From the NCBI GenBank assembly GCA_014654775.1, contig JACVZW010000073.1:62001-126000 (forward strand): 64,000 nt of DNA. Direction: 5' to 3'. The notes below the pieces were generated by a model, which did not search any database, was not told the origin of the DNA, and was given only the letters and a program-made list of their open reading frames with translations. Both the position numbers and the translations under genes were made by a program. Source of the DNA: Paracoccaceae bacterium (GTDB lineage Bacteria; Pseudomonadota; Alphaproteobacteria; Rhodobacterales; Rhodobacteraceae). This document shows, one piece after another, positions 1-64,000 of the stretch (the stretch's first letter is position 1; each line of letters begins with the position of its first letter).

Positions 1-980
1 AACTCGGCCTGCTTGGCCGTCGACAGCGCGGCAAAGCGCGCCTGCCATTCGGCATGGGCCGCAGCCCCGCGCGCACCTTTCGCCTCCCAAGCCGACTTGA
101 TGCCGGCCGGAATCACGAACGGCCCATGCTCCCAGCCATAGGCCGCCTTCGCCGCCGCCATCTGGCCCGCATCCGTCAGCGCGCCATGGCCCTTGGACGT
201 GTCCTGCGCCGCATGGCCCAGCGCGATATGCGTCTTGCAGGCGATCATCGTGGGCTTGTCAGACGCCTTCGCTGCCGTCAGCGCCCGGTCGATGTCCTCC
301 GGGTCATGCCCATCGCAGGACAGCACGTTCCAGCCCGACGCCGCGAAACGTGCCTTCTGGTCGGTCACATCGGCGATCGACACCTTGCCGTCGATGGTGA
401 TCCCATTGTCATCCCACAGCACGATCAAACGCGACAACTGCTGCTTGCCCGCCAGCGCGATGGCCTCCTGGCTCACGCCTTCCATCAGGCAGCCGTCGCC
501 CGCGATCACATAGGTGTGGTGATCGACGACCTTCGCCCCCCAGCGCGCGCGCAGGTTCTCTTCGGCCATGGCGAAACCCACGGCATTCGCGATGCCCTGG
601 CCCAGCGGCCCGGTGGTCGTCTCGACCCCCGCCACATGGCCGAATTCCGGGTGGCCCGCCGTGATCGCGCCCCACTGGCGGAAGTTCTTCACCTGCTCCA
701 GCGTCATGTCGGCATAGCCGGTCAGGTAGAGCAGCGCATAGATCAGCATCGACCCATGCCCCGCCGACAGGATGAACCGGTCCCGGTTCGGCCAGCGCGG
801 CGCGGCGGGGTCGAAATTCAGATGCTTTTCGAACAGGACCGTGGCCACATCCGCCATCCCCATCGGCATGCCCGAATGGCCCGAATTCGCCGCCGCCACG
901 GCATCCAGCGTCAGGGTGCGGATCGCGCAGGCGCGCATCCAATGGTCTGGGTGGCGGGCGCGGAGCGTCTGAATATCCAA
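1..980 (-). CDS. tkt: transketolase, N-terminal part (gene continues beyond window start)
   Basis: Thiamine-diphosphate enzyme of the non-oxidative pentose phosphate and Calvin pathways, moving two-carbon ketol units between sugar phosphates in the cytoplasm. The complement of 980 to 1 reads [20 protein letters not shown], then [35 protein letters not shown] and the thiamine-diphosphate motif [13 protein letters not shown], all typical of the N-terminal domain. I place the start at a TTG (980) because the family usually begins MDIQ/MDLT at this point and AGGA lies 8 bases upstream. An in-frame ATG at 1031 is possible but has a weaker ribosome site. About 326 of the usual ~665 residues are inside the window. 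It is divergent from the zapA pair. Confidence 0.95.
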
Positions 981-1211
981 GGCCGTGGTCCTGTCATGCG
1001 TTGCGGTTTTCGGCCCCGCTCTAGGGCGCATCTCGGGCAAGATCAAGCAATCCCCGCAAGCCCTTGGGTGCAAAGGCGTGAGTTGCGCCTTATTCTTGCG
1101 CTACACTGATGGGAAGGATCGGGGCAGGGCGATTCGTATCCGCTGCCACCGCTCTTGGCAAAGAAGTCGACGCAACCAGAAGAAACGTATCGCAGGACAG
1201 AAAGGCACCCC

Positions 1212-1742
1212 ATGCAGGATTTGGCCGAGCTGGAACGCCGCATCGCCGCCGCGCTGCACCGCATCGGCGAAGGGGTCGAGGCGATGTCGCGGCAGCCCAT
1301 GCCCGCCGCCGCGCCGCAGCGCGATGACGACGGTGCCGAAGACCGCATCGCCGCGCTGGAGTCGGAACTCGCCGCCGAGCGTGTCCTTGCCGCCAGCCTG
1401 CGCCAGCGCATCGCCGATCTGGAAGACGCGCCTCCTGCCATCGCCGACCTGCCGCCCGATGTCGCCGCCCTCTATGCCCGGATCGACAAGATGACCGCGC
1501 AGTTGGACGTGCAAGGTCTGGAAATGCAGCGCATGCGCAAGACGGTGGTGCAGTTGCGCGAAAACCTGCGCGGACTGCGCCGCGCTCAGGTGGCCAACCT
1601 CGCCGATCCCGACCAGATCAACCGTGCCATGATGGCCGAACTGGAGGCGATGCGCGTCGCCCGCCTCTCCGAAGTGGCCGAGATGGACGAAATCCTTTCC
1701 GAACTGACCCCCCTCATCACCGAAGAGCGTGCCGATGCCTGA
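1212..1742 (+). CDS. conserved coiled-coil protein upstream of zapA
   Basis: A 176-residue protein that I cannot name. Residues ~1-25 and ~42-70 (ALESELAAERVLAASLRQRI) and ~90-125 look like coiled coil, rich in Glu, Arg, Ala and Leu, and there is no signal peptide or membrane segment. The ATG at 1212 is preceded by GAAAGG. The longer frame starting at 1155 has no support. Its last 8 bases overlap the start of zapA, so the two are probably translated together. Proteins of this shape sit before zapA in Rhodobacteraceae, so a cell-division or envelope role is a reasonable inference from position only. Confidence 0.85.
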   Translation: MQDLAELERRIAAALHRIGEGVEAMSRQPMPAAAPQRDDDGAEDRIAALESELAAERVLAASLRQRIADLEDAPPAIADLPPDVAALYARIDKMTAQLDVQGLEMQRMRKTVVQLRENLRGLRRAQVANLADPDQINRAMMAELEAMRVARLSEVAEMDEILSELTPLITEERADA

Positions 1743-2103
1743 ACTTCACGTCACCATCGGCGGCCGGTCCTTCCCCGTCGCCTGTCAGGAAGGCGAGGAA
1801 CATTTCCTCCGCGCCGCCGCCGCCATGCTGGATGCCGAGGCGCAACCCATCGTCTCCCAGATGGGCCGCCTGCCCGAGGCGAAGATGCTTCTGATGGCGG
1901 GCCTGATGCTCGCCGACAAGACCGCCGCGGTCGAGGATGAGATCCGCTCCCTCAAGGCCCGCATCGCCGATCTCGAATCCCGCCCTGATGCCAGGGTCGA
2001 GGTGCCGATCATCCCGCCGCAGGTGACCGAAACGCTGGCCGAGATCGCAGCCCAAGCCGAAGCGCTCGCCCAGCGGGTGGAAGAGGCGCGCGGCACGGCC
2101 TGA
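1735..2103 (+). CDS. zapA: cell division protein ZapA
   Basis: A 122-residue FtsZ-ring-associated protein that cross-links FtsZ protofilaments at midcell. It opens MPELHVTIGGRSFPVACQEG, followed by EEHFLRAAAAMLD, the usual ZapA head, and ends in a C-terminal coiled coil (~residues 65-120). I chose the ATG at 1735 rather than the GTG at 1729 because it matches the family start. It overlaps the upstream coiled-coil gene by 8 bases. Many proteobacteria carry 6S RNA directly after zapA; here only 85 bases separate zapA from the next gene, so no 6S RNA fits. Confidence 0.9.
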   Translation: MPELHVTIGGRSFPVACQEGEEHFLRAAAAMLDAEAQPIVSQMGRLPEAKMLLMAGLMLADKTAAVEDEIRSLKARIADLESRPDARVEVPIIPPQVTETLAEIAAQAEALAQRVEEARGTA

Positions 2104-2128
2104 CCACCGTTCTGCAGCGGCTTAGGCG

Positions 2129-2165
2129 CATACCGCTTCATCTGCGGTATGCTTTCCGGTATGCT
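2129..2165. promoter_or_regulatory. candidate autoregulatory operator of ccdAB
   Basis: An 8-bp perfect inverted repeat (CATACCGC at 2129-2136, GCGGTATG at 2144-2151) is followed by a second direct copy of the right arm. CGGTATGCT occurs at 2145-2153 and again at 2157-2165, 12 bp later. Three half-sites, one inverted and two direct, immediately upstream of a toxin-antitoxin pair are what an antitoxin-bound operator looks like. Binding is inferred, not shown. Confidence 0.5.
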
Positions 2166-2188
2166 CCTTCCAAGCACAGGAGTCCGCC

Positions 2189-2416
2189 ATGCCCGTCACC
2201 CGCCGCGCCACCTCCATGACCCTCGACGCCGCCCTTCTTGATGAGGCGCGTTCCTTGGGCATCAACATCTCTCGCGCCGCCGAGGAAGGCATCCTCGCGC
2301 AAGTCCGGGCCGAACGCGGCCGCCGCTGGAAAGAGGACAACGCCGCCGACATCGCGGCCTACAACAAATGGATCGAAGAGAACGGCGTGCCGCTTGCGCG
2401 CTATCGTAAGTTCTGA
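2189..2416 (+). CDS. ccdA: CcdA-type antitoxin
   Basis: A 75-residue antitoxin of a type II toxin-antitoxin pair. The N-terminus (TRRATSMTLDAALLDEARSL) is a ribbon-helix-helix DNA-binding fold. The C-terminal half, with WKEDNAADIAAYNKWIEENG, is the flexible toxin-binding tail typical of CcdA. A good ribosome site (AGGAG) precedes the ATG. The stop overlaps the toxin start by one base (TGATG), so toxin synthesis is probably coupled to antitoxin translation. The pair sits between core genes zapA and grxD with no mobile-element genes nearby, which suggests a chromosomally settled copy. Confidence 0.88.
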   Translation: MPVTRRATSMTLDAALLDEARSLGINISRAAEEGILAQVRAERGRRWKEDNAADIAAYNKWIEENGVPLARYRKF

Positions 2417-2715
2417 TGGCCGATCAGTTCGACTTGTATCGCATGGCGGAAGGGGATTACGTCGTCGTCCTTCAGTCCGACCTGCTTGACGATTTGAACA
2501 CCCGCGCTGTTTGCCTCGCCATACCGGAAGGCGCGGCGGTTCCGGCACTTCCGGCACTGTCTCCGGTCCTGACCGCCGGCGATATCCGGCTTCGCCTCGC
2601 GCCGCATGTCCTTGCGACTTTGACCTTGGCCGAACTCGGGACCTTCGTGGCCAACCTTGCCCATGAACGCGACAGGATCATCCGCGCCTTCGACCTGATG
2701 CTGACCGGGGCCTAG
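2416..2715 (+). CDS. ccdB: CcdB-type toxin (gyrase poison)
   Basis: A 99-residue toxin of the CcdB/MazF fold. Family members trap DNA gyrase on cleaved DNA when the antitoxin is lost. Visible family features are the start QFDLYRMAEGDYVVVLQSDL, the middle TRAVCLAIP, and the ending LGTFVANLAHERDRIIRAFDLML. The last of these resembles the C-terminal helix that ends near IRA-D in F-plasmid CcdB. Length is normal. It is translationally coupled to the antitoxin and followed by a hairpin terminator. Whether it is still toxic cannot be told from sequence. Confidence 0.86.
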   Translation: MADQFDLYRMAEGDYVVVLQSDLLDDLNTRAVCLAIPEGAAVPALPALSPVLTAGDIRLRLAPHVLATLTLAELGTFVANLAHERDRIIRAFDLMLTGA

Positions 2716-2721
2716 AAAAGC

Positions 2722-2750
2722 AAAAGGCCCGTCTAAGACGGGCCCTTCCT
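2722..2750. terminator. bidirectional intrinsic terminator between ccdB and grxD
   Basis: GGCCCGTC (2726-2733) and GACGGGCC (2737-2744) form an 8-bp perfect stem with a 3-base loop. An A-rich run lies on the left and T-rich bases on the right, so it can work on both strands between these convergent genes. Confidence 0.75.
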
Positions 2751-2768
2751 TATCAACCGAACACCCTC

Positions 2769-3128
2769 TCAGGCATTCGCCTCGCGGATCTTGTTCGCGG
2801 CGTCCTTGTCGAAACTCACACCCTTCGCCTCGAACAGCGCATCCAATTCGCCTGACAGCGTCATCTCCGTCACGATATCGCAGCCGCCCACGAATTCACC
2901 CTTCACGTAAAGCTGTGGGATCGTCGGCCAGTCGCTGAAATCCTTGATGCCCTGCCGGATATCCGCATCGGCAAGCACGTTCACATCGGCAAAGGTCACG
3001 CCCATGTAGTTCAGCACGCCCGCCACACGGGACGAGAACCCGCATTGCGGCATCATCTTGGTGCCCTTCATGAACAGCACCACGTCATTCTTTTCGATCG
3101 TCTCGCGGATCTGGTCCTGCGCGCTCAT
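2769..3128 (-). CDS. grxD: monothiol glutaredoxin, Grx4 type
   Basis: A 119-residue CGFS glutaredoxin that carries or transfers a [2Fe-2S] cluster with glutathione and works with BolA proteins in iron-sulfur handling. The key residues are visible: VVLFMKGTK with the conserved Lys21, the CGFS motif at Cys29, WPTIPQLYVKGEFVGGCDI for the glutathione site, and a normal length. It lies directly downstream of the bolA-like gene on the same strand, 12 bases apart, matching the known physical partnership of the two proteins. Confidence 0.95.
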   Translation of the reverse strand: MSAQDQIRETIEKNDVVLFMKGTKMMPQCGFSSRVAGVLNYMGVTFADVNVLADADIRQGIKDFSDWPTIPQLYVKGEFVGGCDIVTEMTLSGELDALFEAKGVSFDKDAANKIREANA

Positions 3129-3140
3129 GCCCTTATCCTT

Positions 3141-3374
3141 TCAATCCGGCGCCTTGGTCGTCAGCGCCAGCGCATGGAGTTCCCCATGCGCACCATCCAT
3201 CTTGCCCTTCAGCGCGGCATAGACCGCCCGCTGCTGTTGCACCCGGTTCATTCCCTTGAAGCTCGCGTCGATGACTTCCGCCGCAAAATGCTGCCCATCA
3301 TCGCCTTGCACCGTGATCTTGGCCTCGGGAAATCTTTCCCGGATCAGATTCTCGATATCGCGCGCCGTGATCAT
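3141..3374 (-). CDS. BolA family protein
   Basis: A 77-residue BolA-family protein, the KH-like partner of the CGFS glutaredoxin encoded next to it. The core reads FPEAKITVQGDDGQHFAAEV, then FKGMNRVQQQRAVYAALKGKM and the C-terminal HALALTT. The family His in the GQHF segment is present. It belongs to the short IbaG/BolA2-like group by length. It is encoded downstream of purL and the acetyltransferases and directly before grxD, a usual alphaproteobacterial order. Confidence 0.93.
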   Translation of the reverse strand: MITARDIENLIRERFPEAKITVQGDDGQHFAAEVIDASFKGMNRVQQQRAVYAALKGKMDGAHGELHALALTTKAPD

Positions 3375-3410
3375 GCTGGCTCCCCGGTATTCCTGACCAA
3401 AGATGTATGC

Positions 3411-3926
3411 CTAAGGGGCAGGGGCCGCAAGTGGGGCAGGGGCCGGCAAGGCCTCCCATTCCGCGCGCAGCATCCCGTAAAGCATCAGGTCCACCGACCG
3501 CCCCAGCATCGGCCGCCACCAATGCTCTCGCAGCCGCCCCTCCAGCGTGTAGCCCGCCCGCGCATAGATTTTCTGCGCCCGGCCATTCTCGCTGCTTGCA
3601 TCCAGCCAGACCCGCTTTGCCCCCAGCACGGAAAATCCGTAATCCGTCAGGGCCCGCACGAACCCAAGGCCCCGCCCGCCGCCCGCCACATCCAGCGCCA
3701 GCCTGCGCAACTCCACCGCCCTCGACGGATCGTCCAACTCGGCAAACAGCGCAAATCCCGCCCGCGCGCCATTCTCTTCCCAGATCAGCAGCCGATGCCG
3801 TGGGTCCGAGGCATAGAAGGCCAGCCGCCCCTCATCCTCATCGGTGATATAGATGCCGTAGTCTGGCCGCTGCGCCAGCGACCGGATGAAGGCGAAATCC
3901 TCGGGCAGGGCAGGGCGCAGGCTCAT
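3411..3926 (-). CDS. GNAT family N-acetyltransferase (RimJ/RimL-like)
   Basis: A 171-residue GNAT enzyme transferring an acetyl group from acetyl-CoA to an unknown amine. The start MSLRPALPEDFAFIRSLAQR and the middle LRRLALDVAGGGRGLGFVRAL (a variant of the acetyl-CoA pyrophosphate loop) are diagnostic, as is VWLDASSENGRAQKIYARAG in the C-terminal motif B. The start at 3926 overlaps the stop of the preceding acetyltransferase (ATGA). The longer frame from 4004 is only an extension into that gene. It is paired with a second GNAT gene, so the two may act on related substrates. Confidence 0.85.
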   Translation of the reverse strand: MSLRPALPEDFAFIRSLAQRPDYGIYITDEDEGRLAFYASDPRHRLLIWEENGARAGFALFAELDDPSRAVELRRLALDVAGGGRGLGFVRALTDYGFSVLGAKRVWLDASSENGRAQKIYARAGYTLEGRLREHWWRPMLGRSVDLMLYGMLRAEWEALPAPAPLAAPAP

Positions 3927-4386
3927 CCGCGCGCCCTCCATTCCCGCGCCAGCATCCCGAAGGCATGGCAATCCGCCCAAATGCCCCCACCGCGATCCCA
4001 GCATTCGCGCATCGTCCCCTCCTGCACGAAACCCGCCTTGCGGAACGCCGCCAGCGCAACCGCATTGTCAAAGGCGATGTCGCAGAACATCCGATGCGCG
4101 CCCATCGTCCCGAAGACATGCGCCTGTACCGCGCCGATCAGGGCCTGCCCCTCGCCCCGCTTCGGCACCGCCAGCCCGATGTTGATCAGATAGACGACGC
4201 CCGGATAGGCCCAGTCCAGCACCGCCACGCCGTCGATCCCACCGCGATCCCAGACCATCACGCCCTGCGCGTCACCGCCCGCGATCTCGCGCAGCCAGTC
4301 TTCGGATTGCGCCAGCATCGCCATCGGATGCGCAGCGATCACCCCGGCGACCGCAGGGATTTCCCCATCGGTCGCCCGGCGCAACA

Positions 4387-4387
<1 letters not shown>
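3923..4387 (-). CDS. GNAT family N-acetyltransferase
   Basis: A 154-residue GNAT protein. The acetyl-CoA loop is degenerate but readable as NIGLAVPKRGEGQALIGAVQ, followed by MFCDIAFDNAVALAAFRKAGF, typical of RimJ/RimL-like acetyltransferases. The substrate is unknown. The ATG overlaps the purL stop by one base, and its own stop overlaps the next acetyltransferase start, making a tightly packed purL-GNAT-GNAT run. Sequence divergence between the two GNAT proteins is too large to call a recent duplication. Confidence 0.83.
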
Positions 4388-6564
<2,177 letters not shown>

Positions 6565-6745
6565 GGGGGCATTCTCCCATCAACGCGGCTCGCTGCCTCA
6601 TAGGCCAAGGGCGGGCGATCCGAAAGACCCGTTGCCCTCCCGCAGAATTTTTTCCGACCACCGAGAGATTTTTTTGCGTGCCTTGTCGAAATCGGCAAAC
6701 TGGCCGCGTCCTTGGGGTACGACCCACCAATGTAAGGAAACTGGA

Positions 6746-7138
6746 ATGACCTTTGCGACCACATCCTTTTATGCCCTGCCGCTCATCCTGATCTTCTTGG
6801 TCCTCTTCTTCCGCGTCTCGGCGCGGCGGGCGGATCTGAAGGTCTCCATCGGCGATGCCGGGGATTCGATCCTGCACGAACGCATCCGCCAGCACGGCAA
6901 TTTCATCGAATGGGTGCCGCTCACGCTCATCCTGATGGCCCTTGCCGAAGCTTCCGCCGCCAATTCCATCGCGCTGCACTGCGCGGGTGGGCTTCTGGTG
7001 CTCGGCCGCGTTCTGCATCCGCTTGGCCTCAAGGCCGGGAATGCAGCCCATCCCCTGCGGATGGCAGGCAATTCGATGAACCTGCTCTCCGTGGCGATCC
7101 TCTTCGTTCTCCTGATCCTCGCACGCCTCGGCGCCTGA
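6746..7138 (+). CDS. MAPEG family membrane protein
   Basis: A 130-residue integral membrane protein of the MAPEG superfamily (membrane-associated eicosanoid/glutathione proteins). The family-typical segment SIGDAGDSILHERIRQHGNF and then EWVPLTLILMALAEASAAN are clear. Three to four hydrophobic helices can be drawn (residues ~6-24, ~57-78, ~80-95, ~109-128). The ATG at 6746 follows AAGGAA, and the upstream frame to 6521 is unsupported. Bacterial members are usually of unknown substrate. It precedes a DGPF protein and an ECF42-like sigma factor on the same strand. Confidence 0.82.
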   Translation: MTFATTSFYALPLILIFLVLFFRVSARRADLKVSIGDAGDSILHERIRQHGNFIEWVPLTLILMALAEASAANSIALHCAGGLLVLGRVLHPLGLKAGNAAHPLRMAGNSMNLLSVAILFVLLILARLGA

Positions 7139-7164
7139 CCACCTCCAACCCAAGGACAAACATC

Positions 7165-7527
7165 ATGCAATACATGCTTCTGATCTACGGTGCTCCCGAA
7201 GTTGAACCGCAATACGGAACCCCCGCCTTTTCCGAAATGATGGCAGGCTATGCCGCCGCCAGCGCGAAGATGGTCGAAGACGGCGTCATGCGTGGCGGAG
7301 AAGGCCTTCAGGGCGTTGAAACCGCCACTTCGCTGCGCATCCGCAACGGCAAGGTGGAAACCATGGACGGCCCCTTCGCCACGACCAAGGAACATCTCGG
7401 CGGCTACTATGTGATCGACGTACCGGACCTTGACGCCGCGCTGAGATACGCTGCGCTCATCCCGTCGGCCACCTACGGCACGGTCGAGGTGCGCCCCCTG
7501 ATGGACTACAACCCCGCTGGGGCATGA
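7165..7527 (+). CDS. YCII/DGPF-domain protein
   Basis: A 120-residue YCII-related protein. The family hallmark DGPFATTKEHLGGYYVIDV is present at residues ~71-89, and the N-terminus MQYMLLIYGAPEV is typical. The fold is dimeric alpha/beta; the biochemical role of this family is not established. The ATG at 7165 follows CAAGGA. It ends 4 bases before the sigma-factor gene, the gene order known for ECF42 sigma factors, where the DGPF gene is commonly part of the regulon. Confidence 0.88.
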   Translation: MQYMLLIYGAPEVEPQYGTPAFSEMMAGYAAASAKMVEDGVMRGGEGLQGVETATSLRIRNGKVETMDGPFATTKEHLGGYYVIDVPDLDAALRYAALIPSATYGTVEVRPLMDYNPAGA

Positions 7528-7531
7528 CCGA

Positions 7532-8755
7532 ATGACCGCCTCCGATGCCATCGCCGTCACCCGCGCTGTCGAGGCGCTGCTGCGGCAGGATCGGGGGCGG
7601 CTTCTCGCCGCGCTGATTGCGCGCCTGCGCGACTTCCAACTTGCCGAAGACGCGCTGCAAGAGGCAGCACTTTCCGCCCTCACCCATTGGGGCCGCGCGG
7701 GCATCCCCGCCTCGCCCCAAGGCTGGCTTCTCCGCGTTGCCCTGCGCAAAGCCATCGACCGCATTCGCGCCGGCCAAAGGGATGATCGCAAATCCGCCGA
7801 CCTCGCCCGCCTCGCCGTGGATGAGGCGGATGAGACCCCGCCCGAAGACATCCCCGACGAACGGCTCCGCCTGATCTTCACCTGCTGCCACCCGGCGCTT
7901 GACCCGAAATCTCGCGTTGCCCTGACGCTGCGCACCATCGCGGGCCTCTCCACCCCCGAAATCGCCCGTGCCTTCCTTGATGCCGAACCGACCATGGGCC
8001 AGCGGCTTTCCCGCGCCAAGGCCAAGATCGCCGCCGCCCGCATCCCCTTCGCCATCCCCGGCCCCGAAGATTGGCCGGATCGACTGCAATCCGTGCTGGC
8101 TGTCCTCTACCTGATCTACAATTCCGGCTACACGCTCGGTCCCCAAGGCGACCGCGACCTCTGTGCCGAGGCGATCTTCCTCGCCCGCCTCCTCGTCCAC
8201 CTCCGCCCGCAAGATGCCGAGATCGAAGGCTGCCTCGCGCTCCTCCTTCTCACCCAGTCCCGCGCCCGGGCCCGCATCGGCCCCGACGGCGCAACAATCC
8301 CCCTGACCGAACAGGACCGTCACCTCTGGGACCGCGCCACCATCGCCGAAGGCCTTGCCCTGATCGACACTGCCATGATCCGCCGCGCCCCCGGCCCCTA
8401 TCAGGTCAAGGCCGCCATCGCCGCCTGCCATATGGCCGATCCCGCCCCTGATTGGCCGCAGATCGTCGCGCTTTACACCCGGCTTCTGGACTTCGAACCC
8501 ACCCCGGTGATCCGCCTGAACCGCGCTGTCGCGCTGGCAGAGGCCGGCCATCTGGCGCAGGCCCTATCTGACCTCGCCTCCTTGGCCGAGGCGCTGCACG
8601 ACTATCAGCCGTTCCACGCCGCCCATGCCGACCTGCTCGCGCGGGCAGGGCAGGGGCAGGCCGCGCGCGCCGCCTATGACCGCGCGATCGCCGCCGCGCC
8701 ATCTCCCGCCGATGCCGCATTCCTGATCAAGAGGCGCGAGTCCCGGCCCATCTGA
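7532..8755 (+). CDS. ECF42-type RNA polymerase sigma factor with C-terminal TPR-like extension
   Basis: A 407-residue sigma factor, about twice the length of an ordinary ECF sigma. Region 2 lies at ~residues 10-85 (RLRDFQLAEDALQEAALSAL), a linker carries the family mark LRLIFTCCHPALDPKSR, and region 4 follows (LSTPEIARAFLDAEPTMGQR). The last ~230 residues form helix pairs resembling TPR repeats (LLDFEPTPVIRLNRAVALAE; ARAGQGQAARAAYDRAIAAA). ECF42 members lack a dedicated anti-sigma factor, and the extension is thought to take that role. The adjacent DGPF gene supports the assignment. Confidence 0.9.
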   Translation: MTASDAIAVTRAVEALLRQDRGRLLAALIARLRDFQLAEDALQEAALSALTHWGRAGIPASPQGWLLRVALRKAIDRIRAGQRDDRKSADLARLAVDEADETPPEDIPDERLRLIFTCCHPALDPKSRVALTLRTIAGLSTPEIARAFLDAEPTMGQRLSRAKAKIAAARIPFAIPGPEDWPDRLQSVLAVLYLIYNSGYTLGPQGDRDLCAEAIFLARLLVHLRPQDAEIEGCLALLLLTQSRARARIGPDGATIPLTEQDRHLWDRATIAEGLALIDTAMIRRAPGPYQVKAAIAACHMADPAPDWPQIVALYTRLLDFEPTPVIRLNRAVALAEAGHLAQALSDLASLAEALHDYQPFHAAHADLLARAGQGQAARAAYDRAIAAAPSPADAAFLIKRRESRPI

Positions 8756-8785
8756 CAGGCAGTTTCCGAAAAGAACGGAAAAACC

Positions 8786-8813
8786 AAAAAAAAGGCCGAG
8801 CAGAAGCTCGGCC
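8786..8813 (-). terminator. intrinsic terminator on minus strand
   Basis: GGCCGAGC (8794-8801) and GCTCGGCC (8806-8813) form a perfect 8-bp stem with loop AGAA. Read on the minus strand it ends in eight T residues. It terminates transcription coming from the LysR side. Confidence 0.85.
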
Positions 8814-8905
8814 CAAGTCCAACAGGGAGGTATGAGACAGCAAGAGAAACTCTCAATCGCCGCCTCGCCATCGCATGTAGGGTGGCGGTCGATTCCCTAC
8901 AAGGG
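8786..8905 (-). ncRNA. candidate small RNA, or structured 3' UTR of the LysR gene
   Basis: On the minus strand a 7-bp perfect stem (8876-8882 with 8895-8901) is followed by an unstructured stretch containing CCTCCC. A strong intrinsic terminator comes next (8-bp stem 8794-8801 with 8806-8813, then eight T residues, 8786-8793). Stem, linker with an anti-Shine-Dalgarno-like run, then terminator is a common small-RNA layout. The 5' end is a guess, and I see no clear promoter. It may simply be the tail of the LysR transcript, which ends 100 bases upstream. Confidence 0.35.
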
Positions 8906-9005
8906 CAGGAATGCCGCAGATGCATCATGGCTGCTATGCGCTTTCCGCATGGCTGCGCAGACAGGCATGGAAACGTTTCCGCGTCGCCACCTGCCGCCCG
9001 CCCGA

Positions 9006-9902
9006 TCAGCCCTGTTCGCGCTTGCGATATTTGAAGATTTCCTCGCTCACGAACTCGCGGAAGGCCGCCACGCGCTTGGAATGGCGCAGCTCTTCCGGGT
9101 AGGCGAGGAAAACGGGCACTTCTGCGCTTTCGACATCAGGCAGGACCCGGATCAGATCAGGAAAATCCTCGGTGATGTAATCAGGCAGCACGCCAATCCC
9201 GATATGGTTCAACACCCCCTGCAGCACCCCAAAATAGTTGTTCACCGTCAGGGTGGACGGGATGTCATTGCTCATCAACTGCTGGACGAGGATCGCCCCC
9301 GCCGCCACCTGCGCTGTGCCGGGATGCTGGCAGATCAGGCGATGCGAATGGAAATCCGCCATCGTTTCAGGTGTGCCGTTCTGCGCCAGATATTCGGGCG
9401 TCGCATAAAGCCGCATCCGAATCTGCATCAGCCGCTTGCGGATCAGGTCGGCCTGCGACGGCTCCTTCATACGGATCGCCACATCCGCCTCGCGCATCGG
9501 CAGGTCCAACACCCGCTCTTCCAGCATCAGGTCGATCTTCAGACCCGGATACTTCTGGTAAAGCGCCGTCAGGCGCGGGGCCAGCCACAGCGTGCCAAAG
9601 CCCACCGTGGTCGTCACCCGCAACTCACCGAACACCTCGTCTTCGCTGTCGCGGATCCGCGCCGCCGTCGCATCCAGCCGCTTCACCATCTGCGAAGTGG
9701 CGTCGAACAACAGCTCGCCCTGTTCCGTCAGGATCAACCCCCGCGCATGGCGGTGGAACAGCGTCACATTCAGGCTTTCCTCCAGCGCGCGGATCTGTCG
9801 GCTGACGGCGGACTGGCTCAGATGCAGCACATCCCCCGCATGGGTCAGGCTGCCGCGATCGGCCACCGCATGGAAAATCCGCAGCTTGTCCCAGTCCATC
9901 AT
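9006..9902 (-). CDS. LysR family transcriptional regulator
   Basis: A 298-residue LysR-type regulator. The N-terminal helix-turn-helix reads MMDWDKLRIFHAVADRGSLT, then LHLSQSAVSRQIRALEESL. The remaining ~200 residues form the periplasmic-binding-like effector domain (WLAPRLTALYQKYPGLKIDL). Start codons at 9914, 9902 and 9899 are all in frame. I use 9902 because GGTGA lies five bases upstream and homologues begin MDWDKL. Effector and targets are unknown. It is divergent from murI, and in related genomes such a gene sits beside thioredoxin reductase, which is not seen here. Confidence 0.9.
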   Translation of the reverse strand: MMDWDKLRIFHAVADRGSLTHAGDVLHLSQSAVSRQIRALEESLNVTLFHRHARGLILTEQGELLFDATSQMVKRLDATAARIRDSEDEVFGELRVTTTVGFGTLWLAPRLTALYQKYPGLKIDLMLEERVLDLPMREADVAIRMKEPSQADLIRKRLMQIRMRLYATPEYLAQNGTPETMADFHSHRLICQHPGTAQVAAGAILVQQLMSNDIPSTLTVNNYFGVLQGVLNHIGIGVLPDYITEDFPDLIRVLPDVESAEVPVFLAYPEELRHSKRVAAFREFVSEEIFKYRKREQG

Positions 9903-10113
9903 GTCAATCACCATAAACGTCCGGGCACGCTACCACGGGAGCCCCCACATAAGAAGTATAACTGCCATGTAAAGGACGCATGGCTCCGATTTCCGGCCCC
10001 CGTGCCACTTCCCGCCCATGCCCCTGCGGCAACGGCCTTTTCCCCTCACGCCATCGCGCCTATGCTGCGGGCAAACAGGGCAGCATCCGGCACAAGCCGG
10101 GAAAGGGGCGGTG

Positions 10114-10926
10114 ATGGCAGTTGGCATCTTCGATTCGGGTCTGGGCGGCCTGACCGTCCTCGATGCCGTCGCCCGCCGCCTGCCCGATGTGCCCTTCGTC
10201 TACTTCGGCGACAACGCCCATGCCCCCTATGGCGTGCGCACCGCGGATGACATCTTCAACCTCACCTGCGCCGCCACCGAACGGCTCTGGGCCGAGGGCT
10301 GCGATCTCGTCATCCTCGCCTGCAACACCGCCTCCGCCGCCGCGCTCAAACGGATGCAGGAAACCTGGGTCCCGGCCGACAAGCGGGTCCTCGGCGTCTT
10401 CGTGCCCTTGATCGAGGCGCTGACCGAACGGCAATGGGGCGACAACTCCCCCCCGCGCGAAGTGGCGGTCAAGCATGTGGCCCTCTTCGCCACTCCCGCC
10501 ACCGTCGCATCCCGCGCCTTCCAGCGCGAACTGGCCTTCCGCGCCATCGGCGTTGACGTGGAGGCACAGCCCTGCGGCGGCGTGGTCGACGCCATCGAGC
10601 AGGGCGATGAGATTTTGGCCGAGGCGCTGGTCAGGTCGCATGTCGAAGCGCTCAAGCGCCGCATGCCCACCCCCGAAGCCGCCATCCTTGGCTGCACCCA
10701 TTACCCGCTCATGGAAAAGGTATTCCAAGAGGCGCTTGGGCAGGGGGTCAAGGTCTACAGCCAAGCCAATCTGGTAGCGGAATCGCTGGCCGATTATCTG
10801 CAACGGCGGCCCGAGTTTCTGGGGTCTGGCAAGGAGTCAAAGTTCCTGACCACGGGCGATCCCAAGGCCGTATCGAACAAAGCGACGCAATTTCTGCGCC
10901 GGAAGATCGAGTTCGAGGCCGCGTAG
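10114..10926 (+). CDS. murI: glutamate racemase
   Basis: A 270-residue cytoplasmic enzyme that interconverts L- and D-glutamate, supplying D-glutamate for peptidoglycan. Both catalytic cysteines are visible, Cys70 in [11 protein letters not shown] and Cys194 in AILGCTHYP. The N-terminal signature [13 protein letters not shown] and [10 protein letters not shown] are also present. The ATG at 10114 is preceded by GAAAGGGG; a GTG three bases earlier is possible. The stop codon lies inside the GTAG head of a short palindromic repeat that may also end transcription. Confidence 0.95.
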
Positions 10927-10946
10927 GGTGCGTGCTTGCACGCACC
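10923..10946 (+). repeat. REP-like GTAG-headed palindrome, possible murI terminator
   Basis: GTAG (10923-10926) heads a perfect 9-bp stem, GGTGCGTGC (10927-10935) with GCACGCACC (10938-10946), and a 2-base loop. The layout resembles REP sequences, short extragenic palindromes with a GTAG head. Without a T-run it is a weak terminator candidate. Confidence 0.6.
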
Positions 10947-11005
10947 GGTCCTCCGCCTGAACAACCCAAACCTGTTGCGCGAACCGCTCCTCCACCGAAC
11001 GCGGC

Positions 11006-11049
11006 GTGCCCACAGTTTGCTGCACAAAAGGCGGCACAAAACAGGGCAC
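11006..11049 (+). repeat. 44-bp dispersed repeat, copy A (upstream of argC)
   Basis: A 44-bp sequence starting GTGCCCACAG and ending ACAGGGCAC, bounded by a 6-bp terminal inverted repeat (GTGCCC/GGGCAC) and holding GCACAAAA twice. It matches 30441-30484 on the opposite strand with one difference and 30558-30601 with two. It lies 76 bases before the argC start, read in the same direction as argC. Confidence 0.8.
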
Positions 11050-11125
11050 AGCCGTTGCAGCCAAAAACCCCTTGCCACTGGCCCCCGCCTGCCGCATCAA
11101 CGCGGCATCTGGAAAGGGGGTCGCC

Positions 11126-12154
11126 ATGGCCGCAAAAGTCGCAATCCTCGGGGCATCCGGCTATACGGGCGCGGAACTCGTCCGCCTCATCGCCACGCAT
11201 GAAGGCCTTGAAATCGCAGCGCTTTCTGCCGACCGCAAGGCGGGCATGGCGATGGCCGATGTGTTCCCCTTCCTGCGCCACCTGACCCTTCCCACGCTGC
11301 AAAAGATCGACGAGATCGACTTTTCCGGCATCGACCTCTGCTTCTGCGCGCTGCCCCATGCCACGACTCAACAGGTTGTGGCCGCACTCCCCCGTACCCT
11401 CAGGATCGTGGATCTTTCCGCCGATTTCCGCCTCCGCGACCCGGCGGAATATGAAAAATGGTACGGCCAACCCCACACGGCGGTCGACCTGCAGAAAGAA
11501 GCCGTCTACGGCCTGACAGAATTCTACCGCGACGCCATCGCCCAAGCCCGCCTCGTGGCGGGCACCGGCTGCAATGCCGCAACCGGGCAATACGCCCTGC
11601 GCCCCCTGATTTCAAAGGGTTGCATCGACCTTGACGACATCCTGATCGACCTCAAGGCGGGCGTCAGCGGGGCAGGGCGCAGCCTCAAGGAAAACCTCCT
11701 GCATGCCGAACTCTCCGGCGGCACCCACAGCTATTCCGCAGGCGGCAAGCACCGCCACCTTGGCGAATTTGATCAGGAATTCAGCGCAATCGCGGGCCGC
11801 CCCGTGCATGTCCAGTTCACCCCGCATCTTCTGCCAATGAACCGGGGCATCCTTGCGACCGTCTATGTGAAAGGTGACGCGACACTCGTTCACCAAACCC
11901 TCGCAAGCGCCTATGAAACCGAGCCTTTCCTGAAAGTGCTACCCTTTGGCGCACTCCCCTCGACACGCGATATCGCAGGCTCCAACTACTGCCATATCGG
12001 CGTCATCGGCGACCGCATCCCCGGACGCGCCGTGGTGATCGCCGTGCTGGACAACCTGACCAAAGGCTCTTCCGGTCAGGCCATCCAGAATGCCAATCTC
12101 ATGCTGGGCCTGCCCGAAACCCAAGGGCTGACGCTCGCCCCCGTCTTCCCGTAG
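11126..12154 (+). CDS. argC: N-acetyl-gamma-glutamyl-phosphate reductase
   Basis: A 342-residue NADP-dependent enzyme of arginine synthesis, reducing N-acetylglutamyl phosphate to the semialdehyde. It opens with the nucleotide-binding loop [20 protein letters not shown]. The catalytic cysteine is Cys149 in GTGCNAATG, where many bacterial ArgC proteins have GCYPT. The substrate segment KAGVSGAGR and the C-terminal [15 protein letters not shown] are also present. The ATG at 11126 follows GGAAAGGGGG. The in-frame upstream extension to 11006 reads through a dispersed repeat and should not be annotated as protein. Confidence 0.94.
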
Positions 12155-12162
12155 GAGGGATC

Positions 12163-12624
12163 ATGGCCGGTCTGAAAGGTCTGAAGAAACAACGCCGTAT
12201 CCAGATCATCGCGCTGGCCACGGTAGCGTTGATCGGGGCAACTGGCCTTGTGGGCTATGCCATGCGGGACGGCATCAACTTCTTCCGCTCACCCACCCAA
12301 GTGGTCGAAGAACCGCCCTCGCAGGGCGAGGTGTTTCGCATCGGCGGTCTGGTCGAAGAAGGCTCCATCGTGCGCGGTCAGGGCGAAACTGTCACCTTCC
12401 GCGTGACCGACATGAACCAGTCTGTCCCGGTCGCCTATACCGGCATCCTGCCCGACCTCTTTGCCGAGGGCCAAGGCATGGTGGGCACTGGCAGCATGGT
12501 CGACGGCACCTTCCAGGCCACGGAAATCCTTGCCAAGCATGACGAAACCTACATGCCGGCCGAAGTGGTGGATGCCTTAAAGGAACAGGGCGTCTATGTC
12601 GATCCGAACCAGCCCGACAGTTGA
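12163..12624 (+). CDS. ccmE: cytochrome c maturation heme chaperone CcmE
   Basis: A 153-residue periplasmic heme chaperone anchored by one N-terminal helix (residues ~14-33). It binds heme covalently and passes it to the CcmFH lyase for c-type cytochromes. The heme-binding His126 and nearby Tyr130 are visible in AKHDETYMP, matching the HxxxY motif, after the OB-fold barrel (GEVFRIGGLVEEGSIVRG). It starts 8 bases after argC with GGAGGG. Other ccm genes are not in the window. Confidence 0.95.
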   Translation: MAGLKGLKKQRRIQIIALATVALIGATGLVGYAMRDGINFFRSPTQVVEEPPSQGEVFRIGGLVEEGSIVRGQGETVTFRVTDMNQSVPVAYTGILPDLFAEGQGMVGTGSMVDGTFQATEILAKHDETYMPAEVVDALKEQGVYVDPNQPDS

Positions 12625-12646
12625 CCGCGCGCTCCTTACCGCACCC

Positions 12647-12653
12647 GTTAACC
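12647..12653 (+). promoter_or_regulatory. possible CtrA half-site (GTTAACC)
   Basis: GTTAACC lies 40 bases before the holin-like gene. TTAAC is the half-site of the CtrA motif TTAA-N7-TTAA, but I find no second half at the right spacing. It is recorded because gene transfer agent lysis genes are under CtrA control in Rhodobacter. Confidence 0.25.
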
Positions 12654-12692
12654 CTTTCGCGCGACTCTGGCCCCATCATCACGGGGGCCATC

Positions 12693-13058
12693 ATGCCGAA
12701 TGCCATCCTTTCAAGAACTGCACTTGTTGCGCGCCGCCTGCGCCTTCTGGTGACGCGGACGGCGTCGCCTCGGGCATCGGGCCGCTATGATCGGCTGATC
12801 GATGCCGCCAACCGCCTGCCGCGCCCGGTGCTCGTCTATGGCACCGTGGCGCTGATGTTCCTTGCGCTGATCCGCCCCGACCTCTTCGATCGCGGCATGG
12901 CCAGCCTCGAGCGTATGCCGGATGAACTCTGGTGGCTCGTCGGCGCGATCCTTGCGGGCCATTTCGGCGCGCGCGAGGCGCATCATCTGCGCCATCGCGC
13001 CCCGCCCGCCGCACCCCCGGCGACGCCAGAAAAGCCCGGGCCCGACAGCCTCGCCTGA
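12693..13058 (+). CDS. GTA-type holin-like membrane protein
   Basis: A 121-residue protein with a basic head, then YDRLIDAANRLPRPVLVYGT, two hydrophobic helices (~residues 49-64 and ~80-95) and ERMPDELWWLVGAILAGHFGAR. The stretch N-LPRP, a helix, then P-LWWLLG-FGAR is what I know from the three-helix holin family of gene transfer agents (GTA_holin_3TM). No endolysin lies beside it, so it may act alone, be a remnant, or have another membrane role. The ATG at 12693 follows GGGGG, and the upstream frame to 12621 is unsupported. It sits between ccmE and argS. Confidence 0.65.
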   Translation: MPNAILSRTALVARRLRLLVTRTASPRASGRYDRLIDAANRLPRPVLVYGTVALMFLALIRPDLFDRGMASLERMPDELWWLVGAILAGHFGAREAHHLRHRAPPAAPPATPEKPGPDSLA

Positions 13059-13126
13059 TCCGCCGTCCTTGACCTGTCACATCGCCTCTGGCATTGCCGA
13101 AGGCAACCAGACAGGAATGTGATCAA

Positions 13127-14872
13127 ATGAACCTCTTCTCGGATATCCGGGACCTCGTCATCGCCTCCCTTACCGATCTCGCCGCCGAAGGCGCGCTGCC
13201 GCAGGGGCTCGACCTTTCTGCCGTCGCCGTGGAACCGCCGCGCGATGCCGCCCATGGCGACATGGCCACCAATGCCGCGATGGTGCTGGCCAAGCCTGCG
13301 AATATGCAGCCCCGCGCGATTGCCGAGGCGCTCGCTGCACGCCTGATGGCCGATCCCCGCATCGCAGGGGCCGATGTGGCGGGGCCGGGCTTTCTGAACC
13401 TTCGGCTTGATCCCGCGCTCTGGCACGGGCTGATCCGCGCCACACTGGGGCAGGGGATCGATTACGGCCGCTCCACGCTCGGGCAGGGGCTGAAGGTAAA
13501 TGTCGAATTCGTCTCGGCCAACCCCACCGGCCCCATGCATGTGGGCCATACCCGCGGCGCAGTCTTCGGCGATGCTCTGGCCCGCCTGCTGTCTTTCGCG
13601 GGCTGGGATGTCACGCGGGAATACTACATCAACGACGGCGGCGCGCAGGTCGATGTGCTGGCCCGTTCCGCCTATGAACGCTACCGCGAGGCGCATGGTC
13701 TGGAACCCGCCATCGCCGAAGGGCTCTATCCCGGCGACTACCTCATCCCGGTGGGCGAAGCGCTGAAGGCCAAATACGGCGACAGTCTTCTCGATCAGCC
13801 GGAATCCGTCTGGCTGAAAGACGTCCGCGACTTCGCGACCGAGATGATGATGGCAGAAATCCGGAACGATCTCAAAGTCTTGGGCGTCGAGATGGATGTC
13901 TATTCCTCGGAAAAGGCGCTATACGGCACGGGCGAGATCGAAGCCGCCATCGCCACACTGCGCGGCATGGGCCTGATCTATGAAGGCACGCTGGAACCCC
14001 CCAAGGGCAAGGAACCCGAGGATTGGGAACCCCGCATCCAGACCCTCTTCCGCTCTACCGCCCATGGCGACGACGTGGACCGCCCGGTGCAGAAATCGGA
14101 CGGCAGCTGGACCTATTTCGCCCCCGACATCGCCTATCACTACAACAAGGTGCGGCGCGGCTTCGACCAGTTGATCGACATTTTCGGCGCCGATCACAGC
14201 GGCTATGTCAAGCGGATGAAGGCCGCCGTCTCGGCCCTGTCGAACGGTCGCGTGCCGCTGGATATCAAGTTGATCCAACTGGTGAAGCTCTACAAGAACG
14301 GCGAACCCTTCAAGATGTCCAAGCGGGCAGGGACCTTCGTCACCCTCCGCGACGTGGTCGAACAGGCTGGCGCCGATGTGACCCGCTTCGTCATGCTGAC
14401 CCGCAAGAATGACGCGGCGCTGGATTTCGACTTCGACAAGGTGCTGGAACAGTCCAAGGACAACCCCGTCTTCTACGTGCAATACGCCAATGCCCGCGTG
14501 AACTCTGTCCTGCGTAAGGCGCGTGAGGCGGGGCTTGATGTGTCCGACGCCACGCTGATGGCCGCCGACCTGTCCATCCTCACCCATGAGGCCGAACTGG
14601 CGATGGCCAAGAAGATCGCCGAATGGCCGCGTCTGGTGGAAATCGCCGCGCGCAACAACGAACCACATCGCGTGGCCTTCTACCTCTACGAACTGGCCTC
14701 CGAATTCCACGGCTTGTGGAACCGCGGCAATGACGACACCAGCCTGCGCTTCATCCAAGACGGCAATCCTGCCGTATCGCAGGCGAAAATCGCCCTTGCC
14801 CGCAGCGTTTCCGTTGTCATTTGCAGCGGTCTTGCTATCTTGGGCGTCACTCCGGTCGAGGAAATGCGCTGA
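13127..14872 (+). CDS. argS: arginyl-tRNA synthetase
   Basis: A 581-residue class I synthetase that charges tRNA-Arg. The HIGH motif is [12 protein letters not shown] and the KMSKS equivalent is KMSKRAG in [18 protein letters not shown]. The N-terminal tRNA-recognition domain (Add-1) occupies ~residues 1-100, and the C-terminal DALR anticodon domain ends near GVTPVEEMR. The ATG at 13127 is preceded by a weak ribosome site; the longer frame from 13094 adds 11 residues unlike the family. It is followed 75 bases later by the SPOR-domain gene. Confidence 0.97.
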
Positions 14873-14947
14873 TCAACAGCGTCCCGTCCGGTCGAGCAGG
14901 CAAAGAACGCGGATGCGGCACGTATCGCATCCGGCACGAGGCACGAC

Positions 14948-15931
14948 ATGGCGAACGTTGATTACGACGATTTCGATGCCGCTGAGGCGTCCGTCTGGCC
15001 CGAAGAGGCGCCGCGCAATGGTCGCGTGCAGCGCCTTGTCCATATGGCGGGTGCGGTGTGTTCCGTGGCCCTCGTGATCGGGATGGCCTATTGGGGCTAT
15101 CGTGTCGCCGTGCGTGATGCCAATGGCGTGCCCGTGGTCCGCGCGATGGAAGGCCCGATGCGCATCGCGCCCAAGGACCCGGGTGGCGAGATCGCCGATC
15201 ATCAGGGGCTTGCCGTGAACACCGTCGCCGCGCTCGGGGCCGCCGCTCCGCCGCCCGACCGGCTTGTGCTGGCCCCGCGTCCGGTGGAACTCAGCCTCGA
15301 AGATGCCCCCGGCATGGCGCTTGCCGGGGCGATGCCACAGGCGGCGGATGCCACGGTGGTCCCGGCCTCTGCCGGGACCGTGGCACCGGTCCCCGTCCCG
15401 GTCGCCCCCGCGCCGGTCGCCGCGCAGGACGAGGCCGATCTCGGCCCTGATCCCGATGCCGTGGCGCAGGCCTTGGCCGAAGCCTTGGCCGAACCCGTGC
15501 CCGAACCCGTGCCGGAGGCCGTCGCCGCCACCCCGGAAACAACCGCCTCCGGCCAATTGCGCCCGCGCCCGCGCCCGGTCGCTCCCGGTCAAGAGGCCGC
15601 CCTTGTCCCCGTCGCGCTGGCCGATCCGGCCACCGCTTCGGCCCCGTTGGCCGAGATCGACCCCGCCGCCATTCCCGCAGGCACCCGCCTTGTCCAACTC
15701 GGCGCCTTCGACACGGCGGACGAGGCGCGTGCCGAATGGGTGAAACTGGGCAATCAGTTCGGTCCCCTCTTCCTTGGCAAGGCCCTTGTCGTTCAGGCCG
15801 CGGAAAGCGGCGGTCGCACCTTCTTCCGCCTGCGCGCGCATGGCTTCGCGGATGAGACGGAAGCGCGCGGCTTCTGCACCGAAATGCTTGCCCAGAACGC
15901 CTCCTGCATTCCGGTCGAGCAGCGCGGATGA
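14948..15931 (+). CDS. SPOR-domain envelope protein
   Basis: A 327-residue bitopic membrane protein. There is a cytoplasmic head of ~34 residues, one membrane helix at ~35-52 (AVCSVALVIGMAYWGYRVAV) and a long Pro/Ala-rich periplasmic linker (~residues 90-235). A C-terminal SPOR domain follows (~240-320: RLVQLGAFDTADEARAEW, RTFFRLRAHGFADETEAR). SPOR domains bind denuded glycan strands at the septum, so a role in cell division or wall remodelling is likely. It overlaps nagZ by four bases (ATGA) and probably shares its transcript. Confidence 0.9.
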   Translation: MANVDYDDFDAAEASVWPEEAPRNGRVQRLVHMAGAVCSVALVIGMAYWGYRVAVRDANGVPVVRAMEGPMRIAPKDPGGEIADHQGLAVNTVAALGAAAPPPDRLVLAPRPVELSLEDAPGMALAGAMPQAADATVVPASAGTVAPVPVPVAPAPVAAQDEADLGPDPDAVAQALAEALAEPVPEPVPEAVAATPETTASGQLRPRPRPVAPGQEAALVPVALADPATASAPLAEIDPAAIPAGTRLVQLGAFDTADEARAEWVKLGNQFGPLFLGKALVVQAAESGGRTFFRLRAHGFADETEARGFCTEMLAQNASCIPVEQRG

Positions 15932-16941
15932 CCTTCGGTCAGGGCGCCGCGATCTTCGGCTGTTCCGGCCCCATCCTCACAAAGGACGAGGCGGCCTTCT
16001 TCCGCGACGCCGATCCCTTCGGCTTCATCCTCTTCGCCCGCAACGTGGAAAGCCCCGATCAGGTCCGCCGCCTGACCGACGACCTGCGCACCAGCACCGG
16101 CCATGACGCGCCCATCCTCGTTGATCAGGAAGGCGGGCGCGTGCAGCGTCTGCGCGCCCCACATTGGCGCGAATGGCTGCCCCCGCTGGATCAGGTCGCG
16201 CAAAGCGGCGCACAGGCCGCCCGTGGGATGGGCCTGCGGTCGCGCATCATCGCCCATGAACTGCGTGCCGTGGGGATCGACGCAAACTGCGCCCCCTGCT
16301 GTGATCTGGCCTCCGAACACACCCATCCCTTCCTGCGCAACCGCTGCTATGGCAGCGATCCCGCCACCGTCGCCACCATCGCCCGCGCGGTGGCCGAGGC
16401 GCATCTGGCCGGCGGCGTCCTGCCGGTGATGAAGCATATGCCCGGCCATGGCCGCTCCACCGCTGACACCCATCACGACCTTCCCACCGTCACCGCCACG
16501 CCCGAAGACCTGGACGCCACCGACTTCGCGCCGTTCCGCGCCCTGCGCGACATGCCGCTAGCCATGACCGCCCATGTCGTCTTCGCGGCCTTCGATGCCG
16601 ACCGCCCCGCGACGCAATCCCCTGCGATGATCGACGTCATCCGCACCCGCATCGGCTTTGCGGGCCTCTTGATGACCGATGACCTCAACATGCAGGCGCT
16701 GTCGGGCACGCTGGGTGAACGCACTGCGGCCGCCCGCGCCGTCGGCTGCGACATTGCCCTGCATTGCAAGGGCGATCTGGCCGAGATGCAGGCCGTCGCC
16801 GCCGCCGCCGGGCGCTTGGACAGCGCAAGCCGGGACCGCGCCGCCGCCGCGCTGGCGTGGCGGAAACACCCCGACGCCGTTGACATCGCCGCCTTGGAAG
16901 ATGACCTTGCTCAGGTCCTTCGGGGAGGCGCGCATGTCTGA
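15928..16941 (+). CDS. nagZ: beta-N-acetylhexosaminidase NagZ
   Basis: A 337-residue GH3 enzyme of cytoplasmic peptidoglycan recycling, removing GlcNAc from anhydro-muropeptides. Family marks are GFILFARNVESPDQVRRL, the substrate loop VDQEGGRVQRLR and KHMPGHGRSTADTHHDLP, which holds the His-Asp acid/base pair. The nucleophile-type Asp is in LLMTDDLNMQAL. It has the single-domain length normal for NagZ. The start overlaps the SPOR gene, and the stop overlaps scpA by 8 bases, giving a compact envelope/chromosome operon. Confidence 0.94.
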   Translation: MTFGQGAAIFGCSGPILTKDEAAFFRDADPFGFILFARNVESPDQVRRLTDDLRTSTGHDAPILVDQEGGRVQRLRAPHWREWLPPLDQVAQSGAQAARGMGLRSRIIAHELRAVGIDANCAPCCDLASEHTHPFLRNRCYGSDPATVATIARAVAEAHLAGGVLPVMKHMPGHGRSTADTHHDLPTVTATPEDLDATDFAPFRALRDMPLAMTAHVVFAAFDADRPATQSPAMIDVIRTRIGFAGLLMTDDLNMQALSGTLGERTAAARAVGCDIALHCKGDLAEMQAVAAAAGRLDSASRDRAAAALAWRKHPDAVDIAALEDDLAQVLRGGAHV

Positions 16942-17719
16942 CGACTGGACCGCCGTGGAACGCCTGCCGCCCGCCGACCGTCTGGCGGCCGAGGCGCTGA
17001 TTATCGATGTCGACGGGTTCGAAGGCCCGCTCGACCTGCTTCTGACGCTCTCACGCACCCAGAAGGTCGATCTGCGGCGCATCTCGATCCTGCAACTGGC
17101 GGATCAGTATTTGGGTTTCATCACCCGCGCCCATGCGCTGCGGATCGAATTGGCGGCTGATTACCTTGTGATGGCGGCTTGGCTCGCCTTCCTGAAATCC
17201 CGCCTCCTTCTGCCCCCCGAACCGGGCGAAGACGGCCCCACCGCCGAAGAACTCGCCGCCCATCTGGCCTTTCAGCTTGAACGGCTGGAAGCCATGCGTG
17301 AAGCCGCAGCCCGTCTGATGGCACGCGATCAGTTGGGGCGCGATTTCTTTGCCCGCGGCCTGCCCGAAGATGTCGCGCTGAACCGAAAGGTCACCTATTC
17401 GGCGACCCTGCTTGATCTGATGCGCGCCTATGCCCGCACCCGCACCAAGGATGAATTCCGTCCCTTCGTGATGGACCGCGACCATGTCTTCACCATGGAA
17501 CAGGCGCTGGACCGGATGCGCGGGCTGATCGGCTATGCCGGGGACTGGGCGGAACTGACGTCCTTCCTCCCCGAAGGCTGGGACGGAAACCCGATGCGCC
17601 GCCGCTCCTCTACCGCCGCGCATTTCGCCGCCGTTCTGGAACTGGCCAAGCGCGGGCAGGTCGAATTGCGTCAGGGCGAAACCTTCGCACCCATCCAGCT
17701 GCGCCGGAAAGATCCATGA
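16934..17719 (+). CDS. scpA: segregation and condensation protein A
   Basis: A 261-residue kleisin subunit of the Smc-ScpAB condensin that compacts and segregates chromosomes. The kleisin head reads DVDGFEGPLDLLLTLSRTQK, then VDLRRISILQLADQYLGFI, and the C-terminal winged helix is near ~residues 180-255 (DEFRPFVMDRDHVFTMEQAL). Its ATG at 16934 lies inside the end of nagZ, and its stop overlaps the scpB start, so the three are co-translated. Confidence 0.94.
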   Translation: MSDDWTAVERLPPADRLAAEALIIDVDGFEGPLDLLLTLSRTQKVDLRRISILQLADQYLGFITRAHALRIELAADYLVMAAWLAFLKSRLLLPPEPGEDGPTAEELAAHLAFQLERLEAMREAAARLMARDQLGRDFFARGLPEDVALNRKVTYSATLLDLMRAYARTRTKDEFRPFVMDRDHVFTMEQALDRMRGLIGYAGDWAELTSFLPEGWDGNPMRRRSSTAAHFAAVLELAKRGQVELRQGETFAPIQLRRKDP

Positions 17720-18363
17720 CGGACAGCCCAGAGCCCATCGAACGCAGCCTCTTCGAAGCTCCGCCCATGGCGGAACAGGAACGCATGGTCGAAGCGATCC
17801 TCTTCGCCTCTACCGAACCCGTCACCGTGGCAGACCTTGAACAGCGCCTTCCGCATGGTTGCGATCCGGCCGAGGCGCTGGTGCACCTGCGCAAGCGATA
17901 CGAGGGCAGGGGGGTGCACCTCGTGCGCGTGGGCGATGCCCATGCCTTCCGCACTGCGCCCGATCTTGGCCATCTGATGCGCAAGGAAACCGTGGAACAG
18001 CGCAAGCTCAGCCGCGCTGCCATCGAAACCCTTGCGATCATCGCCTATCACCAACCCGTCACCCGGACAGAGATCGAAGAAATCCGCGGCGTTGCCGTCT
18101 CGCGCGGGACAGTGGATCAACTGCTGGAACTGGAATGGATCCGTCTGGGCCGCAGAAGGATGACTCCGGGCCGTCCCGTCACTTTTGTTGTGACCGAACA
18201 GTTCCTAGATCATTTCGGTCTGGAATCGGCGCGCGATTTACCAGGGCTTAAGGAATTGCGGGCAGCCGGTCTTCTCGATAGCCGCCCGCTTCCCGGCAGC
18301 CCCTCGCGCGGTGAGGATGAGGACGAGGCAAGTGTCGGGCAGAGCGAACTGTTCGAGGATTAG
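17716..18363 (+). CDS. scpB: segregation and condensation protein B
   Basis: A 215-residue partner of ScpA that binds the kleisin as a dimer of two winged-helix domains. Visible marks are MVEAILFASTEPVTVADLEQ in the first domain and LSRAAIETLAIIAYHQPVTR, then EIEEIRGVAVSRGTVDQLLE in the second. An acidic tail follows (~residues 198-215). The ATGA overlap with scpA indicates coupled translation. Length is normal. Confidence 0.94.
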   Translation: MTDSPEPIERSLFEAPPMAEQERMVEAILFASTEPVTVADLEQRLPHGCDPAEALVHLRKRYEGRGVHLVRVGDAHAFRTAPDLGHLMRKETVEQRKLSRAAIETLAIIAYHQPVTRTEIEEIRGVAVSRGTVDQLLELEWIRLGRRRMTPGRPVTFVVTEQFLDHFGLESARDLPGLKELRAAGLLDSRPLPGSPSRGEDEDEASVGQSELFED

Positions 18364-18379
18364 TGAAAGGGCGATTAGG

Positions 18380-18595
18380 ATGGATTGGAACAGGCTGTTG
18401 CAAGGCATGGGTGGGCGGCTGCTACGGCAGGCGCTCGGCATGGCGATGAAACACGGGCTGGATCGGATTGGCGGCGCGCCTGCCAAGGACAAGGGCCAGA
18501 TGACCGAGGCAGAACGTCGGCATCACGCGAAATCCGCCGAAACGCAGAAACGAGTCAAGGACATCATGCGCGTCGGTCGCCGCTTCTGGCGGTGA
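18380..18595 (+). CDS. conserved small basic protein downstream of scpB
   Basis: A 71-residue protein starting MDWNRLLQGMGGRLLRQALG and ending in a Lys/Arg-rich helix (RRHHAKSAETQKRVKDIMRV). It has no signal peptide or membrane segment and no family that I recognise. The ATG at 18380 follows a purine-rich stretch (GAAAGG, then TTAGG) 16 bases after the scpB stop, so it is probably the last gene of that operon. Its stop lies next to the convergent dCTP deaminase gene with no space for a terminator. Confidence 0.7.
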   Translation: MDWNRLLQGMGGRLLRQALGMAMKHGLDRIGGAPAKDKGQMTEAERRHHAKSAETQKRVKDIMRVGRRFWR

Positions 18596-19672
18596 TCAGC
18601 GGAACTGTTTGGCCAGTTTCAGGCCCTGTCCCTGATAGTTTGACTTGATGGCCTGCCCGTAAAGGGTCTTGGGCCGTTCTGTCATGCGTTCATAGACCAA
18701 CCGCCCCACCACCTGCCCATGTTCCAGCACGAAGGGCGCCTCGTGGCAGCGCACCTCCAGCACGCCTCGCGACCCTTCACCCCCGGCAAGGGCATGGCCG
18801 AAGCCGGGATCAAAGAACCCCGCGTAATGCACGCGAAACTCACCCACCATCGCCAGATAGGGCGCCATCTCGGCGGCATAATCCGGCGGGATCGTCACGG
18901 CCTCGCGGCTGACAAGGATGTAGAAGGCACCGGGGTCCAGAATGATCCGCCCCTCGGTGCTGCGAACCTCCTCCCAGAAGTCGCGCGCCGGATAGTGGCC
19001 AATCCTGTCCAGATCGATCACCCCCGTATGCGGCTTCGCCCGATAGCCAAGCAGATCACCTGTTGCGGGCTTCAGATCGACCGAAAAGCCCAGCCCTTCG
19101 GCAATCACCGCCTCCCCCGAAACCAGCGGCTCCTGTGCATGCAGCGCGGCCAGTTCGGCATCGTCCAGCACCGCCTGCCCGTGCCGGAACCTGATTTGAT
19201 TCAGCCGCATCCCCGGGCGCACCAGCACCGAGAAGCTACGCGGGCAGACCTCGGCATAAAGAGGGCCATGATAGCCCGTTGCGATACGGTCGAACTCTGT
19301 CCCGCCATCGGTGATCGTCCGCGTCAGCAGGTCAAGGCGCCCGGTAGAGCTTTTGGCATTGGCAACCGCCGTCAATTCCGGGCCGAGCGCCAAAGACTCC
19401 ATCAGCGGAATGACGTAGACGCAGCCCTTTTCCAGAACCGCGCCCTGCGTCAGGTCCACGCGGTGCATCTCGAACTCTTCCAGCCGCTGGGCGACGGTCC
19501 GGCCTTGCCCGGCAAGGAAGGAGGCCCGCACGCGATAGGCGACCGTGCCGAGTCGAAGGTCAAGGCTGGCGGGCTGGATCTGCGCCTCGGTAATCGGAAC
19601 AACCGCCGTAATGGCGCCATCAGCGATCAGGTGCTGCAGGCTTTGCGAGGGAAGTACGCCGATGTTTGTCAA
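18596..19672 (-). CDS. dcd: 2'-deoxycytidine 5'-triphosphate deaminase, double-length form
   Basis: A 358-residue deaminase of the dUTPase-like trimeric family, converting dCTP to dUTP for thymidylate synthesis. The first half carries SLDLRLGTVAYRVRASFLAG and AVANAKSSTGRLDLLTRTIT. The second half (~residues 180-358) repeats the fold (AKPHTGVIDLDRIGHYPARD, FYILVSREAVTIPPDYAAEM). Ordinary Dcd has ~190 residues, so this is the two-domain form known from alphaproteobacteria. I place the start at TTG (19672), preceded by GGAGGGG at 8 bases. An in-frame ATG at 19717 would begin close to the tRNA gene. Confidence 0.88.
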   Translation of the reverse strand: MTNIGVLPSQSLQHLIADGAITAVVPITEAQIQPASLDLRLGTVAYRVRASFLAGQGRTVAQRLEEFEMHRVDLTQGAVLEKGCVYVIPLMESLALGPELTAVANAKSSTGRLDLLTRTITDGGTEFDRIATGYHGPLYAEVCPRSFSVLVRPGMRLNQIRFRHGQAVLDDAELAALHAQEPLVSGEAVIAEGLGFSVDLKPATGDLLGYRAKPHTGVIDLDRIGHYPARDFWEEVRSTEGRIILDPGAFYILVSREAVTIPPDYAAEMAPYLAMVGEFRVHYAGFFDPGFGHALAGGEGSRGVLEVRCHEAPFVLEHGQVVGRLVYERMTERPKTLYGQAIKSNYQGQGLKLAKQFR

Positions 19673-19741
19673 CTCAGGCCCCTCCCGCCCGTGAAACGGA
19701 ACCGCCCGCACTGCCATCCGGCAGGCGGGCGGTTTCGGTGT

Positions 19742-19819
19742 TGGTCGGGCCGGCGAGATTCGAACTCGCGACCTTCCGCCCCCCAGACGGACGCGCTAAC
19801 CAGGCTGCGCCACGGCCCG
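19742..19819 (-). tRNA. tRNA-Pro, anticodon GGG
   Basis: On the minus strand a complete cloverleaf can be drawn. The acceptor stem is CGGGCCG/CGGCCCG, the D arm GCGC-loop-GCGC, the anticodon stem TCCGT/GCGGA with loop CTGGGGG (anticodon GGG), and the T arm GCGAG-TTCGAAT-CTCGC. CCA is encoded. It lies between the convergent-side dcd and merR genes, both also on the minus strand. Confidence 0.95.
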
Positions 19820-19881
19820 ACAGACGGGATACATACCGATATTCCGGGCAGGGGCAAGCGGGAAAGCACATCGTTGCCGGA

Positions 19882-20790
19882 TCAGCGGATGCGGCGGCGC
19901 GACGCCTCGGCGACACGGTCGCGCAGGTCGGCAAGCCGGTCGTACAGCCGTTCCAATTCCGCCCGATGGGGGGCCAGTCTCGCCCGCCGACTGCGGCGTA
20001 GACGTGCCGCGACCGTTGGGTCGGCCGGCATCTCCGGCTCTGCCATCGGGGCGGCAGCACTGGCATCCGTCTCCTCTGCGGCGGCCTCGTCTTCTGCCCC
20101 GTCCGGCAGGGCCTCGGACGGCGATTCGCCCCGCATATCGTCCCCGGCAAACAGGTTCTCCGTGACCGGGGCCTCTTCTACAGCCGTCGCATCCACCCTC
20201 CCGTCAGAAGACGGCTCTGCAATCCGTCCGAACAGAGGCAAGGTCTCGACGGGCTCGATCTCTTCCTCGGCCTCTATGAAGGGGGCTTCCGGGGCGTCCA
20301 GCGTCTCTGCGGCGGGGTCGTCCGCTCTATCGTCCTCGTCAAAGGCGGGTGCACCACGCTGTGCCTCGTGCCGCGCGAAAGCCTGTTCCAGCGGGATGAT
20401 CTGTGCCGTCTCGGTCGGGGTAGATGCCGGCGCGAGGGCCGAAAGAAGGAACTGCGCCTCATCTGCACTGGCATCCTCGGCGTCGATCACGACTTCGCTT
20501 CCTGGCGCAGGATCGGGCAGGGGGGCCGCAAGCCCCGACACATGGCGGATGCCCTGCTCGCGCAGGATCTTTTGGACCCCGCGGATCGTCAGGCCATCGT
20601 CGTGCAGCAGTTTCTTGATGCCGGCCAATAGGGACACGTCCCCCGGACGGTAATAGCGCCGCCCGCCCGCGCGTTTCACGGGCCGTATCTGTGGAAATCG
20701 ACTTTCCCAGAACCGCAGAACATGTGCCGGAGTATCCAGCAGATCGGCCACTTCGCTGATGGTTCGGAACGCCTCTGGCGATTTCTCCAT
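19882..20790 (-). CDS. MerR family transcriptional regulator with acidic C-terminal tail
   Basis: A 302-residue protein. The MerR-type winged helix is at ~residues 8-78 ([56 protein letters not shown]). From ~residue 85 to ~265 the chain is acidic, low in complexity and probably disordered. A basic end follows ([20 protein letters not shown]). No metal-binding cysteines are present, so it is not a classical metal sensor. This gene next to ihfA is a common alphaproteobacterial arrangement; its target is unknown. It starts 13 bases after the ihfA stop. Confidence 0.88.
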
Positions 20791-20803
20791 CGGCGACGGC
20801 CCC

Positions 20804-21106
20804 CTATCGCTTGGTTCCGGCCGCCACGCGATCCTTCATAAGATGCGAGGGACGGAAGGTAAGCACGCGCCGTGGGCTGATCGGCACCTCATCCCCGGTC
20901 TTCGGGTTGCGCCCAACGCGCGCCGACTTGCTGCGCACCGCGAAGGTGCCGAAGGACGAGATCTTGACCGTCTCGCCCTCGACCAGCGCATCGGACATAT
21001 GCTGCAGCACGCTCTCCACCAAAGCGGCGCTCTCGTTGCGGGACAGACCCACCTCGCGGAACACCGCTTCGGACAGATCCATGCGCGTCAAGGTCTTCTC
21101 ACTCAT
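20804..21106 (-). CDS. ihfA: integration host factor subunit alpha
   Basis: A 100-residue DNA-bending protein that pairs with IhfB and bends DNA sharply at WATCAA-N4-TTR sites. It reads [20 protein letters not shown], then [20 protein letters not shown] with the beta-arm sequence [20 protein letters not shown]. The ATG at 21106 gives the normal length; the frame extends upstream without support. A sequence matching the IHF consensus exactly lies 57 bases upstream, pointing to autoregulation. The order with merR downstream and fabH-plsX upstream is usual. Confidence 0.95.
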
Positions 21107-21162
21107 GCAAAGTCCCCCCCGGGTTGTCACGCGAGAGTGAGACGTTTGGATTAACGAGTCAA

Positions 21163-21175
21163 TATCAACCACTTG
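21163..21175 (+). promoter_or_regulatory. consensus IHF-binding site upstream of ihfA
   Basis: TATCAACCACTTG matches WATCAA-N4-TTR at every defined position. It lies between fabH and ihfA, 57 bases before the ihfA start codon, where bound IHF could repress or bend its own promoter. The match is seen; the function is inferred. Confidence 0.5.
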
Positions 21176-21204
21176 CGACGCGCATTTGATGCGCCCGACC
21201 GTGG

Positions 21205-22176
21205 CTACCAGCGCAGCACCACCGCGCCCCATGCCAAACCGCCGCCAATCGCCTCGGTCACCACAAGGTCGCCGGTTTTGATCTGGCCGCGCTGCTTGCC
21301 CACCGAGAGGGCAAGCGGGATGGAGGCGGCCGAGGTGTTGCCGTGATCCTGCACCGTCACAACGACCCGATCCATCGGCACCTGCATCCGTTTTGCCGTC
21401 GCTTCGATGATGCGGATATTGGCCTGATGGGGCACGATCCAATCCACATCGCCACCCGAAAGACCGATCTTTTCCAGCGCGGTATGGGCCGTTTCTGCAA
21501 GTTTTTCAACAGCATGGCGGAAGACTTCCTTGCCTTCCATGCGCAGGTGTCCAGTCGCGCCCGTAGACACGCCGCCATCGACGTAAAGGATATCTTTGAA
21601 CCGCCCGTCCGAGTTTAGATCGGTTGACAGGATGCCGCGATCCGCCGTGGTCCCGCCCGCTTCCTGCGCCTCTAGAACCAGTGCGCCTGCACCGTCGCCG
21701 AACAACACGCAGGTGGATCGGTCGGTCCAATCCATCAGCCGCGAGAAGGTCTCTGCGCCGATCACCAACACCCGCCGGGCCTGACCAGCAAGGATCAGCG
21801 CATTCGCCGTGGTCAGCGCATAAACGAAGCCTGCGCAGACCGCCTGCACGTCGAAAGCGAATCCACGGGACAGGCCAAGACCGGACTGAATCATCGTGGC
21901 GACGGACGGAAAGGTGAGGTCAGCCGTCGATGTGGCGACGATGATCGCGTCGATATCGGACGAATCCAGCCCGGCATCCGCCAAAGCGGCCTGCGCAGCC
22001 CGCAGGCCCAGATCGGATGTCATCTGGCCTTCCGCCGCGAAATGACGCCGCTCGATCCCCGAGCGGGTGCGGATCCATTCATCACTGGTTTCGATGAGGC
22101 TTTCGAACTCGGCATTGGGGACAACCCTTTCGGGAAGGTAGTGCCCCACGCCCCTTACGACGGCGCGTATCGTCAT
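21205..22176 (-). CDS. fabH: 3-oxoacyl-[acyl-carrier-protein] synthase III
   Basis: A 323-residue condensing enzyme that starts type II fatty-acid synthesis by joining acetyl-CoA and malonyl-ACP. The catalytic triad is visible: Cys114 in [10 protein letters not shown], His250 in [10 protein letters not shown] and Asn280 in HGNTSAAS. The N-terminal [12 protein letters not shown] and [12 protein letters not shown] are typical. The start overlaps the plsX stop (ATGA), so the pair is translated together. This is the classic rpmF-plsX-fabH cluster. Confidence 0.97.
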
Positions 22177-23306
22177 TCCTTGGTTCCGCCTCCCGTCCCC
22201 ACGGCCGTCTCGGACGGGGTCGTTCCATCGCCGCCATCCTGCCCCGGACGCATGGCAGAGGCAACCCGTGCCGCCAGACGTTCCTGAAAGCCTGCAGCGG
22301 CAAGTTGATGCGCCAGCCGGATCGCGGCGGCCACGCCCGTGGCATCCGCCGATCCGTGCGATTTGACCACGGTCCCGTTCAAGCCCAGAAACACCCCGCC
22401 ATTGGCGCGCCGCGGATCCATCCGCTTTTGCAGCCGCCGCAGGGTGGACAGGGCGAAAAGCGCCGCAAGGCGGGAGAAGACCGTCGCGTTGAATTCTTCG
22501 CGCAGGAAATCGGAGATCAGCTTTGCCGTCCCTTCGCCCGTCTTCAGGGCGATGTTTCCGGTGAAACCATCCGTCACGATCACATCGACACGGTCCGACG
22601 GGATGTCGCTGCCTTCGACGAAGCCCACGTAGTCGAATCCGCCTGCTTCCGCCGATTGCGCCACAAGGTCATGCGCCTCCTTCAACTCGGCGCGGCCCTT
22701 GTGTTCTTCGGTGCCGACGTTCAGCAGCCCCACCCTTGGCCGCGTCAGGCGCAGGCCGTTGCGGGCATAGGATGCCCCCATCATTGCGAATTGCAGAAGG
22801 TCGTTCGCCTCGGCCTTCACGTCGGCGCCCATGTCGAGCATCACGTTGAAGCCGCCGGGATTGCGCGACGGCCAGAGACTGGCGATGGCAGGGCGGTTGA
22901 TTCCGGGCAGGCGGCGCAGGCGGATCATCGACAGGGCCATCAGCGCGCCTGTGTTCCCACAGGACACGGCGGCAGTGGCGGCACCTTGCTTCACGCTTTC
23001 GATGCAGGACCACATCGAGGTGCCTTCGCCATTGCGCATCACCTGACTGGGCTTGTCCTGCATGGTGACAACCCGGTCGGCATGGCAAATCGTGACGCGC
23101 CCGGCAAGCCCGTCGGCCTGTGCCACAAGACGCGCAAGCTCGCTTTCGTTACCGTGCAGCAGAAAGTCGGCTTGGGGAAGTTCGCGCACGGACAAAGAAA
23201 GACCGGCAACGACGGCTGCCGGTCCCCTGTCTCCGCCCATGGCGTCAACGGAAATGACGATACGCCTCGCGCCGTCGGTTGCCGGATCTGAAGCTCCGTT
23301 GGCCAT
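22173..23306 (-). CDS. plsX: phosphate acyltransferase PlsX
   Basis: A 377-residue enzyme that makes acyl-phosphate from acyl-ACP for glycerophospholipid synthesis by PlsY. Family marks are [80 protein letters not shown] and [16 protein letters not shown]. The last ~30 residues are a variable tail. It is 24 bases downstream of rpmF and overlaps fabH by four bases. Confidence 0.96.
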
Positions 23307-23330
23307 CGGGCAGGGCGTCTTGGATGCGGC

Positions 23331-23537
23331 TTACGCCGCGTCCTCGTCCAGATCGACCTCTTTCGCAGTCGCCACGACTTCGCGCGCGTCGTAGTGACCG
23401 CAGGCGCTGCAGACGTGGTGCGGACGCTTCAACTCGCCGCAGTTCGAGCATTCCTGCGGATTGCCGGCGACAAGAGCGTCATGGGCGCGGCGCATATTGC
23501 GACGCGAACGGGTGACTCGGTTCTGAGGGACAGCCAT
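23331..23537 (-). CDS. rpmF: 50S ribosomal protein L32
   Basis: A 68-residue zinc-type L32. It starts [20 protein letters not shown], and Cys30, Cys33, Cys43 and Cys46 form the zinc knuckle (CSNCG and CSACG). An acidic tail follows. It heads the plsX-fabH cluster and lies downstream of the DUF177 gene, an order conserved in many bacteria that links ribosome and lipid synthesis. Confidence 0.97.
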
Positions 23538-23701
23538 GTCTCAACCTCGGGTAGCGGGGACATGCCCCTGATTTTCCTATTGCGGACAGCGGCTTGCCCA
23601 CTTTCCGCGCGAGCCGATACCTGCCATCTGACGAGGCGCGGAACATAGCCGGAATTCCTGCGCGCGCAAGCCCCTTTCTTGCGACCGGCTGGCAAGTCGC
23701 A

Positions 23702-24268
23702 TCAACCGGGTTCTGACCCGTCGAGACGGGACTTCAGCGCGGCAAGACCGGCGAAGGGACGCAGATCCTCGTCCTTGAGCGGGGCGGTGCCGGGGGCGGC
23801 GAAGACGGCCTCGCCAAGTTCCACCCCATCTGCCCGGGGATACAGAGGCAGGGCGAGTTCCAGCGCCTCCATCGCCACGAGCGCCGGATCGATGATCTCG
23901 GGCAGGGGGTCTTGCGTGTCGTCCTCCGGCATCTCGACCTCGTCGCCGTCGGGTTCTTGCCAATCGGCGATATAGCGACGGCGGACCTGTTCCGTCAGCC
24001 GCGCGATGACAGGGGCGAGGGTGACCGAGCAGGGCTGAACCGCCTCGGCCGTCATGGTTGCGTCGAGGGTGAAGTCATTGCGCCCATCGGGCCGGATTTC
24101 GCCGGTAAAGCGGAAGGCGGGCAGATCAACAAGGCCGAGTTGGACGGCGATCCATTGCCGCGTCGCGCGGTCTGGGCGCAGATCGAAACGGGTGGGCTTG
24201 CGGGTGGCGAGCGAGGCGCTGCGCAGCGGATGGCTGAAGGTGGGGTGATCGGCGGTCTCGTCAGGCAT
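23702..24268 (-). CDS. DUF177 (YceD-family) protein
   Basis: A 188-residue protein of the DUF177 family, which is usually encoded just before rpmF and is needed for normal 23S rRNA accumulation in several bacteria. Visible features are FTGEIRPDGRNDFTLDATMT, AEAVQPCSVTLAPVIARLTE, the acidic patch DGDEVEMPEDDTQD and the ending FAGLAALKSRLDGSEPG. Only one Cys of the usual metal-binding set is present. It is divergent from the BamE-like lipoprotein. Confidence 0.85.
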   Translation of the reverse strand: MPDETADHPTFSHPLRSASLATRKPTRFDLRPDRATRQWIAVQLGLVDLPAFRFTGEIRPDGRNDFTLDATMTAEAVQPCSVTLAPVIARLTEQVRRRYIADWQEPDGDEVEMPEDDTQDPLPEIIDPALVAMEALELALPLYPRADGVELGEAVFAAPGTAPLKDEDLRPFAGLAALKSRLDGSEPG

Positions 24269-24413
24269 CTGTCGGTTTCCCTTGCAGGATCACGGGGCGG
24301 ATCGGTGAGGCCGGAAGGGCAAGCATGTGCCGGTCCGGCGCGGGCGCTGCTGTTTGCATTCTTGAAGTGCGGGCCATCCTTCTGTAAGCCAAAGCAAAGC
24401 AGCCGCGCAGGTT

Positions 24414-24427
24414 ATGGCATATGCCAT
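24414..24427. promoter_or_regulatory. 14-bp perfect palindrome between DUF177 and bamE genes
   Basis: ATGGCATATGCCAT is a perfect 14-bp palindrome in the 215-bp divergent intergenic region, about 57 bases before the lipoprotein start. It could be a regulator operator. No regulator can be assigned. Confidence 0.3.
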
Positions 24428-24483
24428 ATGTGCTGCGCCCGGGCGAGACAAGTCGGGCAGGGCAGAGGCAGGGTGGGTACGGC

Positions 24484-24969
24484 ATGGGGTTCTACGGCAA
24501 GATGACGGCCCTTTCGGGTGCCGCCCGCGTCCTGCGGGCTGGGATGGTGGGTCTGGTCCTTGTTGCACTGGCCGCCTGTTCCTCGCTCTATCGCAATCAC
24601 GGCTATGTTCCGACCGAGCCTGATCTGGCCCTGGTCGAGGTTGGGGTGGACACGCGTGAAACGGTGACCGAAAAGGTGGGCCGTCCCTCTGCTTCGGGCC
24701 TGCTGAACGATGTGGGCTGGTTCTACGTGCAAAGCCGCTGGGAATATCGCGGGGCCTTCCAGCCGCGCGAGATCGACCGTCAGGTCGTGTCGATCACCTT
24801 CAACGAGGCGGGCACCGTTGAGAACATCGAACGATTCGGGTTGGAGCGCGGCAAGGTCGTGCCGCTGTCACGCCGCGTCACCGAGTCGAGCGTGAAGGGC
24901 CTGAGCGTGATCCAGCAGCTTCTGGGCAGCTTCGGTCGCATCGCGCCGGGTGTCATCACTGGCGACTGA
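24484..24969 (+). CDS. bamE: BamE/SmpA-like outer-membrane lipoprotein
   Basis: A 161-residue lipoprotein of the outer-membrane assembly (BAM) complex type. The signal peptide ends in the lipobox VALAACSS (Cys33). The mature part holds VEVGVDTRETVTEKVGRPSA, VGWFYVQSRWEYRGAFQPRE and VSITFNEAGTVENIERFG, the SmpA/OmlA fold. Starts at 24484, 24502 and 24541 are all in frame; I use 24484, which has a GGTGGG upstream. The C-terminal ~45 residues extend beyond E. coli BamE, as is usual in alphaproteobacteria. Confidence 0.88.
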   Translation: MGFYGKMTALSGAARVLRAGMVGLVLVALAACSSLYRNHGYVPTEPDLALVEVGVDTRETVTEKVGRPSASGLLNDVGWFYVQSRWEYRGAFQPREIDRQVVSITFNEAGTVENIERFGLERGKVVPLSRRVTESSVKGLSVIQQLLGSFGRIAPGVITGD

Positions 24970-25003
24970 CGCAGCGGTATAGCGCGCCTTTTTTGCCGTC
25001 CGC

Positions 25004-25405
25004 CTAGGCTTCAGGATCGAAGGTCAGCGCCACACCGTTGATGCAGTAGCGCAGCCCGGTCGGGGCCGGGCCATCCGGAAAGACATGTCCGAGATGCGCG
25101 TCACAGCGGTTGCAATGCACTTCCGTGCGGCGCATCCAAAGGGTGCGGTCTTCCTGTTCACCCACCATCTCGGGGTCGATGGGCTGCCAGAAGCTGGGCC
25201 AACCCGTGCCGCTGTCGAACTTGGTGCGCGCCGAAAAGAGCGGCGCATCGCAGCAGATGCAGCGATAGGTACCGGGGGCCTTGGGGAAATTATCATGGGT
25301 GAAGGCGCGTTCCGTGGCATGCTTGCGCGTCACGCGATAGGCGAGGTCTGACAGTTGCGCGCGCCATTCGGCATCGGATTTCACCACCTTGTCCATGACC
25401 GTCAT
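25004..25405 (-). CDS. msrB: peptide-methionine (R)-S-oxide reductase
   Basis: A 133-residue repair enzyme reducing methionine-R-sulfoxide in proteins. Two zinc-binding CxxC pairs are visible, in [11 protein letters not shown] and [14 protein letters not shown]. The active-site segment [12 protein letters not shown] is present and the catalytic Cys is in [11 protein letters not shown]. Family members usually have RYCxNS; Gly replaces that Ser here. The start may be 25405 or an ATG three codons later. It is convergent with the lipoprotein gene. Confidence 0.95.
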
Positions 25406-25503
25406 CCCTTCTGCTGCATCCTGCGGGGCCTTGCCCCTGCGCCGATCCTTGGCCCATATCTAGGCCTCGCGCTTCGGTCAGCCAAGCGGCAAGCGGTAGG
25501 GGC

Positions 25504-26223
25504 ATGGAATTCAGCAAGGGACGGTTCCGCGTGCGGCTGTCGCAACGGGACCGCGATGTGGTCGCGGCGCAAAGGTTGCGTCATCTGGCCTTTCGTGGCG
25601 GCGACGGGGTGGATGCGGATGCCTTCGATGCCGCCTGCCAGCATCTGCTGATCGAGGCAGTGGCGACCGGGGAACTGGTGGGAACCTGCAGGCTGCATCT
25701 GGTGCGATCGGCGGCTCTGCTTGGACAGACCTATACCGGACAGTTTTACGACCTTTCCGTATTCAGCGGATTTTCCGGCCCCATGCTGGAGGTCGGACGA
25801 TTTTGCATGGCGGCCGGGGGGCAGGATGCGGATGCGCTGCGCCTTGCTTGGGCCGCGCTGACGCGGATCGTGGATGGCGAAGCGGTGGCGTTACTGTTTG
25901 GCTGTTCGTCATTCTCTGGCACGGACCCCGCGCCCCATGCCGACGCGCTGGCGGCGCTGGCCTGCCATCATCTTGCCCCGCCCGCCCTGCGCCCCGGGCG
26001 TAAAGCGACAGAGACGGTGCCCCTTGTGCCTGCGCCGCATGATATGCGGCGATCTCTGGCGCAGATGCCGCCCTTGCTGCGCAGCTATCTGGCCATGGGG
26101 GGATGGGTGAGCGACCATGCCGTCGTGGACCGTGATCTGGGCACGTTGCATGTCTGCACGGGGGTGGAGATCGCGGCGATTCCTCCGGCACGGGCGCGGC
26201 TCTTGCGGGCGGATGCGGGTTAG
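25504..26223 (+). CDS. OlsB-like N-acyltransferase (ornithine lipid synthesis)
   Basis: A 239-residue GNAT-fold acyltransferase. It carries QRLRHLAFRGGDGVDADAFD, VGTCRLHLVRSAAL, MLEVGRFCMAAGGQDADALR and FGCSSFSGTDPA, the pattern of OlsB, which transfers a 3-hydroxyacyl group from ACP to the alpha-amine of ornithine. OlsA, the second enzyme, is not in the window. AHL synthases share the fold but have different conserved residues. The ATG at 25504 lies 3 bases after a GGTAGGGGC-type ribosome site. It is followed by the ABC-F gene 49 bases later. Confidence 0.78.
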   Translation: MEFSKGRFRVRLSQRDRDVVAAQRLRHLAFRGGDGVDADAFDAACQHLLIEAVATGELVGTCRLHLVRSAALLGQTYTGQFYDLSVFSGFSGPMLEVGRFCMAAGGQDADALRLAWAALTRIVDGEAVALLFGCSSFSGTDPAPHADALAALACHHLAPPALRPGRKATETVPLVPAPHDMRRSLAQMPPLLRSYLAMGGWVSDHAVVDRDLGTLHVCTGVEIAAIPPARARLLRADAG

Positions 26224-26272
26224 ACTCCAAGGGGCGTTGACCTTGACCGCGCCCCCGCATACCTGAGCCGCC

Positions 26273-28078
26273 ATGGCACGCGCACCCCTTCTTCAGCTTT
26301 CCGGCATCTCGCTGACCTTCGGCGGCAATCCTGTCTTCGACGGGCTGGACCTTGTCGTCCAGCCGGGGGATCGGGTGGCGCTGGTCGGACGGAACGGATC
26401 GGGGAAATCCACCCTGATGAAGGTGATGGCCGGGCTGGTGGAGCCGGATCAGGGCGCGCGCATCGTGCCGCCCGGGGTCGTGGTGGGGTATATGGAGCAG
26501 GACCCGGACTTGTCGGGCTTTGCCACTTTGGGCGACTATGCCGCCAGCGCCTTGCCGGAAGGCGAGGCGTACCGCGTTGAAATGGTTGCGGAAGGGCTGA
26601 AGTTCCGGCCCGAGTCGCCGGTTGCCACGGCCTCGGGCGGGGAGCGGCGGCGGGCGGCGCTGGCCAAGCTTCTGGCCGAGGCGCCGGAGCTGATGCTGCT
26701 GGACGAGCCGACCAACCATCTGGACATCCAGGCCATCGAGTGGCTGGAGGCGCAACTGACCGACACGCGCACCGCCTTTGTCCTGATCAGCCATGACCGG
26801 GCCTTTCTGAAGGCGCTGACCAAGGCCACGCTCTGGATCGACCGGGGCGAGGTGCGGCGGCGCGAGGCGGGCTTTGACGGGTTCGAAGAGTGGCGCGAAA
26901 CCATCTGGGCCGAAGAGGATGAGGCGCGCCACAAGCTGGAGCGCAAGATCAAGGCCGAGGCGAAATGGGCCGTTGAAGGCATCAGCGCGCGGCGCAAGCG
27001 GAATATGGGGCGGGTGCGGGCGCTGGCCGCGCTGCGGGATGAGCGGGCGTCGATGATCCGCCGTCAGGGGACGGCGGCGCTGGAACTGGAAAGCGGCACC
27101 ACCAGCGGCAAGCGGGTGATCGAGGCGAAGGGTCTGGAAAAACGCTTTGCCGATAAGGTGATCGTCAAGGGATTGGACCTGCGGGTGCTGCGCGGGGATC
27201 GGGTGGCCTTTGTCGGGCCGAACGGGGTGGGCAAGACGACGCTGCTCAAACTGCTGGTCGGTGAGGTGGCACCGGATGCCGGGACGGTGACCCTTGGCAC
27301 CAATCTGGACATCGCGGTCTTCGACCAGACCCGCGCCCAACTGGATGCGGAGGCGAGCTTGTGGGAGAATCTGACGGGCGATCCGATGATGCGGGTGTCG
27401 GGCAATTCCGATCAGGTGATGGTGCGGGGAAATCCGCGCCATGTGGTGGCATATCTGAAGGATTTTCTCTTTGACGAGGCGCAGGCGCGGGCCCCGGTGA
27501 AGAGCCTTTCAGGCGGCGAAAAGGCGCGGCTACTGCTGGCAAAGTTGATGGCAAAGCCGTCCAATCTTCTCATTCTGGACGAACCGACGAACGATCTGGA
27601 TGTGGAAACGCTGGACCTTCTGCAGGATGTGCTGGGCGAGTATGACGGTACGGTCCTGCTGGTCAGCCATGACCGCGATTTCATCGACCGGGTGGCGACC
27701 ACGACGGTCGCGCTGGAGGGGCAGGGCCGCGCGACGGTCTATCCCGGTGGATGGTCGGATTACGCGGCGCAGCGGCCCAAGGCGGTGGAGGAGAGCGGGC
27801 GGTCCGTCCGGGCCGAGGCCCCCAAAGCCGAGGTGAAGGCAGAGGCCGCCAAAGCCGATGGCCTGACCTTTACCGAGCGCAAGCGGTTGGACGCCTTGCC
27901 TGCCGTGATCGAGCGGCTGGAGGCGGAGATCGCCAAGCTGGGCGCGTTCCTGTCGGACCCGGAGCTGTTCACGAAGGAGCCCGCGAAGTTCCGCAAGGCA
28001 TCCGAGGCAATGGCCGAACGGCAGGCGGCACTGGTCGCGGCGGAAGAGGAATGGCTGGGTCTGGCCGAGCGCGCCTGA
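26273..28078 (+). CDS. ABC-F family ATPase (Uup-like)
   Basis: A 601-residue soluble protein with two ABC ATPase domains and no membrane segments. Walker A motifs are GRNGSGKST (~39-47) and GPNGVGKTT. Signature motifs are ASGGERRRAALAKLLAE and LSGGEKARLLLAKLM, each followed by LLLDEPTNHLDI or LILDEPTNDLDV. The linker (~residues 220-270) is charged, and a C-terminal coiled coil (~540-595) is typical of Uup, which acts on ribosomes or DNA structure rather than transport. Length is normal. Confidence 0.93.
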   Translation: MARAPLLQLSGISLTFGGNPVFDGLDLVVQPGDRVALVGRNGSGKSTLMKVMAGLVEPDQGARIVPPGVVVGYMEQDPDLSGFATLGDYAASALPEGEAYRVEMVAEGLKFRPESPVATASGGERRRAALAKLLAEAPELMLLDEPTNHLDIQAIEWLEAQLTDTRTAFVLISHDRAFLKALTKATLWIDRGEVRRREAGFDGFEEWRETIWAEEDEARHKLERKIKAEAKWAVEGISARRKRNMGRVRALAALRDERASMIRRQGTAALELESGTTSGKRVIEAKGLEKRFADKVIVKGLDLRVLRGDRVAFVGPNGVGKTTLLKLLVGEVAPDAGTVTLGTNLDIAVFDQTRAQLDAEASLWENLTGDPMMRVSGNSDQVMVRGNPRHVVAYLKDFLFDEAQARAPVKSLSGGEKARLLLAKLMAKPSNLLILDEPTNDLDVETLDLLQDVLGEYDGTVLLVSHDRDFIDRVATTTVALEGQGRATVYPGGWSDYAAQRPKAVEESGRSVRAEAPKAEVKAEAAKADGLTFTERKRLDALPAVIERLEAEIAKLGAFLSDPELFTKEPAKFRKASEAMAERQAALVAAEEEWLGLAERA

Positions 28079-28318
28079 CCCGTGCCGATCACGCGAAAGC
28101 GAGAAATTCTCACGTGATATTGAGGGGATAGGCGGACTCTGGCCGGTTTCGGCGCGGGGCGCAAGCTGTTTGCCGCGCGCCGGCTTCACAGCCTGTCACC
28201 ACGGCGCGAGGCCATCTTGCCGGGGGCCGGCAACGGGCGCAGGTCTGATGCATCAGGCGACCCGACGCCAGGCCCGATGCGGGCGGTCGGGTCGCGGCAC
28301 AGGCATAGGAGACAGATC

Positions 28319-28903
28319 ATGAAGCGCAGGATCACGGGGTTCGCGGGCGTGGCGGCGATGGCTGCGATGCCCGCCTTTGCAGGTGGCTTGGTTCAGCCGA
28401 CGGAAGAGCCGATGGTGGCCCCGGCCCCGATGGCCATGCCCGCCCCTTCGACGGATTGGAGCGGGCTTTATGCCGGGGGCCAGCTTGGCTATGGCGATGT
28501 CGGGTCCACGGGCGCGCTTGCAGGCGACGGCATGACCGCGGGGGTTTTCGCCGGCTATCGGGCTGATTTCGGGCAGTTTGTGACCGGGGTCGAAGGGAAT
28601 TTCGATTGGGCCAATATCGACCTTGGCGGGGGGACCTCGCTCGACTCCATCTCGCGGTTGAAACTGATCGGGGGCTATGACGTGGGGCCTGCGCTGGTCT
28701 ATGGCACGGTGGCGGCGGTGCGGGCGGATACGACGCTCGGCGCCGATAATGGTTGGGGTGCGGGGATCGGGGTGGACTATGCCGTGACCCAGCAGATGAC
28801 GCTGGGCGCGGAATTGATGGAGCATCGTTTCGATAACTTCGTGGGCAGCGGCACGGATATTGAGGCGACCACTCTGAACGCACGGGTGGGGTTCCGGTTC
28901 TGA
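28319..28903 (+). CDS. small outer-membrane beta-barrel protein
   Basis: A 194-residue protein with a cleavable signal peptide (MKRRITGFAGVAAMAAMPAFA), a Pro/Met-rich linker and an eight-strand barrel of OmpA/Omp25 type (DWSGLYAGGQLGYGDVG, TAGVFAGYRADFGQFVTGVE, LKLIGGYDVG). It ends in aromatic Phe as ARVGFRF, the usual signal for barrel assembly. The ATG at 28319 follows TAGGAGAC. The function is probably structural or diffusion-related. It is followed by a strong terminator. Confidence 0.85.
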   Translation: MKRRITGFAGVAAMAAMPAFAGGLVQPTEEPMVAPAPMAMPAPSTDWSGLYAGGQLGYGDVGSTGALAGDGMTAGVFAGYRADFGQFVTGVEGNFDWANIDLGGGTSLDSISRLKLIGGYDVGPALVYGTVAAVRADTTLGADNGWGAGIGVDYAVTQQMTLGAELMEHRFDNFVGSGTDIEATTLNARVGFRF

Positions 28904-28932
28904 TCCCCGGGATAGGTTAACGACGTGTTAAG

Positions 28933-28956
28933 GGCGGCCCGGTGCGGGCCGCCTTT
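28933..28956. terminator. intrinsic terminator between convergent omp and decarboxylase genes
   Basis: GGCGGCCC (28933-28940) and GGGCCGCC (28946-28953) form a perfect 8-bp stem followed by TTTAT. It lies between the ends of two convergent genes. Confidence 0.75.
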
Positions 28957-28957
28957 A

Positions 28958-30337
28958 TCACATCAGCTCTGCCACGACTTGCGGGATCATGGCGACGTCT
29001 TCCGCCGTGCAATCGAATTGCCCCACCTGCACGCGGATGACGAAGCGGCCCGCATGGCGGGTCTGGGTCAAGTAGATGCGGCCATCATCGTTGATGCGGG
29101 TGAGCAAGGCTTCTGTCATGTGATCCGTGGCAAGCGCGAAGGTGAAGAGCGACAGCGAGGGTTCCGTGGTGATCGTGACGCCGGGCAGCCGCGCCAGCGC
29201 GTCGCGGGCCTGCCGCGCCCAATCCACATGCTTTCGTATCCGGTCGCGCAGGCCCGACAGACCATAGGCGCGAAGGGTAAACCAGAGCTTAAGGGACCGG
29301 AATCTCCGCCCCAAAGGCACGGTCCATTCGTTGAAATTGGTGATCTCTTCCCGCCCGGCGGTTTCCAGATAGGTGGGGCGCAGGCCGAGCGTGCGGACCT
29401 GTGGCCCCGGATCGGCGAGGAATTGGACGGCGCAATCGAACTGCGCGCCCAGCCATTTATGAGGGTTGAAGACGATGCTGTCGGCCCCTTCGACCCCTTG
29501 CCAGAGAGGGCGGAATTCCGGGCAGATCATCGCGCTGCCCGCCCAGGCGGCATCGACATGGACGGGCAGGCCTGCAGCCTTGGCCACCGCGATGCAATCG
29601 GCGATGCGGTCGAAGGCCCCGACCGAGGTGCCACCTGCACAGAGGATGACGCCTGCGGGCAGGAAGCCCGCCGCGCGGTCGGCGGCAATGGCCCCGGCCA
29701 GCGCGCCGGGTTTCATGGACAGTGTCGCATCTGTCTGAATCTTCACCAGATTTTCCTGCCCGATCCCGGCGATGCGGGCGGATTTATCGACCGAGGAATG
29801 GGTTTCGGCACTGGCATAAAGGCGCAGTCGGGGCTGGCCGGAGAGGCCTTGCTGCAGGCCCGCCCAGCCCAGTGCCTGTTCGCGCATGGTGAGGATCGCC
29901 GAGAGCGTGGCGGTGGTGGCGCTGTCATGGATCGTGCCGGTGAAAGTGGCGGGCAGGCCGAGGGAATGGGCCAGCCAGCGGATCATGACCTGTTCCACCT
30001 CGGTCACTGCGGGAGAGGTTTGCCAGAGCATGCCCTGCGCCGCGATGGCATTGGCAAGCTGTTCGGCCAGCATCGAGGCGGGGGAGGCATTGGCGGGGAA
30101 GTAGGCGAAGAAACGGGGGTGCTGCCAATGGGTGAGGCCGGGGGGGATGATGCGGGCGAAATCGGCGAAGATGGTTTCAGGGTCTTCGGGGGATTCGGGT
30201 GGGTTTTCCGGCAGTTGTGCCGAGATGGCGCCGGGGAGGAGGGGCGCGCGGACGGGGCGGTCACGCAAGGAGGCATGGTAATCATGCGCCCAGTCGGCGG
30301 CGATTTTCGACCAGTGGCGAAGGTCGTCGTGATCCAT
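28958..30337 (-). CDS. pyridoxal-phosphate-dependent decarboxylase (aromatic/group II type)
   Basis: A 459-residue PLP enzyme of the group II amino-acid decarboxylases (aromatic-L-amino-acid/tyrosine/tryptophan type). Marks are HWQHPRFFAYFPANASPASM, SPAVTEVEQVMIRWLAHSLG, LYASAETHSSVDKSARIAGI, HVDAAWAGSAMICPEFR and SIVFNPHKWLGAQFDCAV, the last with the PLP lysine. The substrate cannot be told. The ATG at 30337 follows AGAAGGATTT. The in-frame extension to 30484 runs into a dispersed repeat and is not protein. It is a single gene with no obvious operon partner. Confidence 0.9.
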   Translation of the reverse strand: MDHDDLRHWSKIAADWAHDYHASLRDRPVRAPLLPGAISAQLPENPPESPEDPETIFADFARIIPPGLTHWQHPRFFAYFPANASPASMLAEQLANAIAAQGMLWQTSPAVTEVEQVMIRWLAHSLGLPATFTGTIHDSATTATLSAILTMREQALGWAGLQQGLSGQPRLRLYASAETHSSVDKSARIAGIGQENLVKIQTDATLSMKPGALAGAIAADRAAGFLPAGVILCAGGTSVGAFDRIADCIAVAKAAGLPVHVDAAWAGSAMICPEFRPLWQGVEGADSIVFNPHKWLGAQFDCAVQFLADPGPQVRTLGLRPTYLETAGREEITNFNEWTVPLGRRFRSLKLWFTLRAYGLSGLRDRIRKHVDWARQARDALARLPGVTITTEPSLSLFTFALATDHMTEALLTRINDDGRIYLTQTRHAGRFVIRVQVGQFDCTAEDVAMIPQVVAELM

Positions 30338-30440
30338 GGCGGAAATCCTTCTGTCGCGGCGGAGATGAACAGGGGATGCGACGGGCCGCAAGGGGGCCTT
30401 AAGTCGGTGAGTGAAATCAGAGGCTTGGGCGAAAACGCTT

Positions 30441-30484
30441 GTGCCCTGTTTTGTGCCGCCTTTTGTGCAGCAAGCTGTGGGCAC
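30441..30484 (-). repeat. 44-bp dispersed repeat, copy B (upstream of decarboxylase)
   Basis: Read on the minus strand this copy differs from copy A (11006-11049) by one base. It lies 103 bases before the decarboxylase start, oriented toward that gene just as copy A is oriented toward argC. Copy C follows 117 bp further upstream. Confidence 0.8.
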
Positions 30485-30557
30485 GGGGCGGGCGGTTCAG
30501 TTAGGGGGCGTTAAGGTTAACTGGGCGCCGTGGGAGTGGTGAGTGGCCGTAAGGAGT

Positions 30558-30601
30558 GTGCCCTGTTTTGTGCCGTCTTTTGTGCAGCAAGCTGTGGGCA
30601 C
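30558..30601 (-). repeat. 44-bp dispersed repeat, copy C
   Basis: It differs from copy B by a single base. The flank is also repeated: GGGGCG, then GCGGT and GGCGTTAAGGTT, follows both B and C, so B and C form a tandem duplication of a ~117-bp unit. Confidence 0.8.
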
Positions 30602-30660
30602 GGGGCGAGCGGTCGGGTGAGAAGGCGTTAAGGTTTACGTAAGGGGGCATCGGTGGGGGC

Positions 30661-31061
30661 ATGGGCCGGATGGCCCATCCTACGCGCGGGTGTCTGAGTG
30701 GGGTGGGCTTGGCGCGGAGACGTGGACGGGAGTTGCTGGGATCGTTGGGGGGCGGTGATGGGCCGGATGGCCCATCCTACGGGTGGGCGCATGAATGTGG
30801 TGGGCTTGGGGTGGAGGGGTGGACGCGTATGCCGGGACCGTTTGGGGGGGGTGATGGGCCGGATGGCCCATCTTATGGGTGGGCCTCTGAGTGGGATGGG
30901 CTTGGGGTGGAGTTGTGGACGTGTTTGCTGGGATCGTTTGGGGGGGTGATGGGCCGGATGGCCCATCTTACGGGTGGGCCTCTGAGTGGGATGGGCTTGG
31001 GGTGGAGGGGTGGACGCGTATGCCGGGACCGTTTGGGTGGGTGATGGGCCGGATGGCCCAT
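30661..31061 (+). repeat. five-copy tandem array of 95-97-bp units with REP-like palindromes
   Basis: ATGGGCCGGATGGCCCAT occurs at 30661, 30758, 30854, 30949 and 31044, spaced 97, 96, 95 and 95 bp. Each is a hairpin with arms ATGGGCC/GGCCCAT and loop GGAT. On the minus strand it is headed by GTAGG, GTAAG or ATAAG. The sequence between palindromes is conserved. Units 1 and 3 share one variant (GCTGGGATCGTT) and units 2 and 4 another (GCCGGGACCGTT). The spacing is not a multiple of three, so the long frames through it are not genes. Confidence 0.9.
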
Positions 31062-31408
31062 CTTACGTGTCGGACCCTGAGTGCGGGTTGGCAGGGGGTA
31101 GAGCGTTTGGGCACAGGCTTTTGGTCCGTCTTGTGGCGGCGTAGATGCGGCGGAGAGCGGTGCGACCGAGGCACCGGACTGGTTTCGGTGGGGGGAGGCG
31201 TGGGGATGGGGGCTTGGCAGGCCGGGGGGTTTTGCTGTAGCGCTAGGCCCATGAACAGGACGGGCATCTGCTGCATCTGCTGCATTACGCGCTGACCATC
31301 GGTCGCGCGGGCCTTCTTGTCGTTCCCAAGGAAAGACGAAGTTGCTAGACCCGCGCGGGATGGGCGTGTGGCCGCAGGGCAGGCAGGGCCTTCACAGGGG
31401 TTTGCGAC
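31062..31408. other. non-coding stretch upstream of cysS
   Basis: About 350 bases between the tandem array and cysS. It holds no frame with a start, ribosome site and family resemblance. A short GCATCTGCT duplication is visible near 31264-31284. The cysS promoter is presumably in the last 100 bases but I cannot place it with confidence. Confidence 0.6.
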
Positions 31409-32800
31409 ATGGTGACGATCCGGCTGCACAATTCGAAGACGCGGGTGAAGGAGGTCTTTGACCCAATCGACCCGTCGAATGTGCGTGTCTATGTCTGCGG
31501 GCCCACCGTCTATGACCGGGCGCATTTGGGTAATGCGCGCCCCGTGGTGGTGTTCGACACGCTGTTCCGGCTGCTGCGCCATGTCTATGGCGCGGGGCAG
31601 GTGACCTATGTCCGCAACTTCACCGATGTGGATGACAAGATCAACGCCACGGCCTTGGCACGGAAGGAGGCAGGGGCGGCGGGCAGCTTGGAGGATCTGA
31701 TCGCGGAGCGGACGGAGGAGACGATCCGCTGGTATCACGAGGACATGGATGCGCTGGGGGCGCTGCGCCCCACGCATGAGCCGCGGGCGACGGCCTATGT
31801 GGGGCAGATGATCGCGATGATCGGCGCACTGATCGAGACGGGTCATGCTTATGCCAAAGAGGGGCATGTGCTGTTCCGCGTGCGGTCCTTTGCCGAATAC
31901 GGGCGGCTGTCGGGACGGTCGGTCGATGATATGATCGCGGGCGCACGGGTCGAGGTGGCGCCGTTCAAGGAAGACCCGATGGATTTCGTGCTGTGGAAGC
32001 CGTCGGACGCGTCGCTTCCGGGCTGGGAGAGCCCGTGGGGCCGAGGGCGGCCGGGGTGGCATATCGAATGTTCGGCCATGTCCCTTGCCCTACTGGGCGC
32101 GAGTTTCGACATCCATGGCGGCGGGATCGACCTGCAATTTCCCCATCACGAGAATGAGGTGGCGCAAAGCTGCTGCGCCCATCCGGAGGCGGAGTTTGCG
32201 CGGGTCTGGATGCATAATGAGATGCTGCAGGTGGAGGGGAAGAAGATGTCCAAGTCATTGGGCAACTTCTTCACGGTGCGGGACCTGCTGGAGAAGGGCG
32301 TGCCGGGAGAGGTGATCCGGATGGTGTTCCTCGGCACGCATTACGGGCGGCCGATGGATTGGACGGCGGAGAAGGCAGGGCAGGCAGAGGCCACGTTGCG
32401 GAAGTGGCGGGGGATGGTGAAGGGGGTTCAGCCTTCGGTGCCGTCCGAGGCGGTGGTGGCGGCGCTGGCCGATGATCTGAACACGGCGGGCGCGATGGCG
32501 GAGCTGCATGCGTTGGCGGCGGCGGGGGATCTGGCCGGGTTGAAGGCATCGGCTGGGCTTATGGGTCTGTTGCAGGATGATATGGGCGGCTGGGCCGAGG
32601 CGGGGGTGGACCTTTCGCCTTACGCCGCGCGCCTGGCGGCGCTGCGGGCGGCGGCGATGGAGACGAAGGATTTCGCCCCGGTGGATGCGATGAAGGCGGC
32701 GCTGCTGGCGGCGGGGGCGGAGGTGCGAATGTCCAAGGCGGGGGTGGAGGTGCTGCCCGGACCGGGCTTTGACGCCGCGAAGTTGCAGGGGTTGGTGTGA
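31409..32800 (+). CDS. cysS: cysteinyl-tRNA synthetase
   Basis: A 463-residue class I synthetase. The zinc-site Cys and HIGH motif are in [20 protein letters not shown]; further zinc ligands are in HIECSAMS and [11 protein letters not shown]. The KMSKS loop is [10 protein letters not shown]. The C-terminal DALR domain is at ~residues 340-460. The start ATG at 31409 matches the family. It is followed 2 bases after its stop by the twin-palindrome repeat and then cimA. Confidence 0.97.
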
Positions 32801-32802
32801 GG

Positions 32803-32846
32803 CAAAATTCTTCGAAGAATTTTGCAAATTCCTTCGAAGGAATTTG
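32803..32846. repeat. twin abutting 22-bp palindromes, locus 1 (cysS-cimA)
   Basis: Two perfect 22-bp palindromes abut with no spacer (32803-32824 and 32825-32846). Both have the frame CAAA, three variable bases, CTTCGAAG, the complementary triplet, then TTTG. The variable triplets are ATT/AAT and TTC/GAA. The element begins two bases after the cysS stop and ends just before the cimA ribosome site. The same paired structure occurs at 57235-57278. Confidence 0.95.
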
Positions 32847-32861
32847 TCTGGAGGGGCGCGC

Positions 32862-34490
32862 ATGACCCGCGAGCGGCTTTACCTGTTCGACACCACGCTC
32901 CGCGATGGGCAGCAGACGCAGGGCGTGCAGTTTTCGACGCCTGAGAAGCGGGTGATCGCGGCGGCGCTGGATGCTTTGGGCGTGGATTACATCGAGGGCG
33001 GCTGGCCGGGGGCGAACCCGACGGATAGCGAGTTCTTTGCAGGCCGCGCGCCGACGCGCGCGGCGATGACGGCTTTTGGGATGACCAAGCGGGTCGGGCG
33101 GTCGGCGGAGAATGACGATGTGCTGGCGGCCGTGCTGGATGCGGGGACGCCTGCGGTCTGTCTGGTGGGCAAGACGCATGAGTTCCATGTGAAAACCGCG
33201 CTTGGCTGCACGCTGGAGGAGAACCGCGAGGCGATCCGGGCGAGCGTGGCGCATTGCGTGGCCAAGGGGCGCGAGGCGCTGTTTGATGCAGAGCATTTCT
33301 TCGACGGCTATCGCGCCAATCCGGCTTATGCGTTGGACTGTTTGCGGGCGGCTTTGGAGGCCGGGGCGCGCTGGGTTGTGCTGTGCGACACCAATGGGGG
33401 GACTTTGCCCGCCGAGGTGGGGCGTGTGGTGGCCGAGGTGATTTCGGCGGGGGTGCCGGGGGAGCGGCTGGGTATCCATTGCCATGACGATACCGGGAAT
33501 GCGGTGGCCAATTCGCTGGCTGCGGTCGATGCGGGGTGCCGCCAGATTCAGGGCACGCTGAACGGGTTGGGGGAGCGCTGCGGGAATGCGAACCTGACGA
33601 CGATCATCCCGACGCTGCTGCTGAAGGAGCCCTATGCCAGCCGCTTTGCGGTGGGGGTAAGCCGCGAGGCGCTGGCCGGGATGGTACAGGTGAGCCGCCA
33701 GCTGGATGATATCCTGAACCGCGTCCCGCTTCGGAGCGCGCCTTATGTGGGGGCGAGCGCCTTTGCCCATAAGGCGGGGCTGCATGCGAGTGCGATCCTA
33801 AAGGACCCGACCACCTATGAGCATGTCGACCCTGCCGTGGTGGGCAATGAGCGCGTCATCCCGATGAGCAATCAGGCCGGGCAGTCGAACCTGCGGGCGC
33901 GTCTGGCTGCGGCGGGGATCGAGGTGGAGCCGAAGGATGCCCGTTTGGGCCGCATCCTTGAGGTGGTGAAGGAGCGCGAAGATCAGGGCTATGCCTATGA
34001 CGGCGCGCAGGCGAGTTTCGAGTTGGTGGCGCGGGCGGAATTGGGGCTGTTGCCGGAGTTTTTTGAGGTGAAGCGCTACCGCGTGACGGTGGAGCGGCGG
34101 AAGAACAAATACAACGAGATGGTCAGCCTGTCCGAGGCCGTTGTCGTGGTGAAGATCGGCGAGCGGAAGATGCTGTCGGTATCCGAGTCGATGGACGAGA
34201 CGGGGACGGATCGGGGGCCGGTGAACGCCTTGGCCAAGGCTTTGGGCAAGGACCTTGGCCCCTATCAGGCGGTGATCGACGACATGAAGCTGGTCGATTT
34301 CAAGGTGCGGATCACCCAAGGGGGGACCGAGGCGGTCACTCGGGTCATCATCGACAGCGAGGATGCGCGGGGGCGGCGCTGGTCCACCGTGGGGGTGAGT
34401 GCGAATATCGTGGATGCGAGTTTCGAGGCGCTGCTGGATGCGATCAACTGGAAGTTGATCCGTGATGTGGGGTCACCGGTGCAGGCATGA
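32862..34490 (+). CDS. cimA: citramalate synthase
   Basis: A 542-residue enzyme of the DRE-TIM/isopropylmalate synthase superfamily that joins pyruvate and acetyl-CoA into citramalate, a threonine-independent route to isoleucine. Marks are LYLFDTTLRDGQQTQGVQFS, IEGGWPGANPTDSEFF, GIHCHDDTGNAVANSLAAVD and LNGLGERCGNANLTTIIP. The C-terminal regulatory LeuA-type domain is at ~residues 390-535. EGGWPGANP distinguishes CimA from LeuA and homocitrate synthase. The ATG at 32862 follows GGAGGGG; the longer frame from 32769 reads through the palindromes. Confidence 0.93.
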   Translation: MTRERLYLFDTTLRDGQQTQGVQFSTPEKRVIAAALDALGVDYIEGGWPGANPTDSEFFAGRAPTRAAMTAFGMTKRVGRSAENDDVLAAVLDAGTPAVCLVGKTHEFHVKTALGCTLEENREAIRASVAHCVAKGREALFDAEHFFDGYRANPAYALDCLRAALEAGARWVVLCDTNGGTLPAEVGRVVAEVISAGVPGERLGIHCHDDTGNAVANSLAAVDAGCRQIQGTLNGLGERCGNANLTTIIPTLLLKEPYASRFAVGVSREALAGMVQVSRQLDDILNRVPLRSAPYVGASAFAHKAGLHASAILKDPTTYEHVDPAVVGNERVIPMSNQAGQSNLRARLAAAGIEVEPKDARLGRILEVVKEREDQGYAYDGAQASFELVARAELGLLPEFFEVKRYRVTVERRKNKYNEMVSLSEAVVVVKIGERKMLSVSESMDETGTDRGPVNALAKALGKDLGPYQAVIDDMKLVDFKVRITQGGTEAVTRVIIDSEDARGRRWSTVGVSANIVDASFEALLDAINWKLIRDVGSPVQA

Positions 34491-35170
34491 GCTATGAGGT
34501 CCTTTTCGACGGGTTGACGCGGGCGGGGCCGGGGGATGCGGAAAGTCTTGGCTGGGCTGTTGCGCGGGCCGGGGTGCCGGAGCGGGCCGCGATCCTTGAT
34601 GCAGGCTGCGGGATGGGGGCCGATCTGGGGGCCTTGGCCGCGCTGCGGCCCGGGGCGCGGATCGTTGCGGTCGATCTGATGGAGGCCTTCGTGGCGCGGG
34701 TGCGGGAAGTACATCCGGGGATCGAGGGGGTCTGCGCCGACATGACCGATCCGCCGGGCGGGCCTTTTGATTTCATCTGGTCGGCGGGTGCGGCCTATGC
34801 GCCGGGGGTGGCCGCCTGTCTCGTGGCGTGGCGGGGGCATCTGGCACCCGGGGGCGCGGTTGCCTTCAGCGATCTGTGCTGGCGGGTGGCACAGCCATCG
34901 GCGGCGGCGCGGGACTTCTGGGCCGCAGAAGGGCTTGAGATGCGCGATGCGGAGGGGCTGGAAGCGGTGGTGACGGCTGCGGGCTATCGTGTGGAGGCGG
35001 CGCGCTGGCTGGAGCCCGGGGCGTGGGCGGCCTATTATGAACCCGTGGCGCGGCGGTTGGCCGCGCTGCCCGAGGATGATTTCACCCGCGCCTTCGCCGC
35101 TGAGATTGCGCTTTGGCGCGCGCATGGCGGGGATTACGGCTATCGGCTGATTGTGGCGAGGCCCGCATGA
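34487..35170 (+). CDS. SAM-dependent methyltransferase (class I)
   Basis: A 227-residue methyltransferase. Motif I is AAILDAGCGMGADLGALAAL (~residues 34-53), motif II IVAVDLMEAFV, and the later strand FDFIWSAGAAYAPG is followed by LAPGGAVAFSDLCW. The substrate is unknown. It overlaps cimA by four bases (ATGA) and the next gene in the same way, so the three are one transcriptional unit, though the methyltransferase has no obvious metabolic link to citramalate. Confidence 0.85.
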   Translation: MSYEVLFDGLTRAGPGDAESLGWAVARAGVPERAAILDAGCGMGADLGALAALRPGARIVAVDLMEAFVARVREVHPGIEGVCADMTDPPGGPFDFIWSAGAAYAPGVAACLVAWRGHLAPGGAVAFSDLCWRVAQPSAAARDFWAAEGLEMRDAEGLEAVVTAAGYRVEAARWLEPGAWAAYYEPVARRLAALPEDDFTRAFAAEIALWRAHGGDYGYRLIVARPA

Positions 35171-35940
35171 GCGTTGAGGCTTGCGCTTCGCTGGTGGAAC
35201 GGGGGGACCCCGACCGCTTTGCCGCCGTGATGGCGGCGCCGGGGCCGCTGCGCGGGCGGCTGATGGTGCTTTATGCCTTCAACCTTGAGGTGGCGCGGGC
35301 GCCTTGGGTGACGCAGGAGCCGATGATCGTCGAGATGCGGCTGCAATGGTGGCGCGATGTGGTGGCGGAGGCCGGGGCGGGGAAGCCTGCGCGGGCGCAT
35401 GAGGTGGCGGGACCGCTGGCGCAGTTGATCGCGGAGGCTGGGTTGCCTGTGGCGGTGCTGGATGCGCTGATCGAGGCGCGACGCTGGGACGTCTATCGCG
35501 AGCCGTTCGAGGATCAGGCGGCGCTGGCGGCCTATCTGGAGGATACTGGCGGCGGTCTGATGTGGCTGGCGGGGCGGGCGCTGGGGGCGGAGGCTGCGGC
35601 AGAGGCGGATCTGCGGGCTGTGGGCTGGGCGGCGGGGCTTGCGGCTTTTCTGCGGGCGGTGCCGGAACTGGAGGCGCGGGGGCGGGTGCCGCTGGTCGAC
35701 GGGCGGGCCGAGGCGGTGGCGGCGCTGGCCGAGGCGGGGCTGGCGCGGCTGGCAGGCGCGCAGGCGGGACTGCGGCGGATGGGGCGCGCGCGGGCGGCCA
35801 CAATCGCCGCATGGCAGGCGGCGGCGATCCTGCGGCAGGCCGGGCAGCAGCCGGGAAGCGTGGCGGCGGGGGCCTTGGGACAATCGGAATTCGCGCGGCG
35901 CTGGGGCCTGTTGCGGGCGGGTCTGCGCGGGGGGATGTGA
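35167..35940 (+). CDS. squalene/phytoene-synthase-like protein, NDUFAF6 type
   Basis: A 257-residue protein of the squalene/phytoene synthase fold. The first aspartate-rich site that binds prenyl diphosphate is absent: the aligned segment reads YAFNLEVARAPWVTQEPMI instead of a DxxxD helix. The whole (EMRLQWWRDVV, AAYLEDTGGGLMWLAG, GLAAFLRAVPELEARGRVPL) resembles mitochondrial NDUFAF6, a complex I assembly factor without known catalysis. I therefore expect a respiratory-complex role rather than carotenoid synthesis. ATG at 35167 overlaps the methyltransferase stop. Confidence 0.78.
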   Translation: MSVEACASLVERGDPDRFAAVMAAPGPLRGRLMVLYAFNLEVARAPWVTQEPMIVEMRLQWWRDVVAEAGAGKPARAHEVAGPLAQLIAEAGLPVAVLDALIEARRWDVYREPFEDQAALAAYLEDTGGGLMWLAGRALGAEAAAEADLRAVGWAAGLAAFLRAVPELEARGRVPLVDGRAEAVAALAEAGLARLAGAQAGLRRMGRARAATIAAWQAAAILRQAGQQPGSVAAGALGQSEFARRWGLLRAGLRGGM

Positions 35941-36125
35941 GGCGCGGGGCCCCTTTTCCGGGCTGCGATGGGCAATTGCGCCAATTATCCGCAAAAAGAT
36001 TGAAGTTGCCCTAGAAAATCCAGAATTGCGTCCGTTTCAGACCACGGATGGTTGGCACGGTTGGTGAGTAGTGGTGGGTCATTCCGATCCGCCGCCGTGC
36101 GACCCGGAGCGGTCTGGACTTCGTA

Positions 36126-36662
36126 ATGAGCATCGTATCGCCCATAGTTCCGGTGAATATCGACGTGGCGCAGACGCCGCGTGGTTTCTTGCGTGGAACG
36201 CGGATGATGTCCCCCTCAGGATGGCGCATGGTCGAGAGCTTGCAGGTGGGTGATATCCTGTCCTGCTGCCGCGACGAACCCGTGAGGGTGAGTGCGGTGC
36301 GGGCGGTGATGGTGTCGCGCCCCGGTGCGAAGGCGATCTGGGTAACGGGCGAGGCGCGGGGGCAGGGGCGCGGGGCGGAACCGCTCTATCTGTCGCCCGA
36401 GCAGATGATCGTGGTCGCGGGCGATCTGCTGGCGGCCTATTTCGGCGTGGAAGAGGCGCTGGCCCCGGTGGGCGCGCTGGTCGATGGCCGGGACCTGCGG
36501 CTGGTGGACGCGCCGATGACCGAGATCTGGTACGAGATTGAGACGGAAGAGCCTTGCGCGCTGGTCGTGGAGGGGTTGCAGGTGGCGGTCGGCGTTGCAG
36601 GCCGCGACACCCGCCCCGTGCTGAGCGCCGCCGAGGCGCGGCTGCTGGCGCTGGCGGCCTGA
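36126..36662 (+). CDS. Hint-domain-like protein with no N-terminal cysteine
   Basis: A 178-residue protein whose core, GFLRGTRMMSPSGWRMVESL, QVGDILSCCRDEPVRVSAVR and PLYLSPEQMIVVAGDLL, follows the Hint_2 (hedgehog/intein-like) pattern common in Rhodobacteraceae. Members usually begin CFTPGT with Cys as nucleophile; here Phe-Leu-Arg-Gly-Thr stands in that place. SPEQMIVV replaces the usual S-x-H-R/H motif. It is probably non-splicing and inactive, or reused as a binding module. It is flanked upstream by 185 bp without a gene and is convergent with the MFS gene. Confidence 0.7.
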   Translation: MSIVSPIVPVNIDVAQTPRGFLRGTRMMSPSGWRMVESLQVGDILSCCRDEPVRVSAVRAVMVSRPGAKAIWVTGEARGQGRGAEPLYLSPEQMIVVAGDLLAAYFGVEEALAPVGALVDGRDLRLVDAPMTEIWYEIETEEPCALVVEGLQVAVGVAGRDTRPVLSAAEARLLALAA

Positions 36663-36666
36663 CGGC

Positions 36667-37884
36667 TTAGCGCGCCTCGCGCGGGCGCAGGGCGAGCCAG
36701 ATCAGCGCCCCGCCCGCAAGGACGAGGAAGGGCAGCATGGCGAAGTTGACCGCCTGCCAGCCCGCCTGAACCGAGCCGCCCGAGCAGTTCATCAAACCGC
36801 CCGAGGAGAAGGATGCGACGGTGACGCCGCCGAAGACCACGAGGTCGTTGAGGCCCTGAAGGCGGCCCTTTTCCTCGGCCGCCTGTGCGGCGGTGAGCAT
36901 GGTGGTGGCGCCGATGAAGCCGAAGTTCCAGCCGAGGCCGAGCAGGACGAGGGCGATGAAGAAGTTCTCAAGCTGGATACCCGAGATGGCGACGGCCCCG
37001 GCCCCGGCGAGGATGACGAGGCCGGTGGCGACGATTTTCTCGGCCCCGAAGCGGGCGATCAGATGGCCGGTGAAGAAGCTGGGCGCATACATGGCCAGCA
37101 CATGGGCGGTGACCACGTCGGCGGCATTGCCCTTGGAGAAGCCGCAGCCCACCACGGCGAGGGGCGATGAGGTCATCACGAGGTTCATCAGCGCATAGGA
37201 GACGGTGGCGCAGATCATGGCCACGGCGATGACGGGGGTGCGGATCATCTCGCCGCGCGAGCGCCCGGTGGCGGCGCCCGCGACCGGGGGGCGGGGCTTG
37301 GGGATGTCGAGCAGGGTGAAGAGGAAGACGCCCACGGCATTGAGCGCGATGATGGCGAGATAGGTGCCGAGGAAGGGGACCACCATCGACTCGGCGGTGA
37401 GTTTCACCAGTTGCGGGCCAATGACGGCGGAAAGCAGGCCCCCGGCCATGACAAGGGAGATGGCCTTGGGGCGGTAGGCATCGGATGCGGTGTCGGCGGC
37501 GGCGAAGCGGTAGAAGCCCTGCGCCGACATGTAGATGCCGGTGAAGAGGGCAGCGAGGACGAAGAGCGCGAAATTCGAGGTGGAGAGGGCGTAGGCCCCC
37601 AGCGCGCCGCCGATGCCGCCGCCGAGCGCGCCAATGGCAAAGCCCGCGCGGCGGCCGTATTTCTGCATGAAGGCCGAGATCGGCGTGGCGGTCAGCATCG
37701 AGCCGATGACGGCGGCGCTGATCGGGAGCGTGGCCCAGCAGGCATTGGGCGCAAGGCTTTGTCCGGCAAGGCCCGCGACAGTGAAGATCATCGGCATCTG
37801 CGCGCCGAGGATGGCCTGCGCCGCGACGAGGACGAGGACGTTGCGTTTCGCGGTGGAGTCGGTGGGGGCGGCGCTTTCGGTCAT
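36667..37884 (-). CDS. major facilitator superfamily transporter
   Basis: A 405-residue polytopic inner-membrane transporter with ~12 hydrophobic helices. The loop between helices 2 and 3 reads FMQKYGRRAGFAIGALGGGI, a variant of the MFS motif A (G-x-x-D/K-R-x-G-R-R/K). A central cytoplasmic loop lies near residues 200-220 (DIPKPRPPVAGAATGRSRGE). The substrate is unknown. The ATG at 37884 gives an N-terminus typical for the family; the longer frame to 38004 crosses a hairpin region. Confidence 0.87.
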   Translation of the reverse strand: MTESAAPTDSTAKRNVLVLVAAQAILGAQMPMIFTVAGLAGQSLAPNACWATLPISAAVIGSMLTATPISAFMQKYGRRAGFAIGALGGGIGGALGAYALSTSNFALFVLAALFTGIYMSAQGFYRFAAADTASDAYRPKAISLVMAGGLLSAVIGPQLVKLTAESMVVPFLGTYLAIIALNAVGVFLFTLLDIPKPRPPVAGAATGRSRGEMIRTPVIAVAMICATVSYALMNLVMTSSPLAVVGCGFSKGNAADVVTAHVLAMYAPSFFTGHLIARFGAEKIVATGLVILAGAGAVAISGIQLENFFIALVLLGLGWNFGFIGATTMLTAAQAAEEKGRLQGLNDLVVFGGVTVASFSSGGLMNCSGGSVQAGWQAVNFAMLPFLVLAGGALIWLALRPREAR

Positions 37885-37954
37885 TCCGGAAGGGTTACCC
37901 TGTCGCGCGGCGGGGGCAAGGGACAAATGCGCGCGGGTGAATGTCTGAGGATGG

Positions 37955-38054
37955 CGCGGGGGGACGTGCGTCCCCCCGCGACCCCCCTGACGCTTTCTTT
38001 CCAAGCTGGTGCGGGGTGGCTGGTGTCGGCATGAGTATTTGGGCCAAGATGAAG
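37955..38054 (+). repeat. hairpin plus GAGTATTT...AAGATGAAG element
   Basis: A perfect 11-bp stem (CGCGGGGGGAC at 37955-37965 with GTCCCCCCGCG at 37970-37980, loop GTGC) is followed 52 bases later by GAGTATTTGGGCCAAGATGA (38033-38052). A related motif occurs at 39507-39530. I recognise such a C-run plus GAGTATTT/AAGATG pattern as frequent between Rhodobacteraceae genes. It argues against starting alkA upstream of 38076. Confidence 0.55.
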
Positions 38055-38075
38055 CGGCAGGGCGGAGGGGCAGGG

Positions 38076-38708
38076 GTGACGGTCGGGCGGATCATTCGGA
38101 CGGAGGACTGCGTGGCCGAGGGGGCGGCGTGGCTGGCGGCGCGGGAGGCGCGTTTTGCGGCGGCTCTGGAGGCGACGGGGCCGCTGCCGCTGCGTCGGCG
38201 GGAGGATGGGTTCCGGGCCTTGCTATCGGCCATCGTGAGCCAGCAGGTTTCCGTCGCCTCGGCCAATGCGATCTGGGCGCGGCTGGAGGGGGCGGGGCTT
38301 TGCGATCCGGGGGCGATGGCGGAGGCGTCGGAGGCGGCGTTGCGGGCGGTGGGGCTGTCGCGGCAGAAGGCGCGTTATGGGCAGGCGTTGGCGCAGGCAG
38401 GGATCGATTTCGAAACGCTGCGGGCGGTGCCGGATGAGGAGGTGGTGGCGGTGTTGACGGCGGTGCCGGGAATCGGGCGCTGGACGGCGGAAATCTATTC
38501 GATGTTCGCGCTGGGGCGGGCGGATGTGTTTGCGCCCGCCGATCTGGCCCTGCAGGAGGCGGCGCGGCTGCTGTTTGCGCTGGAGGCGCGGCCTTCGGAA
38601 AAGGCGCTGCGGGCGATGGCGGAGGACTGGTCGCCGTGGCGGGCGGTTGCGGCGCGGCTGCTCTGGTCCTACTACCATGTGGCGAAGGCGCGGGAGGGCA
38701 TCAGGTGA
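38076..38708 (+). CDS. DNA-3-methyladenine glycosylase II (AlkA-like)
   Basis: A 210-residue base-excision-repair glycosylase of the HhH-GPD family that removes alkylated purines. LLSAIVSQQVSVASANAIWA is the family helix pair, LTAVPGIGRWTAEI the helix-hairpin-helix, and FAPADLALQEAA holds the catalytic Asp156. I choose GTG at 38076, preceded by GGAGGGG; upstream ATGs at 38031 and 38049 lie within a dispersed motif. Its stop overlaps the next gene's GTG start. Confidence 0.9.
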   Translation: MTVGRIIRTEDCVAEGAAWLAAREARFAAALEATGPLPLRRREDGFRALLSAIVSQQVSVASANAIWARLEGAGLCDPGAMAEASEAALRAVGLSRQKARYGQALAQAGIDFETLRAVPDEEVVAVLTAVPGIGRWTAEIYSMFALGRADVFAPADLALQEAARLLFALEARPSEKALRAMAEDWSPWRAVAARLLWSYYHVAKAREGIR

Positions 38709-39367
38709 GCGGTGGATTGACATTCGGGCGGAAGGCGGCGCGCAGCGGGCGGGCGCGGTCGATCGTGGTCTTCGTGCATGGTTACGGGGCGGATGGGGCG
38801 GACCTGCTGGGTCTGGGCGATGCGCTGGCGCCGCATCTGCCCGATACGGTCTTTGTCGCGCCGAATGCGCCGCAGCCCTGTGTGGGCAATCCCTTTGGCT
38901 TCCAGTGGTTCCCGATCCCGTGGCTGGACGGGTCATCGGAAGAGGCGGCGCGGGAGGGGATGGCGTCCTCGGTCGCGTTGATGGATGCCTTTCTGGATGC
39001 GCGGCTGGTGGAGGAGGGGTTGGGTCCGGAGGCGCTGGCGCTGGTGGGGTTTTCGCAAGGGGCGATGATGTCCTTGCATGTCGCGCCGCGTCGGGCCGAG
39101 GCCGTGGCGGGGGTGGTGGCGATCTCGGGGCGTCTTCTGATGCCGGAGCGGTTGGCGGCGGAGGCGGTGGTGAAACCGCCCGTGCTACTGATCCATGGGG
39201 ATGAGGACCCGGTGGTGCCTTTCGCCGATATGGGGCTGGCGGGCGAGGCGCTGGTGGCGGCGGGGTTCGACACCTTTGGCCATGTGATGGAAGGCACCGG
39301 GCACGGGATCGCGCCGGACGGGTTGGGGGTGACGTTGCAGTTCCTGAAGGAACGGCTGCCGGGGTAA
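38705..39367 (+). CDS. phospholipase/carboxylesterase family alpha/beta hydrolase
   Basis: A 220-residue serine hydrolase of the YpfH/carboxylesterase-2 type. The triad is visible: Ser118 in LVGFSQGAMMSL, Asp168 in IHGDEDPVVPF and His200 in EGTGHGIAPDG. The N-terminus has VVFVHGYGADGADLLGLG. The substrate is probably a short-chain or lysophospholipid ester. It starts at GTG 38705, overlapping the alkA stop (GTGA), so both are co-translated. Two tandem hairpins follow the gene. Confidence 0.88.
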   Translation: MSGGLTFGRKAARSGRARSIVVFVHGYGADGADLLGLGDALAPHLPDTVFVAPNAPQPCVGNPFGFQWFPIPWLDGSSEEAAREGMASSVALMDAFLDARLVEEGLGPEALALVGFSQGAMMSLHVAPRRAEAVAGVVAISGRLLMPERLAAEAVVKPPVLLIHGDEDPVVPFADMGLAGEALVAAGFDTFGHVMEGTGHGIAPDGLGVTLQFLKERLPG

Positions 39368-39403
39368 GGGGTGGCGGGCGGTGCAAGGGGGGCTGCCACC
39401 CGG

Positions 39404-39530
39404 CCCGATGGCATGACCATCGGGCGTTCGACGCTTGCGATCTTCCACTGGAAGATCGCAACGGCGCGTCTCTCAGCCCCTCGGCGCGTGCCGCGCCTCA
39501 CCCCCCGAGGATATTTTTCGACAGAAGATG
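39404..39530 (+). repeat. two tandem hairpins and GAGGATATTTTT motif between esterase and glk
   Basis: CCCGATGG (39404-39411) with CCATCGGG (39417-39424) forms an 8-bp stem. TTGCGATCTTCC (39435-39446) with GGAAGATCGCAA (39450-39461) forms a perfect 12-bp stem with a 3-base loop. GAGGATATTTTTCGACAGAA (39507-39526) continues into GATG. The genes on both sides end here, so a terminator or repeat role is plausible. Confidence 0.6.
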
Positions 39531-39568
39531 GGGTAGGGGGGCGTTAACCTTAATCGGGTGTTCCGGCG

Positions 39569-40546
39569 TCAGGCGGTGGTGGCCTCGAGGAACGCTGCGC
39601 AGCCGGTGAGGGCGGCGAAGTCGTCTTCGACCACGGTGACGGAGAAATCCTTTTGCAGAAGGTCGACGCGGCGGGCTTCGCGGAAGGTTTCGGTCAGACC
39701 GAAGCGGGCGAAATGCGGGGTCATCGCGCGGGACATGCCGCCGATCAGGTAGATGCCGCCATAGGGCAGGTGGATGAGGGCGAGATCGGCCAGAACCTGC
39801 GCGAGGATCGTGGTGTAGAGGCGCGCGGCATGGGTGGCGATGGTGTCGCCTGCGGCCAATGCGGAGAGAACCTCGGCGGAGGATTTTTCGGTCGGCTGGC
39901 CGGCCTCGGCGGCGGCGAAGGCGTGGAGATTGGCGAGGCCGCGGCCGGCGAGCACCTCTTCGACGCCGCAATGGGGCGTTTCGCCACGTTCGGCAAGGCG
40001 CGCCTCGATGAAGCGCATCAGGCGGAGGTCTTCTTCGGAGCGGACGGGCATGTTGACATGGCCGCATTCGGAGGGCGGCACGACGCGGGCGGCACCCTCG
40101 CCATGGACCGGGGCGGCGTTGACGCCGGTGCCGAGGCCCACGACGAGGAGCGATGCGCCGGGATGGGCCGGGCCGGGGATCAGGGTGCGCAGCTGGGCGG
40201 GCGCTATATGGCCAAGGGCGTGGCCCTGTGCCTGCAGGTCGTTGAGGATGGCCACGCGGCGCGCGCCGGTGGCGGCGGCGAGTTTCGCGCCGTCCATCAC
40301 CCAGTCGAGATTGGTCATGCTGGCCACGCCGTCCTGCACGGGGCCCGCGGCGGCGACGCAGACGCCATCGGGCGCGGCGCCGGTGGTGGCGAGGTAGTCG
40401 CGCAGGATATGGGCGATGTCCTGACCGCGCGCCTTGTAATCGGCATTCGGATAGCGGGCAATGCTGGCTGCGCGCACGGCGGTGCCGTCGGCAAGGGCGA
40501 CCCTGGTATTCGTGCCGCCGATATCGGCGAGGATGGCGAGGGTCAT
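39569..40546 (-). CDS. glk: glucokinase
   Basis: A 325-residue ATP-dependent glucokinase of the Glk (non-ROK) type. The phosphate loop is ILADIGGTNTRVALADG; sugar-binding and catalytic segments are ILNDLQAQGHALGHIAP, LVVGLGTGVNAAPV and PSECGHVNMPV. The C-terminal YGGIYLIGGMSRAM is typical. It phosphorylates glucose released by the neighbouring glucosidases. The ATG at 40546 lies 38 bases after the beta-glucosidase stop, in one transcript with it and the LacI gene. Confidence 0.94.
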   Translation of the reverse strand: MTLAILADIGGTNTRVALADGTAVRAASIARYPNADYKARGQDIAHILRDYLATTGAAPDGVCVAAAGPVQDGVASMTNLDWVMDGAKLAAATGARRVAILNDLQAQGHALGHIAPAQLRTLIPGPAHPGASLLVVGLGTGVNAAPVHGEGAARVVPPSECGHVNMPVRSEEDLRLMRFIEARLAERGETPHCGVEEVLAGRGLANLHAFAAAEAGQPTEKSSAEVLSALAAGDTIATHAARLYTTILAQVLADLALIHLPYGGIYLIGGMSRAMTPHFARFGLTETFREARRVDLLQKDFSVTVVEDDFAALTGCAAFLEATTA

Positions 40547-40584
40547 GGGACGCTCCGTAGGACTTTGCGCGTGACCGCGCGGGG

Positions 40585-41904
40585 TCACCCGTTCCGCGCG
40601 AGGGCGCGGGCGAGTGCGTGATAGGAGGATTTGGGGGTCCGCTTCAAGCTGTCGAAATCGACATGGACGAGGCCGAAGCGGCGTTCGTATCCGAACGCCC
40701 ATTCGTAATTGTCCAGAAGCGACCAATAGAAGAAGCCCTGCACATTGGCGCCGTCTGCGATGGCCTGTTTGGTGGCGGCCAGATGGGCGAAGAGGAAATC
40801 TTCGCGCACCGTGTCGGGGATATCGGCCTGATCGGCATTGGCCATGCCGTTTTCGGTCACGTAGATCGGGAGATCGCCCACATAGTCGCGCGCCATGCGG
40901 GTGAGGAAGTGGTGCAGGCCGTCGGGATAGATTTCCCAGCCCATCTGGGTTTTCGGCAGGGGGCCCGGCGCTTCGGCCAGATGCGGCCAGGGGGCGGCAG
41001 CGTCATGGGCGTGGAGGTGGCGGGTGTAGTAGTTCACGCCCAGCCAGTCGAGCGGCTGGCCGATGGTGGCCATATCGTCCTGCCAGCGGTCGGGCATATG
41101 CGGGGCGAGGCCGTCGAGCACAATCTCGGGGTAGGTCTGGCGGGTGATGGCTTCGATGAACCAGCGGTTGAAGATGCCGTCGGCGCGGGCGGCGGCGGTC
41201 TGGTCGTCGGGGCTGTCGCTGGCCGGGGTGGCGTGGTCGAAGTTGAGCACGATCCCGAGATTGGGTTGGCCCATGCCGCGCAGGCGTTCCACTGCGAGGC
41301 CATGGGCGAGGAGGATGTGATGCATGGCGCGGGCGGCGGCGCGGATGTCGCGCAGGCCGGGGGCATGGTGGCCGAGGAAGTGGGAGAGCCAGGCCACACA
41401 CCAGGGTTCGTTGATCGTGGCGATGGAGGCGACGCGGTCGCCGAGGGTGCGGGTGATGGTTTCGGCGAAATCGGCGAAGCGGTGGCAGGTGTCGCGGTTG
41501 GTCCAGCCGCCCGTGTCGGCGAGGGCGGAGGGCATTTCCCAATGGTAGAGGGTCTGAAAGGGTTTCAGGCCCCGCTCCAGCATCCCGTCGACGAGGCGGT
41601 CGTAGAAGGCCAGACCTTCGGGATTGACCGTGACGCCATCGGGCATGACGCGGGCCCAAGAGGTGGAGAAGCGGTAGGCATCCATATTGGCCTGACGCAG
41701 CAGGTCGAGATCGGCGGGCCAGTGGTGGTAGTGGTCACAGGCGGTGGCGCCGTCTTCGGCGCGCAGGACATTGCCGGGCGCGGCGGCGAAAGTGTCCCAG
41801 TGGCAGGGACCGCAACCGCCGAAGCGGGATCCTTCGATCTGGTAGGCGGCGGTGGCGGCCCCGAAGAGGAAGCCTTCGGGAAAGTCGAAGCGGGAAAGGG
41901 ACAT
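40585..41904 (-). CDS. GH1 family beta-glucosidase
   Basis: A 439-residue retaining glycosidase of family 1. The acid/base is Glu166 in TINEPWCVAWLS and the nucleophile Glu351 in YVTENGMAN. Sugar-binding landmarks are FLFGAATAAYQIEGS, YRFSTSWARVMPDG, LYHWEMPSAL and FYWSLLDNYEWAFGY. There is no signal peptide, so it acts in the cytoplasm on imported beta-glucosides. It starts 4 bases after the LacI gene stop and precedes glk, giving regulator, hydrolase and kinase in one unit. Confidence 0.95.
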   Translation of the reverse strand: MSLSRFDFPEGFLFGAATAAYQIEGSRFGGCGPCHWDTFAAAPGNVLRAEDGATACDHYHHWPADLDLLRQANMDAYRFSTSWARVMPDGVTVNPEGLAFYDRLVDGMLERGLKPFQTLYHWEMPSALADTGGWTNRDTCHRFADFAETITRTLGDRVASIATINEPWCVAWLSHFLGHHAPGLRDIRAAARAMHHILLAHGLAVERLRGMGQPNLGIVLNFDHATPASDSPDDQTAAARADGIFNRWFIEAITRQTYPEIVLDGLAPHMPDRWQDDMATIGQPLDWLGVNYYTRHLHAHDAAAPWPHLAEAPGPLPKTQMGWEIYPDGLHHFLTRMARDYVGDLPIYVTENGMANADQADIPDTVREDFLFAHLAATKQAIADGANVQGFFYWSLLDNYEWAFGYERRFGLVHVDFDSLKRTPKSSYHALARALARNG

Positions 41905-41908
41905 GGGA

Positions 41909-42940
41909 TCAGGCCCGGCGGGGGGCCGGTCCGGTGGACTGGCCGATGATGAGTTCGGCTTCCAGAAGCCGGTTCTGCGGTTCCTCGCCCTGCTGGGTGA
42001 TGATGGCGAGCAGCATCTCGGCCGCGATCCGGCCTGCCTCACGCACGGAGGAGCGGGTGGCGGTGAAGATCGGCACGGCGTCGCCGTTCTTGAGATAGGA
42101 GAGATCGTCGTCATGGATGATGACCGAGACGTCGCGCCCCATGGCGAGGCCGCGCCCTTCGATGGCGCGACGCACGCCCATGCCGGAGATCATGGAGGCG
42201 ACGAGGAAGGCCGTGGGCGGGTCGCGCAGATCGAGCATGGCGGAGGCGGCGCGGAAGCCCGAGATTTCGGTCATCTCGTCCGAGGACATGAGCGCGGGGT
42301 CTAGCGCCATGCCGCGGGAGGCCAGCGCATCGGCATAGCCGGTGCGGCGGCGGATGGCGAAGTCCATGAATTCCAGCCCGTTCACGAGGCCGATGCGCAT
42401 GTGTCCCAGATCGAGCAGGAATTCGGTGGCCCGCTGGAAGGCGCGGCGGTTGTTCACATCCACCCAAGAATAGGGTTCGGTCGTGTCGGTGGCGCGTCCA
42501 TGGACGACGAAGGGAATCCCGATCTCGTGCATGAGCGGAATGCGGGGATCGTTCATGCGGGGGGCGTGCAGGATCACGCCATCGGCGCTGCCGCGGGATT
42601 TGAGGTCGCGATAGGCCTGTTCCTCGGACTCGTCGGGGACGACGGAGAGGAGCATGTCATAGCCGTTGCGGGAATAGGTTTCGCCCGCGCCGGCGATGAA
42701 ATCGGCAAAGATGGGGTTCATGATCTCGTGCCGGGTGGCGAGCGGGATCACGTGGCCGATGGCCAGCGCGCGGCCCGTGGCAAGGCGGATCGCACGGGTG
42801 TTGGGGCGGTAGTTGTGACGCTTGGCGGCGGCCATGACCCGTTCGCGGGTGGCTTCGTTCACCTCGGGATAGCCATTCAGCGCACGGCTAACGGTCGTGG
42901 GCGAGAGGCCCAGTTTCGTGGCCAGTTCCTTGAGGTTCAT
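41909..42940 (-). CDS. aglR: LacI family repressor of the agl region
   Basis: A 343-residue LacI/GalR-type regulator. The N-terminal helix-turn-helix reads MNLKELATKLGLSPTTVSRA, then LNGYPEVNEATRERV, with the hinge near HNYRPNTRAIRLATG. The sugar-binding core occupies ~residues 62-340. I choose the ATG at 42940 because the family starts there. It is divergent from aglE, and two LacI-type operator candidates lie between them. It most likely represses the agl operon and its own hydrolase-kinase unit until sugar binds. Confidence 0.9.
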   Translation of the reverse strand: MNLKELATKLGLSPTTVSRALNGYPEVNEATRERVMAAAKRHNYRPNTRAIRLATGRALAIGHVIPLATRHEIMNPIFADFIAGAGETYSRNGYDMLLSVVPDESEEQAYRDLKSRGSADGVILHAPRMNDPRIPLMHEIGIPFVVHGRATDTTEPYSWVDVNNRRAFQRATEFLLDLGHMRIGLVNGLEFMDFAIRRRTGYADALASRGMALDPALMSSDEMTEISGFRAASAMLDLRDPPTAFLVASMISGMGVRRAIEGRGLAMGRDVSVIIHDDDLSYLKNGDAVPIFTATRSSVREAGRIAAEMLLAIITQQGEEPQNRLLEAELIIGQSTGPAPRRA

Positions 42941-43027
42941 GGCGGGTCGCGGTTCCAAACCGATTTCAATTTCGCGGCGAGGTTAGAGATTCGATCTGTT
43001 GAGGTCAAAGGTTAAGCGCAGGGATAG

Positions 43028-43040
43028 GGAAACGTTTTCG
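43028..43040. promoter_or_regulatory. candidate LacI/AglR operator 1
   Basis: GGAAACGTTTTCG contains the perfect 8-bp palindrome AAACGTTT centred on CG, as in LacI-family operators (AANCGNTT core). It lies in the 268-bp divergent region between aglR and aglE. Confidence 0.5.
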
Positions 43041-43132
43041 CCGGGATTGGGGCGATTCAGGGCGTGATTTGGTGGGTTCAGGCGGTGCTTTTCATTGACT
43101 TGGCGGGAGGGATCGGCAAGGGTGCGCCATCC

Positions 43133-43142
43133 AAAGCGGTTT
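43133..43142. promoter_or_regulatory. candidate LacI/AglR operator 2
   Basis: AAAGCGGTTT fits the AANCGNTT core with a CG centre. It lies 67 bases before the aglE start and 93 bp from operator 1, a spacing that would allow a repression loop. Confidence 0.35.
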
Positions 43143-43208
43143 GAGTATGATTCTGGCCGGTGTTGGGTTGTGCCCCGTCAAGAGGGCGGGGGAATCGGGA
43201 GGATGACC

Positions 43209-44561
43209 ATGAAAGCGAAGTTTCTCGCAGGCGCTGCGGCGTTTGCGCTGCTGTCAGGTGCCGCTTATGCGCAGGACCTGAAGTTTCCCATCGGCGAGGG
43301 TGCCTTCAACTGGGACAGCTACAAGGCCTTTGACGAGAAGTACAATCTGGACGGCCAGAAGATCACGGTTCTGGGGCCGTGGCTGAGCGTCGACCAGGAA
43401 CTGTTCACCAGCGTGATCGCCTATTTCGAGGCAGCGACGGGCGCGGATGTGGAATACATCGGCGCGGAAGGCTTTGAGCAGCAGGTGGTGATCGATGCCG
43501 AAGCCGGGTCGCCGCCGGATATCGCGGTCTTCCCGCAGCCGGGCCTGATGCGCGGGATGGCGGCGAAAGGGCAGGTTCTGCCGATGTCGCCCGAGATCGT
43601 GCAGTGGACCAAGGACAACTATGCGGCTGGCCAGTCATGGGTCGATCTGGTGTCCTTCCCGGGCGCCGATGGCGCGGCGAACACCTTCGGCTTCTTCTAC
43701 AAGGTCGATGTGAAGTCGCTGGTCTGGTACGTGCCCGAGAATTTCGAGGATGCGGGCTATGCCGTGCCCACGACGATGGAAGAGCTGAAGGCGCTGACCG
43801 ACCAGATCGTCGCCGATGGCGGCACGCCGTGGTGCATCGGCCTTGGGTCGGGCGGCGCGACGGGCTGGCCCGCGACCGACTGGGTCGAAGACATGATGCT
43901 GCGCACGACCACCCCGGAAAACTATGACAAGTGGGTGTCGAACGAGCTGAAGTTCAACGATCCGATCGTGGTGAACGCCATCGATCAATTCGGCGCCTTC
44001 GCCAAGAACGATGCCTATGTGTCGGGTGGCGCGGGTTCGGTCGCTTCGACCGACTTCCGTGACAGCCCCAAGGGTCTGTTTGCTTCGCCGCCGCAGTGCT
44101 ACATGCACCGTCAGGCGTCGTTCATCCCCTCCTTCTTCCCGGAAGGCACCGTGATCGGTGAGGATGCGGACTTCTTCTACTTCCCGGCCTTTGCCGAGCA
44201 GGATCTGGGTTCGCCGGTTCTGGGTGCAGGCACGACCATGGGCCTGATGAAGGAATCCGAAACGGGCCGCGCCTTCATCGAGTTCCTGACCACGCCGATC
44301 GCGCATGAAGTGTGGATGAACCAGACCGGCTTCCTGACGCCCCATAAGGGCGTGAACACGGACCTCTATGGGGACCCGACGCTGAAGAAGATGGGCGACA
44401 TCCTTCTGAACGCGACGACCTTCCGCTTTGACGGGTCCGACCTGATGCCGGGCGGCGTGGGTGCGGGCGTGTTCTGGACCGGGATGGTGGACTATGTCGG
44501 CGGCAAGTCGGCACAGGAAGTGGCCGACTCGATCCAGGCGACCTGGGACTCGCTGCAGTAA
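43209..44561 (+). CDS. aglE: alpha-glucoside ABC transporter substrate-binding protein
   Basis: A 450-residue periplasmic solute-binding protein. The signal peptide MKAKFLAGAAAFALLSGAAY is cleaved after A-Y-A, before QDLKF. The mature chain has KITVLGPWLSVDQELFTSVI, DIAVFPQPGLMRGMA and WIGLGSGG-like CIGLGSGGATGWPATDW, typical of AglE rather than MalE. I choose the ATG at 43209, six bases after GGGAGG; the ATG at 43203 touches that site. The long 44562-44711 gap to aglF carries a strong hairpin. Confidence 0.93.
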   Translation: MKAKFLAGAAAFALLSGAAYAQDLKFPIGEGAFNWDSYKAFDEKYNLDGQKITVLGPWLSVDQELFTSVIAYFEAATGADVEYIGAEGFEQQVVIDAEAGSPPDIAVFPQPGLMRGMAAKGQVLPMSPEIVQWTKDNYAAGQSWVDLVSFPGADGAANTFGFFYKVDVKSLVWYVPENFEDAGYAVPTTMEELKALTDQIVADGGTPWCIGLGSGGATGWPATDWVEDMMLRTTTPENYDKWVSNELKFNDPIVVNAIDQFGAFAKNDAYVSGGAGSVASTDFRDSPKGLFASPPQCYMHRQASFIPSFFPEGTVIGEDADFFYFPAFAEQDLGSPVLGAGTTMGLMKESETGRAFIEFLTTPIAHEVWMNQTGFLTPHKGVNTDLYGDPTLKKMGDILLNATTFRFDGSDLMPGGVGAGVFWTGMVDYVGGKSAQEVADSIQATWDSLQ

Positions 44562-44575
44562 TCGGTACGAAAACG

Positions 44576-44603
44576 GGGCCCGCCGCGTGCACGCGGCGGG
44601 CCC
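44576..44603 (+). promoter_or_regulatory. strong intercistronic hairpin between aglE and aglF
   Basis: GGGCCCGCCGCG (44576-44587) pairs perfectly with CGCGGCGGGCCC (44592-44603) around loop TGCA. No T-run follows, so it is more likely an mRNA-stabilising or attenuating structure than a full terminator. Such hairpins let a binding-protein mRNA outlast the permease part of the operon. Confidence 0.7.
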
Positions 44604-44711
44604 ATTTCCCGACAGTCCGCGGTCATGGGCATTGACGCCCACGCCCTGTGAAGGGCTGAATACTGCGGCGGGGACATATCTTTCAGGGATTTCAGGAGGG
44701 GGGCCTGACCG

Positions 44712-45704
44712 ATGGAACAGTTCTTCGGTGCAGCGACGACCATCGTGATCGGTGTCGGGGGGTGCCTGCTTTATTTCTTCCTGACGAACCTTCTCTTGGG
44801 CCGGATCTTTCCCGCCTCTGGCCCGAATATCAGCCGCAACATCAACCGGGCGAATGCGATCCGGCCTTGGCTGTTTCTGTTTCCGGCGCTGATCCTGCTG
44901 GCGCTGTATCTGGTCTATCCGCTGTTCTGGTCGATCTACCTGTCGGTCATGGATGCCAATGGGCGCGAATTCGTGGGGCTGTACAATTACCAGTGGATGG
45001 TGAGCGACCCTAAGTTCTTGGAATCCATGCGCAACAACATCCTTTGGCTGATCGTTGTTCCGGCCTTTTCCACCTTTTTCGGTCTGCTGGCAGCGGCACT
45101 GACGGACCGCATCCGCTGGGGCAATTTCGCCAAGGCGATGATCTTCATGCCGATGGCGATTTCCTTTGTCGGTGCCTCGGTGATCTGGAAGTTCGTCTAT
45201 GACTTCCGCCCCGAGGGGCAGAACCAGATCGGTCTTCTGAACGCGATCGTGGAAGCCTTTGGCGGTGCCCCGGAAACGTGGTTGACGCATGAGATCGTGA
45301 ACAGCTTCCTTCTGATGGTCGTGCTGATCTGGATTCAGACGGGCTTTGCCATGGTGATCCTGTCGGCCGCGCTGCGGGGCATCCCGGAAGAGACGGTTGA
45401 GGCGGCCATTCTGGACGGCGCGTCGCCCTTGCAACTGTTCTTCAAGATCAAGGTGCCGCAGATCTGGGGGACGATCCTTGTCGTCTGGACCACGATCACC
45501 ATCACCGTGCTGAAGGTCTTTGACATTGTGCTGGCGATGACCAACGGGCAGTGGGGGACGCAGGTCCTTGGGAATTACATGTATGACTGGCTGGTCAGGG
45601 GGCAGGATTCGGGCCGCGCCTCGGCCATTGCCATCGTGATCATGCTGCTGGTGACGCCGATCATGATCTGGAACATCCGGAATGCCCGCAAGGAGATGCG
45701 CTGA
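44712..45704 (+). CDS. aglF: alpha-glucoside ABC transporter permease
   Basis: A 330-residue inner-membrane permease with ~7 to 8 helices, an extra N-terminal helix (residues ~5-30) and then LFLFPALILLALYLVYPLFW. The cytoplasmic coupling loop is EETVEAAILDGASPLQLF, the EAA motif that docks with the ATPase. It forms a heterodimer with AglG. Its stop overlaps the aglG start by one base (TGATG). Confidence 0.93.
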   Translation: MEQFFGAATTIVIGVGGCLLYFFLTNLLLGRIFPASGPNISRNINRANAIRPWLFLFPALILLALYLVYPLFWSIYLSVMDANGREFVGLYNYQWMVSDPKFLESMRNNILWLIVVPAFSTFFGLLAAALTDRIRWGNFAKAMIFMPMAISFVGASVIWKFVYDFRPEGQNQIGLLNAIVEAFGGAPETWLTHEIVNSFLLMVVLIWIQTGFAMVILSAALRGIPEETVEAAILDGASPLQLFFKIKVPQIWGTILVVWTTITITVLKVFDIVLAMTNGQWGTQVLGNYMYDWLVRGQDSGRASAIAIVIMLLVTPIMIWNIRNARKEMR

Positions 45705-46837
45705 TGGACAATATCGTCGGCCAGAAATCCAGCCTGACATGGTTGGTCAACCTTGCGGCGGCGGCGCTTGTCCTGCTGTGGACGATCCCGACCTTTGGCC
45801 TGTTGGTGTCGTCTTTCCGGGACCGCGACCAGATCCTGACCAGCGGGTGGTGGCAGTCGCTGTTCCCGCAAGAGGCATCGGTCCAGTATCGCGCCGGTGC
45901 GCCGGATACGGCGGTGCAGGAAGGCGGGGTCTACGTCATTTCGGGCAATGTGTTTGACGAGTTGGCCTTGGGGGAGGTGAGCGCCTTCGGCACAAACTCC
46001 CGCGATCCGGCGGCCTATCCGGTGGGCGAGACGATCACGACGGATGACGGCTATGAGCTGACGGTGAATGCGGATGGCAGCTATCGGCTGACCTCGGCCA
46101 CGCCTTTGGAGGGGACGCGGGGGGAGCGGATTTTCATCACCTCTACCCAAGCGCCGAGTTTCACGACCGAGAATTTCGTGAAGGTGCTGAATGCCGAAGG
46201 ACTGGGGCGGGGCTTTCTGAACACGCTGACCGTGTCGATCCCGGCGACGGTGATCCCGATCCTGATTGCGGCCTTTGCGGCCTATGCGCTGGCTTGGATG
46301 GAGTTTCCGGGGCGGGCGCTGTTGATCGCGGCGGTGGTGGGGCTTTTGGTGGTGCCTCTGCAACTGGCGCTGATCCCGCTGTTGCAGCTGCATCTGAAGG
46401 CGGGGATCGGCAAGAGTTATATGGGGATCTGGCTGGCGCATTCGGCCTTTGGCCTGCCGCTGGCGATTTATCTCTTGCGCAACTACATGGCCGGCTTGCC
46501 GCGCGACATCATTGAAAGCGCGCGGGTGGACGGGGCGACGGATTTCCAGATCTTTCTGCGGATCATCCTGCCGCTGTCCTTTCCGGCGCTGGCCTCTTTC
46601 GCGATCTTTCAGTTCCTGTGGACATGGAACGACCTGCTGGTGGCACTGGTCTTCCTTGGATCGACGCAGGATCAGTTGGTGATGACGGGGCAGTTGAAAG
46701 AGTTGATGGGGTCGCGCGGGGGCGATTGGGAGATCCTTGCCGCGTCTGCCTTCATCAGCATCGCGGTGCCGCTGGCGGTGTTCTTTGCCATGCAGAAATA
46801 CTTGGTCCGGGGCCTGCTGGCCGGATCGGTGAAGTGA
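45704..46837 (+). CDS. aglG: alpha-glucoside ABC transporter permease
   Basis: A 377-residue permease partner of AglF. Helix 1 is WLVNLAAAALVLLWTIPTFG. A hydrophilic stretch of ~130 residues follows (~40-165), forming an unusually large periplasmic insert. Five further helices come after it, with the EAA-type loop IIESARVDGATDFQIFLRI. The insert is a feature of AglG-type MalG relatives. It overlaps aglF and is followed 13 bases later by aglA. Confidence 0.92.
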   Translation: MDNIVGQKSSLTWLVNLAAAALVLLWTIPTFGLLVSSFRDRDQILTSGWWQSLFPQEASVQYRAGAPDTAVQEGGVYVISGNVFDELALGEVSAFGTNSRDPAAYPVGETITTDDGYELTVNADGSYRLTSATPLEGTRGERIFITSTQAPSFTTENFVKVLNAEGLGRGFLNTLTVSIPATVIPILIAAFAAYALAWMEFPGRALLIAAVVGLLVVPLQLALIPLLQLHLKAGIGKSYMGIWLAHSAFGLPLAIYLLRNYMAGLPRDIIESARVDGATDFQIFLRIILPLSFPALASFAIFQFLWTWNDLLVALVFLGSTQDQLVMTGQLKELMGSRGGDWEILAASAFISIAVPLAVFFAMQKYLVRGLLAGSVK

Positions 46838-46850
46838 GAAAGACGGACGG

Positions 46851-48476
46851 ATGACGGATGTGATCGGCCATGATGCCGACTGGTGGCGCGGGGCGGTGAT
46901 CTATCAGATCTATCCCCGCAGCTTTCAGGACAGCAATGGCGACGGGATCGGCGATCTGGGCGGGATCGTGGAGCGGCTGCCGCATATCGCGGGGCTGGGG
47001 GCGGATGCGATCTGGATCAGCCCCTTCTTCACCAGCCCGATGAAGGATTTCGGCTATGACGTGAGCGACTATTGCGACGTCGATCCGATGTTCGGCAGCC
47101 TCGCCGATTTCGACCGGGTGGTGGCGCGGGCGCATGAGTTGGGCCTGAAGGTGATGATCGACTTGGTGCTGTCGCATACGAGCGATCAGCATCCGTGGTT
47201 CAAGGAAAGCCGGAAGGACCGGACCAACGGCAAGGCCGATTGGTATGTTTGGGCAGAGGCGAAGCCGGATGGGACGGCACCCAACAACTGGCTGTCGGTC
47301 TTTGGCGGGTCTGCGTGGCAATGGGACGGGCGGCGGCGGCAATACTATCTGCACAACTTCCTGACCAGTCAGCCCGACCTGAACCTGCATCATGCGCCGG
47401 TGCAGGAGGCGTTGCTGGATGTGGCGCGGTTCTGGCTGGAGCGGGGAGTGAACGGGTTCCGGCTGGACACGATCAACTTCTACTTCGCGGACAAGTATCT
47501 GCGCGACAACCCCTCTCTGCCGCCGGAATTGCGCAATGACAGCATCGCGCCGTCGGTGAACCCGTATAATCACCAGCTGCACCTGTTTTCGAAGAACCAG
47601 CCGGAGAATCATGAATTCCTGCGAAAATTCCGCGCGGTGTTGACCCCTTACGGGGCGGCGGCGGTGGGCGAGGTGGGCGATGCCCAGCGGGGGCTGGAGA
47701 TCATGGCCGAATACACCTCGGGCGGGGACAAGGTGCAGATGTGCTATCCGTTCGAGATGCTGCAGCCCGCGCGGTTGACAGCGGCCTCGGCGGCGGCGGT
47801 GTTCGACCGGCTGGCGGCGGCGGCGCCGGATGCGTGGCCCTGCTGGGCCTATTCGAACCACGACACCGTTCGGCATGTGACGCGCTGGGGTCTTTCGGAC
47901 GCGGGCGCAAGGGTTTACGCGACGATGCTGATGTGTCTGCGCGGGTCGGTCTGCCTGTATCAGGGCGAGGAATTGGCGCTGCCCGAGGCGGAGATCGCCT
48001 TCGAGGAGTTGCAGGACCCGTATGGGATCGAGTTCTGGCCCGAATTCAAGGGGCGCGACGGATGCCGGACGCCGATGCCTTGGGTCACGGATAACGGGCT
48101 GTGCGGGTTTTCCACGGCCGAGCGGGCATGGCTGCCGGTGACCGCGCCGCATCGCCCCTTGGCCGTGGCATCGCAAGAGGCGCAGGCGGGATCGATGCTG
48201 CACCATTACCGGGCCGTGCTGGCCTTCCGGCGGGGGCATCCGACCTTTGCCCATGGTCCCATGACAGGATGGACGGCGGAGGGGGACGTGTTTTCCTTCA
48301 CCCGCAGTGGTGGGAGCGAGATTTTCTGCGCCTTCAATCTGGGCGAGGCGGCGGCGGAGGTCGCGCTGCCGCAGGGGAATTGGGAACGGATCGGGGAAAG
48401 CGTGGGCAGCATCGCGCCCGCAGGGGGCAAGGTGCATCTGCCCGGCTGGGGCTGCTGTATCGCGCGCAAGGTATAA
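46851..48476 (+). CDS. aglA: GH13 alpha-glucosidase
   Basis: A 541-residue cytoplasmic glycosidase of family 13 (oligo-1,6/alpha-glucosidase type). The triad is visible: Asp206 in NGFRLDTINFY, Glu274 in AAVGEVGDAQR and Asp338 in YSNHDTVRHV. The start WWRGAVIYQIYPRSFQDSNG and the calcium/loop segment GDGIGDLGGI are typical. It hydrolyses imported alpha-glucosides such as sucrose, maltose or trehalose to glucose. Being encoded inside the transporter operon, between aglG and aglK, fixes its role. Confidence 0.95.
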   Translation: MTDVIGHDADWWRGAVIYQIYPRSFQDSNGDGIGDLGGIVERLPHIAGLGADAIWISPFFTSPMKDFGYDVSDYCDVDPMFGSLADFDRVVARAHELGLKVMIDLVLSHTSDQHPWFKESRKDRTNGKADWYVWAEAKPDGTAPNNWLSVFGGSAWQWDGRRRQYYLHNFLTSQPDLNLHHAPVQEALLDVARFWLERGVNGFRLDTINFYFADKYLRDNPSLPPELRNDSIAPSVNPYNHQLHLFSKNQPENHEFLRKFRAVLTPYGAAAVGEVGDAQRGLEIMAEYTSGGDKVQMCYPFEMLQPARLTAASAAAVFDRLAAAAPDAWPCWAYSNHDTVRHVTRWGLSDAGARVYATMLMCLRGSVCLYQGEELALPEAEIAFEELQDPYGIEFWPEFKGRDGCRTPMPWVTDNGLCGFSTAERAWLPVTAPHRPLAVASQEAQAGSMLHHYRAVLAFRRGHPTFAHGPMTGWTAEGDVFSFTRSGGSEIFCAFNLGEAAAEVALPQGNWERIGESVGSIAPAGGKVHLPGWGCCIARKV

Positions 48477-48490
48477 GGGGAGGGACGGGG

Positions 48491-49576
48491 ATGGCCGAGC
48501 TGAAACTGGTCGATGTCGAGAAGGCCTATGGCGAGGTGAAGGTTCTGCGGAACATCAACCTCGACATCAAGACGGGCGAGTTGATTGTCTTCGTCGGCCC
48601 TTCGGGATGCGGGAAATCCACCCTGCTGCGGATGATCGCGGGGCTGGAGCGGATCACGGGCGGAGAGTTCACCATCGACGGCGTGAAGATGAATGACGTG
48701 CCGCCCGCGCAGCGGGGCATCGCGATGGTGTTCCAGTCCTACGCGCTTTATCCCCACATGACGGTGCGGGACAACATGGCCTTCGCGTTGAAGATCGCTA
48801 AGAAATCCGCCTCCGAGATCGCCGCAGCGGTGGAGAAGGCGGCGAAGATCCTGCAGCTGACGCCCTATCTGGACCGTTTGCCGAAGGCGCTGTCGGGCGG
48901 GCAGCGGCAGCGGGTGGCCATTGGGCGGGCCATCGTGCGCGACCCGAAGGTCTATCTTTTCGACGAGCCGCTGTCGAACCTTGACGCCGCGCTGCGGGTG
49001 GCAACGCGGATCGAGATCGCGCAGCTGAAAGAGCAGATGCCGAATTCCACCATGATCTACGTGACCCATGATCAGGTAGAGGCGATGACGCTGGCCAGCC
49101 GTATCGTTGTGCTGGCGGGCGGCGGGATCAGTCAGGTGGGCACGCCGCTGGAGCTGTATGAACGGCCCGAGAACGAATTCGTCGCGCAGTTCATCGGCAG
49201 CCCGGCGATGAATCTGATGGCGGGCGAGGTGGTGGAAACTGGGGCCGAGACGCTGGTGAAGCTGGCCAATGGCGGGACCGCGCGGTCTGCGGTTCCGACG
49301 GTGGCGACCGACAAGGGGCTGAAGGTCAATATCGGCATCCGGCCCGAGGACCTTGTGACCGCGACGGGCGAGGCGGCCTTTACCGGCGAGGTGGAGATCA
49401 CCGAGGCGCTGGGGGAGGTGACGCTGCTTTACTTCAAGCGGCAGGGCGAGGCGGCGCAGGTCGTGGCCAAGCTGCCGGGCATCCATGCCGGGTTGCGGCA
49501 CAGGACCGTGTCGCTGACGGCGGACCCGAAGAAGGTGCATCTCTTCGCCAATGGGCGGTCGCTCTTGTACCGCTGA
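48491..49576 (+). CDS. aglK: alpha-glucoside ABC transporter ATP-binding protein
   Basis: A 361-residue MalK-type ATPase. Walker A is GPSGCGKSTLLR, Q-loop VFQSYALYPHMTV, signature LSGGQRQRVAIGRA, Walker B VYLFDEPLSNLDA, and the switch His is in YVTHDQVEAMT. The C-terminal TOBE regulatory domain is at ~residues 235-361. It drives AglF-AglG and may also serve other sugar permeases. The ATG at 48491 follows GGGACGGGG, 14 bases after aglA. Confidence 0.95.
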   Translation: MAELKLVDVEKAYGEVKVLRNINLDIKTGELIVFVGPSGCGKSTLLRMIAGLERITGGEFTIDGVKMNDVPPAQRGIAMVFQSYALYPHMTVRDNMAFALKIAKKSASEIAAAVEKAAKILQLTPYLDRLPKALSGGQRQRVAIGRAIVRDPKVYLFDEPLSNLDAALRVATRIEIAQLKEQMPNSTMIYVTHDQVEAMTLASRIVVLAGGGISQVGTPLELYERPENEFVAQFIGSPAMNLMAGEVVETGAETLVKLANGGTARSAVPTVATDKGLKVNIGIRPEDLVTATGEAAFTGEVEITEALGEVTLLYFKRQGEAAQVVAKLPGIHAGLRHRTVSLTADPKKVHLFANGRSLLYR

Positions 49577-49724
49577 GCGTCAGGTCGGTTGACAGGGGCG
49601 CATTCGGGGCGCAGAGCAGGGTATGGGACAGCGGCGGGTGCAGATCATTGCCCCCGCAATCTGGCGCGCGCCCTTGCCGATCTGGTCACAGGACCATCCC
49701 GGCTGAGCCGGAGAGGATGGGCCA

Positions 49725-49856
49725 ATGGCCAAAGGACAGATGCGTTCCAACAAGGAAATCAAGAAGCCGAAGAAGGAAAAGCCCAAGGCGGCCGTCGTCG
49801 TGGTGGCCAATCCGGCCGCGCGGATCACAGCCATGCAGGGCAAGGCCAAGGGCTGA
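49725..49856 (+). CDS. small conserved basic protein
   Basis: A 43-residue protein: MAKGQMRSNKEIKKPKKEKP at the start, then VVVVANPAARITAMQGKAKG. It is very rich in lysine and has no membrane segment or metal site. The ATG at 49725 follows GAGAGGATGGG. Proteins with this MAKGQ-RSN-E-KKPKKEK head are widespread in proteobacteria with no known function; a nucleic-acid or ribosome contact is an inference from charge only. It is too short for usual ORF cut-offs and is easily missed. Confidence 0.72.
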   Translation: MAKGQMRSNKEIKKPKKEKPKAAVVVVANPAARITAMQGKAKG

Positions 49857-49900
49857 CCGCCCTGCCTTGGGCCTGATGGTCTGCGCCGGGGTGGGGAGGG

Positions 49901-50860
49901 TCAGCCCCGCTGCGCCCGGGCGTGGAAGATGAAGCCGAGGAAGTTCAGCAGGACCTGCGCGGCGAGGATCGCGGTGGTGCCGTCGCGGTCATAATCGGGG
50001 GCGACTTCGACGAGGTCGATGCCGACGATTTCATGCCGTTGGGCGACCTGCTGCAGGATTTCCAGCACGTCGTAATAGAGAAAGCCGCCATGGCTGGGCG
50101 TTCCCGTGCCCGGCGCGATGGAGGGGCAGAAGCCGTCAATGTCGATGGTGACGTAAAGCCGCGCGCCCTCGGGGATGCGGGCGGCGGTCGCCACGGGCCC
50201 CAGCTTGCGGACCTGCCGCACGGAGAGGATGTCGTCTCCCATCGCCCGGGCCGCATCGTAGCCTTCCTTGGTGGTGGATGAGACGTTGCGGATGCCCAAG
50301 GCGGTGATGCCCGTGACATAGTCCTTTTCCGCCGCGCGGCGCATCGGGTTGCCATGGCCGTGGCGGACGCCGTGGCGGACATCGACGAAATCGAGATGGG
50401 CGTCGATCTGCAGAATGTGGATCGGGCCCTGATCGTCGAAGGCACGGATGCAGGGGATGTTGATGGAATGGTCCCCGCCGATGGTGACGGGCAGCGCGCC
50501 CGCCTTGAGGATGGCGCGCACACCGGCCTCGATATTGGCATGACTTTTTTCGGTATCGGTGTGGACGATGTCGGCATCGCCGATATCCACCATGCGGACG
50601 TCTTGGCCGAGATAGGTGACGTCATCCTCGTGGTCATAGGCCCCGGCATGGCCAAAGGAGAAGAGGGTGGAAGCCTCGCGCACTGCGCGGGGGCCGAAGC
50701 GGGCACCGGCCCGGAACTGTGTGCCAAAGTCGAAGGGCGCGCCGAGGATGGCGATGTCGGCCTCGATCGCGTCCCAGTCGGCGATGTAGGGGCGCTTGCC
50801 GAAGGTGGAGATGCCGACGAAGGGCAGGTTGAGGCGGCCTGTGTCGTAGGTATTGGCCAT
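49901..50860 (-). CDS. ureohydrolase, agmatinase family
   Basis: A 319-residue Mn-dependent ureohydrolase of the arginase/agmatinase family. Metal-binding motifs are GGDHS (128-132), DAHLD (153-157) and TIDIDGFCPSIAPGTG. The family hydrolyses guanidino compounds to urea plus an amine. Agmatinase (to putrescine) is the usual call, but guanidinobutyrase or guanidinopropionase cannot be excluded from motifs alone. The divergently encoded dioxygenase and the co-oriented LysR gene 5 bases upstream suggest a small catabolic unit. Confidence 0.85.
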   Translation of the reverse strand: MANTYDTGRLNLPFVGISTFGKRPYIADWDAIEADIAILGAPFDFGTQFRAGARFGPRAVREASTLFSFGHAGAYDHEDDVTYLGQDVRMVDIGDADIVHTDTEKSHANIEAGVRAILKAGALPVTIGGDHSINIPCIRAFDDQGPIHILQIDAHLDFVDVRHGVRHGHGNPMRRAAEKDYVTGITALGIRNVSSTTKEGYDAARAMGDDILSVRQVRKLGPVATAARIPEGARLYVTIDIDGFCPSIAPGTGTPSHGGFLYYDVLEILQQVAQRHEIVGIDLVEVAPDYDRDGTTAILAAQVLLNFLGFIFHARAQRG

Positions 50861-50865
50861 GATGA

Positions 50866-51777
50866 TCAGCTGTCTCCGTCCTGGTCTTGCGAGGGGGTGA
50901 AGTGGCCGGGGATCAGCTGGGCGATCCGTTCGGCGGCAGGGGGCAGGGGATTGCCTGCGGTGCGGGCGAGGATGATGGGTTCGGTCCCTGCGTCGATCAA
51001 CGGCAGGGTGGCGAGGCGCGCGCCGTCATGGCTGCGCCGTCCGGCGGGGCGGGTATAGCTGAGGCCGACGCCGAAGCCGTTTGCGGCGAAGCTGCGCATG
51101 AGGTCGAGCGTGGCGGTGCGATGGGCCACGGTGAAGGGCAGGTCGCGGGCCGTGAAGAGGGCGCGCATATGGGCCAGCGACGGCCCCTGATCGGCAAGAA
51201 TCAGCGGATGGGCCGAGAGTGTGGCCAGTGTCAGCCCGCGCCGCGCTTGCGCCACAACCGGGTGATCGGGGGCGGCCACTGCATGCGGGGCGACCTGCTG
51301 CAGGACCAGACGGTCTGCACTGCTGTCGAGGCCCAGGTCCCATGTGATGGCAAGATCGATGCGGCCATGGCGCAAGCCGTCGCTGATCGCCTCGAAGGGC
51401 AGGATCTCGGGGGCGATGGCGACATCGGGCGCCTGTGCGGCCAGCTTGCGCAAGAGGGGGGCGAGGTGGGTGGGGGCGAGGTCTTCGAAACAGGCCAGCC
51501 GCACCGGAGCGGCAGGGGTTTCGCCGGACATGAGGCGGGTGAGCGCGTCGAGTTGGGCCTGCGCCTCGGTCAGCCAGCCGCGCCCGAAGGCGGTGGGTGT
51601 GATGCGCCCGCCCGGGCGGCGCAGGAAGAGCGGTTGGCCAAGCGTCTGTTCCAACTGCGCAAGCGCAACAGAGAGGGCGGGTTGGGAGACATTCAGCGCC
51701 TCTGCCGCCGCGGTGACACCGCCGAAGCGGGCGGTGGCGGTGGCGTATTCGATCTGGCGGAGCGTGACGGCGAGCAT
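50866..51777 (-). CDS. LysR family transcriptional regulator
   Basis: A 303-residue LysR-type regulator. The helix-turn-helix is RQIEYATATARFGGVTAAAE, then ALNVSQPALSVALAQLEQTL. The effector domain follows from ~residue 90. It lies 5 bases upstream of the ureohydrolase gene on the same strand and 49 bases from the divergent PhyH-type dioxygenase, so it probably controls one or both. Confidence 0.9.
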   Translation of the reverse strand: MLAVTLRQIEYATATARFGGVTAAAEALNVSQPALSVALAQLEQTLGQPLFLRRPGGRITPTAFGRGWLTEAQAQLDALTRLMSGETPAAPVRLACFEDLAPTHLAPLLRKLAAQAPDVAIAPEILPFEAISDGLRHGRIDLAITWDLGLDSSADRLVLQQVAPHAVAAPDHPVVAQARRGLTLATLSAHPLILADQGPSLAHMRALFTARDLPFTVAHRTATLDLMRSFAANGFGVGLSYTRPAGRRSHDGARLATLPLIDAGTEPIILARTAGNPLPPAAERIAQLIPGHFTPSQDQDGDS

Positions 51778-51826
51778 GCGACTATGACCCTGATTACCAC
51801 ATATTATTGGAAGCTATGCCCGGATC

Positions 51827-52672
51827 ATGCGATTTGTCGACAGGCGAATGCGGAAATCCGACAGGGAGGGCGCGGTGGCGGTGATCGAGGGGATGGTGAC
51901 GGGGGCGATGGTGCAGGACTATCAGCGCGACGGGGTCGTGCTGGTGAAAGGGCTGTTCCGTGACTGGGTCGATGTGCTGCGCGCGGGCGTGGAGAAGAAC
52001 ATGGCCGATCCGTCGCCGCAGCTGATGGCGACGTTGAAGCCCGGAGAGACGGGGCGGTTCTTCGACGACTATTGCAATTGGACGCGCATCCCGGAATTCG
52101 AGCAGGCGATCCGGCAGTCGGGCGTCGCTGGGGTGGCCGCCGCGCTGATGGGGTCGGACCGCGTGCAACTGTTCCACGATCATGTGCTGGTGAAGGAACC
52201 CGGCACGAACAAGCCGACGCCCTGGCACACGGACGGGCCTTACTATTTCGTTGAGGGGCGGCAGACGGTGTCCTTCTGGGTGCCGCTCGACCCAGTCAAG
52301 GAGGCGTCCTTGCGCTGTGTTGCAGGAAGCCACCTTTGGCCCAAGGACGTGCTGCCGACGCGCTGGATGGCGGAGACGAATTTCTATCCCGGCGATCATG
52401 ATTACATGGCGGTCCCTGACCCAGAGGCAGAGGGCATGCGGATCATGGAATGGGAGATGGAGCCGGGCGATGCGGTGGCCTTCCATTACCGGACGGTGCA
52501 TGGCACGCGGGGAAACACCACGACGGCGCGGCGGCGGGCCTTTTCGCTGCGCCTTGTGGGGGATGATGCGCGCTATGTTGAGCGGCCGGGGCCGACCTCG
52601 CCGCCCTTTCCGGGGCATGAGATGGTGGCGGGAGAGCGGTTGCGGGAGGATTGGTTTCCCTATCTGGCGTGA
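51827..52672 (+). CDS. phytanoyl-CoA dioxygenase (PhyH) family protein
   Basis: A 281-residue Fe(II)/2-oxoglutarate oxygenase. The iron ligands are visible as TPWHTDGPYYFV (His-x-Asp) and FHYRTVHGTRGN (distal His). The 2-oxoglutarate-binding Arg is probably in TARRRAFSLRLVG. The N-terminal QRDGVVLVKGLFRDWVDVLR is typical of PhyH. The substrate is unknown; family members hydroxylate compounds from ectoine to acyl-CoA. Starts at 51827, 51848, 51893 and 51908 are possible; I give the longest. It is divergent from the LysR gene. Confidence 0.8.
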   Translation: MRFVDRRMRKSDREGAVAVIEGMVTGAMVQDYQRDGVVLVKGLFRDWVDVLRAGVEKNMADPSPQLMATLKPGETGRFFDDYCNWTRIPEFEQAIRQSGVAGVAAALMGSDRVQLFHDHVLVKEPGTNKPTPWHTDGPYYFVEGRQTVSFWVPLDPVKEASLRCVAGSHLWPKDVLPTRWMAETNFYPGDHDYMAVPDPEAEGMRIMEWEMEPGDAVAFHYRTVHGTRGNTTTARRRAFSLRLVGDDARYVERPGPTSPPFPGHEMVAGERLREDWFPYLA

Positions 52673-52769
52673 GCGGGTGGCGCTGCTGCGGTGATCTGGC
52701 ACGGGGCGCAGGCTTTGCCTGTGCCCTTCGCATTCGATAGGCTGCATGGAAGAGGCACAGGGGGACCAC

Positions 52770-53762
52770 ATGGCCGAGCGCGCGCATCCGCGACCGAAGA
52801 TTTATCCGCCGCCAGAGTTTCCGCCGCGGCGGCCGGGGCGGTTCGACCGGGTGCCGCCGGCGGTGTTTCCCGCGATCCTTGGCCTTTTGGGACTTGGTCT
52901 TGCGCTGCGGCGCGGGCTGGATGCGGCGGGGCTGCCGATCGGTCTGGCCGATCTCTTGATGGGGGCGGCGGCGGTGCTCTGGGCCTATGCCGTCTTTGCC
53001 TATGGGGTGAAGCTGGCGCGGCGGCCGTCGGTGATCCTTGACGATCTGAAGACTCTGCCGGGGCGGACCGGGCTTGCCGCGGCCACTGTCGGGGGCATGG
53101 CGCTTGCGGCGGCGGTGGCGCCGTTTTCGGTGCCGTTGGGCAAGGGCGTTCTGGTGGCCGCGCTGGTGGCGCATGGCTTGGTCATGCTGGTGACGGTGCG
53201 CGCGTTGTTCGCGCTGCCGCCCGAGGGGCGGGACGTCAATCCTGGCTGGCATCTGACCTTTATTGGATACATCGTCGGCGGTCTTGCTGCGGTGTTGGTC
53301 GGGTGGTCCCCTCTTGCGCTGGCCCTTGTCTGGTGGACGGTTGTGGTTGCGGGGGCCATCTGGGGCGTGAGCCTTGTGCAGCTGTTTCGGCGCATCCCGC
53401 CCGCGCCGCTGCGCCCGATGCTGGCGATCCATCTTGCCCCGATGAGCTTTATCGCCACGATCCTTGCCTTGCTGGGGATGGAGGGACCGGCGCAGGTGGC
53501 GTTGGCACTGGCGGCAGGGATCTTTGTGGCGCTGTTGGCGGCAGGGCGGTGGATCACCGAATCCGGGTTCAGCGCAATGTGGGCGGCTTTCACCTTTCCG
53601 TTGTCAGCCTTTGCCGGGGCGCTGTTCGCCTCGGGCTGGGATGTGGCGGGGATGGGGGTGCTGGTGGTGGCGCTTGGGGTGATCCCGCCGATCGCCTATC
53701 GGGTGATCACACTCTGGGGCAGCGGGCGGCTGGCCGCAGTGACGAATGCGGCGGAGGTGTGA
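52770..53762 (+). CDS. TDT family (TehA/SLAC1-like) membrane transporter
   Basis: A 330-residue membrane protein with about ten helices and a Pro-rich cytoplasmic head (PKIYPPPEFPPRRPGRFDRV). PPAVFPAILGLLGLGLALRR, HLTFIGYIVGGLAAVLV and ESGFSAMWAAFTFPLSAFAG are the pattern of the tellurite-resistance/dicarboxylate transporter (TDT) family, which includes anion channels. The actual ion or acid carried is unknown. The ATG at 52770 follows AGGGGGA. It is convergent with the amidotransferase gene. Confidence 0.82.
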   Translation: MAERAHPRPKIYPPPEFPPRRPGRFDRVPPAVFPAILGLLGLGLALRRGLDAAGLPIGLADLLMGAAAVLWAYAVFAYGVKLARRPSVILDDLKTLPGRTGLAAATVGGMALAAAVAPFSVPLGKGVLVAALVAHGLVMLVTVRALFALPPEGRDVNPGWHLTFIGYIVGGLAAVLVGWSPLALALVWWTVVVAGAIWGVSLVQLFRRIPPAPLRPMLAIHLAPMSFIATILALLGMEGPAQVALALAAGIFVALLAAGRWITESGFSAMWAAFTFPLSAFAGALFASGWDVAGMGVLVVALGVIPPIAYRVITLWGSGRLAAVTNAAEV

Positions 53763-53775
53763 GGCGGGCGGATTC

Positions 53776-53852
53776 TGACGCAGATTTCGCGTCGTCCCGT
53801 CACGCAACGGGGGCGCGCGATGTCTATGTGAGACATCGCCACGAAACCTGCG

Positions 53853-53855
<3 letters not shown>
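53776..53855. terminator. large nested inverted repeat between convergent genes
   Basis: An outer stem pairs TGACGCAGATTTCG (53776-53789) with CGAAACCTGCGTCA (53842-53855), 13 of 14 bases. Inside lies a perfect 8-bp hairpin (CGATGTCT 53818-53825, AGACATCG 53831-53838). The outer right arm includes the stop codon of the minus-strand gene. It has no T-run. A bidirectional terminator is the simplest role. Confidence 0.5.
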
Positions 53856-56151
<2,296 letters not shown>

Positions 56152-56177
56152 GTGCCTTATCCCTGGCGGATCGAAGC

Positions 56178-56213
56178 GCCCGGAGGAGAAATCCTTCGGG
56201 CCTTCTTCTTTTT
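56178..56213 (+). terminator. intrinsic terminator of guaB
   Basis: GCCCGGAGG (56178-56186) pairs with CCTTCGGGC (56193-56201), with one G-U pair and loop AGAAAT. The stretch CTTCTTCTTTTT follows. Confidence 0.8.
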
Positions 56214-56231
56214 GGGGTGCGGCCCTCAAGA

Positions 56232-56275
56232 CTTACTGATTTTGTCGCCTTTACATTGACGACAAAATCAGTAAG
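56232..56275. promoter_or_regulatory. 16-bp perfect inverted repeat upstream of hemP
   Basis: CTTACTGATTTTGTCG (56232-56247) and CGACAAAATCAGTAAG (56260-56275) are exact reverse complements around a 12-base loop. It is AT-rich, unlike a Rhodobacterales terminator, and a real terminator already lies upstream. TTGAC and GATAAT-like hexamers overlap its right part, so a regulator bound here would block the promoter. The position before hemP-bfd-bfr suggests iron control; the protein is unknown. Confidence 0.55.
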
Positions 56276-56318
56276 ATAATAGGCGTGTTCCGTACCTGTC
56301 CGGTGACCTGCGAAACAG

Positions 56319-56462
56319 ATGACCGAGAAACCCGACCCAGAACCCCCGATCCATGATGTGTCGACCCTGACCAAGGGCGGCAGCATCGCGCGGCTGATCC
56401 ATCGCGGCGAGGTCTATGTCCTGCGGGTGACGCGGCTGGGCAAATTGATCCTGACGAAGTGA
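56319..56462 (+). CDS. hemP: hemin uptake protein HemP
   Basis: A 47-residue HemP-family protein: VSTLTKGGSIARLIHRGEVY and then VLRVTRLGKLILTK, the family core (L-x-G-x-x-x-I-x-H-x-G-x-x-Y-x-L-R-x-T-R-x-x-K-L-I-L-T-K). It is needed for heme-iron use in several proteobacteria, probably as a regulator or chaperone. It is too short for usual ORF cut-offs. The ATG at 56319 follows a weak site. It lies 43 bases after the inverted repeat and 7 bases before bfd. Confidence 0.88.
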   Translation: MTEKPDPEPPIHDVSTLTKGGSIARLIHRGEVYVLRVTRLGKLILTK

Positions 56463-56469
56463 GGGAGCC

Positions 56470-56766
56470 ATGATCATCTGCCATTGCGCCGGGATTTCGG
56501 ACCACGACATCCGCGCGGCCGTGGATTGGATGCGGCGCGCCGATCCGGAGACGATCATCACCCCCGGCAAGATCTATCACGCGCTGGGAAAGCGCGCAGA
56601 TTGCGGGGGATGCATGTCACTCTTTCTTGACACCATGCGTTTGTGTGCCAGCCTGCAGATACCCACGACCCCCGATAACGCGGCGCGGTCCAGGCATCCC
56701 ATACCCAATCTCAGGCCCCTGAACAGGGAAGGACGGCACCATGAAGGGCGACCCCAAGGTCATTGA
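56470..56766 (+). CDS. bfd: bacterioferritin-associated ferredoxin
   Basis: A 98-residue [2Fe-2S] protein that reduces the iron core of bacterioferritin to release iron. The four cluster cysteines are Cys4, Cys6, Cys45 and Cys48 (IICHCAG and DCGGCMS). E. coli Bfd has 64 residues; here ~30 extra residues after ~residue 66 ([20 protein letters not shown]) are not conserved, and the gene overlaps bfr by 26 bases. The tail may be incidental to reading through the bfr ribosome site. Confidence 0.9.
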
Positions 56767-57226
56767 CTATTTGAACGCGGCACTCCGGTCGGAATTGACG
56801 GCCGTAAGCCAATACTGGCTGCATTATCGGTTGCAGGAGGATTGGGGCTTTGGCCATCTGGCCGCGAAGTCGCGGGCGGAAAGCGTCGAAGAGATGCACC
56901 ATGCCGACAAGCTGATCGCGCGGATCATCTTTCTGGAGGGACATCCGAATCTGCAAAAGCTTGATCCGCTGCGGATCGGGCAGACCCTGCGCGAAACACT
57001 GGAGGCCGATCTTGCGGCGGAACACGAGGCGCGCACGTTGTACATCGAGGCGCGGCGGCACTGCGACGGGGTGGGCGATTACGTGACGCGCGCCTTGTTT
57101 GACGAGCTGATCGCCGATGAGGAGGGGCATATCGATTTCCTCGAAACCCAGATCGGGCTGTTCGATCGGTTGGGCGAAGAGAAGTACGGCATGCTGAATG
57201 CCAAGCCCGCGGATCAGGCGGAGTAG
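56741..57226 (+). CDS. bfr: bacterioferritin
   Basis: A 161-residue iron-storage subunit forming a 24-mer shell with heme. Met52, the axial heme ligand, is in [14 protein letters not shown]. Ferroxidase-centre residues Glu18, Glu51, His54, Glu94, Glu127 and His130 fit [29 protein letters not shown] and [15 protein letters not shown]. The ATG at 56741 follows GGAAGGACGG inside the end of bfd. With hemP and bfd it forms an iron storage and mobilisation unit. Confidence 0.95.
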
Positions 57227-57234
57227 CGTATAGA

Positions 57235-57278
57235 CAAAAATCTTCGAAGATTTTTGCAAATTTCTTCGAAGAAATTTG
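57235..57278. repeat. twin abutting 22-bp palindromes, locus 2 (after bfr)
   Basis: Two perfect 22-bp palindromes abut at 57235-57256 and 57257-57278, in the frame CAAA-triplet-CTTCGAAG-triplet-TTTG with triplets AAT/ATT and TTT/AAA. It begins 8 bases after the bfr stop. It has the same architecture as the element at 32803-32846, with different triplets. Confidence 0.95.
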
Positions 57279-57351
57279 GGTGAGAGGGGCGGGCGCTGGT
57301 CAAGGCGGCCGCCTTTTCCTATGGTCCCGCCCGAAGGGCTGGGGGGGCGGC

Positions 57352-58104
57352 ATGGCGGCAGGGCGGAGGGTCTTGGTAACGGGGGCGGGCGCGCCGGGGG
57401 GCATCGGGTTCGCTTGTGCACGCGCCTTGGCGCGTCGGGGGGACCGGGTGGCGATCTGCGCCACGACAGGGCGTATCCATGCGCGGGCGGCGGAGCTGAT
57501 CGCGGAAGGCTTGGACGTGCCGGCCCATGTGGCGGACCTGACCGAGCCCGATCAGGTGCAACGGCTTTTCGACGCGGTGGGGCCGGTCGAGGTGCTGGTC
57601 AACAATGCAGGCATGGGGTCGGTGGGTGCCCCGGCGGAACAGGTGTCCTTCCTTGATCTTGATCCCGATCAGTGGCGGCGGGCGATGGATGTGTCCTTGA
57701 CGACGGCGGTGCTGGTGACGCGGGCCTTTCTGCCGGGGATGGTGGCGCAGGGCCGGGGGCGGGTGGTGATGATGGCGTCGGTCACCGGGCCTTACGTCTC
57801 CAACCCCGGGGAAGCGGCCTATTCGGCGGCCAAGGCGGGGATGGTGGGGCTGACCCATGCGCTGGCGCTGGAAGTGGCGGCGCGGGGCGTGACGGTGAAT
57901 GCGGTCGCGCCGGGATGGGTGGCGACCGAGGCCTCGACTCCGGAGGAGGTGCTTGCGGCCCGGGCCACGCCACCGGGGCGCGCAGGCCGACCGGAGGAGG
58001 TGGCGGCGGTGGTGGAGTTCCTCGCCTCGGACGCGGCATCCTATGTGAATGGCGCAGTGATCGTGGTGGATGGCGGCAACATCCTGCAGGAGCGCAAGGG
58101 ATGA
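57352..58104 (+). CDS. short-chain dehydrogenase/reductase (FabG-like)
   Basis: A 250-residue NAD(P)-dependent oxidoreductase. The cofactor loop is VTGAGAPGGIGFACARALA, then LVNNAGMGS. The catalytic residues are Ser143, Tyr157 and Lys161 (MASVTGPY and YSAAKAGMVG). The C-terminal YVNGAVIVVDGGN is typical. The substrate is unknown; it need not be the fatty-acid FabG. Its stop overlaps the next gene's ATG (ATGA), so the two are co-translated. Confidence 0.88.
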   Translation: MAAGRRVLVTGAGAPGGIGFACARALARRGDRVAICATTGRIHARAAELIAEGLDVPAHVADLTEPDQVQRLFDAVGPVEVLVNNAGMGSVGAPAEQVSFLDLDPDQWRRAMDVSLTTAVLVTRAFLPGMVAQGRGRVVMMASVTGPYVSNPGEAAYSAAKAGMVGLTHALALEVAARGVTVNAVAPGWVATEASTPEEVLAARATPPGRAGRPEEVAAVVEFLASDAASYVNGAVIVVDGGNILQERKG

Positions 58105-59249
58105 CCCCCGGCGCGCGGGCGGCGGCGGCGATTGCGGTGCTGGAGCAGGTTCTGGCCGGGCGGCCCGCCGAGGTGGCCTTGACGAATTGGGGTCGGGCCA
58201 ACCGCTATGCCGGATCAGGGGATCGCGCGGCGGTGCGTGACATCGTCTTTGACGTGCTGCGCTGCCGTCGGTCCTGTGCGGCGCTTGGCGGCGGGGCGTC
58301 AGCGCGCGCATTGGTGCTGGGCTGGGCGCGGGCGCGCGGTCAGGACGGGTTGTTCGACGGACAGGGCCATGCGCCTGCACCGCCCGGGCCCGGCGAGGCG
58401 GGGCGGAGACCCGAGGGAGCGGAGGCGCTGGATTGCCCGGACTGGTTGGAGCCGGTGATGCGGGAGTCTCTTGGCGCGGATTTCGCGGCGGTTATGGCGG
58501 CGATGCAGCGGCGCGCGCCGGTCTTTCTGCGGGTCAACCTTGCGCGGACGACGCGGGAGGCGGCGGTGGCGGCGCTGGCCGAGGAGGGAATCGGGGCAGC
58601 GCCGCATGGGCTGGCGCTGTCCACGCTGGAGGTGGTGGAGGGCGCGCGGAAGGTGCAGTCTTCGCGCGCCTATGCCGAGGGGATGGTGGAGTTGCAGGAT
58701 GCCGCCAGTCAGGCGGTGGTGGAGATGCTGCCGCTGTCGGATGGCATGACAGTGCTTGACCTCTGTGCCGGGGGCGGGGGCAAGACGCTGGCCATGGCGG
58801 CGCGGGCGCGGCTGCGCCTGTTCGCCCATGATGCCGAGGCGCGGCGGATGGCCGATCTACCGGCACGGGCGGCACGCGCGGGCGTGGCCGTCGGTCTAAC
58901 GGATAAGCCCGAAAAAACCGCACCTTACGACCTTGTCCTCACGGATGTGCCCTGTTCCGGATCGGGGAGTTGGCGGCGCGATCCGGAGGGGAAATGGGCC
59001 CTGACGCAAGTGCGGTTGGACGCGCTGCTGGCGCTTCAGGCCGGGATCATGGACCGTGCGGCGGGGATGGTGCGGCGGGGCGGCGTGCTGGGCTATGCGA
59101 CCTGTTCGATGATCGCGGCGGAGAATGGCGCGCAGGTGGCGGCCTTTCTTGCGCGCCATGATGGGTGGCGGCTTGCGGCGGAGCGGCATTTTACCCCGCT
59201 GGAGGGGGGAGACGGCTTTTATGCGGCGGTGCTGCACCGCCGCGACTAG
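58101..59249 (+). CDS. RsmB/NOP2-family RNA (cytosine-5) methyltransferase
   Basis: A 382-residue SAM-dependent methyltransferase of the RsmB/NOL1/NOP2/Sun family. The SAM motif is VLDLCAGGGGKTLAMAAR. Motif IV DVPCSGSGSWRRDPEGKW and motif VI GYATCSMIAAEN carry the two cysteines used for catalysis. The N-terminal ~140 residues are an RNA-binding region. It probably makes m5C in 16S rRNA or another RNA. It is translationally coupled to the SDR gene, which has no obvious link. Confidence 0.88.
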   Translation: MTPGARAAAAIAVLEQVLAGRPAEVALTNWGRANRYAGSGDRAAVRDIVFDVLRCRRSCAALGGGASARALVLGWARARGQDGLFDGQGHAPAPPGPGEAGRRPEGAEALDCPDWLEPVMRESLGADFAAVMAAMQRRAPVFLRVNLARTTREAAVAALAEEGIGAAPHGLALSTLEVVEGARKVQSSRAYAEGMVELQDAASQAVVEMLPLSDGMTVLDLCAGGGGKTLAMAARARLRLFAHDAEARRMADLPARAARAGVAVGLTDKPEKTAPYDLVLTDVPCSGSGSWRRDPEGKWALTQVRLDALLALQAGIMDRAAGMVRRGGVLGYATCSMIAAENGAQVAAFLARHDGWRLAAERHFTPLEGGDGFYAAVLHRRD

Positions 59250-59259
59250 AGCGAGGGCC

Positions 59260-59275
59260 TTAGCGATTTGTTAAG
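59260..59275 (+). promoter_or_regulatory. near-consensus CtrA box upstream of cckA
   Basis: TTAG-CGATTTG-TTAAG fits TTAA-N7-TTAA with one mismatch and the exact 7-base spacing. It lies 13 bases before the cckA start, within the putative promoter/leader, where CtrA could act on its own upstream kinase. Confidence 0.4.
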
Positions 59276-59287
59276 ACATCATGCGGC

Positions 59288-61015
59288 ATGGTGAGGGCAA
59301 TGCCGCAGAACATCGCCCATATGCCCCTGTATCCGCTGCAGCCTGCCGGGCGCGGGCCGCTGGCCCTGCTGATCTTGGCGGGTGCGGCCGGGCTTGTGCT
59401 GGCAGGGCTGGGGATACGGGTCGCGCCCTGGCTGGCACTGGTGGGAGGGCTTTTGTCTCTGGGCCTTCTACTGACGGTGCTGCGCCGTCTGCTGGCCCCC
59501 GGACGTCAGGCCGCGCTGGCCGCCGGGGCAGGGGAGAGCGCGCTGATCGAAGGGCTGGCACTGCCGTTGATCCGCTTTGATGGCGAGGGCAGTCTCAGTC
59601 AGGTGAATTCGGAGGCGCGGCTGCTTTTGGACCTTGCGCCCGAGGAACGGCCGGAACCAGCGCGGCTCTTCGTCGATCTGGGGCGTCCGGTGCGGGATTG
59701 GATCGTCGATGTGGCGGCGGGCCGCCTGCCCGGCGGGGTGGAGATGGTTGCGCTGCGCGGGTCCCGGGCCGAGGAGGGGGATCGTTTCGTGCAGGTCGCG
59801 CTGCGCCCGGATGGCCGGGGCGGGGCTTTGGCCGTGCTGCAGGATGCGACCGCGCTGAAGCGGATCGAGGCGCAGGTGCTGCAGGGGCAGAAGATGCAGG
59901 CGATCGGCCAGTTGGCGGGGGGGATCGCGCATGATTTCAACAATCTGCTGACCGCAATTTCGGGACATTGCGACCTGCTGCTGCTGCGCCATCATGCCGA
60001 TGACCCCGACCATGCTGATCTGGTGCAGATCCGGCAGAACGCCAATCGGGCGGCGGCGCTGGTGTCGCAGCTTCTGGCCTTTTCGCGCAAGCAAACGCTG
60101 AAGCCCGAACGCATCGATCTGCAGGATGCGCTGGCCGACATGACCCATCTGTTGAACCGTCTTCTGGGCGAGAAGGTTGTGCTGGAACTTGTCCACGGGG
60201 CAGAGGCGCTTGCCATCCGGGCGGATCGCCGGCACTTCGATCAGGTGATCATGAACCTTGTCGTCAATGCGCGCGACGCGATGCCCGACGGCGGCGTGGT
60301 TCAGGTGCAGACCCGGCTTGTCACCCTGACCGAAGAAATGGAGCGGGATCGCGCCGTGGTGCCGCGCGGGCGGCATGTGGTGATTTCGGTCGAGGATGGC
60401 GGGCACGGGATCCCGGCGGAACGGATCGGGAAGATCTTTGACCCCTTTTTCACCACCAAGCGACCGGGGGAGGGCACGGGTCTTGGCCTATCGATGGTCT
60501 ATGGCATTGTGAAGCAGTCAGGTGGGTTCATCTTCGTGGCCTCCACCCCCGGGGTGGGTACGCAGTTCGAACTGTGGTTCCCCTATTGCGACGAAGCGGC
60601 GCTGCCTGCCGGCGCGGCCACGGCGCGGACGCGCAACGCGCTGCGCAAGGGCGGCGTCGTGCTTTTGGTCGAGGATGAGGCGCCGGTGCGGACCTTTGCA
60701 GCGCGGGCGCTGCGGTTGCGCGGGCTTGCGGTCCTAGAGGCGGCCAGCGCCGAAGAGGCCCTGACCCTGCTGGAGGATGTGACGCTGCGGGTGGATGTCT
60801 TCGTCACGGATGTGGTCATGCCCGGGCTGGACGGCCCCAGCTGGGTGCAGCGCGCGCTGGAACGGCGACCGGGGACGCGCTGCGTCTTCATGTCGGGCTA
60901 TGCCGAAGAGGCGTTGGCCGACCTGCAGGCGCGCATCCCGGGATCCGTCTTCCTGCCCAAACCCTTTTCCCTGTCGGACCTGACCGAAACGGTGCAGGCC
61001 CAGCTGGCGGCGTGA
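59288..61015 (+). CDS. cckA: hybrid histidine kinase CckA
   Basis: A 575-residue hybrid kinase. Two membrane helices lie at ~25-41 and ~48-66, one PAS-like sensor domain at ~80-190, then His215 in [14 protein letters not shown]. The ATPase domain has the N-box (Asn327) in VVNARDAMP and [13 protein letters not shown]. The receiver has Asp508 in [11 protein letters not shown]. CckA passes phosphate through ChpT to CtrA and CpdR, controlling motility, cell cycle and, in Rhodobacter, gene transfer agents. Starts at 59288 and 59300 are both possible, the second with a better ribosome site. Confidence 0.93.
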
Positions 61016-61025
61016 CGCCGCCCGG

Positions 61026-61628
61026 TCAGATGGCCGCCGGCTGGAGGGTTTCGTACAGTGCGAAATCCCGCGCGGCCGCCTTACGCAGCATCGCCTCTGT
61101 CCCCGGTGCGAGGTCAAGCGCGGCATGGGGCGAGACGTTCAGGCGGGGAAGGATGATCTCGCAATCCAGACGGTCTTCGAGGAAGTCGACGAAGTGGTCT
61201 ATCTCTTCATAGCGGAAGAGATGGTCGAGCCCCTTATCCGCCTTGGGGGCAAGAAAGCGCGACTGCGTCCCGACCGCGGCATGGGCGGGCTGCGGATCTG
61301 CGCACCAGTCGCGGACGAAGGTATCGAAGGTCATCCCCGCCGTAGAGCGGGCCTGATCGGGGATGTCGTCGCGTTGGCGGTAGCGAAACCACGACCCGAG
61401 CCAGTCGCGCGGTTCGCGCATCAGGGCGACCACGGTGAAGCGGGACCCCGAGGCCGCCTCCAGATAGGGGCCGATGAAGCGGTGAAACCGCGCGACGCTG
61501 GTGTGTTTCAGGGCGGGCGGCCGCTGGATGGCCATCGTGGCCATCGATTCGAGCGCGGCCTCTATCGCCGTCGATCCCGTCTTTGGCGTGGCGAGGATGA
61601 CGAGTTTCTGGTCCCAGAATACCAACAT
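61026..61628 (-). CDS. sulfotransferase-like family protein
   Basis: A 200-residue protein with the PAPS 5'-phosphosulfate loop variant VILATPKTGSTAIEAALES and the second phosphate-binding region FTVVALMREPRDWLGSWFRY. These fit the sulfotransferase superfamily, in the short bacterial group often annotated as sulfotransferase-like or gamma-glutamyl-type; the acceptor is unknown. It is convergent with cckA (10 bases between stops) and divergent from recA. Confidence 0.72.
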   Translation of the reverse strand: MLVFWDQKLVILATPKTGSTAIEAALESMATMAIQRPPALKHTSVARFHRFIGPYLEAASGSRFTVVALMREPRDWLGSWFRYRQRDDIPDQARSTAGMTFDTFVRDWCADPQPAHAAVGTQSRFLAPKADKGLDHLFRYEEIDHFVDFLEDRLDCEIILPRLNVSPHAALDLAPGTEAMLRKAAARDFALYETLQPAAI

Positions 61629-61772
61629 GGCACACCTTTCCGCTTGGCTGCGCCCTTCTACACAAGGCCCGCGCGGGTGGGTAGGGCGTAAACCCGCCCT
61701 TAACCTTTGCCCTCTAGGCTGGGTTCAGTCGATTTTCATTGATTTGTTCCACATTTGTACTCATAAGAACGA

Positions 61773-61787
61773 GAACACTTGGGGAAC
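61773..61787. promoter_or_regulatory. LexA-binding SOS box of recA
   Basis: GAAC-ACTTGGG-GAAC is a perfect match to the alphaproteobacterial SOS box (GTTC-N7-GTTC read on the other strand), 49 bases before the recA start. A weaker GTTC-N7-GTAC lies at 61746-61760. Confidence 0.85.
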
Positions 61788-61836
61788 ATGCGCAGCAATT
61801 GCCGCCCGGTCGCGGCTGTGAAATAAGGAGACAGAC

Positions 61837-62910
61837 ATGGCGGTGGCGAACCTCCTCGACTTGAACGGGAAGCGCGAAATGGACAAGCAGAAGGCGCTGG
61901 AAAGCGCTCTGGCACAGATCGAACGGCAGTTCGGCAAGGGGTCGATCATGAAACTGGGCAAGGATAGCCCGGTGCTCGAGATCGAGGCGACGTCGACCGG
62001 ATCGCTGGGCCTTGATATCGCGCTGGGGATCGGCGGGCTTCCGAAAGGCCGGATCATCGAGATCTTTGGGCCGGAATCCTCGGGCAAGACGACGCTGACG
62101 CTGCATGTGGTGGCGGAAGAACAGAAGAAGGGCGGGGTCTGCGCCTTTGTCGATGCCGAACATGCGCTGGACCCGCAATATGCCAAGAAGCTGGGCGTCA
62201 ATCTGGACGAGCTGCTGATCAGCCAGCCCGACACGGGCGAACAGGCGCTGGAGATCGTGGACACGCTGGTGCGGTCGGGCGCGGTAAGCCTGATCGTGGT
62301 CGATTCGGTGGCGGCGCTGACGCCGAAATCGGAAATTGAGGGCGATATGGGCGACATGCAGATGGGCAGTCAGGCCCGTCTGATGAGCCAAGCGATGCGC
62401 AAGCTGACGGCCTCCATCGGGCGGTCCAACTGCATGGTGATCTTCATCAACCAGATCCGCATGAAGATCGGCGTGATGTTCGGCAGCCCGGAAACGACGA
62501 CGGGCGGCAATGCGCTGAAATTCTATGCCTCGGTCCGCCTTGATATCCGCCGCGTGGGGTCGATCAAGGACAAGGATGAGGTGGTCGGCAATTCGACCCG
62601 CGTGAAGGTGGTGAAGAACAAGGTAGCGCCGCCCTTCCGCGAGGTGGAGTTCGACATCATGTATGGCGAGGGCATCTCGAAACTGGGCGAGTTGATCGAC
62701 ATCGGCGTGAAGGCCGGGGTCGTGGAGAAGTCGGGCGCTTGGTATTCCTATGGCGACGAGCGGATCGGGCAGGGGCGCGAGAATGCGAAACTCTTCCTGA
62801 AGCAGAACCCCGGCCTTGCGGCGGATATCGAGGACAAGATCCGCGCGGCGAACGGCTTGGACTTCACCGCCCCGGGCGGGGCCGCCGAGGATGACGTGCT
62901 GGACATGTAA
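61837..62910 (+). CDS. recA: recombinase A
   Basis: A 357-residue DNA recombination and SOS-response ATPase. Walker A is GPESSGKTT (78-86) and Walker [11 protein letters not shown]. The DNA-binding loop L1 area reads [20 protein letters not shown] and L2 follows in [20 protein letters not shown]. The C-terminal acidic tail is EDDVLDM. The ATG at 61837 follows AAGGAGAC. A perfect SOS box lies upstream and a strong terminator downstream, so it is monocistronic and LexA-controlled. Confidence 0.98.
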
Positions 62911-62935
62911 ACCCTTTGACCGAATGGACAAAAGT

Positions 62936-62967
62936 AAGGCCGGAACCGCTTGGTTCCGGCCTTTTTT
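62936..62967 (+). terminator. intrinsic terminator of recA
   Basis: AAGGCCGGAACC (62936-62947) and GGTTCCGGCCTT (62952-62963) form a perfect 12-bp stem around GCTT, followed by a run of T residues. Confidence 0.92.
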
Positions 62968-63061
62968 CGCGGCCCGGGGCTGTGGCTGTGGACAGGGGCG
63001 GGTTGCAGGGCTAATTGGGGTGCCGAAACGGGTTTTCCGCCTTTGAAAGGGCCAATCCAGC

Positions 63062-64000
63062 ATGGCGTCGCTGAACGATATCCGATCGACCTTCCTCGAC
63101 TTCTTCCAGCGCAACGGGCACCGGGTGGTGGAGTCCTCCCCCCTTGTGCCGCGCAACGACCCGACGCTGATGTTCGCCAATTCGGGGATGGTGCAGTTCA
63201 AGAACTGCTTCACCGGGGTCGAGACCCGCGATTACAAGCGCGCGACGACCGCGCAGAAATGCGTCCGCGCGGGCGGCAAGCACAATGATCTGGACAATGT
63301 CGGCTATACCGCGCGGCACCATACCTTTTTTGAAATGCTTGGGAATTTCAGCTTTGGCGATTACTTCAAGGCCGAAGCCATCGCCTTTTCTTGGGAATTG
63401 CTGACCAAGGATTTCGGGATCGATCCGAGCAAGCTCTGCGTTACCGTCTATCACACCGATGACGAGGCGGCAGGCATCTGGAAGAAAGTGGCGGGGCTGG
63501 AGGATCACCGGATCATCCGCATCGCCAGCGACGACAATTTCTGGCGGATGGGGCCCACGGGGCCGTGCGGCCCTTGTACTGAGATCTTCTATGATCATGG
63601 CGACCACATCTGGGGCGGCCCGCCGGGCAGCGCGGATGAAGATGGCGACCGGTTCATCGAGATCTGGAACAACGTCTTCATGCAGAACGAGCAGTTCGCG
63701 GATGGCACGCTGCGGCCGTTGGACATGCAGTCGATCGATACCGGCATGGGGCTGGAGCGGATCGGGGCGCTGCTGCAGGGCAAGCATGACAATTACGACA
63801 CGGACCTGATGCGGTCGCTGATCGAGGCATCCGCCCATGCGACGAGTCAGGATCCGGACGGTCCGGGCAAGACCAGCCATCGGGTGATCGCGGATCACCT
63901 GCGGTCGGTGTCCTTCTTGATCGCGGACGGCGTGATGCCGTCGAATGAAGGGCGTGGCTATGTGCTGCGCCGGATCATGCGGCGGGCGATGCGGCATGCG
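63062..64000 (+). CDS. alaS: alanyl-tRNA synthetase, N-terminal part (gene continues beyond window end)
   Basis: Class II synthetase charging tRNA-Ala. The visible 313 residues hold the start [20 protein letters not shown], motif 1/2 segments [19 protein letters not shown] and [17 protein letters not shown], and the motif 3 region [18 protein letters not shown]. The normal gene is ~885 codons. The ATG at 63062 matches the family start. recA-alaS adjacency is common in alphaproteobacteria. Confidence 0.97.

Follow-up and report, generated by a model that had tools for sequence, protein, structure and literature searches.

What a short, perfectly symmetric element behind a bacterioferritin gene could be doing there, and whether it stands alone, is the question raised by positions 57235-57278 of the window, that is, of the whole stretch of 64,000 nucleotides of Paracoccaceae DNA that was analysed. 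The 44-bp element is made of two perfect 22-bp palindromes with zero spacer, an A-class stem-loop on the left (CAAAAATCTTCGAAGATTTTTG, 57235..57256) and a T-class stem-loop on the right (CAAATTTCTTCGAAGAAATTTG, 57257..57278), both perfectly symmetric and neither assigned to a strand. It lies 8 nt behind the TAG stop of a ferritin/bacterioferritin-like gene (bfr; gene model at 56741..57226, plus strand; PF00210, E 1.1e-31), in agreement with the original prediction of a twin palindrome without spacer a few bases past the bfr stop, the coordinates of which were exact. Downstream, in the same direction, is a short-chain dehydrogenase (SDR) gene (57352..58104, plus strand; PF13561 and PF00106 on 57448-58104). 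The gene finder places its start at 57448; an in-frame ATG at 57352 opens a frame that translates to an SDR-like N-terminus. The genes were called with a codon-usage script instead of a standard annotator; the script sets the SDR start wrongly, and small genes may have escaped it.

As was also predicted, a second site in the window, locus 1 (32803-32846), shares this layout with other inner bases. Its left palindrome CAAAATTCTTCGAAGAATTTTG (32803..32824) and right palindrome CAAATTCCTTCGAAGGAATTTG (32825..32846), again without strand, follow the stop of the cysteinyl-tRNA synthetase gene (CysRS, cysS; 31409..32800, plus strand; PF01406) by 2 nt and precede a LeuA/citramalate-synthase-like gene (32862..34490, plus strand; PF00682 and PF08502). 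With the pattern CAAANNNCTTCGAAGNNNTTTG and up to 3 mismatches, 4 matches were found in the window, compared with 0.12 expected from shuffles. An Rfam search of the window at gathering score gave no match at the element; the matches obtained, all elsewhere, were to tRNA and to the SorX sRNA (8788-8883, minus strand), the latter barely over the gathering score (46.7 vs 46.6). Between two genes at 30440-31083, the window also carries tandem-like repeats, with an 82-nt unit present twice and a second unit (GGGCCGGATGGCCCATC...) five times at a spacing of 95-97 nt.

A dispersed pair of palindromes in the Rhodobacteraceae

Allowing up to 3 mismatches, the twin core was found at 33 places in the organism's own genome (G000, 4.5 Mb) and the reversed control pattern at 0. 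The neighbouring genes have varied Pfam assignments, which bears out the earlier claim that the element is dispersed among unrelated genes and is not part of a duplicated operon. A regulon defined by gene function was considered and rejected, as the genes identified at the 3' ends, apart from a few with no Pfam match, have no common function. Taken singly, the palindrome (up to 2 mismatches) occurs at 66 places; among the 50 listed, 49 lie inside twins. Next to the remaining one (C7:415256), a partner palindrome follows or precedes at a distance of a single base, in a 34th-35th pair with a one-base spacer, CAAGAATTTTCGAAAATTCTTG T CAAAATTCTTCGAAGAATTTTG (about 1984-2028 of L153; G000:C7:415233-415279). 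The pair is the unit.

The twin is present in 17 of the 19 genomes of the genus and in other Rhodobacteraceae. When up to 2 mismatches were allowed, 1-30 copies were found in 16 of the 18 other genus genomes (G004 and G008 being the two without), 2 copies in one of 18 genomes from other genera of the family, and none in 24 genomes from other families. With up to 1 mismatch, 16 of 394 genomes sampled across the family were positive. A scan of named genomes, the counts from which are a sample taken among the matches listed, returned at least 110 stretches, nearly all labelled Rhodobacteraceae or Rhodobacterales; carriers among the matches listed include Tabrizicola, Rhodobacter, Pseudogemmobacter, Fuscovulum, Gemmobacter, Salipiger, Alloyangia, Acidimangrovimonas and Tropicibacter. 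The element also occurs in records labelled Exiguobacterium profundum and Bosea (L037 and L051, CP059262.1; L040, NCCO01000124.1), where mislabelling or mixed bins may be the cause. Collections of plasmids (72,556 records) and phages (50,697 records) gave no match with the low-complexity filter on. Four relatives (G005, G006, G012 and G014) are the same genomes as four of the named ones, so that 19 of 222 copies were duplicates and 203 were left after their removal; the 79 distinct 44-mers were unaffected.

Copies at the same gene pairs as in G000 were found for 18 of 21 fetched in G005, 17 of 29 in G012, 9 of 12 in G006 and 7 of 12 in G014, with orthology requiring that one flank or both matched. 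G012 had 30 places counted and 29 fetched, the remaining one being in the cysS locus L169. A lack of conservation in relatives had been named as evidence against the original prediction; conservation was found, as the G005 copies illustrate, with the qualification that single sites, bfr included, are often empty in relatives. Across 56 ortholog pairs the element was 96.8% identical and the adjacent 20 nt 54.6%, the first of these values being too high because the pattern itself was used to find the copies.

Covariation and folding of the two stem-loops

The way in which the copies vary shows that both hairpins retain the ability to fold independently, and it is the two separate foldings that are under conservation. 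Among the 79 distinct 44-mers, stem positions 5-8 were complementary to positions 15-18 in 609 of 632 variable pairs, compared with a mean of 354 and a maximum of 386 when the 3' letters were redealt. Cross-pairing between the halves, as it would occur in one long hairpin, was found in 273 of 632 pairs, which is under the minimum (330) of 500 shuffles, and identical halves were found in none of the 203 copies (22.4 expected). This combination of covariation within palindromes, avoided cross-pairing and halves that are never identical identifies two independent stem-loops as the conserved unit. Between orthologs, 12 double changes keep Watson-Crick pairs and 0 do not, alongside 30 single changes. 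The least conserved positions at orthologous sites are the palindrome centres (positions 11 and 34, with identities of 0.82 and 0.79; all others at least 0.91), as expected for a loop.

With the structures fixed, RNA energies put the two hairpins ahead of the long hairpin in 45 of 52 perfect-stem twins (shuffles: mean 30, maximum 35), and DNA parameters did so in all 52 (mean 41, maximum 49); identical halves would favour the long hairpin instead. Free folding of the RNA gave two hairpins in 47 of 52 (mean 33, maximum 39). Among the five exceptions is the copy at 57235, the free RNA fold of which is an imperfect long hairpin; the copy at 32803 is not among them. An excess of G.U pairs, as proof of an RNA stem, was sought among the stem mismatches on the sense strand of codirectional copies and not found (7 G.U, 5 A.C and 9 other, with no strand asymmetry). 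A loop that prefers one strand was likewise rejected, since TTGG (4), TTTG (3), TTCC (3) and TTCA (2) all occur on codirectional sense strands.

The strand symmetry of mismatch types and loop variants, nearly shared by the order of the palindromes, would be expected if the element acted as DNA, with cruciforms or single-strand hairpins to which a nucleoid, gyrase-like or replication protein would bind, kept at 3' ends since it is harmless there. The spacing of 22 bp between the centres, close to two helix turns, the uniform preference of the DNA parameters for two hairpins, and the AT-richness of the element within a GC-rich genome point the same way. However, a dimer reading the duplex would not need degenerate stem positions that covary pairwise; half-site positions varying independently, as expected of a duplex operator, were not seen in the 632 pairs, and some relatives hold 0-1 copies. 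A DNA-level site is, in our view, unlikely.

The original prediction had also proposed a fixed order, with CAAAA starting the left palindrome and CAAAT the right, and a check for separate left and right sequence classes. The classes stood in part and the order did not: A-class and T-class palindromes exist and usually partner each other in a twin, but their position is not bound to class, and both orders are present behind genes. Read in the direction of codirectional genes, 48 copies had the A-class first, 30 had the T-class first and 16 were other combinations (p=0.054); the respective numbers were 59 and 39 in the duplicate-free set (n=118) and 9 and 7 among the own copies. Within a site, the order was retained in relatives in 54 of 56 ortholog pairs.

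Position behind stop codons and possible modes of action

None of the 33 own copies lies inside a called gene, and 3 of 91 named copies, among the matches listed, overlap one. The own copies occupy 19 codirectional, 11 convergent and 3 divergent gaps; for comparison, the gene pairs of the window are 44 codirectional, 10 convergent and 11 divergent. Of the own copies that face a stop, 27 of 31 are within 15 nt of it, as are 16 of 18 in G005, 10 of 12 in G006, 17 of 26 in G012, 11 of 12 in G014 and 68 of 91 in named records (duplicates removed, among the matches listed). In the 19 own codirectional gaps, 16 copies lie no more than 12 nt from the stop, compared with 4.9 expected from uniform placement, and 2 are that near to the start; in 55 named codirectional gaps, again among the matches listed, the numbers are 34 (17.3 expected) and 14. 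Proximity to the stop (12 nt or less) was seen for 26 of 30 twins, counted from the nearer stop in convergent gaps, and for 8 of 23 GC-rich hairpins at the same loci, which were searched up to 60 nt behind stops (Fisher p=1.4e-4).

In 6 of 11 convergent gaps, 15 nt or less are left between the two stops, and the next start is at most 50 nt away for 11 of 19 codirectional copies. The distance from element to next start is 46 nt at gcvH-gcvP, 19 at coaBC-dut, 27 between an ABC ATPase and its permease, 32 between two saccharopine genes and 15 at cysS-leuA-like. In three of these close codirectional pairs (gcvH-gcvP, ABC ATPase-permease and the saccharopine genes) both partners belong to one system, and from their neighbourhood the close pairs are probably cotranscribed. 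Compact copies stand behind the housekeeping genes smpB, ndk, pgi, gcvH, cysS and coaBC. One of the three divergent own copies is degenerate. Two loci (L138:1986-2029 and L143:1983-2026) carry one sub-type (CAAATTCGTTCGAACGAATTTG + CAAATTTC...) 39-40 nt upstream of the starts of divergent genes.

Based on proximity to the stop and on the close codirectional neighbours, an mRNA-level element bordering the coding sequence fits better than a terminator. The reading that we prefer, with a probability of roughly 0.45, is a REP-like twin stem-loop behind the stop; the ends of messages or the ribosomes that terminate there may be what it acts on, the mechanism being inferred. In E. coli, REP stem-loops shield mRNA against 3' exonucleases. 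Once the twin is transcribed, both hairpins would fold successively and create an obstacle directly behind the coding sequence, which could stop 3'-to-5' exonucleases, slow the terminating ribosome, or both, so that the amount of upstream message or protein would be set relative to that of the neighbour. Having unlike hairpins would prevent merging into one long hairpin and collapse by slippage, and a ribosome on the stop codon would open one hairpin while the other stayed intact. A comparable effect is given in part of PMC12306157, citing its reference 17, in which E. coli REP stem-loops less than 16 nt from the stop lowered translation and stalled ribosomes. Several points count against this mRNA-level reading: an RNA stem should favour G.U pairs, and no excess was found; the free RNA fold of the 57235 copy is long; three own copies are in divergent gaps; relatives often lack the element at a given site; and template-switching repair could symmetrise palindromes without selection.

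The placement behind stops would also suit a tandem, zero-gap intrinsic terminator, bidirectional between convergent genes. The twin resembles the V-shaped class of terminators, two gapless adjacent hairpins just past the stop, which is recognised in a part of PMC8355165 and said there not to need a U-tail. Its palindromes would function on either strand, 11 of the 33 own copies are convergent, 6 of these with 15 nt or less to spare between the stops, and a canonical terminator follows within 90 nt in only 2 of 38 stop-side transcripts. However, the twin is one dispersed sequence family with AT-rich stems, the U-run is inside the stem, its composition is unlike that of a strong terminator, and the copy at 57235 was not reported by a simple terminator scan. 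Copies in tight codirectional gaps, such as gcvH-gcvP and cysS-leuA-like, argue against simple termination, and at two loci (L018 and L136) the twin is directly followed by a canonical GC hairpin with a T-run. Termination is a doubtful explanation.

Turnover in relatives and likeness to known repeats

The bfr, cysS, ndk, gcvH and smpB sites were inspected in relatives irrespective of the presence of the pattern, and all counts were scored by eye. At bfr, the 8 genomes with a gene match had one intact twin, one decayed twin, one single collapsed palindrome and 5 without any. At ndk (n=19) there were 4 twins, one collapsed single palindrome, one other pair and 13 without any. Sites are often empty (intact in 1 of 8 at bfr, 4 of 19 at ndk), so the element is dispensable there. 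At cysS (n=18), 6 relatives had the twin, 7 another hairpin (CGATTTTTCTGCGAAAAATCG or close) and 2 neither, with 3 not assigned, and at gcvH (n=19) both hairpins were present in about 10, the remainder having remnants or other hairpins. At smpB (n=17), a TTCGAA twin was seen in 4, a tandem pair of other AT-rich stem-loops following the stop (GCATTTTCTGACGCAGAAAATGC + CGATTTCTGACGCAGAAATCG, with variants) in 7, and none was recognised in 6. From these inspections, sites are gained, lost and replaced, with the layout of paired hairpins recurring at some of them.

In many relatives, the spacer between cysS and the leuA-like gene (L163-L179, for example L166) carries a GC-rich module after the hairpin, GGGGGGCGCTGCCCCC..GGCGGAC..CCCCCGGGGTATTTGGGCCAAGATGAAGG, which is not in the window's spacer. 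A second dispersed family of AT-rich palindromes, GATTTCTGACGCAGAAATC, was also found. Of 61 genomes sampled, 18 carry it, with up to 26 matches, and all 18 belong to the same genus. It often forms inverted pairs 60-100 bp apart and also tandem unlike pairs of stem-loops at smpB 3' ends (L268-L284, for example L269:1982-2097). A trade-off in copy number between the two families was rejected, the correlation being not significant (Spearman -0.13 across 19 genomes, p 0.61; -0.31 without G004, p 0.21).

The smpB stop is followed by a twin pair of either family in 11 of 17 genus loci by eye. It is conceivable, if improbable, that the families are interchangeable forms of one code, in which two adjacent AT-rich hairpins that do not cross-pair would tune the termination of translation; a ribosome at the stop would run up against the first hairpin, and some of the messages would pass to trans-translation. 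If so, the pair behind the smpB stop would let the ribosome-rescue system regulate its own message by feedback.

Among the known systems nearest to the twin are the REP/palindromic units and BIMEs of enterobacteria, which are also dispersed, extragenic, palindromic, often near stops and able to form a stem-loop in the transcript. The twin differs in its unrelated, AT-rich sequence, its full symmetry, its adjacent unlike pairs and its about 30 copies. REPs carry a GTAG/CGTC-type tetranucleotide tag at one end, as described in part of PMC3733652; this terminal tetranucleotide is not in the twin, in which the symmetric palindromes begin with CAAA. REPINs, which go with RAYT transposases, likewise have two palindromes per unit and are dispersed. 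In REPINs, the two REPs pair with each other into one long hairpin. The halves of the twin avoid this cross-pairing, though 5 of 52, including the 57235 copy, fold long as RNA. The Y1/RAYT domain (PF01797) was over the cut-off in 0 of 19 genus genomes, with none in the own genome and one weak hit in G009, and in 5 of 14 control genomes, so mobilisation by a RAYT was rejected. DNA uptake sequences of Neisseria and Pasteurellaceae are short repeated words in hundreds to thousands of copies, with inverted pairs at 3' ends. The twin shares with them the pairing of repeated words at 3' ends, but it is present in tens of copies and was always paired among the 50 listed palindromes.

The least probable reading is a functionless miniature palindromic mobile element (REPIN- or MITE-like) tolerated behind stops, which would fit the dispersed and patchy distribution across sites and species, the ndk site, where no target duplication is visible by eye, and the second palindrome family with its inverted pairs 60-100 bp apart, but has against it the lack of a Y1/RAYT match over the cut-off in 19 genomes, the shared places of 18 of 21 fetched G005 copies, the stem covariation and unlike halves, and the plasmid and phage collections without a match under the filter.

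No published description of the twin was found in the open-access literature. The exact strings TTTCTTCGAAGAAA and TTTCTGACGCAGAAA were absent from the literature searched, which was open-access only, and the matches to CTTCGAAG, among those listed, were seemingly unrelated or to primers. The twin may work like a REP but does not qualify as a REP or REPIN, with no transposase over the cut-off, a long hairpin that is not the rule, and a different sequence.

Termination, protection of mRNA, stalling of ribosomes and DNA binding are rival proposals for what REP-like elements do. The rule followed by the twin, of adjacent, self-complementary hairpins that are never alike and do not cross-pair, makes this question testable, and the compact copies behind housekeeping genes, together with natural pairs of present and absent copies in close species, permit such tests site by site.
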